Shown: positions 1 through 33,630 of the stretch, piece by piece | Layout: the number at the start of each line of letters is the position of its first letter | Position numbering within the stretch: position 1 is the first letter of the stretch | Assembly (NCBI GenBank): GCA_030594815.1 | Contig: JAUVEN010000020.1 | Span: 1 to 33,630 of the forward strand | From: Gammaproteobacteria bacterium | Lineage (GTDB): Bacteria; Pseudomonadota; Gammaproteobacteria; UBA6429; Thiohalophilaceae | Reading direction: 5' to 3' | Length of the DNA: 33,630 bases | Made by a program: the position numbers and the translations under genes | Notes under the pieces: generated by a model | Database searches by the model: none | The model's input: the letters and a program-made list of their open reading frames with translations, nothing else | Told to the model about the DNA's origin: nothing

Positions 1-1452
1 CGTTTAGGATTGGCTGCCTGGTTACCTATGACAGGTGATGAGGCATACTTTATTGTCTGGGGTAAGAATCTTGATTACGGTTATTATGATCACACGCCTT
101 TTGTTGGTTGGTTGCTGGCGGCATTATTAACCATTTCTGATACTGCATGGTGGCTAAGGCTGCCCTCTGTCTTGTTGCCTATCGTTATATCGTATGGCAT
201 TTATCGAATTTTATTGCCACGTTTGCCTCAATTTGCTGCCTGGAGTGCATTAGCCTATTTAGTTGCTCCGGTTAACTTGATCAATGTACTAATCACCACA
301 GATACTCCTCTAATATTTTTTAGTTTTCTTTCCGCCTGGTTTTTTTATCTTGCTTTATATGTATCTGAGTCTAAGCGTGACTTTCTATTAGCAGGCTTAT
401 TTTTAGGGTTAGCTTTCTTCTCAAAATATTTTGCTGTTTTATTAGGCTTTTCTTTTGGCTTATATATCGTATTGTTCCACAGAGAGAAAAAGAATTTAAT
501 TGGACTAGTTTTTATTTTATTGATGGTCGCACCTTTTGTCGGCCTGAACCTGTTATGGAATTATAACCATTGCTGGAATAATATTTTATTTAATCTTTTT
601 AATCGCACTGCCGGTTCTGATGAACCTTTAATAAGTTTAATGAAATATATGGGTATGCTGATTTACTTGTTCTCACCTGTTTTAATTTATTTTGTTATTA
701 GAAAGACATCAACAATTAAACAGCTTTGGTCTGAGAATGTTGGCCGACTCTATTTATGGCTTGCTTTTTTCCCTTTAGTATTATTTTTACTGTTGCTGCT
801 ACTGTTCCGTAAAGAAGTAGGTTTACACTGGGTATTTAGTTTTTATCCATTTGCATTTATTGCTTTAGCGGGTGTGTTGAGTCTCAAACAATGGCGATGG
901 ACATTCCATTTTATGTGGGTATTTAGTCTTATTCATGTTTTAGCTATAAGTAGCATTTTATTGCTTCCTGTAGAAACGTTTGCAAATAAAAAAGAAGCAG
1001 TAGAGAACTTAATCTTCGGTAAGTATCCAGAAGAAGTTTTAGCAAAACTCAAGCCTTATGAACAAGACTATACCTTCGCAACAATTAGTTATGGCATGTC
1101 TTCCGTTGCATCATATTATTCAAGGAAGCATTTTATAGTCTTTGATAAAGCCTCTTTTCATGCACGTGAAGATGAACGTTTAACCGATTACAAAAAACTG
1201 GATGGAAAGAATATCCTGATATTTAAACGTACCACCTCTAACCTCGATAAATTAAGTAAATATTTTTCAAGTAGCGAACGTAAAAGTTTTAAAGTGAGAG
1301 AGGCAACGTTTGAATTATTAATCGGTAATAACTTTAATTATGATTTGTACCGTGAAGAAGTGTTAAAGCCGATAGATCAGAGTTTTTATTCAATACCAGA
1401 TTGGCTTCCGGTTGGACAATGTGAGTTTAAGAACAAGTATGGGTTTGAATAA
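1..1452 (+). CDS. GT39/ArnT-like membrane glycosyltransferase, 5' end cut by window edge
   Basis: Integral membrane glycosyltransferase of the PMT/ArnT superfamily (GT39, PMT_2). The family transfers a sugar from a polyprenyl-phosphate carrier to an acceptor on the periplasmic side. The frame is open from base 1, and the first in-frame start-like codon (TTG at 10) has no upstream room, so the true start and part of the first membrane helix lie outside the window. The family signature is visible at once: TGDEAYF, then GYYDHTPFVGWL, with the acidic DE pair of the first periplasmic loop. About ten hydrophobic helices follow, then a soluble C-terminal part of about 130 residues. It converges on the lipid-linked pentose operon at 2106-8326, so a polyprenyl-phosphate pentose is a reasonable donor; that link is inference. 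The acceptor (lipid A, pilin or polysaccharide) cannot be read from the sequence. Confidence 0.85.
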   Translation, partial: RLGLAAWLPMTGDEAYFIVWGKNLDYGYYDHTPFVGWLLAALLTISDTAWWLRLPSVLLPIVISYGIYRILLPRLPQFAAWSALAYLVAPVNLINVLITTDTPLIFFSFLSAWFFYLALYVSESKRDFLLAGLFLGLAFFSKYFAVLLGFSFGLYIVLFHREKKNLIGLVFILLMVAPFVGLNLLWNYNHCWNNILFNLFNRTAGSDEPLISLMKYMGMLIYLFSPVLIYFVIRKTSTIKQLWSENVGRLYLWLAFFPLVLFLLLLLLFRKEVGLHWVFSFYPFAFIALAGVLSLKQWRWTFHFMWVFSLIHVLAISSILLLPVETFANKKEAVENLIFGKYPEEVLAKLKPYEQDYTFATISYGMSSVASYYSRKHFIVFDKASFHAREDERLTDYKKLDGKNILIFKRTTSNLDKLSKYFSSSERKSFKVREATFELLIGNNFNYDLYREEVLKPIDQSFYSIPDWLPVGQCEFKNKYGFE

Positions 1453-1711
1453 GATACACCTGCTAGCAAGCATTATTGTTGCTCGGGTTTTTAGTTAAAG
1501 AATTTTAATCACCTAAAGCAGTCTTTTATAATTAAAGATAAACATACAAAGTATGATGACATATTAATTTTATTTATAAAAAACATTATTGTTAACTCGA
1601 AAAAAATGTTACTCATCATCTAATTAACTGTTAGAGTTCGGGACAAATCATGGGAAAATCGGTAAGAACAAAGAATACTAATTCGTCACTAATACAGGAA
1701 GATTAATTGAT

Positions 1712-1954
1712 ATGACTAAAAGAAAAGGTATGCTACAGAAGATTTCACTCGTTTCAGCCGTGGTAAGTTATGTACTTGCGATTATTACGGGCGTTTTTCT
1801 TTATCTTCGATTGGAGAGTGTGGGTAGCGATAATCCCATATCGGCGAGCCTTATGGCATCGACTTTTTTCTTCATAGCTGTTGGAATTACTCTTAACTTC
1901 ATTGGAAAGGCAGATATACCGAGTTTTAAAATTGATGACTCTGAAGAGAAATAA
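1712..1954 (+). CDS. Small two-helix membrane protein, unknown function
   Basis: An 80-residue protein that I do not recognise. It has a basic N-terminus (MTKRKG), a first hydrophobic helix at about residues 11-32, a short loop, a second helix at about 44-64 and an acidic tail ending DDSEEK. This suggests an inner-membrane hairpin with both ends in the cytoplasm. A Shine-Dalgarno-like AGGAAG lies about ten bases before the ATG. The upstream 259 bases (1453-1711) hold no other convincing gene, only an 18-codon frame at 1650-1706. It is read in the same direction as the glycosyltransferase but is too far away to be called one operon. Confidence 0.6.
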   Translation: MTKRKGMLQKISLVSAVVSYVLAIITGVFLYLRLESVGSDNPISASLMASTFFFIAVGITLNFIGKADIPSFKIDDSEEK

Positions 1955-2105
1955 AAAAATTGAAAACCAGCATCATTTAAAGGACAAAGTTTATTATGTA
2001 TTAAATATTGATCATTTTATACTACGTTACGTTTCACAACACACCTTATTTTTATTATAAAGATACAGTGTTGCGTCGACTAGATGAAGTCGAAATAGAA
2101 AACAA

Positions 2106-2522
2106 TCAAACCTTTCGAAATGAAAAATATTTATGCCCAAAGTAGCTGCTAAGAACAGGAATACCCAGGCCAATTAAATGGGCAACTTCTTCAGGGTGGA
2201 AAGTGAATGAAATATATGGAAAGAAGTACTCTGCTAAACCTACACTAATTAACCAAACCTGGATCACCGCAAATATATTTACAATTGTAAAATCTCTAAG
2301 CTCATCTTTAAATGGACGCCCACTTTTCTCGAAGACATAATGTTTTGATAATAAAAACGCTGTAATCATGCCCACCAGGTATGCAAATATAATTGCATAT
2401 CGGTAAGAAACTAATTCACTAAAACCAATACGACTGACAAAATTAACCCCGGCAGAAAAGCCTCCGACCATAAGAAATTGGAAAAATTCGCTATGACTGG
2501 ATTTGGAATTGGATTTACTCAT
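2106..2522 (-). CDS. GtrA-family membrane protein
   Basis: A 138-residue protein with the GtrA fold signature: four hydrophobic helices, an early FLMVGGFSAGVNF segment, and a C-terminal aromatic/basic end (FGHKYFSFRKV) typical of the family. GtrA-like proteins are thought to help move polyprenyl-phosphate-linked sugars across the inner membrane; direct proof is limited to a few systems. It is the last gene of the leftward operon. Its ATG overlaps the stop of the preceding FAD oxidoreductase by four bases (ATGA), which implies translational coupling. Placed after enzymes that would make a lipid-linked pentose, it is the natural flippase candidate for this pathway (inference). No terminator is obvious downstream; only a weak six-base-pair hairpin lies near 2075-2095. 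Confidence 0.85.
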   Translation of the reverse strand: MSKSNSKSSHSEFFQFLMVGGFSAGVNFVSRIGFSELVSYRYAIIFAYLVGMITAFLLSKHYVFEKSGRPFKDELRDFTIVNIFAVIQVWLISVGLAEYFFPYISFTFHPEEVAHLIGLGIPVLSSYFGHKYFSFRKV

Positions 2523-3811
2523 AGCGCAGACATTTCTGCCAGTTGTTTACCTAGATGAATACTTTCTGAAATAGAACGGTCTTCCGGATAGTAATAAGAT
2601 GTATCTGCAATGAATAATCCTTCTATTTCTGATCGCATTGGTGGTAGGTGATGTGCAAAATCGGGTTGGCAAATGGGTTGAGCAAAAGCATAACGTGCAA
2701 CATTGATATCAATAAAATCTGAATCAATCAATTCAGGATTAAGTTTGCTTAAATAGGCTTTAGCTTCATCGATAAATTGTTCATCTGTCCATTTAAACTT
2801 ATCTAATGATTGCGGCATGTAATAAGGGACATAAATTATATGCTCAGATAAAGGGCGGAGGTTACTCATTTCGATCACACCTGGTATTTCGAAGTTATCA
2901 TCGCTTATATTTAACCAAAAATTGGGTGTTACTGCTTTTTTAAGTTTAAAAAGTAAACAGACAACACCGATATTCTGAACTTGTTTGTATTGAATTAAAT
3001 GCTCATCAGGTAATTGTGGGATTAATTTTGGCAGATACTGTAAAGGAATAGTACTGATTACCTGATCGTAGTATAATTCTTTATCTTCTACCTTAATGCC
3101 TGTAACTTTATTATTGCTATCACTTATAACTTCACTGACAGGTGTGTTCAGTAATACCTGGCCACCTTTATTTTCAATTTCTTGTTGTAAGCGGTTTAGC
3201 AATGTTTCTGAACCATCTTCTATATATCCTAGAGATTCCTGAAATATACTACGACGAGAGGTACCCATGCGACGAATACGCGCCCAGATCCATGCTGCTG
3301 ACAGGTTGCCGGTATAGTGGTGGAATTTTAGTTTAAAGAGACGTTCCCATAAAATCTTATAGGATTTTTCTCCACCGCCTTTTTTTAACCAGTTAACCGC
3401 ATCAACAGAATCAAGATCTTTCCACTGATCTTTTTTTCGTTTAGATGAAAAAAACATATGTGCGCCATAACGCAATTTTGATATTAAATCGAGATGAGGA
3501 AATTTAAGTAAGGAAAAAGGATCACCCCACTTATGAAGTTGACCGTTATAGTAATAGCCCATTTTAGTATCAACCCAATGCAACTTATCTCGCATATTGA
3601 GTTCATCCATTAAATCGAATAAAGGTTGATCCTGGCCGCAGACAAAATGGTAGTAACGTTCGATGTTCATTCCATTAAAGTCAAAGTGCGCTGACATACC
3701 GCCAATACGATCATCAAATTCATAGATATCAACCTGCTTTCCTTGTTTAGCAAGTTCGTAGGCAGCGGCGAGTCCCATTGGGCCTGCACCGATAATAGCG
3801 ACTTTAGTCAT
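2519..3811 (-). CDS. FAD/NAD(P)-dependent oxidoreductase, amine-oxidase/UDP-Galp-mutase-like
   Basis: A 430-residue flavoprotein. The dinucleotide-binding motif is at the extreme N-terminus (residues 8-13, GAGPMG), followed by the acidic strand end and the RIGGMSAHF loop seen in protoporphyrinogen-oxidase and UDP-galactopyranose-mutase-like enzymes. A second FAD-contact motif appears near the C-terminus (GLFIADTSYYYPEDRS). No membrane helices are evident. The gene sits between the epimerase and gtrA and overlaps gtrA by four bases. Family members in envelope-sugar clusters act on sugar nucleotides or lipid-linked sugars, but substrate and reaction cannot be deduced here. A mutase role is possible in principle, since UDP-galactopyranose mutase shares this fold, but I cannot see its specific active-site residues with confidence. 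Confidence 0.75.
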   Translation of the reverse strand: MTKVAIIGAGPMGLAAAYELAKQGKQVDIYEFDDRIGGMSAHFDFNGMNIERYYHFVCGQDQPLFDLMDELNMRDKLHWVDTKMGYYYNGQLHKWGDPFSLLKFPHLDLISKLRYGAHMFFSSKRKKDQWKDLDSVDAVNWLKKGGGEKSYKILWERLFKLKFHHYTGNLSAAWIWARIRRMGTSRRSIFQESLGYIEDGSETLLNRLQQEIENKGGQVLLNTPVSEVISDSNNKVTGIKVEDKELYYDQVISTIPLQYLPKLIPQLPDEHLIQYKQVQNIGVVCLLFKLKKAVTPNFWLNISDDNFEIPGVIEMSNLRPLSEHIIYVPYYMPQSLDKFKWTDEQFIDEAKAYLSKLNPELIDSDFIDINVARYAFAQPICQPDFAHHLPPMRSEIEGLFIADTSYYYPEDRSISESIHLGKQLAEMSAL

Positions 3812-3820
3812 TTGCTAGTC

Positions 3821-4780
3821 CTAAAAATGTAAAATATATTTACTGTATGTCTCATCAAGGTAGGTTTCTTTTAAGGCAACATCCAGTGGTGTTGATTCAA
3901 CCTCAAATATTTCCCACCAGGGTATCAATTCAAACTCTTCATGAATGATGAGTGCCTTAAGCTGTGAAGTTGTAAATGGAGGATCACGATCAAAAATTGC
4001 ATAAATTTTTAATAAAGTCCAAAAGAACCAGTAGGGGATATGCATGATCCAGGTACTTAAACCTAAAGTGTTCTTGATGGCCTTGATAATATCAACATAA
4101 TCAATTTTCTCACGACCGGTAATATTAAAGACTTCATTGTGTGGCTGCTTAAACATAGCGCTGATAATAATATTACAGAAATCACCAACGTAGAGCGGCT
4201 GGCGCATAAAACGACCGTGTGAAGGAATTGGGAAAACTGGTATTTTTGCCATAAAACGCGATAGCCAGCCTAAGTGTTTTCTGTCGAACCAACCAAACAT
4301 GAGTGTTGGGCGTAAAATACAATGTGCAATGCCGCTGTTAATAACCCGGTTTTCCTGATCTTCTTTTGTTTGCGTATAAAAATCATCGGCTTCTGATTCT
4401 AAAACAGAAGAACTAATATGAACAATATAAGGTACGTTATATTGTTTTGCTGAATGTAGTATTTTTTCAGTTGAAGTCACGTTATTACGAATGAAAGGTT
4501 CAATGGTTAAACCACCGATCTGTGCCTGTAACATGATGATCATATCTGCATCTTGCAGGCTTGATTGCCACTCACCCTCTTCAGCAAGATCAGCTTCAAT
4601 GACTGTGATATCAGGATGAAGATCAGCAAGCATTTTAGTATTGTTTTTATGCTTATCAATCGCCACCAGGTTGGTATAACCGGCCTTCATTAAAAAGACG
4701 ATTAAGTTTTGTCCTACCAGGCCAGCAGCACCCGGGATAACGATTTTGCTATCTTTTGTTATGTTAACAAATGCATTCAT
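3821..4780 (-). CDS. NAD-dependent epimerase/dehydratase (extended SDR)
   Basis: A 319-residue extended short-chain dehydrogenase/reductase. Residues 16-22 (IPGAAGLVG) match the Rossmann glycine motif. SSS near residues 123-125 and YTQTK (YxxxK) supply the catalytic Ser-Tyr-Lys set, with the usual spacing slightly compressed. The C-terminal substrate-binding half contains the VFNITGRE motif common in nucleotide-sugar epimerases. The aromatic-rich stretch near 245-262 may lie at the membrane surface. The start overlaps the end of the upstream SDR gene by four bases and the FAD gene follows nine bases later, so it is a tightly coupled operon member. It may alter the sugar before or after lipid linkage. 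The true substrate is unknown, and the mycobacterial arabinose pathway has no obvious counterpart for it. Confidence 0.75.
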   Translation of the reverse strand: MNAFVNITKDSKIVIPGAAGLVGQNLIVFLMKAGYTNLVAIDKHKNNTKMLADLHPDITVIEADLAEEGEWQSSLQDADMIIMLQAQIGGLTIEPFIRNNVTSTEKILHSAKQYNVPYIVHISSSVLESEADDFYTQTKEDQENRVINSGIAHCILRPTLMFGWFDRKHLGWLSRFMAKIPVFPIPSHGRFMRQPLYVGDFCNIIISAMFKQPHNEVFNITGREKIDYVDIIKAIKNTLGLSTWIMHIPYWFFWTLLKIYAIFDRDPPFTTSQLKALIIHEEFELIPWWEIFEVESTPLDVALKETYLDETYSKYILHF

Positions 4781-5514
4781 AGTGATAGATACTTAAATAT
4801 TTTTTCTGGAATAGATTTAATAATTAGCATGATATAGCGCCAGAAGAAGGGTAGGTAAGCGACCTCGCGTTTTTTCTTAATGGCATTGTAAATGCCTTTA
4901 CTAATAATTTCCGGTGAGACCCATAAGAGACCTTTTTTAAAGTCTTTCGTCATTGGTGTATCAACGAATCCAGGTTTTATGGTTAAGACATGAACTTTTG
5001 ATTTAGATAATCGATTACGCAATCCTTGTAAAAATATCGTTAAGGCACCTTTGGCTGTTCCATAGATATAATTACTCTGACGGCCGCGGTCTCCAGAAGG
5101 CGATGAAATGACAGCAATGGTACCTGAGCCCTGTTGTTCAAATTGATTTGCCAATAGTGTTAAAAGCGAAATAACACTGAGACAATTTATTTGTAATTCT
5201 TTAAGTGTATTTGCATAATTTTTTTCACCATTTTTTTGATCACCTAATGTGCCATAGGCAACAAGAACGGTATCAATGGTTCCCATTGTTTCAGTCACAC
5301 GTTTTATAAGTTCAATATGGTTCTTATCATCGGAGAGATCGAGAGACTCAATATTTACTGATGTTGCACCACGCACTAACATGTCTTGTTTCATACTTGT
5401 CAGTTTGTCTTTATTACGGGCAACTAAAAACAAGTTATGCTCGTCCGCGGCAAAAAGACGCGTTGTATGTTTTGCGATGGTGGACGTTGCACCTAAAATT
5501 AATATGTTTGACAT
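4777..5514 (-). CDS. dprE2: DprE2-like short-chain dehydrogenase (decaprenylphosphoryl-2-keto-ribose reductase homologue)
   Basis: A 245-residue SDR. In mycobacteria DprE2 reduces the 2-keto intermediate made by DprE1, giving decaprenyl-phosphoryl arabinofuranose. Visible features are the N-terminal NAD(P) motif (GATSTIAK), SSPSGDRGRQSN, the catalytic YGTAK (YxxxK), KPGFVDTPMT and a C-terminal WRYIMLIIKSIPEKIFK segment. From memory, the DprE2 of Mycobacterium has closely matching blocks at the same places, including the RYxM...IPxxIF tail that may contact the membrane. Length is close to the family norm. The gene lies directly after the DprE1 homologue, the same pairing as in mycobacteria, and its stop overlaps the next start by four bases. 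Confidence in the SDR call is very high, and in the DprE2-type role fairly high. Confidence 0.82.
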   Translation of the reverse strand: MSNILILGATSTIAKHTTRLFAADEHNLFLVARNKDKLTSMKQDMLVRGATSVNIESLDLSDDKNHIELIKRVTETMGTIDTVLVAYGTLGDQKNGEKNYANTLKELQINCLSVISLLTLLANQFEQQGSGTIAVISSPSGDRGRQSNYIYGTAKGALTIFLQGLRNRLSKSKVHVLTIKPGFVDTPMTKDFKKGLLWVSPEIISKGIYNAIKKKREVAYLPFFWRYIMLIIKSIPEKIFKYLSL

Positions 5515-5542
5515 AATACTATCCTGATTTAATCATTCTGGA

Positions 5543-6868
5543 TTATTTTTTACTCGGCCTTACTCTGCGCTTAAAGTTGGATGAGAAACTTGGATCAATA
5601 AAAGATTCAAACTCTTTCCAATTTGGATAATATTGCGCAAAAGCATCCGGACTCATTCGTGCATCTTTGGCAGGGTAAACTGAGCCATTATATTTTAACG
5701 TGATGGTATCTAACGTGTTTAGTAGATCTAATGTCTTTTGGCCACGGTTTGGAAAATCTAATGCTAAAGTAGTTCCTTTACGCGGAAAAGAAAGTAAACC
5801 CGGTGACTTAATATCGCCAAATTCTTTCAAGACGCTAAGAAAAGAGGCTTGGCCACTATCTGCAATGAGCGCAATCATTTCATTCATTGCTGTTTCACGA
5901 TGTTCTGTTGGAATAAGACATTGGTATTGCATAAAGCCGCGTTTACCATAAAGTCTATTCCAGTGTGCAATAGAATCTAACGGGTAGAAAAACGGATCAA
6001 AATCGACAACTGAAAATTGTTTGATCGGACGTTTAAAATAAAGATGATTAAATGCATTTACCGTATATTTATTTAAAAGGAAACCAGGCGCATCAAAAGG
6101 TACTGAGAGTTTTGATGTTTTAAATTTATGTTTTTTCTTTGACTCGCAATGGTTACCGCGTATAAATAAACCACGACCTAATTCATCACCAGTGGCAAGA
6201 CAATCAATCCAGGCAACGGTATATTCCCAGTCTTTATCTGACTCATCCGATAAACTATAAAATTCTTTTAGATTATTAAAGCGTATGGTTTCCTGTTCGA
6301 TATTGCTACCGGGTATTTTCTTTAAAGAAAATTCTACCCAGTTAATTAAGCCTGTTAGCCCAAGTCCGCCAATAGTGGCATTAAATAACTCACTATTTTC
6401 AGTTGGGCTACAAATTAAACGATCACCATTTGAACGTAATAATTCAAATTTTAGAATGTAACGACCAAATGTTCCGGCTTTGTGATGGTTTTTACCATGC
6501 ACATCATTTGCGATTGCGCCGCCCACACTAACGTATTTTGTTCCTGGTGTTACCGGTAAAAACCAGTTATGCGGGATAATGAGTTGCAGGATATTTTCAA
6601 AAGTTACACCTGCTTCACAGCGCAAGATGCCTTTTTCTTTATCGTATTCTATAAAGTGATCGAGATGCTGAGTATCAAGCAGGATTCCATCTTCATTTAG
6701 ACAGACATCACCGTAGCTGCGACCCTGACCATAAGCGAGAAAGAGTGGAGCATCTGTAGCGCTCTCATTTGTATCAGGGAATGAAAATGAATCAGGATAA
6801 ACATGATAAATATCCTGTTTATCTTTGTCGATTTTTGGGTAACGTCCCCATGATTGATATTGTTTCAT
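5543..6868 (-). CDS. dprE1: DprE1-like FAD-dependent oxidase (polyprenylphosphoryl-ribose 2'-oxidase homologue)
   Basis: A 441-residue flavoprotein of the vanillyl-alcohol-oxidase type. In mycobacteria DprE1 oxidises the 2-hydroxyl of lipid-linked ribose as the first half of its epimerisation to arabinose. Landmarks match DprE1 as I remember it: GQGRSYGD (47-54), PGTKYVSVGGAIANDVHGKNHH (first residues 108-117, FAD motif ending at 129), GGLGLTG (167-173), FFYPLD with AHWNRLYG, and YPAKDAR with the catalytic-type Lys at 401. The covalent benzothiazinone-target Cys of mycobacterial DprE1 is replaced by Ala369 in TLALDFP. No signal peptide or membrane helix is seen. It follows the HAD-UbiA gene by six bases and precedes the DprE2 homologue, so gene order mirrors the biochemical order. 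Confidence 0.88.
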   Translation of the reverse strand: MKQYQSWGRYPKIDKDKQDIYHVYPDSFSFPDTNESATDAPLFLAYGQGRSYGDVCLNEDGILLDTQHLDHFIEYDKEKGILRCEAGVTFENILQLIIPHNWFLPVTPGTKYVSVGGAIANDVHGKNHHKAGTFGRYILKFELLRSNGDRLICSPTENSELFNATIGGLGLTGLINWVEFSLKKIPGSNIEQETIRFNNLKEFYSLSDESDKDWEYTVAWIDCLATGDELGRGLFIRGNHCESKKKHKFKTSKLSVPFDAPGFLLNKYTVNAFNHLYFKRPIKQFSVVDFDPFFYPLDSIAHWNRLYGKRGFMQYQCLIPTEHRETAMNEMIALIADSGQASFLSVLKEFGDIKSPGLLSFPRKGTTLALDFPNRGQKTLDLLNTLDTITLKYNGSVYPAKDARMSPDAFAQYYPNWKEFESFIDPSFSSNFKRRVRPSKK

Positions 6869-6874
6869 TTTAAA

Positions 6875-8326
6875 TTACAACGCTAAATATAAACTGATAG
6901 CAACAAAAAGACTGACGACATAACTACATTTGTCATGTATCGCAAAGAGAACAGGATCTTCATTCATTTGGCCACGAAACGCGAGTAGCCACATGTGACT
7001 AATCCAGTATAGAACAGCCACAGCTACAAACCATAACCAGTTCGGATTATTATATAAGTTGCTGGCTTGTAAATCATGGGTATAAAAAACAAGAACCAGC
7101 ACAGAAATATAACCACTACTAATACCAAATAAACTTACAGCAGGTAAATCATCAACATGATATCCACGTGAGATAGAAGTTGTTTCACCTTGTTGAACCA
7201 GATTTTTTAATTCGGAAAATCTTTTGATTAAAGCCAGTGAGAGAAATATAAACATTGAGAATGCGAGTAACCAATGAGAAAGAGGAACATTAATTGCGAT
7301 AGCGCCAGCAATGATACGAATGGTATATAAACTGGTTAAGGTAATAACATCCAGCAATGCAATTGGTTTTAAGAATAATGAATATGCTGTTGTTAAAACA
7401 AGATAAACAATAAGTACAGAAACAAAATCCGTACTGATTTGACTGGCTAACAAAAATGAAAGAATAACTAGCACAGGAATCATCATTATTGCTGCTTGAA
7501 TTGATAAAATTCCTGCGGCTAGTGGACGATTTCTTTTTGTATGATGTTTTCTATCTGCTTCCAGATCGATGAGATCGTTTATCAGGTAAATTGATGATGC
7601 CGCAAAACCGAATGAGAAAAAGGCCAGTATAATTGCTTCAAAGGCTTCAGTGTTAGACCAGCTATGAGAAAGAATGAGCGCGGTAAAAACCAGTATATTT
7701 TTAACCCACTGGTGAATGCGTAATGCTTTAAATATTACCTTAAATGAAACTTTATGTTCACTCGGTAATATTTCTTCAACCGTCGTTATTTTTTTTGCTT
7801 CATTCACCAGGTTTTCTGAACCATTTACAACAATTGCAGCGGCTGCATGTTGCCAAACTTTTAAATCAATTTTGGCATTACCGGCATAAACGAACCCATT
7901 TTCACCGAATTTATCGACTAATACACTGGCTTTATTCTTCCCGGATAAATTATGTTTTTTATCACTGGCCAGAATTTCATCAAATATATTGAGGTGTGAT
8001 GAAATGGCTTCTGCAATTTTCTTATTCGCTGCGGTAACTAAAACAATGTGTCGATTGTGTAAGCGCTGATGTGTCAGGTATTTTAATAAGTTGGTGTTAA
8101 ACGGTAACGATGCAGGTGACAGTTCAACATGCTCACTGACTTTTTCCTTGAAGCCCGCTTTGCCCAAAAATAACCATAAAGGCAACAAAATAAGCATAAG
8201 TGGATTTTGACTGATCAAACGAAGACACGACTCCCAAAGTGAGTCGGTTTGGATGAGGGTGCCATCAAGATCAACGCACAGAGGTAGCGAAGTGTTAATA
8301 AGTGTTTCGGAATCAGAATTCGTCAT
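6875..8326 (-). CDS. HAD phosphatase-UbiA prenyltransferase fusion, DPPR-synthase-like
   Basis: A 483-residue two-domain protein. Residues 15-185 form a HAD-superfamily domain with motif I DLDGT at 19-23, a VTAANKK motif II region near 97-103 and GNAKID (149-154) as the acidic motif. Residues 195-483 form a multi-helix UbiA prenyltransferase with NDLIDLEAD (250-258) and TKRNRPLAAG (263-272). That second block is very close to the signature of mycobacterial Rv3806c, which adds phosphoribosyl to decaprenyl phosphate. RIHQWVKN (203-210) also fits that group. Inference: the UbiA half makes polyprenyl-phosphoryl-5-phosphoribose and the HAD half removes the 5-phosphate, a step done by a separate enzyme in mycobacteria. 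It is the first gene of the leftward operon. The start ATG follows a 180-base divergent promoter region shared with the Sel1 gene. Confidence 0.87.
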   Translation of the reverse strand: MTNSDSETLINTSLPLCVDLDGTLIQTDSLWESCLRLISQNPLMLILLPLWLFLGKAGFKEKVSEHVELSPASLPFNTNLLKYLTHQRLHNRHIVLVTAANKKIAEAISSHLNIFDEILASDKKHNLSGKNKASVLVDKFGENGFVYAGNAKIDLKVWQHAAAAIVVNGSENLVNEAKKITTVEEILPSEHKVSFKVIFKALRIHQWVKNILVFTALILSHSWSNTEAFEAIILAFFSFGFAASSIYLINDLIDLEADRKHHTKRNRPLAAGILSIQAAIMMIPVLVILSFLLASQISTDFVSVLIVYLVLTTAYSLFLKPIALLDVITLTSLYTIRIIAGAIAINVPLSHWLLAFSMFIFLSLALIKRFSELKNLVQQGETTSISRGYHVDDLPAVSLFGISSGYISVLVLVFYTHDLQASNLYNNPNWLWFVAVAVLYWISHMWLLAFRGQMNEDPVLFAIHDKCSYVVSLFVAISLYLAL

Positions 8327-8508
8327 AATATTTGTTATTTTCAGGGTGAATAATCCATTTTAACTCTATGATTTTAAAAGGCAAATAAATTCTTTAAAGA
8401 CTGCGACGAAAGGGTCGCTAAATTTTATAGGAATACATGAATTACCGCGCCTGAATCGGAGTTTAGGAATAGTAGAAATGGAATTCTTCCATATTGGAGG
8501 AAATCTCA

Positions 8509-9291
8509 ATGTCTTTGCCAAAAGTGGTTAGTACAGCTAAAACAGTAAAAATATCGGCTCTATATCGTGACTTTTTATTCACCTTTCTCATGCTGCTATT
8601 CTTAAGCAGTCTGTTAGCTTATCAAAGTGCTTTCGCCATTAGTTTAAGTTATAAAGATGCTGTTACCCGTGAAGTGGGTTATACGTATCTACAGCGTCAT
8701 ATTAACTTTTCCCGGGCTCAAGCGGTCTTCGAAAACCAGGATTACGAATATTCCGCTAAACTATTAAGTACATTAGCTGAGCAGGGGCACATACAGGCTC
8801 AATACTTATTAGCGACGCAATATGACACCGGATTAGGTGTGAAGAAAAATACTGCATCCTCTTTTTATTGGTATAAAGAAGCCGCTCGTGCGGGAATCGG
8901 CGTTGCTCAGCACAACTTAGCCGTTGCTTATGCACAGGGCAGTGGAACTCAACAAGATATGATGAAAGCAATTGCCTGGTGGAAGCGAGCCGCGATAAAA
9001 GGGCATACCGATTCACAGTTTAATTTAGGTATTATTTACGCCACGGGTAAAGGTCTTGTTAAACCTGATATGAAGCAAGCACTAAAATGGTGGCGTATGG
9101 CGGCAAATAATGGTGATGCCGCAGCGCAGTTTAATTTAGGTGCTCTCTATGCGAATGGTCTTGGTAGTACACCGGTTAGAACATGTGAAGCGGTTCATTG
9201 GTTGCAGCGTTCAGAGAAGAATGGCTTTGAACAAGCACATAATGCGCTTAGTCAAATGAAAGGTTCTGTTGATTTATCTAAATGTAAATAG
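8509..9291 (+). CDS. Exported/anchored Sel1-repeat protein
   Basis: A 260-residue protein. I chose the ATG at 8509 because a strong GGAGGA lies at 8496-8501; a longer TTG start at 8494 would place the ribosome site inside the gene. The N-terminus is basic, then carries a hydrophobic stretch at about residues 22-44 that ends in an AFA cleavage-like site, so it is periplasmic or membrane-anchored. From about residue 70 there are four Sel1-type (TPR-like) repeats. Each has an AQ(Y/H/F)NL core and a (K/Q)A..WW(K/R).AA turn. A Cys pair near the C-terminus could form a disulphide. Such repeats bind other proteins and often act in envelope assembly or signalling; the partner here is unknown. It faces the rhodanese gene across a hairpin at 9316-9354. 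Confidence 0.8.
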   Translation: MSLPKVVSTAKTVKISALYRDFLFTFLMLLFLSSLLAYQSAFAISLSYKDAVTREVGYTYLQRHINFSRAQAVFENQDYEYSAKLLSTLAEQGHIQAQYLLATQYDTGLGVKKNTASSFYWYKEAARAGIGVAQHNLAVAYAQGSGTQQDMMKAIAWWKRAAIKGHTDSQFNLGIIYATGKGLVKPDMKQALKWWRMAANNGDAAAQFNLGALYANGLGSTPVRTCEAVHWLQRSEKNGFEQAHNALSQMKGSVDLSKCK

Positions 9292-9315
9292 TGAAAGGAA
9301 TAGAGGAAATAAAAA

Positions 9316-9354
9316 GCTGCACTTATTTAACTTAAAAATTAAAATAAGTGCAGC
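9316..9354 (-). terminator. Terminator hairpin between convergent Sel1 and rhodanese genes
   Basis: A perfect 13-base-pair stem (9316-9328 with 9342-9354) encloses a 13-base AT loop. On the minus strand the stem is followed by a T-rich run (complement of the A-run at 9308-9315), the form of an intrinsic terminator for the rhodanese gene. The plus-strand side lacks a long T-run, so stopping of Sel1 transcription there would be weaker. Confidence 0.75.
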
Positions 9355-9367
9355 AGTAAAACCTGAT

Positions 9368-10063
9368 TTATTTAACTGTCATAAGTCCCATAATTTGCCA
9401 CATTTGCATTCCACCACGATAGTAATAGATTTTTTCAGCTGGATAGCCATTGGCTAATAAATTGCGGATTGCGCGAGGAGATTGTCCACACCATGGGCCA
9501 TTACACCAGACAATAATTTCATATGCATTACTGTAGTCCCAGGTTTGATTTATTTCTCTCTTGGAACCAACAAGACGATATAATCCATCTACAAAACCTT
9601 CTTTTACCAGACCTTTTCGACGGCTTACATTCAAACTTTTCATCGCGGCAATAAGTTCAGAGCTATCTTTTGATTTGCCAAGTACAGTAAAAGGTATATT
9701 GATTGAGCCTGGAATAGTCCCTTTTTTATGCCAGGATGGGAGGCGTGCATCAACTATAACACCGGATCCATTTTTCATTTGTTTTTCCATGAAATCAAAA
9801 ATCTCGACTTCACCAACAGTTTTAACTCCAGGTGCGATGTTAATAGGTTGGGCACAAAAGGGGGGGCATTTTCGAGATGTTTTAGAAAAACCTCCAGAAA
9901 GAACATGTGATTGATCTTGTATGCGCTGTACCCGTATTTCAGCACCTTTATGTACAATATCAATATAATCTCTCTTAGGCGTAAGTTTTACATCCAATGA
10001 GAAAGCATTAAAGCTTATGAATAATAAAAGTAGTCCGCTTAAAATTTTAGTGTAGTGTTTCAC
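9368..10063 (-). CDS. Exported rhodanese-domain protein
   Basis: A 231-residue protein starting at GTG, with GGAAA about seven bases upstream on the minus strand. Residues 1-22 form a signal peptide ending near NAFS, so it is predicted periplasmic. A Cys pair (KCPPFC, 66-70) precedes a conserved INIAPGVKTVGEVEIFDF block. The rhodanese domain spans about 84-230: DARLPSWHKKGTIPGSINIPF and an active-site region CNGPWCGQSPR with Cys187 and Cys192. The extra Cys residues would allow persulphide or disulphide chemistry. Single-domain rhodaneses move sulfane sulfur, and a periplasmic one fits a sulfur-oxidising host, but the substrate is unknown. The gene lies downstream of the 181-residue unknown protein (31-base gap) on the same strand, so the two are probably co-transcribed. 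Confidence 0.82.
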   Translation of the reverse strand: MKHYTKILSGLLLLFISFNAFSLDVKLTPKRDYIDIVHKGAEIRVQRIQDQSHVLSGGFSKTSRKCPPFCAQPINIAPGVKTVGEVEIFDFMEKQMKNGSGVIVDARLPSWHKKGTIPGSINIPFTVLGKSKDSSELIAAMKSLNVSRRKGLVKEGFVDGLYRLVGSKREINQTWDYSNAYEIIVWCNGPWCGQSPRAIRNLLANGYPAEKIYYYRGGMQMWQIMGLMTVK

Positions 10064-10094
10064 AGTTGAGTTTCCTTTTTAAATGTTCTCGTTT

Positions 10095-10640
10095 TTATCG
10101 TGAAAGAGAAATAATCTTTGCGCGAAGTTGTTTAATGTTTGCTTTGTTTTCATATTCTTTAAAAACCAGGCTTTTTGATGTTGGGTTTAATCTCTTATAA
10201 AAAACATAACTGGCAAAATAGCTGTTTTTTAAAACGTCCTCAAATTCTTTCCATTCTAGTCCTGAACGAAGTCTGTTTAGGTTTTGTGAATAAATATTCC
10301 AGTGTTCAACTTTTGTCGTCGAATTTTTCTCTTTTAATTCTTTGGTTGAAATGGCGCTTGAGGTGTCAACATTTGTATCGTCTGCTTCTGCTGTAAGGCC
10401 ATCAAGATAAGCTGATTCTTTTGATATATTAGTTTCAGCTGATTGAGTTTTAGTTTTAACGGCAAGGCTCACTGCGGAGATTTTATCTTTTTTTACCTTT
10501 TTTGAAGCTTCGCTCTCCAGGTCATTCAGATAATCCACATTTTCAGCAAAGCTCATTGAATTGGCACTGTATAAAATCAGCACTGAGAGAATTTTGGCTA
10601 TTCTACTAAAGGTGGTTAATTGTCGATAAAGAGTTTTCAT
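10095..10640 (-). CDS. Secreted protein of unknown function with repeated YLxxLxxEA motif
   Basis: A 181-residue protein that I do not recognise. It has a signal peptide (about residues 1-32, ending SMSFAEN) and then a low-complexity, charged linker. The linker carries two copies of one short motif, DYLNDLESEAS (36-46) and AYLDGLTAEAD (77-87), separated by a Lys/Ser/Thr-rich stretch. The C-terminal third (about 113-181) looks folded, with WKEFEDVLKNSYFASYVFYKRL and a helical end. Co-directional with the rhodanese gene 31 bases away, and with the Sel1 gene beyond it, it may form part of a small envelope module. No catalytic motif is visible, so a scaffold or peptidoglycan/partner-binding role is only a guess. 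Confidence 0.65.
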   Translation of the reverse strand: MKTLYRQLTTFSRIAKILSVLILYSANSMSFAENVDYLNDLESEASKKVKKDKISAVSLAVKTKTQSAETNISKESAYLDGLTAEADDTNVDTSSAISTKELKEKNSTTKVEHWNIYSQNLNRLRSGLEWKEFEDVLKNSYFASYVFYKRLNPTSKSLVFKEYENKANIKQLRAKIISLSR

Positions 10641-10814
10641 TATTTACTTCCTGTGCTTGAATTGATGCACCATAAAAACTAAGTAGATCCCCAAATGTCC
10701 ATGTAAAGTATACGGGAATAAAGATTGTATCGGAAGGTTAACTAATATCTTTAATATATTTTGAAAATTGTTGTTGTATAAGCCAGATATGGCTATTTAG
10801 AGGCAATTATTCAT

Positions 10815-10850
10815 AAAAAAGCCCGATTTGATAGCCAAATCGGGCTTTTT
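10815..10850 (-). terminator. Bidirectional intrinsic terminator
   Basis: Ten-base-pair stem, 10821-10830 (GCCCGATTTG) with 10836-10845, flanked by AAAAAA before and TTTTT after, so it can work on both strands. On the minus strand it lies just past the end of the UPF0114 gene and should end the leftward transcript that may also carry the methyltransferase. Confidence 0.9.
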
Positions 10851-10867
10851 AGTACGGAAAGTTAATT

Positions 10868-11425
10868 CTACTCGCTTTCAGCTTTTCCGTGTGCATCCAT
10901 CAATGTCTTGGTCATAACTCGATCTGTGTAGGCCATGGCAATGGCAGACATAATAAAGGTGATGTGAATAAGAACTTGCCACTTTATCGTTGCTTCAGTC
11001 ATATTTTCTGCATTTATAAAGGTTTTCAACAGGTGAATTGATGAAATGCCGATTAATGCCATAGAAAGTTTAATTTTCATGGTTGCTGCATTTACATGCG
11101 ATAACCATTCTGGTTGATCTGGATGTTCGGTCAGATTTAAACGGGAAACAAACGTTTCATAACCACCGATAATAACCATAATGAGAAGATTTGCGATCAT
11201 CACAACATCAATGAGCCCTAATACAATGAGCATAATTTCATTTTCGGTAATGTTATTTGCGATAGAAACAAGATGAACTAGTTCCACCATAAAGTGATAG
11301 ACATAAACACCTTGCGCAATAATTAATCCAAGATAGAGTGGCGCCTGTAACCAGCGACTCCAAAAAATCATTTGTCCCATAATGTTGAGTGATGTTTTGC
11401 GTACAATATCAGTTGTAGTATTCAC
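10868..11425 (-). CDS. UPF0114 (YqhA/TIGR00645) integral membrane protein
   Basis: A 185-residue inner-membrane protein of the YqhA family, whose function is unknown. Four helices can be placed at about 25-50, 63-87, 112-133 and 147-168. Matching family blocks are SRWLQAPLYLGL, GYETFVSRL, the conserved ISSIHLLKTFI and a final YTDR. Length fits the family, with a slightly longer N-terminus. It has its own strong terminator immediately downstream. The gap to the upstream methyltransferase gene is only 37 bases, so the two could be in one transcript. Confidence 0.88.
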   Translation of the reverse strand: MNTTTDIVRKTSLNIMGQMIFWSRWLQAPLYLGLIIAQGVYVYHFMVELVHLVSIANNITENEIMLIVLGLIDVVMIANLLIMVIIGGYETFVSRLNLTEHPDQPEWLSHVNAATMKIKLSMALIGISSIHLLKTFINAENMTEATIKWQVLIHITFIMSAIAMAYTDRVMTKTLMDAHGKAESE

Positions 11426-11462
11426 ATTAACCTCTAAAATTTAATCGATTATCTAAATAATA

Positions 11463-12047
11463 TTATTTAGTTGCCATGGCAACCGTATAGTTCGGACCTT
11501 GTTTTAGTTTTTTATAATTACCAAAAACTTCTTCAAAGTTACGTTTAATATATTTTCGTAAACCGGTAATGGTAACAACATAAATCTTGCCACCCGGTTT
11601 CATCTGCTTATATGCATCATGTAAAAATAAACTTAATAATTCATTACCGACCTTGGCAGGAATATTGGAAACGACAATATCAAATTTTTTCTTTTGTATT
11701 TGATCAAAACCGTTACTTAATAATGCTTCTGCATTTTTAATTTGATTCAGCTCAGCATTTATATTGCTGTATTCAACGGCTTTAAAATCTTTATCGACCA
11801 GAGTTGTTTGCCCCTTTGGTGCAAGCTTTGCCATGGTTAAACCGAGAGGGCCATAACCACAGCCTAAATCCAGACAATCATCGCTTTCATTAATATCGAG
11901 ATACTTTAGTAACAATAAAGTACCTTCATCAATATTACGCGGCGAGAAGATCCCCCAGGTTGTATGAAATACAAAAGGAATATCTTTTAAGGTTTCGCTA
12001 AAGACAATGTCTTCACGTAATTTTTTAACTTCTTTATCTGTAAGCAT
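11463..12047 (-). CDS. Class I SAM-dependent methyltransferase, RsmC/RlmG-like small domain
   Basis: A 194-residue methyltransferase of the MTS family. The N-terminal segment has GIFSPRNIDEGTLLLL, the substrate-side loop found in the RsmC/RlmG type. Motif I is LDLGCGYGPLGL. The catalytic NPPF-type motif is present in variant form as SNIPAK. The usual C-terminal strand follows, with GGKIYVVTITG. Members methylate guanines in ribosomal RNA. This one is a single catalytic domain without the N-terminal duplicated half of E. coli RsmC, so the exact RNA target cannot be set. It follows purK by 35 bases on the same strand. Confidence 0.8.
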   Translation of the reverse strand: MLTDKEVKKLREDIVFSETLKDIPFVFHTTWGIFSPRNIDEGTLLLLKYLDINESDDCLDLGCGYGPLGLTMAKLAPKGQTTLVDKDFKAVEYSNINAELNQIKNAEALLSNGFDQIQKKKFDIVVSNIPAKVGNELLSLFLHDAYKQMKPGGKIYVVTITGLRKYIKRNFEEVFGNYKKLKQGPNYTVAMATK

Positions 12048-12082
12048 CGTGGTGTTAACTATTTGAATGTGATGATAGCGAG

Positions 12083-13219
12083 CTAGTTAGCTTTGCTAAG
12101 TTGGTTTTTTAAATCTTCTGCCAGTTTTAAAGCGTCATCAATATTCTCTGCGAGAACATTAAAGTGGCCCATTTTACGTCCAGGACGCGCTTCTTTTTTT
12201 CCATACAAATGCAATTTAACATTCGGATGGTTGAGTAACTTTTGCCATTTAGGTGTCTGATCGTTATGCCAGATATCACCCAACATATTAATCATTACGA
12301 CAGGAGAAAGTAATCTTGTGTCGCCTAAAGGTAAACCACAAACAGCACGAACCTGTTGTTCAAACTGATCGGTAACACACGCATCTAATGTGTAATGGCC
12401 GCTGTTATGCGGGCGAGGTGCAATTTCATTAACCAGTAATTCATCATTCGAGATAAAAAACTCAACCGCCATAATGCCAACATAATCTAAAGCGGTGGCA
12501 ATTTGTTTGGCCAGATCGGTAACTTTTGTTTCCAGGTCTTCATTAATTCGTGCCGGTACAACACTGACATCAAGAATCCCACCTTCATGAATGTTTTCTG
12601 AAACGGGGTAGGTAACCACTTCGCCTTCTGTGCCGCGAGCAAGCACAACAGAAACTTCAATATCTAACGGCATGCGTTGTTCTAAAACACAGGCTTCACC
12701 TTCGAGAGTTTCCCATGCTTTTTCAATATCCGATTCAGCGTTAATTCCAAACTGGCCTTTGCCGTCATAACCAAAACGAGAGACTTTTAAAATAGCAGGT
12801 GTACCAATTTTGCTAATGCTGTTTTTTAAATCTTCGAGTGAATTAATCACAGCAAAAGGTGCGGTATAAAAACCGTTATCTTTTAAAAAGTTTTTTTCCT
12901 GAATACGATCTTGAGCAATAGAGATTGCTTTGGCTCCGGGGCGAACAGGCTTTGTTTTTGCCAGAGCTTCCAGGGTTGAAGCAGGGACATTTTCAAATTC
13001 GGTGGTGATCGCATCACAGTTTTTCGCAATTTGCTCGAGTGCAGCTTGGTCAGCATAGTCGGCACAAATGTGAGTGGTCGCCAACTTACCGGCAGGGCTT
13101 TCTTTATCGGGGTCGAGCACAACAACTTCGTAGCCCATCGTGCGAGCAGCAATGGTGAACATGCGGCCTAATTGGCCACCACCGAGCATTCCTAAAGTCG
13201 ATCCCGGAAGTGTTTTCAT
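12083..13219 (-). CDS. purK: N5-carboxyaminoimidazole ribonucleotide synthase
   Basis: A 378-residue ATP-grasp enzyme of purine synthesis. It uses ATP and bicarbonate to make N5-CAIR from AIR in the cytosol. Signature blocks are the N-terminal [18 protein letters not shown] near residues 73-79, [13 protein letters not shown] in the ATP-grasp lid region and [13 protein letters not shown] near the metal site. Length is typical. Its ATG overlaps the purE stop by four bases, so the pair is translationally coupled in the standard purEK order. Bicarbonate use links it loosely to the carbonic anhydrase further right, but they are separate transcripts. Confidence 0.97.
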
Positions 13220-13707
13220 ACTTTGGGTAACTTCATTGCGCGAACTTTAGTGCGCTGTTTTTTGCGGAATGTATTGAGTTTTTTAGCGTATTTTTCGTCA
13301 TTATTAGCAAGCATAGAGACTGCAAAAAGCCCTGCATTCGCCGCACCCGGTTCACCAATCGCGAATGTCGCAACGGGAATACCCTTTGGCATTTGGGCAA
13401 TTGAGAGTAGAGAATCGAGTCCTTTTAAAGCACGGGATGTCACAGGAACGCCTAAAATCGGGACAATGGTTTTAGAGGCCAACATACCCGGTAAATGCGC
13501 CGCGCCGCCAGCACCCGCGATAATCACCTGGATACCACGCTCAGCAGCCGTCTCAGCATATTCGAACAATAAATCTGGAGTGCGGTGCGCAGAAACGACT
13601 TTAGATTCAAACGGAACCCCAAAATCTTTCAACATTTCACAGGTCTGGCTCATTACCTTCCAGTCACTATTACTGCCCATTACTACGCCGACGATTGGCT
13701 TTTTCAT
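13216..13707 (-). CDS. purE: N5-CAIR mutase
   Basis: A 163-residue class I PurE, which shifts the carboxyl group of N5-CAIR to C4 to give CAIR. Visible motifs are MGSNSDW (10-16), the catalytic-loop SAHRTP (40-45), [12 protein letters not shown] and GVPVTS. The size is normal. It is the first gene of purEK, and transcription must start in the 548-base gap to the right. A long plus-strand frame over the same bases is its antisense shadow. Confidence 0.97.
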
Positions 13708-13886
13708 TGCTTGTTAAATCCTATCTATCTAATAAGTATGTCGCGTATTTTAACTACTTTAAGCGACAAGGAATCGGTAATTTTACCAGTTTATGCGCTC
13801 AATACCATGTTTAAATACAGCTTCAACACTGATAGCAATGTAAATTTGAGAAGAGATCAAAAAACGCTAGGAAATTAACAAATGTA

Positions 13887-13914
13887 CAACGTACGTTTAT
13901 ATTAACGTACGTTG
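13887..13914. repeat. Palindrome, 11-base arms (CAACGTACGTT)
   Basis: The arms at 13887-13897 and 13904-13914 are perfect inverted copies around TATATT, and each arm contains the self-complementary ACGTACGT-like core. The form suits a dimeric repressor site. The nearest genes are purE (about 180 bases left, divergent) and the HTH protein (about 340 bases right), so the regulated gene is unclear. Confidence 0.6.
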
Positions 13915-14116
13915 ATTTAGACATAATTTATAGTTTCTGATTTATAAAAGGAAACAAGTAATTAATTTTTTAGAAGCGAAAGCGAAAGTCTTCTGAGTTC
14001 ATTTGTATTTAAATCAGGAGGAACGTAAAATTTTAGAATAAGCCCTAGGGATTGATGATGACGAAGATTAGCATATTAAGGATCAATGTTTGATTTAAAG
14101 AATAAATTAAACTAGA

Positions 14117-14183
14117 GTGGCAGCAATACACCCGCCACGCCTATCCGGTTTCGACCGTGAAGCGCAACCATGGCGGGTTTTTT
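14117..14183 (+). terminator. Nested hairpin with T-run, attenuator-like
   Basis: Outer stem of eight perfect pairs (ACCCGCCA 14130-14137 with TGGCGGGT 14171-14178), followed by TTTTTT. The loop holds a second hairpin, CGGT/ACCG (14146-14149 with 14154-14157), closed on TTCG. An upstream GTGGC (14117-14121) can instead pair with GCCAC (14134-14138), which would break the terminator stem. It lies about 75 bases before the HTH gene. Confidence 0.6.
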
Positions 14184-14255
14184 ATGCCATTTTAATTGTA
14201 ATAACTACTAATAACAGATAATAACTGCCAATATAAAGCTAAGTGATAAATCAAA

Positions 14256-14459
14256 ATGCCTGAACGAATAGCAGACGAAATAATGACAATTGAGGAATTA
14301 TCTAATTACCTTAAAATACCAAGATCAACACTTTATAAGTTGGTTCAGTCAGGTAAATTACCAGGTCAAAAGATAGGTAAACAGTGGCGGTTTGGTAAAA
14401 AATCCATTGATCAGTGGATTAATGATGGTAGCGGCAATTTAAATGGTTCTAATAAATAG
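14256..14459 (+). CDS. Excisionase-type helix-turn-helix DNA-binding protein
   Basis: A 67-residue protein made almost entirely of one winged-helix domain of the excisionase/MerR-like HTH_17 type. Landmarks are IEELSNYLKIPRSTLYKLV, GKLPGQKIGKQWRF and a C-terminal IDQWIN. ATG at 14256 gives the longest product; a second ATG at 14283 would begin right at the domain and is equally plausible. No clear Shine-Dalgarno precedes either. Proteins like this are common at the edges of mobile and restriction-modification modules, which suits the RhuM gene and decayed type III system to the right. Target unknown. Confidence 0.75.
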   Translation: MPERIADEIMTIEELSNYLKIPRSTLYKLVQSGKLPGQKIGKQWRFGKKSIDQWINDGSGNLNGSNK

Positions 14460-14465
14460 TTAGTT

Positions 14466-14570
14466 ATGTTTTTTGAATATCAAGGTTTTTTACAAAACAA
14501 TCTTATGGAACTGCATGGAATAATTAAAGTGATAGATGAACACTTTTTTGGTGATGATCAGTCTTTATAA
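14466..14570 (+). CDS. Possible 34-residue ORF or gene remnant
   Basis: A short frame in phase with the HTH gene, starting six bases after its stop. The product has a mixed aromatic/acidic composition (ends DEHFFGDDQSL). No ribosome site is visible and no family is recognised. It may be the tail of a longer, now broken reading frame rather than a gene. Confidence 0.2.
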   Translation: MFFEYQGFLQNNLMELHGIIKVIDEHFFGDDQSL

Positions 14571-14663
14571 GATGTTTTACGTTAATCTAAAAAAATAAAA
14601 CTGTTCAAAAAATAGTAATTAGGCCTTGTGTGGTTAAATTAGAAAATTTTGGAATGTCTGTAA

Positions 14664-15683
14664 ATGACAAGCTCAGAAAATAATTATTCACAGTTCATTA
14701 TTTACCAAACCGAAAATGGCGAAACTCGGCTGGATGTTCGTTTTCAGGATGAAACTGTTTGGCTTACTCAAAGCCTGATGGCTGATTTATTCCAGACTAG
14801 CAAGCAAAATATTAGTCAGCATTTAAAAAATATCTTTTTAGAACATGAGCTTATAGAAGAATCAGTTGTAAAGGATTACTTTACTACTGCGACAGATGGA
14901 AAAAGCTACCGAACCAAACACTATAATCTGGATGCCATTATATCTGTCGGCTATCGGGTACAGAGCCATACCGCCACCCGTTTCCGTCAATGGGCGACTC
15001 AGCAACTGCGGGAATACATAGTTAAAGGCTTTGTGCTGGATGATGAACGCCTGAAGAACCCAGATCAACCCTTCGATTATTTTGAAGAGCTGACCCGCCG
15101 TATTCAGGATATACGTACCTCTGAAAAACGTTTTTATCAAAAAATTACCGACATTTATGCTACCAGTGTAGATTATGATCCCACTCTGGATACCAGTATT
15201 GCCTTCTTCAAAACCGTACAAAACAAGGTGCACTGGGCGATTACTGGGCAAACCGCAGCTGAAATTATTCATAAACGTGCCGACAATGAAAAAGATAATA
15301 TGGGCTTAACTAATTGGCGCGGCACAAAAGTACGCAAGCAAGATATTAGTGTTGCCAAAAATTACCTTAACGAAGAAGAATTAAAAATACTCAATAATCT
15401 GGTGGAGCAATATTTAATTTTTGCTGAAGGTCAAGCAATGCGCCGCGTCCCAATGAACATGACAGACTGGGTGGTTAAGTTAGATGGCTTTTTAAGCTTG
15501 AATGATCGTGATATTTTAGATCATGCGGGCAAAATATCTCATCAGATAGCAAAGCAAACAGCGGAACAGGAATATGACAAATTTCAGCAACGACGTTTAG
15601 AAAAAGAAACGGAGCAGGCGGATGATGTTTTGGAAAAATTAAGCAAAATTGCAGGGCAGATTCCAAAAAAGAAAAAAGATTAG
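14664..15683 (+). CDS. RhuM-family protein
   Basis: A 339-residue protein of the RhuM (COG3943, 'virulence protein RhuM') family. The N-terminal region is a DNA-binding-like domain with VWLTQSLMADLFQTSKQNISQHL (helix-turn-helix appearance, about residues 30-53). The conserved YNLDAIISVGYRVQSHTATRFRQWAT block follows at about 92-117, then a C-terminal helical part with GQTAAEIIHKRAD and a Lys/Glu-rich tail. The biochemical function of the family is not established. RhuM genes are repeatedly found inside restriction-modification and other defence loci and were first noted in a Salmonella pathogenicity island. Here it sits between the HTH protein and a ruined type III system and appears intact. 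Confidence 0.9.
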   Translation: MTSSENNYSQFIIYQTENGETRLDVRFQDETVWLTQSLMADLFQTSKQNISQHLKNIFLEHELIEESVVKDYFTTATDGKSYRTKHYNLDAIISVGYRVQSHTATRFRQWATQQLREYIVKGFVLDDERLKNPDQPFDYFEELTRRIQDIRTSEKRFYQKITDIYATSVDYDPTLDTSIAFFKTVQNKVHWAITGQTAAEIIHKRADNEKDNMGLTNWRGTKVRKQDISVAKNYLNEEELKILNNLVEQYLIFAEGQAMRRVPMNMTDWVVKLDGFLSLNDRDILDHAGKISHQIAKQTAEQEYDKFQQRRLEKETEQADDVLEKLSKIAGQIPKKKKD

Positions 15684-15700
15684 CAACCTTCAAGCAGGTT

Positions 15701-15793
15701 GTCGTTGCGAGTAAAGCGAAGCAATCTCGATGTTGAGTACGATATCCACATTGGTGCGACAGTCCAACTCGTTCCCATGCTCCGCGTGGAAAC
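15701..15793. repeat. REP-like intergenic palindromes
   Basis: Two short elements of the widely dispersed kind. A GTCGTTGCGAGTAAAGCGAA stretch with GCAATCTCGA lies at 15701-15730. A near-palindrome GTTCCCATGC-TCC-GCGTGGAAAC lies at 15771-15793. Both resemble repeats seen in many proteobacterial intergenic regions. Their presence right after rhuM suggests a junction that has collected repeat elements. Confidence 0.55.
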
Positions 15794-15867
15794 ATATAGT
15801 AATAAAATTTAGGGTTAATCAACATTAATCCGATGTAATAGAAATTAATCGTAGATGAGAAGTAATT

Positions 15868-16149
15868 ATGAGTAACGAAGAATTAAACACAGAAATGAAC
15901 GGTGAAAGCCTGGATGTTTCTGAACAGAAAAAAAGAGAATTGGCTCAACTATTCCCTGGTGCTTTTACCTATGTATATGAACATCTCCGTGAACGTTATG
16001 GTATGGAATGGCCGGGTAAAAAAGAGGCGTTAAAATTAATTCAACAACCCTTAAGAGCCACACTTAAATCTTGTCGTGATGAATCTTTTCATTTCGAAAA
16101 CCGCCCGAATTTATTTTATCCGTTTTATCTCAACAAAAAAAATGCTTAG
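15868..16149 (+). pseudogene. Type III restriction-modification Mod remnant (N-terminus, catalytic core deleted)
   Basis: A 93-residue frame. Residues 14-35 (KKRELAQLFPGAFT) and 44-72 (YGMEWPGKKEAL, then PLRATLKSCRDES) follow the start of type III adenine methyltransferases (Mod). In an intact Mod, a nucleotide-binding and DPPY catalytic core of a few hundred residues should come next. Here the frame jumps directly to HFENRPNLFYPFYLNKKN, which looks like the segment that lies well after the core. No DPPY or FxGxG is present. The deletion is in frame, and the product then ends at TAG (16147-16149). A good start (ATG 15868) remains, so a small peptide could still be made. The call rests on remembered family motifs, not an alignment. 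Confidence 0.7.
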
Positions 16150-16175
16150 ATAAAGTGTTTTATAGTATTTCATAA

Positions 16176-16781
16176 GAACGAACATCAAGTGATGATGTTA
16201 AAGTTTTTCCATCTAAATCACAAAAAAACAAAGTTCAATTTGTATGGCGGTGGGGAAAAGAAAAGTCTTTTGAAAATATAAACAAAGAAATTATTGGGTA
16301 TGAAAACGAGAGTGGTGAGTATCGAATTATTAGGAAAATGCGACATACCGCAAAAATTATCAGGTCGATGTTTTTGGATAAAGAATATTCAGGAAGAAGG
16401 GGTACGGCTGAAGTGCAATATCAGGAATCAGGAGATGGTAGTGATATAGTCATTCGTACCCCTTATGATTATATTGAATACGATTCAGATGTAGAAAAGA
16501 ATGTTGTTAAAAAGCTGGATGAAGCTGAGAACGTTAAGTTCTACTGTAAATTACCCTCATGGTTCAAGATTCCCACACCTCTTGGTAGCTACAATCCTGA
16601 CTGGGCTGTCGTAACAGAAAATGATGAAAAATTATATTTAGTACGTGAAACAAAAAGTGCTCACGACAGTGAAAAACGCAGAGTGGTAGAGAATAAAAAA
16701 ATAAAATGTGGACAGGCTCATTTTGATGAGTTAGATGTTGATTTTAAAGTTGCTACTACCATTGCTGAAGTTGTTTCATAA
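16176..16781 (+). pseudogene. Chimeric Mod-Res remnant of a type III restriction-modification system
   Basis: The frame is open from 16176 (after TAA at 16173) to TAA at 16781, about 201 codons, with the first ATG at 16338. From 16176 to about 16415 it reads like the C-terminal third of Mod (VQFVWRWGKEK, MRHTAKIIRSM, RRGTAEV). It then changes without a stop into the C-terminal nuclease domain of Res (TPYDYIEYDSDVEKNV, KLPSWFKI, YNPDWAVV, LYLVRETK). The PD-(D/E)XK residues Pro-Asp (87-88 from the ATG) and Glu-x-Lys (104-106) are kept. The Mod end and most of Res (helicase motor) are missing, so an internal deletion has fused the two genes. The 147-residue ATG form might be expressed, but no strong ribosome site is seen. 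Confidence 0.75.
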
Positions 16782-16857
16782 TAATTTTTGTATGGGGCAT
16801 ATTATGTAACATGTTATATCTTTATTTAAAAAACACCATGATCAAGGAGTGATCAAT

Positions 16858-17697
16858 ATGCGTCATTACTACCTCATTATTTTTCTTTTATTTATGCCGT
16901 TTTTGGCTATTGCTTCTGAACAAACTCCGCCTGCTTTGTTACTAGCTAAAGTGTATAAGCAAAATAACCAACTTGCTGAATATTGGGTTAGTGAAAAGCT
17001 CGATGGTGTTAGAGCATATTGGAATGGCAATGAATTTATTTCACGCCAAGGCCATATCATTCACACACCTAAATGGTTTATCAAAAATTTACCTACTATA
17101 AAATTAGATGGAGAGTTATGGTTGGGCAGGACTCGCTTTGATGAGCTTTCAGGAAGAGTGAGAAAAAAAGTCTATGTCGATAGTGATTGGCTGGATATTA
17201 AATATATGATTTTTGATTTACCCGATAGCAATGAAATATTTACCCAACGTTTAAAACAACTTGAAAAAATAATTTACAACATTAATGAAAAACATATTCG
17301 GTTAATTAAACAATCTAAAGTTTCATCGCATAATGCTTTGATGAAAAAATTAGATAAGTTAGTCGTGTTGGGTGCAGAAGGATTAATGCTACATCGAGGT
17401 TCATCTTTTTATAAAAGTGGCAGACATGATGATTTGTTAAAATTAAAACGTTATTTCGATGCAGAAGCGATTGTTATTAAACATATAGAAGGTAAAGGAA
17501 AATTTAAAGGCATGTTGGGTTCAATGTTAGTCGAAACTAAGGGCAAAATACGTTTTAAAATTGGATCTGGTTTCTCGCTAAAAGAAAGGAAAAAACCTCC
17601 AGAAATTGGTGCGGAAATAACCTATAAATATTTTGGTTTAACAAGCAAAGGTACGCCCAGATTTGCCAGCTATTTACGAGTACGAAAGAAACACTAG
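16858..17697 (+). CDS. ligE: Exported minimal ATP-dependent DNA ligase (Lig E type)
   Basis: A 279-residue ligase with a signal peptide (residues 1-20, ending AIAS), which places it in the periplasm. ATG at 16858 is chosen because AAGGAG lies at 16844-16849; a GTG nine bases earlier would overlap that site. The nucleotidyltransferase motif I is KLDG with Lys47 as the AMP-accepting residue. DGELW (84-88) is motif III, EGLMLH motif IV and LLKLKRYFDAEAIVI motif V. A compact OB-fold domain ends the protein. The Lig E group occurs in naturally competent and biofilm-forming gammaproteobacteria and Neisseria and is thought to act on extracellular or incoming DNA. The gene is single and converges on the carbonic anhydrase gene with one base between their stop codons. 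Confidence 0.93.
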   Translation: MRHYYLIIFLLFMPFLAIASEQTPPALLLAKVYKQNNQLAEYWVSEKLDGVRAYWNGNEFISRQGHIIHTPKWFIKNLPTIKLDGELWLGRTRFDELSGRVRKKVYVDSDWLDIKYMIFDLPDSNEIFTQRLKQLEKIIYNINEKHIRLIKQSKVSSHNALMKKLDKLVVLGAEGLMLHRGSSFYKSGRHDDLLKLKRYFDAEAIVIKHIEGKGKFKGMLGSMLVETKGKIRFKIGSGFSLKERKKPPEIGAEITYKYFGLTSKGTPRFASYLRVRKKH

Positions 17698-17698
17698 T

Positions 17699-18331
17699 TT
17701 AACTTTTTTCAGCAGCTAATATATCTGCATTTACTTCATCTATTTTGATTAATTGACCGTTGTGCAGTTCGTAATAGTAACCGACCAGTTGCAAGCTTCC
17801 TTGTTCAACACGTTCACGCACCCAAGGGTGAGTTAATAGATTACGAAGTGAATAGCTGATAGCGGTTTTTTCACAGGCATCGATTTTTTCATCAAGGCTA
17901 TTTAGATCTGTACGAGCAAGTACTTCTTTTTTTGCCGGTGCCGCGATTTGCATCCAGCGATCAATAAAGCCGTCTTTTTTAATGTTGCCATCATTTTCCA
18001 TTAATGCTCGAATACCACCGCAGTTGGCATGGCCGAGTACCATAACTTCTTTTACCTTGAGACAAGTAACAGCAAACTCCAGTGCGGCACTGGTACCGTG
18101 GTAATCACCTTGTAGTTCATAAGGGGGAATAAGGTTGGCAACATTACGAATGACAAAAATCTCACCGGGATCAGCATCAAATAAAATACCGGTATCAACA
18201 CGTGAATCACAACACGAAACCATGGCAACATCAGGTGCTTGTTGCTGCGCTAATTTTTCAAGTTGTTCGCGATTACGTTGAAAATAACCGTTTCGAAAAC
18301 GTTCATAACCTTTGAGTAATTTTTCTAGCAT
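17699..18331 (-). CDS. Beta-class carbonic anhydrase
   Basis: A 210-residue cytosolic zinc enzyme interconverting CO2 and bicarbonate. The zinc ligands are visible as Cys40 with Asp42 and Arg44 (CCDSR) and as His101 and Cys104 (HANCGG). RNVANLIPPYE and HGTSAALEFAV are the usual structural blocks. There is no signal peptide. It is the last gene of the leftward CO2-fixation set, 50 bases after the 149-residue unknown gene, so it is probably made along with CbbQ/CbbO. Providing CO2 to a form II RuBisCO is the likely role (inference). No carboxysome genes are present in the window. Confidence 0.95.
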   Translation of the reverse strand: MLEKLLKGYERFRNGYFQRNREQLEKLAQQQAPDVAMVSCCDSRVDTGILFDADPGEIFVIRNVANLIPPYELQGDYHGTSAALEFAVTCLKVKEVMVLGHANCGGIRALMENDGNIKKDGFIDRWMQIAAPAKKEVLARTDLNSLDEKIDACEKTAISYSLRNLLTHPWVRERVEQGSLQLVGYYYELHNGQLIKIDEVNADILAAEKS

Positions 18332-18381
18332 GTCTTTTTAACTTTTAATGATTTATAGCCAGGAATTGGCATTGAAATAAT

Positions 18382-18831
18382 TTAAAATGATTCTGTTATT
18401 GCTTGCGATGTGGATGAGTTTAAAGCTTCATCTTTTTTACCGAGCATATAAGCTTCCAGTAAGGCTTTTTTTAATTCAACATGCTCAGAGAAATCGGTAA
18501 TCTGCATATGTTCTTCAGCAACCGCTAGCAGTTTTATCAGTGCTTTGTTTTTAGTCCAGGCGGCTTCAAATGCGGCAATATCGAGTTGGCCATCATCATT
18601 AATAAATTCTGCCACTAAACCTTGTGCATCACTGTATTTTATTTCTGTCGCTTGCATCATTTCATATTCATAGGAATAGGCATCATGATTATTGGCTTTT
18701 GCAATCAAAGAACATAAATTAGGAAAAGTGCCTGAACCCTCAAGATAGGGTTCTAACTCAACAGTCATTGAAGGCGAATGCTCTTTGCCTTTAAATGAAA
18801 AATGAATAGATGCTTTAAGGATGTTTTTCAT
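18382..18831 (-). CDS. Unknown protein in the cbbQ-cbbO operon
   Basis: A 149-residue acidic protein that I do not recognise. There is no signal peptide or membrane helix. The first half has a strand-like MKNILKASIHFSFKGKEHS start followed by TVELEPYL. The second half is helical with EEHMQITDFSEHVELKKALLEAYMLGKKDE. It lies 21 bases after cbbO and 50 bases before the carbonic anhydrase gene, all on one strand, so it is very likely co-transcribed with them. Position suggests a helper for RuBisCO activation or CO2 supply, but no motif proves this. Confidence 0.75.
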   Translation of the reverse strand: MKNILKASIHFSFKGKEHSPSMTVELEPYLEGSGTFPNLCSLIAKANNHDAYSYEYEMMQATEIKYSDAQGLVAEFINDDGQLDIAAFEAAWTKNKALIKLLAVAEEHMQITDFSEHVELKKALLEAYMLGKKDEALNSSTSQAITESF

Positions 18832-18852
18832 ATGTTTGTTCTTAAATAGAGT

Positions 18853-21108
18853 TTAAGCCGTTAATGACATAAATAACTTCGGCAACTGTTCTGGCAACTT
18901 TTCAATGTTATCAATAACGGTATAACCATTTTTACCAAAGATATCGGCAATGTATTCATCGGCCTTTTTATCAAGACTAATACAATGAGTGTAAATACCT
19001 TTAGCAGATAATTCATCAACCGCTTTATGCGTGTCATTGATTAACAGTTTGTCATCACTGACATCAATATCAGCCGGTTCACCATCGGTTAAGATCAACA
19101 GTAATTTCTTATCGGCTTGTTGCCCTTCTAAATAATGCGAAGCATGTCGAACCGCTGCGCCCATACGTGTTGAGTAACCGGGTTCTATTGCTGCAAGTCT
19201 TGACTTTACAGTGTCATCCCAATGTTCAGTAAACCCTTTTATGTGATGGTAACGAACATTGTGGCGAGTATCTGAATGGAAACCGGCTATAGCGAACTTA
19301 TCACCAAGCTGTTCAATCGACCAGCCCAATAAGGTGGTGGCTTCACGGCTGAGTTCAAGAATGCTTTGTGTGCTACCTTCAGGTACTTCATTTAATGAAG
19401 CGGATAAATCCATTAATAATAAAACAGCAAAATCACGGCCATCATGTTTATGGCTCATATTAATGCGTGGGTCAGGTTGCGCACCACTTTTAAAGTCAAT
19501 GATTGAACGTATTGCAACATCTAAGTCTAACTCGCTACCTTCTTCCTGGTAACGAATACGAACATAATTTTGTGGCTTTAATAAATCTAATAAGCGTTTT
19601 AAATAATTCGCTAAAGCAGAATGCTTTTCTAATATTTTATCAATATCAGAAGCATTACCTGGCTGATGCAGTGATTCATACAGCGTGACCCAATCAGGTT
19701 TATAACTGTTGGTATTGTAGTCCCACTCGTGATAATGACGCGGCGGCAATCCATCGGGTTCAACCGTTTCTAAATTTTGCGGTTCACTGGTGTCATCTTC
19801 CGCTTCATCATTTTCTTCAATAAAGAGCCACATGTGACGATTATCATCGCGGTAATCGATTTCAGTATTTTCAAAACGAATCTTTGGTAGTTGATCAGTT
19901 TGTAGGCGAGTTTTAGTGGTAAAGGAAATCGCGAGCAGTAACATTTCTTTACTGTTTGATTCTGCGTTGTCCTTTAAAGCATTATGAAATTTTTCGACAA
20001 ATTCAAGAATCACGGGGTTTTTATAACCATGATTTTCATCAAGAATGGCGCGCGACAACATAGCTAAGCGATGACGAACGCAAGACTCGTTTTCATTGTC
20101 GCAGCTACCTTCAACAGGAATTGGGTGCAGAGCAAGAAAATATTTTCTTAGTCCTGGGTAGTCTCTAAGGATTAAGGCTTCAATGCGCGAGTCTTCAAAC
20201 AACTCAACGGCAATACGTTGAAACGGTGATAAGTTATCTGCAATTTGCCTTGTGGTCCAACGCTTGTGGCCAGCCATATGTGCAAGAACAACACGATAAC
20301 GATCAATTCCTGAAATGCCATCTTTATCATCAAACACATCGGGGACTCGCATGCCTAAACTGTCATAGTAAGGTTGCGGTTTGCGCATCTCATCAAAACC
20401 TAATGAATAAGGCACAAGATATTCTTCTGCTTGCCACATGCTACGCATGTACATATCTAGCGAACGTTCATTATCCATATACAATGTGCCGTGACGTTCA
20501 CGTTGTAACATTGCTTTAGAATCTGCAGATTGTAGAGTGAAAAAATCACGTTGACGTTCAGGATGGTTGTTGTAGTTACGTGCACCGTATTCCATCCAGT
20601 TTTTTAAGCCTTCAAGTGAAAGTTGGCTAAGCAGGTAAGGAATTTGTTGCAGTAAATCAGGCAAACCCGGACTAGCGAATGTCGTATGGTGACCATGAAT
20701 CGAACCCGTAGTGGCATGCATCATTTCAAAAATAATTTCGATGAAGTGCTTCATTTGCTCTTTGGTGCCTAAGCGACGAGCGGCTTCAGGTAAGCAATGC
20801 ATAAACGGCGGGATAGAATTACCATTGGGTGTACGTGACATATCCCAAACGGCTTGTGAAACCATACTCAGCATTTCTTCGCCTAAGTCGTGGGCGATGT
20901 TAGGCATTTCTTCAAGATAAACCAGGACAGGTTCAAAGCCACGACCGATCATGCAAACCATGGAGGCGCCTTTTAAGTAATCTTCAACACCATCATTACT
21001 TAAGTTACGCATTACATCTTTCATGTAGTCGTCAAAGCAATCTTCAATTTGCTCGAAACTACATTTTAGTTTTTTGCGATATTCTGGAAATTCAGTTTCT
21101 GTTGTCAT
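18853..21108 (-). CDS. cbbO: CbbO, von Willebrand A-domain subunit of the RuBisCO activase
   Basis: A 751-residue protein. CbbO is the adaptor that joins RuBisCO to the CbbQ ATPase ring so that tight-binding sugar phosphates are removed from inhibited active sites. The long helical N-terminal region (about 1-420) includes HMAGHKRWTTRQIADN. An acidic linker (about 430-455) precedes the C-terminal VWA domain (about 555-750). Its metal-ion site is intact, with DLSAS at 567-571, Thr647 in GYSTRMG and Asp675 in LTDGEP. Length is normal for CbbO. It is separated from cbbQ by about 150 bases holding a long imperfect inverted repeat, and is followed closely by the 149-residue gene. Confidence 0.95.
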   Translation of the reverse strand: MTTETEFPEYRKKLKCSFEQIEDCFDDYMKDVMRNLSNDGVEDYLKGASMVCMIGRGFEPVLVYLEEMPNIAHDLGEEMLSMVSQAVWDMSRTPNGNSIPPFMHCLPEAARRLGTKEQMKHFIEIIFEMMHATTGSIHGHHTTFASPGLPDLLQQIPYLLSQLSLEGLKNWMEYGARNYNNHPERQRDFFTLQSADSKAMLQRERHGTLYMDNERSLDMYMRSMWQAEEYLVPYSLGFDEMRKPQPYYDSLGMRVPDVFDDKDGISGIDRYRVVLAHMAGHKRWTTRQIADNLSPFQRIAVELFEDSRIEALILRDYPGLRKYFLALHPIPVEGSCDNENESCVRHRLAMLSRAILDENHGYKNPVILEFVEKFHNALKDNAESNSKEMLLLAISFTTKTRLQTDQLPKIRFENTEIDYRDDNRHMWLFIEENDEAEDDTSEPQNLETVEPDGLPPRHYHEWDYNTNSYKPDWVTLYESLHQPGNASDIDKILEKHSALANYLKRLLDLLKPQNYVRIRYQEEGSELDLDVAIRSIIDFKSGAQPDPRINMSHKHDGRDFAVLLLMDLSASLNEVPEGSTQSILELSREATTLLGWSIEQLGDKFAIAGFHSDTRHNVRYHHIKGFTEHWDDTVKSRLAAIEPGYSTRMGAAVRHASHYLEGQQADKKLLLILTDGEPADIDVSDDKLLINDTHKAVDELSAKGIYTHCISLDKKADEYIADIFGKNGYTVIDNIEKLPEQLPKLFMSLTA

Positions 21109-21118
21109 GTTTATTTTT

Positions 21119-21249
21119 CACCACGAAGGGCACGAAGGACACTAAGAAAAGAAAAATATGATTATTTATAAAGAAATAAATCTTTATTTAAAAATATTTA
21201 AGAGTTGAACAAATATTTAACTCTTTGTGTTCTTCGTGTCCTTGGTGGC
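21119..21249. repeat. Inverted-repeat element between cbbQ and cbbO
   Basis: The left arm (21119-21150) carries CACGAAGGGCACGAAGGACAC, 21 bases long when counted with its first base; its 20-base core is ACGAAGGGCACGAAGGACAC. The right arm (21221-21248, CTTTGTGTTCTTCGTGTCC and GGTGG) is its imperfect inverted copy. The roughly 70 bases between are very AT-rich. This CACGAAGG/CCTTCGTG pattern recurs between genes in many proteobacteria. In the transcript it would fold into a long hairpin between the two activase genes. Confidence 0.65.
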
Positions 21250-21260
21250 TCAATATATTT

Positions 21261-22070
21261 TTAACCAAAAATACTATCAATAGAATGAATTAAAGTATCG
21301 CGAATGTCTTTGTCATCAGTAATTGGAGTGACGAGTGCCATACGGCAAGCAGATTTCGCTTCGATACCATTATTCATTAAGGTCGCTGCGTAAACTAACA
21401 AACGAGTAGAGATACCTTCATCAAGGCCATGGCCTTTTAGGTTACGTGCAGTGTGTGCAATTTTTACTAACTTCGCTGCAATGGCTTCATCAACTCCGGC
21501 TTCTTTAACAACGATTGCTGTTTCAACTTTTGAATCGGGGTAATCAAAATCTAAACCAGAGAAACGTTGTTTAGTTGATTGTTTAAGATCTTTCATCATG
21601 CTTTGATAACCAGGGTTATAAGAAATAACTAACTGGAAGTCCGGGTGAGCATTAATAAGCTCACCTTTTTTATCAAGCGGTAACTGACGACGATGATCAG
21701 TAAGAGGGTGAATAACAACAGTCGTATCCTGACGTGCTTCAACAATTTCATCTAAGTAACAAATTGCGCCAATACGTGCAGCCGTTGTTAACGGGCCATC
21801 TAACCAACGTGTGCCGTTAGCATCAAGTAAGTAACGACCAACTAAATCAGACGCTGTCATATCTTCATTACAAGCAACTGTAATTAATGGTTTGCCTAAT
21901 TTATAAGCCATGTGTTCAATAAAACGAGACTTACCACAACCGGTCGGACCTTTTACGATAACAGGCATACGGGCAGCATAAGCGGCTTCATATAATGCAA
22001 CTTCATCACCCATTGCTTCGTAATAAGGTTCTTCAGTAATTTTGTATTGTTCGATATCAATATCGCTCAT
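21261..22070 (-). CDS. cbbQ: CbbQ, MoxR-family AAA+ ATPase of the RuBisCO activase
   Basis: A 269-residue AAA+ ATPase, the hexameric motor that works with CbbO to reactivate RuBisCO. Walker A is GPTGCGKS at 41-48 and Walker B ends in Asp106-Glu107 (CYLDE). Sensor-type residues follow in VISYNPGYQ, and the family C-terminal domain occupies about 190-269. Length and motifs fit CbbQ better than other MoxR proteins because of the cbbM/cbbO context. Upstream lies a 257-base gap that contains the terminator of the DUF3365 gene, so cbbQ probably has its own promoter at about 22080-22250 rather than depending only on read-through from cbbM. Confidence 0.95.
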   Translation of the reverse strand: MSDIDIEQYKITEEPYYEAMGDEVALYEAAYAARMPVIVKGPTGCGKSRFIEHMAYKLGKPLITVACNEDMTASDLVGRYLLDANGTRWLDGPLTTAARIGAICYLDEIVEARQDTTVVIHPLTDHRRQLPLDKKGELINAHPDFQLVISYNPGYQSMMKDLKQSTKQRFSGLDFDYPDSKVETAIVVKEAGVDEAIAAKLVKIAHTARNLKGHGLDEGISTRLLVYAATLMNNGIEAKSACRMALVTPITDDKDIRDTLIHSIDSIFG

Positions 22071-22253
22071 GATGTATTCCTATACTTGTAGCAGTCTCAA
22101 TCTATTACGGCGGGTTTTGTACCAGGCCGCAAAACGTCCGAGTATTATACAGAGTCTTTTATATAAGTTAATTCAATGTTTCTTGTGCTATGGATAAGTT
22201 ATTGCTTATGCTTGGTTAGATTGGATTGTTACTAAGACGGGGTTTAAAACAAA

Positions 22254-22288
22254 AAAATCCGCTATCAATCGGGTTGATAGCGGATTTT
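22254..22288 (-). terminator. Bidirectional intrinsic terminator after the DUF3365 gene
   Basis: Twelve perfect pairs, 22257-22268 (ATCCGCTATCAA) with 22274-22285, loop TCGGG. A-run on the left and TTT on the right, so the minus-strand RNA ends in U's. It separates the haem-protein gene from cbbQ. Confidence 0.9.
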
Positions 22289-22327
22289 ATTGGATATTCG
22301 CTCTGTAGAGCCCTTTTTAGTACTTAC

Positions 22328-22915
22328 TCAAAGTTCTTTCTTAAGACTAAATGCCCCACGAATATCTCCCGCTTTATAGCCTCGCGCCTTATCCTCAGGA
22401 TAGAGTTTACTGAGTTGATTTTCGATTCCAGCTTTAACCTTGCCACCATGACACATGAGGCAGGGCTTTTGAGCCGTAGGGATTGCTTTCATCATACGGA
22501 AGTACTGTTTACCATCTTCCATAACGATCTCTTTGTAGGCCATGGTTTTTACCTTTTCACCGGCAGCTTTACGCTGCTCAAACTTCATCAGTACGCTTTT
22601 TTCCCATGCATCGGGTGCATTACTTGGGTTACGCAATTTGAGACTGGTTCGGCCCAGCTCTACACCGTGTTTTTTAGAGAGATCAGCGGCAACAGTAGGC
22701 GCAATTTCGTTGCAGACAGTAATTGTTTTGACGGGGCCACCGCTTTTCATGCTTTTCTTAACGTGGCCAACCAGTGTTTTGCCAAACTCCATGAAGATTT
22801 TTTTACCTTCAACGGCCAGGGCTTTTTGTTCATCTGCTGACACCTGACGGGGTGCATCTGTAGTACATGCGATAGGTAGTGTTAGGACTATTGCGGCGAA
22901 AATCACTTTTTTCAT
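22328..22915 (-). CDS. DUF3365 (Tll0287-like) single-haem c-type protein
   Basis: A 195-residue exported protein. The N-terminal leader (MKKVIFAAIVLTLPIAC) ends in a Cys that could be lipidated, although Pro at the -3 position is not a standard lipobox. The body matches DUF3365: VCNEIAPTVAADLSKKHG and RTSLKLRNPSNAPDAWE, then the haem-attachment motif CLMCHG near residues 152-157 and a final DIRGAFSLKKEL. Relatives include the cyanobacterial Tll0287 and sensory domains, and redox sensing has been proposed. It lies between cbbM and cbbQ on the same strand but has hairpin terminators on both sides, so it may be a separate transcript. Its link to CO2 fixation is by position only. Confidence 0.85.
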   Translation of the reverse strand: MKKVIFAAIVLTLPIACTTDAPRQVSADEQKALAVEGKKIFMEFGKTLVGHVKKSMKSGGPVKTITVCNEIAPTVAADLSKKHGVELGRTSLKLRNPSNAPDAWEKSVLMKFEQRKAAGEKVKTMAYKEIVMEDGKQYFRMMKAIPTAQKPCLMCHGGKVKAGIENQLSKLYPEDKARGYKAGDIRGAFSLKKEL

Positions 22916-23082
22916 ACTGATAACCTCTGATTTGGATAACTATTGTTGAGCTGGTTTAAACATTTGATCCCTTTAATATACCCTTATTGCTTATAAGGTA
23001 AAGAGGCATTTGTAAAAATACTACAGCTTCCCACCATTCCGATTGAAAGTGGGCTGTAAAAGAAAAAACAGGCAAAAAAAAC

Positions 23083-23108
23083 CCCCACCAAATGGCGAGG
23101 GTTTTTTC
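23083..23108 (-). terminator. Terminator after cbbM
   Basis: An imperfect stem formed by AAAAAACCCCCACC and GGCGAGGGTTTTTT around a short loop, with one or two mismatches. Poly-A on the left gives a U-run in the leftward RNA. It lies 17-42 bases past the cbbM stop. Confidence 0.75.
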
Positions 23109-23124
23109 AGACTAAAACGTTCGC

Positions 23125-24507
23125 TTACTTGTGAACGCCTAGCTTGTCTCTCCAACCTGGGAAGATTGAATCAGCATCACCAGGGAATGACTCGAATGCA
23201 CGAGCAAATTCATTATGATCTTTAGCGAATTCGATTGGGTCAGCGCCTTCTTTCCAACATTCAAATGCTTGACGTAAAGACTTCGCACCTGCTGCAGGAG
23301 AATCGATGTGACCGTAAGAACCACCACCAGAAGTGTTGATTACGTTGCCGTGACCTAAGTTTTCGAAGAAACCAGGTAAACGTAACGCGTTCATGCCACC
23401 AGAGATGATTGGCGTAGTTGGCTTCATGCCATGCCATTCTTGATGGTAAACAGGACCATCTGCGCTATCACGTTCGATCATGTATGCGATGTTTCTATCG
23501 TCCTTACCACCTTCCATTTTGCCGTAGCCCATAGTGCCCACGTGGATACCAGAAGCACCCATAAGACGAGAAAGCTTAGCAAGAACAAATGCAGTGTAAC
23601 CACGTACAGATGAAGGTGAAGTAATCGCGCCGTGACCAGCACGATGATAATGTAAGTATTGTGAAGAATAGTTACGACGTGCAGTTGTAACCATACCTGG
23701 ACCACCAACATAACCATCAACCAGGAAAGCAACTGCATGAGCATTTTCAGCAAAAGTTTCTAAGATGTAGTCAGCACGAGCACACATTTCGTGGTGATCG
23801 TCAGCTGTGATGTTTGCAGAGAAGATTTTAGCTTCGCCAGTTTCGTCTTGTGCACGTTTCATTGCGTCAGCAACTAAAGGAATAACCTTTTTCATTGGGC
23901 AGAAAACCTGGTTGCCTTGAGGCTCATCATTTTTGATGAAATCGCCACCTAACCAGAACTGGTATGCAGCTTCAGCGAAAGGCTCTGGACGTAAACCTAA
24001 TTTAGGCTTGATGATAGTACCTGCGATGTAACCACCGTCTTCACGTGGACGACCTAAGATGCTCCACATATCAGTGATATCTACTGAAGGACCATCGAAA
24101 GATTGAAGCATTTTCTTAGGAACATAGAAATCGATCATTTGTGCACATTGCACATCACCCATGCCCTGGTTGTTACCAATAGCAAGAGTAAGGAAAGATA
24201 CAACCATTGAACGGCCGTCAATTACGTTACGGTCAAATAAATCGTTAGGGTATGCAAGTTTCATGATGCCTTTAGCTTCATCAATCTCGTAAACCATACA
24301 ATCTAAGTTTTTCGTGAAGTCATCTGTAGTTGAAACTTCAACGTTAGTACCAGTAGATGATTCTGCTGCGAAATGAGCTGCAGTTTCTAAATAACCACCA
24401 AAGCCAGGCATTGGTGTCATAGTGTAAGCCACTAACATGTGACCGCCGTCGGCTATAAGTGTTGCTTCATCCAGACTTAAGTCTGCATACCGTGCTGATT
24501 GATCCAT
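23125..24507 (-). CDS. cbbM: Form II RuBisCO large subunit
   Basis: A 460-residue form II ribulose-1,5-bisphosphate carboxylase/oxygenase, the CO2-fixing enzyme of the Calvin cycle. Active-site residues are all in place: Lys167 in [10 protein letters not shown], the carbamylated Lys192 with Asp194 and Glu195 (FIKNDEPQ), His288-Arg289 (HYHRAGHG) and the loop-6 Lys330 (GYGKMEG). The [10 protein letters not shown] and [10 protein letters not shown] phosphate-binding blocks are also present. The size is normal, and form II needs no small subunit; none is encoded nearby. A GAGGAA precedes the ATG. It is divergent from cbbR across 174 bases, followed by a terminator, the DUF3365 gene and cbbQO. The absence of carboxysome genes fits use at raised CO2 or low oxygen. 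Confidence 0.98.
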
Positions 24508-24681
24508 TATAGATTTCCTCGTTTATAAAAATTCGTTTTAACTTTCACCCAAATTAATATGGGCTAAGCTTCAAGTTTCGGCTGGATATTAAGTGCTCCT
24601 GCCAGAAAGTTTTGCGACTATACGCAGGATCATTCATAATTGATACTCAATATTTTTGATGATTATGATAAGCAAAACCTT
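24508..24681. promoter_or_regulatory. Divergent cbbM/cbbR control region with candidate CbbR sites
   Basis: LysR regulators of cbb genes bind TNA-N7/8-TNA. Two such sites are seen: TAA-TATGGGC-TAA at 24555-24567 and TAA-TTGATAC-TCA at 24637-24649. The latter overlaps a small palindrome ATTGA-TAC-TCAAT (24639-24651). The sites bracket a stretch that should hold the cbbM promoter. The AT-rich background makes chance matches likely, so the exact sites are tentative although the region's role is well supported by gene arrangement. Confidence 0.45.
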
Positions 24682-25587
24682 ATGAATATAACCTTTCGCC
24701 AGCTAGAAGTATTTGAAGTGGTCGCGCGTCTTTTGAGCTACACCAAGGCATCCAAAGAGCTCCACCTCAGTCAACCCGCAGTTTCTATGCAAATCAAGCA
24801 GTTAGAGGAGAATACGGGGCTTCCATTGTTTGAACAAGTCGGTCGAAAAACCTATTTAACCGAGGCTGGTAGGGAGATGTACCACTATTGCAAGACAATT
24901 GCGCAGCAGCTGGAAGAGGCGGGTGAGGTACTGGAACAGTTAAAAGGACTCAAATCTGGTCGTTTAGAGATTACCGTAGCCACTACCGCCAATGCCTTTG
25001 CAACACGCATGTTATCCATGTTCAACAAGCGGTATGAAGGCTCAACCGTGAGTCTTGATGTAACCAATAGGGAGCGCTTACTTCGCCAGTTAGCTGATAA
25101 TGAAAAGGATATCGCTATCATGGGGCGACCACCCGAAGATGCCGATCTGGTGACAGAACCTTTTGCTGATAATCCGCTAGTGGTGGTGGCTGCACCCGAT
25201 CATCCGTTAGTGGATGAGCAGCCTATACCTTTACATATGTTGCAGGATCAAACATTCGTGGTACGGGAAAAGGGCTCAGGTACACGAACCGCGATGCAAC
25301 GTTTTTTTGAAGAGCATAATTTGAGTATTACCTCGAGCATGGAAATGAATGAAAACGAAGCCATTAAACAGGCCGTGCAAGCCGGTATGGGGCTGGGTAT
25401 TGTTTCAATTCATACCATTGAACTTGAGTTAGAAACTAACCGGTTGGTTATTCTGGATGTCGAGGATTTCCCGATCATGCGGCACTGGTATTTAGTGCAT
25501 CGTAAAGAAAAACGGTTGTCGCCAATTACCCAGGCTTTTAAGGATTTTGTATTGAGTGAGGGACGGAATTTAATATCTCACATGTAA
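24682..25587 (+). CDS. cbbR: CbbR, LysR-type regulator of CO2 fixation
   Basis: A 301-residue LysR-type transcription factor. ATG at 24682 is chosen because the protein then begins MNITFRQLEVFEVVARL, the usual start of this group; a TTG at 24640 would add 14 residues and run through a likely operator. The helix-turn-helix covers residues 1-65 (SQPAVSMQIKQLEENTGLPLFEQ). The inducer-binding domain follows at about 90-295, with GSGTRTAMQRFFEEH and QAVQAGMGLGIVS. It is divergent from cbbM, the classical CbbR position, and should activate cbbM in response to a metabolite such as RuBP or NADPH (known for the family, not shown here). Short hairpins follow its stop. Confidence 0.93.
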   Translation: MNITFRQLEVFEVVARLLSYTKASKELHLSQPAVSMQIKQLEENTGLPLFEQVGRKTYLTEAGREMYHYCKTIAQQLEEAGEVLEQLKGLKSGRLEITVATTANAFATRMLSMFNKRYEGSTVSLDVTNRERLLRQLADNEKDIAIMGRPPEDADLVTEPFADNPLVVVAAPDHPLVDEQPIPLHMLQDQTFVVREKGSGTRTAMQRFFEEHNLSITSSMEMNENEAIKQAVQAGMGLGIVSIHTIELELETNRLVILDVEDFPIMRHWYLVHRKEKRLSPITQAFKDFVLSEGRNLISHM

Positions 25588-26021
25588 ACTTTATTGTAGG
25601 TTGGGCTTTACCTACATGGACGTAGGTAAGGGGCGTTAGCATTAGGGCAGGACGCCCGTAAGTAGAACAACGCAGGAGCAGTTGTCGAGGAGCGGAAGCT
25701 TCAGGCCAACGCGGTGCCGATTAAAACACGCATAGTTTTCGAATACCCCATCTTTAAATAATCAGTTAAGTAGTTTTTTTATACCACAGCGTCAGACTGA
25801 AGTCTGACCTACAAAAAATGTTATTTTTGATTTTCGTAGGTTCGACTTTAGTCGAACGCGGCGCTGGTAAAAGCACGCATAGTTTTCAAATACCCTATCT
25901 TTAAATAATCCGGTAAGTGGTTTTTAATACCAAAACGTCAAACTAATATCCTCTAATATATTTTATATGTGAGGAACCATGAGTCTGATCTACAAAAAAC
26001 TACTTACAATAACAAGTGTGT
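25588..26021. repeat. 434-base gene-free patch of hairpins and direct repeats
   Basis: Four hairpins can be seen: GTAGGT/ACCTAC (25596-25615), GGGCGT/ACGCCC (25631-25657), GTCAGACT-GA-AGTCTGAC (25791-25808) and GTTCGACT-TT-AGTCGAAC (25840-25857). The last two have perfect eight-base arms. In addition, about 85 bases from AACGCGG at 25708 recur from 25855, an offset of 147, with roughly 85 percent identity by eye. The core ACGCATAGTTTT and ATCTTTAAATAATC is nearly unchanged. The pattern is that of small dispersed repeat elements inserted and duplicated. No gene is supported. Confidence 0.7.
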
Positions 26022-29000
26022 TTATTTACTTTCCAGAATTTTATTAACTGTTTCAACCAGCAAATCTTTAGTCAGCGGCTTTTTCAGAAGTTGAATATTA
26101 TTTTCTTTGGCAATGGGTTCATTAATGCTAGTGCTATAACCCGTTGCAATTATGGCCGGAACATCAGCTCTAACTTCACGCATCAAAGTAATCATTTCTA
26201 AACCGGTTAACTTGTGCATTGTTTGATCTGAAATAATGATATCAAAGTCATCCGGTGAATCTTTAAATGCGATAAGCGCTTCTATTGAAGAAGAAAAACA
26301 CGTACATTTATAGCCAACGCTTCCAAGCATATCACCTAACATTTCAGATAAGCTTTCTTCATCATCTACAATTAGAATTCTCTCGCCATGATTCTCATCA
26401 GAAGAAGGAACGTCTTTTCTTACTTCAATAACAATATTTTGATCTTTTACTGGCTTGAATAAAATTCTAACAGTAGATCCTTCTCCAGGTTTGGTATCAA
26501 TGAGAATATGTCCGTCTAAGTCCTGAACGATGCCGTGCACAACCGCCATGCCCATACCCGTGCCTTTACCTTTATCTTTAGTGGTAAAGAACGGCTCGAA
26601 TAAATGTTGCACAACCTCGTCGCTCATACCTGAACCGGTATCGCTAACGGATAATTCAATCCAGCCGCCGGTAATTTGTTTATAACAAACAAGGCAATTC
26701 TCATTCATATTTATTCGCAAGCTAAGAGATATAGTAAGCGTGCCTTTGTTGTCCATGGCATCACGGGCATTGACACAAAGATTCATAATTAATTGCTGCA
26801 ATTTAACCGGTTCAATTATAACTGCGGGCAAGTTTTCATCAATATGGGATTTGATATCAACACTTGTTGGAATGATAGAACGCAACATTTTGATATCTTC
26901 TTTAATAAGTGGTGAAATAATAATAGCTTCAGCATCGTTTTCACCTGTTCGACTAAACAACATCATTGAAGATATTAATTCTTTAGCACGGTTGGATGCT
27001 GCGAGTACCTGCTCTAAATAACCGGGTACCTTATTATCATCATCGTTAGCAATTTTATCTCGTGATAGTTCGGTGTAGCCCATAATAACGCCAAGCATAT
27101 TATTAAAGTCATGAGCGATACCGCCAGTAAGCTGGCCAAGCGCTTCCATTTTTCTTGCTTGAGTCAGTTCTTGTTCTAAGCGAGCATGTTCAATCTCTTG
27201 TTTTAGTTTCTTTGTAATGTCGATAATAATGCAATAAATTACAGTTTCATTATCAATTTCAACAGGGCTCATTAATATTTCTACATCTCTAACATCACCG
27301 TTTTGTAATCGTTGTTGAGTGATATAGGAAAGGTGTTTTTTGTCTTGAGCTTGTTTTAATTTACTAAGGATTTCTGACTTCTGATGTGCGCATAAAAAAC
27401 TTAATTTATAAGAATGAAGATCGTCCCGGGAGTAACCATAATAATTAACAGCAGATGTGTTTGCATCAATAATATTAGCAGTGTTTGCATTGACCAGTAA
27501 CGCAGGTGTGTAATTGTTTAAAAACAGCTGATGGAAGCGTTGTTCTGAATCCTGAATTTTTTTAATAATGGGCAACATGTTGTAATAAAAGAGTAACGAG
27601 CCAAAAAAGGAAATCAGGATGGCAATGGTCAGTATGTATATCGCGCTACGTATAAAGGGTGCTCGAATTTCGTCTAAGTCAATTTTCGCAACAATACCCA
27701 TGTTAAGAATCTTTACCGGTTCATAGGCTGCCAAAACCTCATGTCCTCGATAATCTTTACCTACGATGGTTCCTGAATGTCCTAGCAAAGCCAGGCGCAT
27801 GGGCACGGCAAGATTAGAATTAAAAGATACTGATTGAGGTATATTTAAAGAAGAATGCCTTTGCCGCATAACAAATTCAATAATATCCTTATTTTTACGT
27901 GCAAAAGTAAACTCCCCTGTTTTCCCAAATCCATGGAAATTTTTATGTGCTTCAATGACCTGGCCAATGGTTCGTTGATGTGAATCAGAAACATCATGAA
28001 CATGCTGTTTGCTGTCTTCAACATCATACCGGGCAACTGCTTCAATCAGGCGGGCACGACTTTTAACACTATCAATAAGCCGGAGTCGTTGCTCATTAAA
28101 TGAGGTTTCGTAGAGCAGCCATGAAGTTGAAAGAGTAATTATGCCCGTTGCCGTAATTAATATTGCAATGAGTGATAAGATCCACATTGAATCGTTATTA
28201 TTACCTCTGAATATTTCAAACTTTTTCTTTTTCCAAAAATAATTAAATAGTAAAGCGCTAAATATTAAAATAGTGAGTGTAATAAGGAGAAGCTGGGGGT
28301 TTGAAAATGTTTTTGCTTCTTTGCCATACCATGCAACATAGGTATCTTTATAGTCTTGTGTTTTCAGGTAGGTCTCAAGAGAAGCATTTAATTTTATAAA
28401 AATTTCCGGATGTCTTTTGCTGACGGCAAGCGCTCTGTGTATTGTTTTTAAAATGATGTCAGTGTCATGAATTGATTGTTTAATATTTAACCCGTCTGCT
28501 GCATTATTTGCGATTAGTTTAGGATAAATAATGGCATCAATTTTTTTGCTAGTAAGAGCTTTAAAGGCTAGTTCAATTGAATCGAAGACATGAATATTTT
28601 TATATTTTCTTTTAAGGGCGATTTTTTTACCGACATTCTTTTTAACAACACCAATATGCAAATTAGCTAATGCCGCTTCTGAATTAATTATATTGTCAGG
28701 TCGGGTGAAAACAGTAATATCTGTTTTTGAGTAAGGTTTGCTAAAGAAGTAGAGTTTTTTACGTTCCTCAGTTATCCCCAGGTTTGGAATAACCATTGCT
28801 TCAGCAGAATCGATTGCTTTAAAAACATCAGCCCAGGATTTTTTAACAATGAAGTGACTTAAATAGCCTGCGCTGTGATCAATCTCGTTTAAAACTTCTA
28901 TCGCCATGCCATAGGGCAAACCATCGCTATCAGTGTAATAAAAAGGGGGGAAAAAAGCGGGCACAACGGCATTTATTGTTGGGTTCTTTCCATGTTGATT

Positions 29001-29105
29001 GATATCTTCTTCAATATGAAAAGAATGAGTATTCGAAAAACTGATATTTGAGTAAAAAGATAATAACAGGATGAGCAAATTTTTTGTAAAAGACTGATTA
29101 ATCAT
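26022..29105 (-). CDS. Hybrid sensor histidine kinase with SBP_bac_3, Cache-like, PAS, kinase and receiver domains
   Basis: A 1027-residue inner-membrane signalling protein. After a signal segment, residues 45-265 form a periplasmic solute-binding domain of the amino-acid-binding type (SBP_bac_3). Helices follow at about 271-291 and 307-331. Residues 332-486 make a second extracytoplasmic Cache-like domain (GKTGEFTFARKNKDIIEF), closed by a helix at 487-507. The cytoplasmic part has a PAS domain (519-632), HisKA with His665 in AHDFNN, and a HATPase domain with NLCVNARDAMD, SDTGSGMS and GKGTGMGM. A C-terminal receiver (908-1027) has Asp960 as phosphoacceptor, Asp914-Asp915 and Lys1009. It has no separate response regulator next to it, so its phosphotransfer partner is elsewhere. 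Two stacked sensor domains suggest it reads a small organic ligand and a second signal. Confidence 0.93.
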   Translation of the reverse strand: MINQSFTKNLLILLLSFYSNISFSNTHSFHIEEDINQHGKNPTINAVVPAFFPPFYYTDSDGLPYGMAIEVLNEIDHSAGYLSHFIVKKSWADVFKAIDSAEAMVIPNLGITEERKKLYFFSKPYSKTDITVFTRPDNIINSEAALANLHIGVVKKNVGKKIALKRKYKNIHVFDSIELAFKALTSKKIDAIIYPKLIANNAADGLNIKQSIHDTDIILKTIHRALAVSKRHPEIFIKLNASLETYLKTQDYKDTYVAWYGKEAKTFSNPQLLLITLTILIFSALLFNYFWKKKKFEIFRGNNNDSMWILSLIAILITATGIITLSTSWLLYETSFNEQRLRLIDSVKSRARLIEAVARYDVEDSKQHVHDVSDSHQRTIGQVIEAHKNFHGFGKTGEFTFARKNKDIIEFVMRQRHSSLNIPQSVSFNSNLAVPMRLALLGHSGTIVGKDYRGHEVLAAYEPVKILNMGIVAKIDLDEIRAPFIRSAIYILTIAILISFFGSLLFYYNMLPIIKKIQDSEQRFHQLFLNNYTPALLVNANTANIIDANTSAVNYYGYSRDDLHSYKLSFLCAHQKSEILSKLKQAQDKKHLSYITQQRLQNGDVRDVEILMSPVEIDNETVIYCIIIDITKKLKQEIEHARLEQELTQARKMEALGQLTGGIAHDFNNMLGVIMGYTELSRDKIANDDDNKVPGYLEQVLAASNRAKELISSMMLFSRTGENDAEAIIISPLIKEDIKMLRSIIPTSVDIKSHIDENLPAVIIEPVKLQQLIMNLCVNARDAMDNKGTLTISLSLRINMNENCLVCYKQITGGWIELSVSDTGSGMSDEVVQHLFEPFFTTKDKGKGTGMGMAVVHGIVQDLDGHILIDTKPGEGSTVRILFKPVKDQNIVIEVRKDVPSSDENHGERILIVDDEESLSEMLGDMLGSVGYKCTCFSSSIEALIAFKDSPDDFDIIISDQTMHKLTGLEMITLMREVRADVPAIIATGYSTSINEPIAKENNIQLLKKPLTKDLLVETVNKILESK

Positions 29106-29358
29106 AAAGTTAATAGGTTTATAGTTATTGTTTTATCTAAGTAATTGTTATAATTTCCATACAGAGTATAGGTTAATTGTTAGTTTAATCTATTACTGAT
29201 CATATATTTAAGGAATAATAATTTAAATAGATTTGCAGTCTGCAATCGTTAATTCTTTGTTACAAAAATCTGTTCGTTTAAAGGAACCATAATGTTAATT
29301 TATGTTCCTAAGCTCAATTGCAGAATATTTATCATTAAAGTAGGCTTAGCCTTAATCT

Positions 29359-29736
29359 ATGTTGAGAAGAATACTGGCACATTTAATTATTTTGTCGCTT
29401 ACGGTATTACCCGTACAGGTGATCTCTGCTGCTGTGGAATTTTCAAGTATGCAAATGAGAATGACAAATGTAGTTCAGAATGATCATAAATCTTCTCATT
29501 CTTCTGCTGTGTGTAATGAAGAAAAGCCTAAAATGTCATGTTGTGATAATGTGTCTCATCAATGTGAAAGTTGTGCTGATGAATGTCTTCAGGCGGTAAG
29601 CGCAATGATTATATTACCTGCAGACACTGCAGATAAAACATATTCTTTAAGTACACAAAAGTTTTTTACAAGCCTTTTACTTTTAAATGGCGTCCCTCAA
29701 AATAACATTCTAAGACCTCCTCGAACTCTTATTTAA
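29359..29736 (+). CDS. Small exported Cys/His-rich protein at the head of the efflux operon
   Basis: A 125-residue protein with a signal peptide (about residues 1-24, ending VISA). The mature part has clustered metal-type ligands, with NDHKSSHSS followed by Cys residues in CNEEKPKMSCC, HQCESCADEC, and several Met residues in the early mature part. The C-terminal half is hydrophobic and non-descript. I do not recognise a named family. Proteins of this kind often precede Cus/Czc-type pumps and could bind copper or silver in the periplasm (inference). A better ribosome site (AAGGAAC) lies before a different ATG at 29292 in another frame. That frame overlaps this one, but the signal peptide and Cys pattern make this reading the credible one. 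Confidence 0.65.
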   Translation: MLRRILAHLIILSLTVLPVQVISAAVEFSSMQMRMTNVVQNDHKSSHSSAVCNEEKPKMSCCDNVSHQCESCADECLQAVSAMIILPADTADKTYSLSTQKFFTSLLLLNGVPQNNILRPPRTLI

Positions 29737-29824
29737 TTTAACCGTATTTAATACGGCATATTTGTACAGCTGTTGTTATACACGGCAGTACATAATTTCT
29801 AAATTAAGTAATGAGGATTTACCC

Positions 29825-31078
29825 ATGGCTATTTTTGCCAGACTTGTCTATACCATAACGTTGTTTACGTTATATAGCAGCGCTTCTGTGTATGCAGAAC
29901 AATTTTTAACCATTGAACGTGCAGTGCAAACTGCATTAGAACGTGACGCATTAATTAATGTTTTCAAATTTCGTCGTGATGCATATAGAGAACAATCTGT
30001 TGCTGAAGACACCATGCCCGATCCAAAAATTAAACTGGGTGTGATGAATGTACCTGTCGATACTTATAGCCTGAACCAGGAACCGATGACTCAGGTTCAG
30101 CTGGGGATTACGCAAATGTTTCCACGCGGCAATAGCCTGGAAATAAAATCTCAACGTGCACTTAGCATGTCTATAGCAGAAGATGCGAAAACAGAAAATC
30201 AACGTCGCAATGTAACACGTGATGTTCGTGAAACGTGGTTAGAACTTTACTACTGGTTACATGCTGAATCGGTTGTTAAGAAAAACCGTAAGCTGTTTAC
30301 TAAGTTGGTTTCTGTGACCAAACAACAATATGCAGCAGGACGGCAAAAACAACAGGATGTTATTCGTTCTGAACTTGAGCTAGGTATGTTGGATGATCGG
30401 GAAATGAAAATCCAGACACGCATAGAAACAACTCAAGCAAAGCTAATTAAATATATGGGCGTTGGTTTTTCTGATATTAAACTTAGTGCAGAATTTCCCA
30501 TTTATACTATTCAAAAAAATGATACATCATGGTTGGAATCACATCCTCAGTTACGCATGGAACAAGCCATGGTAGCAATCAATAAAAAAAATGTTGACCT
30601 GGCAAAACAAAGTTATAAACCATCCTGGTCACTTGATTTAACGTACGGTAAACGTGAAAAATCAATTAGTGGTGTAGAACGTGCTGATTTTGCTTCTGCC
30701 ATGGTGATGTTTGACTTACCTTTGTTTACCGCTGACCGTCAGGATAAAAAAGTTGCCGCCAGTAAATCTCGACTTAATGCAGCATTAAATTTACGTGAAA
30801 ACCGTAAACGTAATTTAATAAAAATGTGGCAAGCAGGATTGGCAAAAGAAAATCGCCTGTTGCAGCGTATTAAACATTATGAAAATTTATTACTACCAAA
30901 GTCAGATGAAAACACCAAGTCTGCACTTTATGCCTATCAAAGTGGACGCAGTGGATTTACTGCATTAATGCGAGCACAAATTACAGAATTAGAAACACAG
31001 TTGCGAGCATTACGTTTAACTGTGGATCATAAAAAAACACAAGCTTTATTACTTTATCTTACTGGAGAAAATAGCTGA
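29825..31078 (+). CDS. TolC-family outer-membrane efflux protein (CusC/CzcC-like)
   Basis: A 417-residue outer-membrane channel component. ATG at 29825 is chosen because GAGGA stands at 29813-29817 and a signal peptide (ending SVYAEQ) follows; an in-frame upstream start at 29762 lacks both. The OEP pattern is clear: ERAVQTALERDALI, the paired long helices with LELYYWLHAE and EQAMVAINKKNVDLAKQSYKPSW, and VMFDLPLF with a helical second half. It would form the exit duct of a three-part pump with the adaptor and RND protein directly downstream, starting 31 bases after its stop. Channel proteins in this order are normal for cus/czc operons. Confidence 0.88.
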   Translation: MAIFARLVYTITLFTLYSSASVYAEQFLTIERAVQTALERDALINVFKFRRDAYREQSVAEDTMPDPKIKLGVMNVPVDTYSLNQEPMTQVQLGITQMFPRGNSLEIKSQRALSMSIAEDAKTENQRRNVTRDVRETWLELYYWLHAESVVKKNRKLFTKLVSVTKQQYAAGRQKQQDVIRSELELGMLDDREMKIQTRIETTQAKLIKYMGVGFSDIKLSAEFPIYTIQKNDTSWLESHPQLRMEQAMVAINKKNVDLAKQSYKPSWSLDLTYGKREKSISGVERADFASAMVMFDLPLFTADRQDKKVAASKSRLNAALNLRENRKRNLIKMWQAGLAKENRLLQRIKHYENLLLPKSDENTKSALYAYQSGRSGFTALMRAQITELETQLRALRLTVDHKKTQALLLYLTGENS

Positions 31079-31109
31079 GGTTTATAACCTTCAGTATTGG
31101 AGAATTATA

Positions 31110-32585
31110 ATGAATAAATTAAATATAGTAGCCATCTCATTAGTTGCTGTTTTATTAACTGCATGTAGTGATGACGAAAGCAACACAACAGAAACAGTTG
31201 CAGCAGAGAAAAAAGCAAAGAAAATTTTATATTGGGTTGCTCCTATGGATGCAAGCTATCGTCGGGATGAAGCAGGTAAATCACCCATGGGAATGGATTT
31301 GGTTCCTGTTTATGATGAAGGTGGAGATGAAAACACCGTTAAAATTTCTGCAGCGGTTGAAAACAACATGGGTGTACGTACTGCGATAGTTAAAAGAGAT
31401 AAGTTATGGCGTCGTATTGATACAGTGGGGTATGTTGATTTTGATGAAAATAAAATTTCTCATCTTCATTTGCGAACAAAAGGCTGGGTAGAAAAACTAT
31501 ACGTTAAGTCAGAAGGAGAACGGGTAAAAAAAGGGCAGTTATTATTTGAAGTGTATGCGCCTGAGCTGGTTAATGCACAAGAGGAATATCTTCAGGCTTT
31601 ACGTAGTAATCATAGAGGCTTAACCAGTGCATCACATGAACGTTTGATCGCATTAGGTATTTCAGCTTCACAAATTAAAACGTTGAACAAAACTCGTAAG
31701 GTTCGACAGTACGTCAAAGTATTCGCAAAGCAGGATGGCATTATTGCAAAGCTGAACATTCGTGAAGGTATGTTTGTTGTGCCGGAAAAACAAGTAATGA
31801 GTCTGGCAGATTTATCCAGTGTCTGGTTATTAGCAGAAGTATTTGAAACTCAGGCTGATTGGGTCAGAGTGGGACAGTCTGCTGAGGTTACATTATCTTA
31901 TTTACCAGGACGTCAATGGGAAGGTTTTGTGGAATATATTTATCCAAGCCTGGATCCAAAAACACGAACTTTAAAAGTACGTTTACGTTTTGAAAATGAA
32001 GATGAATCATTAAAGCCAAATATGTTTGCCAAGGTTGCTATTTATGGTGGAGCAAAACGTGAAGTACTATCTATTCCGCGTGAAGCCTTGATTCGTACAG
32101 GAAATGATCAACGCGTTATTATTTCTATTGGTAAAGGCCGTTTCCAGGCACGTGAGGTTACTGCCGGTATTGAGTCGGGTGAATTTATTGAAATAGTTAA
32201 AGGAATAAATGAAGGCGATAAGGTGGTTACTTCTGGTCAATTCCTGATTGATTCTGAAGCCAGTTTAAAAGCGAGTATTGCACGCATGTCATCAGCTAAA
32301 ACTTCTAAAGAAGAAATGAGTTCTGACATGGATATGTCTGAAAAAATAGTTGGTACAGCAATAATAAATAGAGTGATGCCAGCACATAACATGATCAATA
32401 TGTCACATGATCCAATCCCGGTATTAAATTGGCCGGCAATGGAAATGGATTTTACCGTTAAAAAGGATGTCTCACTGGCAAGCTTAAATAAAGGTGATAA
32501 GGTCGATTTTGAACTTGAAAAAGGCGAAAGCGGATATGTTGTTAAGTCTATAACAATATCAAAAAATCAGGGTGACTTAAAATGA
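31110..32585 (+). CDS. cusB: CusB-like membrane-fusion adaptor with C-terminal CusF domain
   Basis: A 491-residue periplasmic adaptor, probably a lipoprotein (lipobox LTAC, Cys19). Residues 40-68 ([19 protein letters not shown], then MGMDLVPVY) match the CusB-type metal-binding segment that uses Met rather than Cys. The central part is the HlyD/RND adaptor fold, with [14 protein letters not shown] lipoyl-like, helical hairpin and beta-barrel regions. Residues 414-485 form a fused CusF-like copper/silver chaperone domain with the expected ligands His433, Trp441, Met444 and Met446. Fusion of CusF to CusB would put the metal donor on the pump. The stop overlaps the start of the RND gene (ATGA), so the two are coupled. 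Cu(I)/Ag(I) specificity is inferred from these residues. Confidence 0.9.
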
Positions 32586-33630
32586 TTGCAAAAATTATTG
32601 ACTGGTCACTGACAAATCGTTTTTTAGTTTTGTTAATGACGGCTGTTTTATTGGTAGCTGGTATCTTCGCAGTAAAAAATACACCGCTTGATGCTATTCC
32701 TGATTTATCAGATGTACAAGTTATTATTAAAACCACTTACCCCGGACAATCACCTCGTGTGGTTGAAGACCAGGTAACCTATCCATTAACTACCGCAATG
32801 TTGTCTGTACCCGGTGCGGTGACGGTACGCGGTTATTCTTTTTTTAATGACTCGTATGTTTATATTATATTTGAAGATGGCACTGATATTTACTGGGCAC
32901 GTTCACGTGTGCTTGAATACTTGAGTCAAGTCGCGAGTCGACTACCTGCTGAAGCAAGTTCAGCGCTTGGTCCAGATGCAACAGGTGTGGGTTGGGTTTA
33001 TGAATATGCGTTAGTTGATAAAACTGGTGGAACAGATTTATCGCAGCTACGTAGCTTGCAAGACTGGTTTTTGAAATATGAACTGCAAACCGTTCCTGGT
33101 GTTTCAGAAGTGGCAACACTCGGTGGCATGGTAAAACAATATCAGGTTGTGCTTGATCCTGATCGATTGCGTGCTTATAGCATTCCATTACAAAAAGTTC
33201 GTATGGCAATTAAACGGGCGAATCAGGAAGTAGGTGGTTCTGTTATAGAAATGGCGGAAGCTGAATATATGATTCGGGCTACGGGTTATATAACCGGGAT
33301 TGAAGACCTTCGCCGAATTCCATTAGGTGTAAATAAACGTGGTACACCTATTTTATTAAAAGATGTCGCTGATATTCGTTTAGGTCCGCAAATGCGTCGG
33401 GGAATTGCCGAGCTTGATGGTGAAGGTGAGGTAGTTGGCGGCATTATAGTTATGCGTTATGGCGAGAATGCTTTAAAAACAATTGAGCTAGTCAAGGAGA
33501 AATTACAAGAATTAAAACTGGGATTGCCTGAAGGGGTGGAAATTGTTGAAACCTATGACCGTTCTACTTTGATAAATAATGCGGTTGATAATTTGAATAT
33601 GAAGTTGATAGAAGAGTTCATTGTTGTTGC
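32582..33630 (+). CDS. cusA: CusA/CzcA-like heavy-metal RND pump, 3' end cut by window edge
   Basis: The first 349 codons of an inner-membrane RND transporter; the full family length is about 1040 residues, so about one third is present. The start ATG at 32582 overlaps the adaptor stop. Residues 10-35 form the first membrane helix, then [19 protein letters not shown] and [17 protein letters not shown], the hallmark of heavy-metal efflux RND proteins. [28 protein letters not shown] and [17 protein letters not shown] also match CusA/CzcA. The sequence is uninterrupted to the edge. The metal-site methionines of CusA lie further on and are outside the window, so copper/silver specificity rests on the CusF domain of the adaptor. 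Confidence 0.92.

Follow-up and report, generated by a model that had tools for sequence, protein, structure and literature searches.

A conserved six-gene proteobacterial cassette joins a predicted DprE1/DprE2-type pentofuranose-donor pathway to a further SDR and a PRK07233 flavoprotein

Gram-negative bacteria have a widespread pentofuranose-donor system, and DprE1/E2 homologues are found in its candidate Araf systems and predicted for Araf (Kelly et al. 2024, PMC11127046). In Citrobacter, a HAD-UbiA fusion has been proved to make farnesyl-P-ribose, and an SDR replaces Ribf with Xylf in the side chain (PMC11127046). The mycobacterial decaprenyl-P-arabinose pathway, which serves the cell wall, comprises Rv3806c, Rv3807c, DprE1, DprE2, and Rv3789, and its phosphatase is a separate protein. 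A PPPRS orthologue and a lipid-linked Araf donor have also been proposed for the arabinosylation of pilin in the Pseudomonas aeruginosa group and, with noeCHOP, of Nod factor in Azorhizobium.

The locus analyzed here contains a six-gene operon. The window (the whole stretch of 33,630 nucleotides that was analyzed) carries these genes on the minus strand from 8326 to 2106, with gaps of 6, 28, -4, 9, and -4 nt. Gene 1 (6875..8326) encodes a 483-aa fusion of a HAD phosphatase (PF12710) and a UbiA-fold polyprenyl-phosphate phosphoribosyltransferase (PF01040). It is followed by genes for a DprE1-type FAD oxidase (5543..6868, 441 aa), a DprE2-type short-chain reductase (4777..5514, 245 aa), and an extended, epimerase-like SDR (3821..4780, PF01370) whose gene overlaps that of DprE2 by 4 nt. 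The last two genes, which also overlap by 4 nt, encode a PRK07233 flavoprotein of the amine-oxidase/CrtI/PPO superfamily (2519..3811; NCBIfam PRK07233, 528 bits, cut-off 252) and a GtrA family protein (2106..2522; PF04138, 54 bits), the proposed flippase for a lipid-linked pentose. The initial annotation described three adjacent UbiA, DprE1-like, and DprE2-like genes at 4777-8326, and we confirmed these, all on the minus strand and with similarity far above chance. It overlooked the HAD domain fused to UbiA and the three further operon genes (SDR, flavoprotein, and GtrA) that extend to 2106.

A candidate transferase gene lies next to the operon. A gene for a GT-C (PMT_2) glycosyltransferase (1..1452, plus strand; PF13231, 73 bits, and a weak PF04602 match) is convergent with the operon, and its 5' end is open, cut by the contig start; a homologue from the same genus has 529 aa. 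We consider this gene the best transferase candidate because related GT-C genes adjoin the DprE1-DprE2-HAD-UbiA genes in four other families (L057, L073, L075, and L077). At the level of genes, the locus thus has the three-component pentofuranose set of HAD-UbiA (PPPRS plus phosphatase), GtrA, and PMT_2 GT-C.

The locus shares parts with each of the known systems and appears to differ from all of them in its additional enzymes. Citrobacter youngae O1/O2, like the window, has a HAD-UbiA fusion for polyprenyl-P-ribose, a flippase, and a GT-C transferase, and its epimerization takes place at the lipid level, as in the pathway proposed below (PMC11127046). It has one GalE-like SDR, for Xylf, and a MATE-type transporter, whereas the window has DprE1/DprE2, a second SDR, the PRK07233 flavoprotein, and GtrA. 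The mycobacterial pathway has the phosphoribosyltransferase and DprE1/DprE2 families in common with the window, and each has a small proposed flippase; however, the mycobacterial phosphatase is unrelated to the HAD domain that is fused to UbiA here, and the literature consulted on that pathway describes no extra SDR/flavoprotein pair. The literature on the P. aeruginosa and Azorhizobium systems likewise mentions no extra SDR or flavoprotein, and the P. aeruginosa PPPRS is without a PRP domain (PMC11127046).

The fusion protein has the characteristics of a polyprenyl-phosphate phosphoribosyltransferase. Its HAD domain (residues 19-130) has the motif DLDGT, its UbiA domain is C-terminal, and the whole protein matched NCBIfam PRK08238 with 610 bits. 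Against the NCBIfam decaprenyl-phosphate phosphoribosyltransferase models it scored 145-161 bits, compared with 57 for the next UbiA family and 29 for ubiA_proteo, and we dropped an ordinary UbiA prenyltransferase as a candidate on these scores. The only PDB relatives were entries for the M. tuberculosis DPPR synthase Rv3806c (8j8j, E 1.5e-32). The motifs noted initially, NDLIDLEADR and TKRNRPLAAG, are present as written. We then looked at twelve positions of Rv3806c for which binding of PRPP, Mg, or lipid phosphate has been reported (PMC10994848); the window protein has eleven of these residues. The exception, Gln135, is Thr there and in most relatives. Ten positions (R22, K28, Y70, N73, D77, K87, R90, Y138, K143, and K191) are invariant across 51 homologues, in which the Y157 position is Tyr or Phe. 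The other UbiA protein of the same genome is without K28, Y70, K87, Y157, and K191. Based on scores and residues, the assignment as an enzyme predicted to make polyprenyl-P-ribose from PRPP is well supported. A UbiA stretch 34% identical to the window protein is also present in an unannotated phage record (MT837543.1, 5210-5743; from human faeces), and Kelly et al. mention a phage-encoded system too (PMC11127046).

The next two proteins appear to be divergent orthologues of DprE1 and DprE2. Among solved structures, the FAD protein matched DprE1 at an E-value of about 1e-66 (next family, 9e-9), and the reductase matched DprE2 (21gq_C) at 2.6e-31 (next SDR, 4e-11). Both fell below the NCBIfam cut-offs for these names (350 of 500 bits for DprE1 and 176 of 250 bits for DprE2), and we therefore call them divergent orthologues (DprE1-type and DprE2-type); the reductase reached the cut-off of PRK07102 (315 of 267 bits). 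Aligned to DprE2, it keeps the S-Y-K catalytic residues, and its gene is beside that of DprE1. Taken together, HMM scores and solved relatives favor the proposed correspondence of the three core proteins to Rv3806c, Rv3790, and Rv3791, that is, DPPR synthase, DprE1, and DprE2.

Phylogeny placed the FAD protein with DprE1. In a tree with very long outgroup branches, the window protein, 54 relatives, and M. smegmatis DprE1 formed one group (100/100) that excluded four FAD paralogues from the window's own genome; a position firmly outside DprE1, which would have spoken against the initial annotation, was not seen. The equivalents of the catalytic Lys418, Tyr60, and the active-site His are retained. 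Where mycobacterial DprE1 has Cys387, the residue attacked by covalent benzothiazinones, all 55 sequences (the window protein and 54 homologues) have Ala, so that covalent inhibition by these compounds is not expected in them.

The core genes are widely distributed. In an even sample of 275 genomes from the class Gammaproteobacteria, 54 carried DprE1, and HAD-UbiA homologues were present in 34 of 58 relatives, in agreement with Kelly et al. (2024, PMC11127046). The route is thus not restricted to mycobacteria, P. aeruginosa pilin, and Azorhizobium, and the earlier view of it as a feature of special cases is outdated.

The complete six-gene arrangement is conserved across three proteobacterial classes. 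Another 32 loci in alpha-, beta-, and gammaproteobacteria have all six genes collinear and in the same orientation. They include loci in genomes of the same family, in other gammaproteobacteria, and on plasmids of Burkholderia stagnalis, Agrobacterium salinitolerans, Rhizobium, and a rhodobacterium. Two of these loci (L089 and L103) are about 13 kb apart in one genome, G688, and in each copy DprE2 and the SDR are separated by a different large gene. Several loci (e.g., L029, L084-L090, and L103) have a longer span or a large gene at this position. The inserted genes that we examined encode many hydrophobic segments and matched no Pfam family, so that we can only guess at a role as a transferase. 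In a Pelagibacteraceae genome, the gene order is also kept, apart from an insertion, and GtrA is more divergent. The set persists where the order is rearranged (G022 and G098) and where the genes are at separate loci (G020 and G068). In L037 (G025, 4283-5571) a frameshift or a sequencing error divides the flavoprotein gene into two neighboring frames, the cassette being otherwise complete. Polysaccharide genes are often near the cassette, and these neighbors differ between loci.

The SDR and the flavoprotein tend to occur together and with the core. Both orthologues are retained in G068, although unlinked, and both are absent from eight core-only genomes. In two genomes that are 82-84% complete (G031 and G035) the SDR was present and the flavoprotein was not found. 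With a threshold of 50% identity or more, flavoprotein orthologues were present in 7 of the 275 class genomes, all seven of which have DprE1 (hypergeometric P about 4e-5 without the window's own genome). The DprE1 tree, in which a few of the rows labeled as six-gene came from split or contig-cut loci, did not show one common origin for the six-gene form; about 10 changes of the label are required, five or more of them forced by starred branches. The extra genes were therefore gained or lost repeatedly. No earlier description of the six-gene form was found in the main texts of the literature searched. As far as these show, the cassette appears undescribed, and the core pathway itself is already known as widespread. 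The DprE1/DprE2 route in Gram-negatives has at least two forms, the core and the six-gene cassette, and the latter is also plasmid-borne in Rhizobium, Agrobacterium, and Burkholderia.

The gene neighborhoods of distant flavoprotein relatives point to polyprenyl-phosphate-linked sugars. The extended SDR, with its motifs G-x-AGLVG and S...YTxxK, is conserved in 40 relatives, and the flavoprotein is also conserved in relatives. The nearest solved relatives of the SDR are general extended SDRs, none of them close, and those of the flavoprotein are weak and general (CrtI/PPO/MAO flavoproteins). AlphaFold models made with three-sequence alignments had a mean pLDDT of 56 for the flavoprotein and 54 for the SDR. 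We dropped UDP-galactopyranose mutase as a candidate for the flavoprotein, the match being weak and in one distant homologue. Four distant PRK07233 relatives (28-30% identity) are located away from DprE1. In L064 and L102 the adjacent GT2 had its highest scores with PgfS and the ArnC-type undecaprenyl-phosphate transferase; in L066 a GT2 of a less clear kind and an extended SDR are nearby; and in L064, L065, and L102 there is an LPG_synthase_TM protein nearby. A polyprenyl-phosphate-linked sugar appears to be the common denominator of these neighborhoods, and PRK07233 proteins may more generally assist polyprenyl-phosphate-sugar pathways. Our analysis thereby proposes a testable role for a flavoprotein family that NCBI still names hypothetical.

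We propose that the operon makes and further converts a lipid-linked pentofuranose. The UbiA domain would use PRPP to add phosphoribose to polyprenyl phosphate, presumably of the undecaprenyl type, and the HAD domain fused to it would take off the 5-phosphate, supplying the dephosphorylation step. DprE1 and DprE2 would then invert C2 to give polyprenyl-P-beta-D-arabinofuranose. We infer these first four reactions from homology, and very probably the operon does carry out the core reactions up to polyprenyl-P-Araf. In the later steps, the PRK07233 flavoprotein and the extended SDR would act as a second oxidation/reduction pair that alters the lipid-linked pentose, GtrA would flip the product, and a GT-C enzyme, probably that of the convergent gene at 1-1452, would transfer the sugar onto an envelope glycan or glycoprotein; these steps are suggested by gene context only. 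What the sequences themselves show is to which families the proteins belong, that catalytic and substrate residues are conserved, how the operon is built, and which genes co-occur. For the reading as a whole, in which the cassette makes polyprenyl-P-Araf, the flavoprotein and SDR convert it further, GtrA flips it, and the GT-C transfers it, we lean slightly in favor.

The initial annotation can be kept in part. Its route from PRPP through polyprenyl-P-ribose to polyprenyl-P-arabinose is well supported by sequence, substrate residues, and the DprE1 tree, but because two further conserved enzymes follow the three core genes, the final sugar may not be arabinofuranose, which would then be an intermediate. 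A decorated envelope molecule, as had been suggested, is reasonable to expect; that the decoration is arabinose is less certain for the same reason, and no acceptor can be named. We think it decidedly unlikely that the cassette yields a lipid-linked pentofuranose other than arabinose through a second flavoprotein/SDR step after DprE1/DprE2. Inversion of C3 in this step would lead to polyprenyl-P-D-lyxofuranose. According to Kelly et al. (2024, PMC11127046), no solved carbohydrate structure contains Lyxf, and its formation would require both C2 and C3 to be inverted. If the extra pair does alter the pentose, the cassette would extend bacterial glycan chemistry by a sugar and would offer glycoengineering a set of enzymes.

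Other explanations of the locus differ in how much of this pathway they retain. That there is no phosphoribose pathway, and that an ordinary UbiA prenyltransferase lies beside unrelated FAD and SDR enzymes, seems extremely improbable: the UbiA, FAD-binding, and SDR families are broad and the DprE1 and DprE2 scores are below the NCBIfam cut-offs, but the score gaps to other families, the PRPP-site residues, the HAD fusion, the conserved triad, and the DprE1 tree all argue against it. A somewhat unlikely but more serious alternative is that polyprenyl-P-Araf is the final donor and that the SDR and flavoprotein act elsewhere, e.g., on the acceptor glycan or a precursor. It is consistent with the DprE-only operons that have a related GT-C gene (L057, L073, L075, and L077), with the frequency of polysaccharide genes near the cassette, and with the finding by Kelly et al. 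(2024, PMC11127046) that DprE1/E2 homologues accompany Araf. Yet the SDR and flavoprotein hold a close order with the core across the three classes, despite the differing polysaccharide neighbors.

The flavoprotein, with or without the SDR, might instead modify the polyprenyl chain, e.g., by saturation, and so set apart a carrier pool for the pathway. Its nearest relatives include isoprenoid enzymes (HpnE and CrtI-type desaturases), and its distant homologues adjoin different polyprenyl-P-sugar synthases. However, the superfamily is broad and amine oxidases score alike, saturation of the chain needs no paired SDR, and the core does without the flavoprotein in many genomes; we judge this explanation very unlikely. 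The gene context of the pair is also compatible with a role at the lipid chain or at the acceptor. The most economical reading has the pair performing a second redox step on the lipid-linked pentose, because of the polyprenyl-P-sugar contexts and because the pairing of flavoprotein and SDR mirrors that of DprE1 and DprE2.

Elsewhere in the window, the region 18853-25587 contains genes for a form II RuBisCO (PRK13475, 881 bits) and a divergent CbbR-like LysR regulator. A MoxR-like ATPase (21261-22070) and a large protein (18853-21108) in this region look like CbbQ and CbbO, an impression from the sequence and not a family match. A small DNA ligase is encoded at 16849-17697 (NCBIfam PRK09125, 368 bits), and its first residues resemble a signal peptide.
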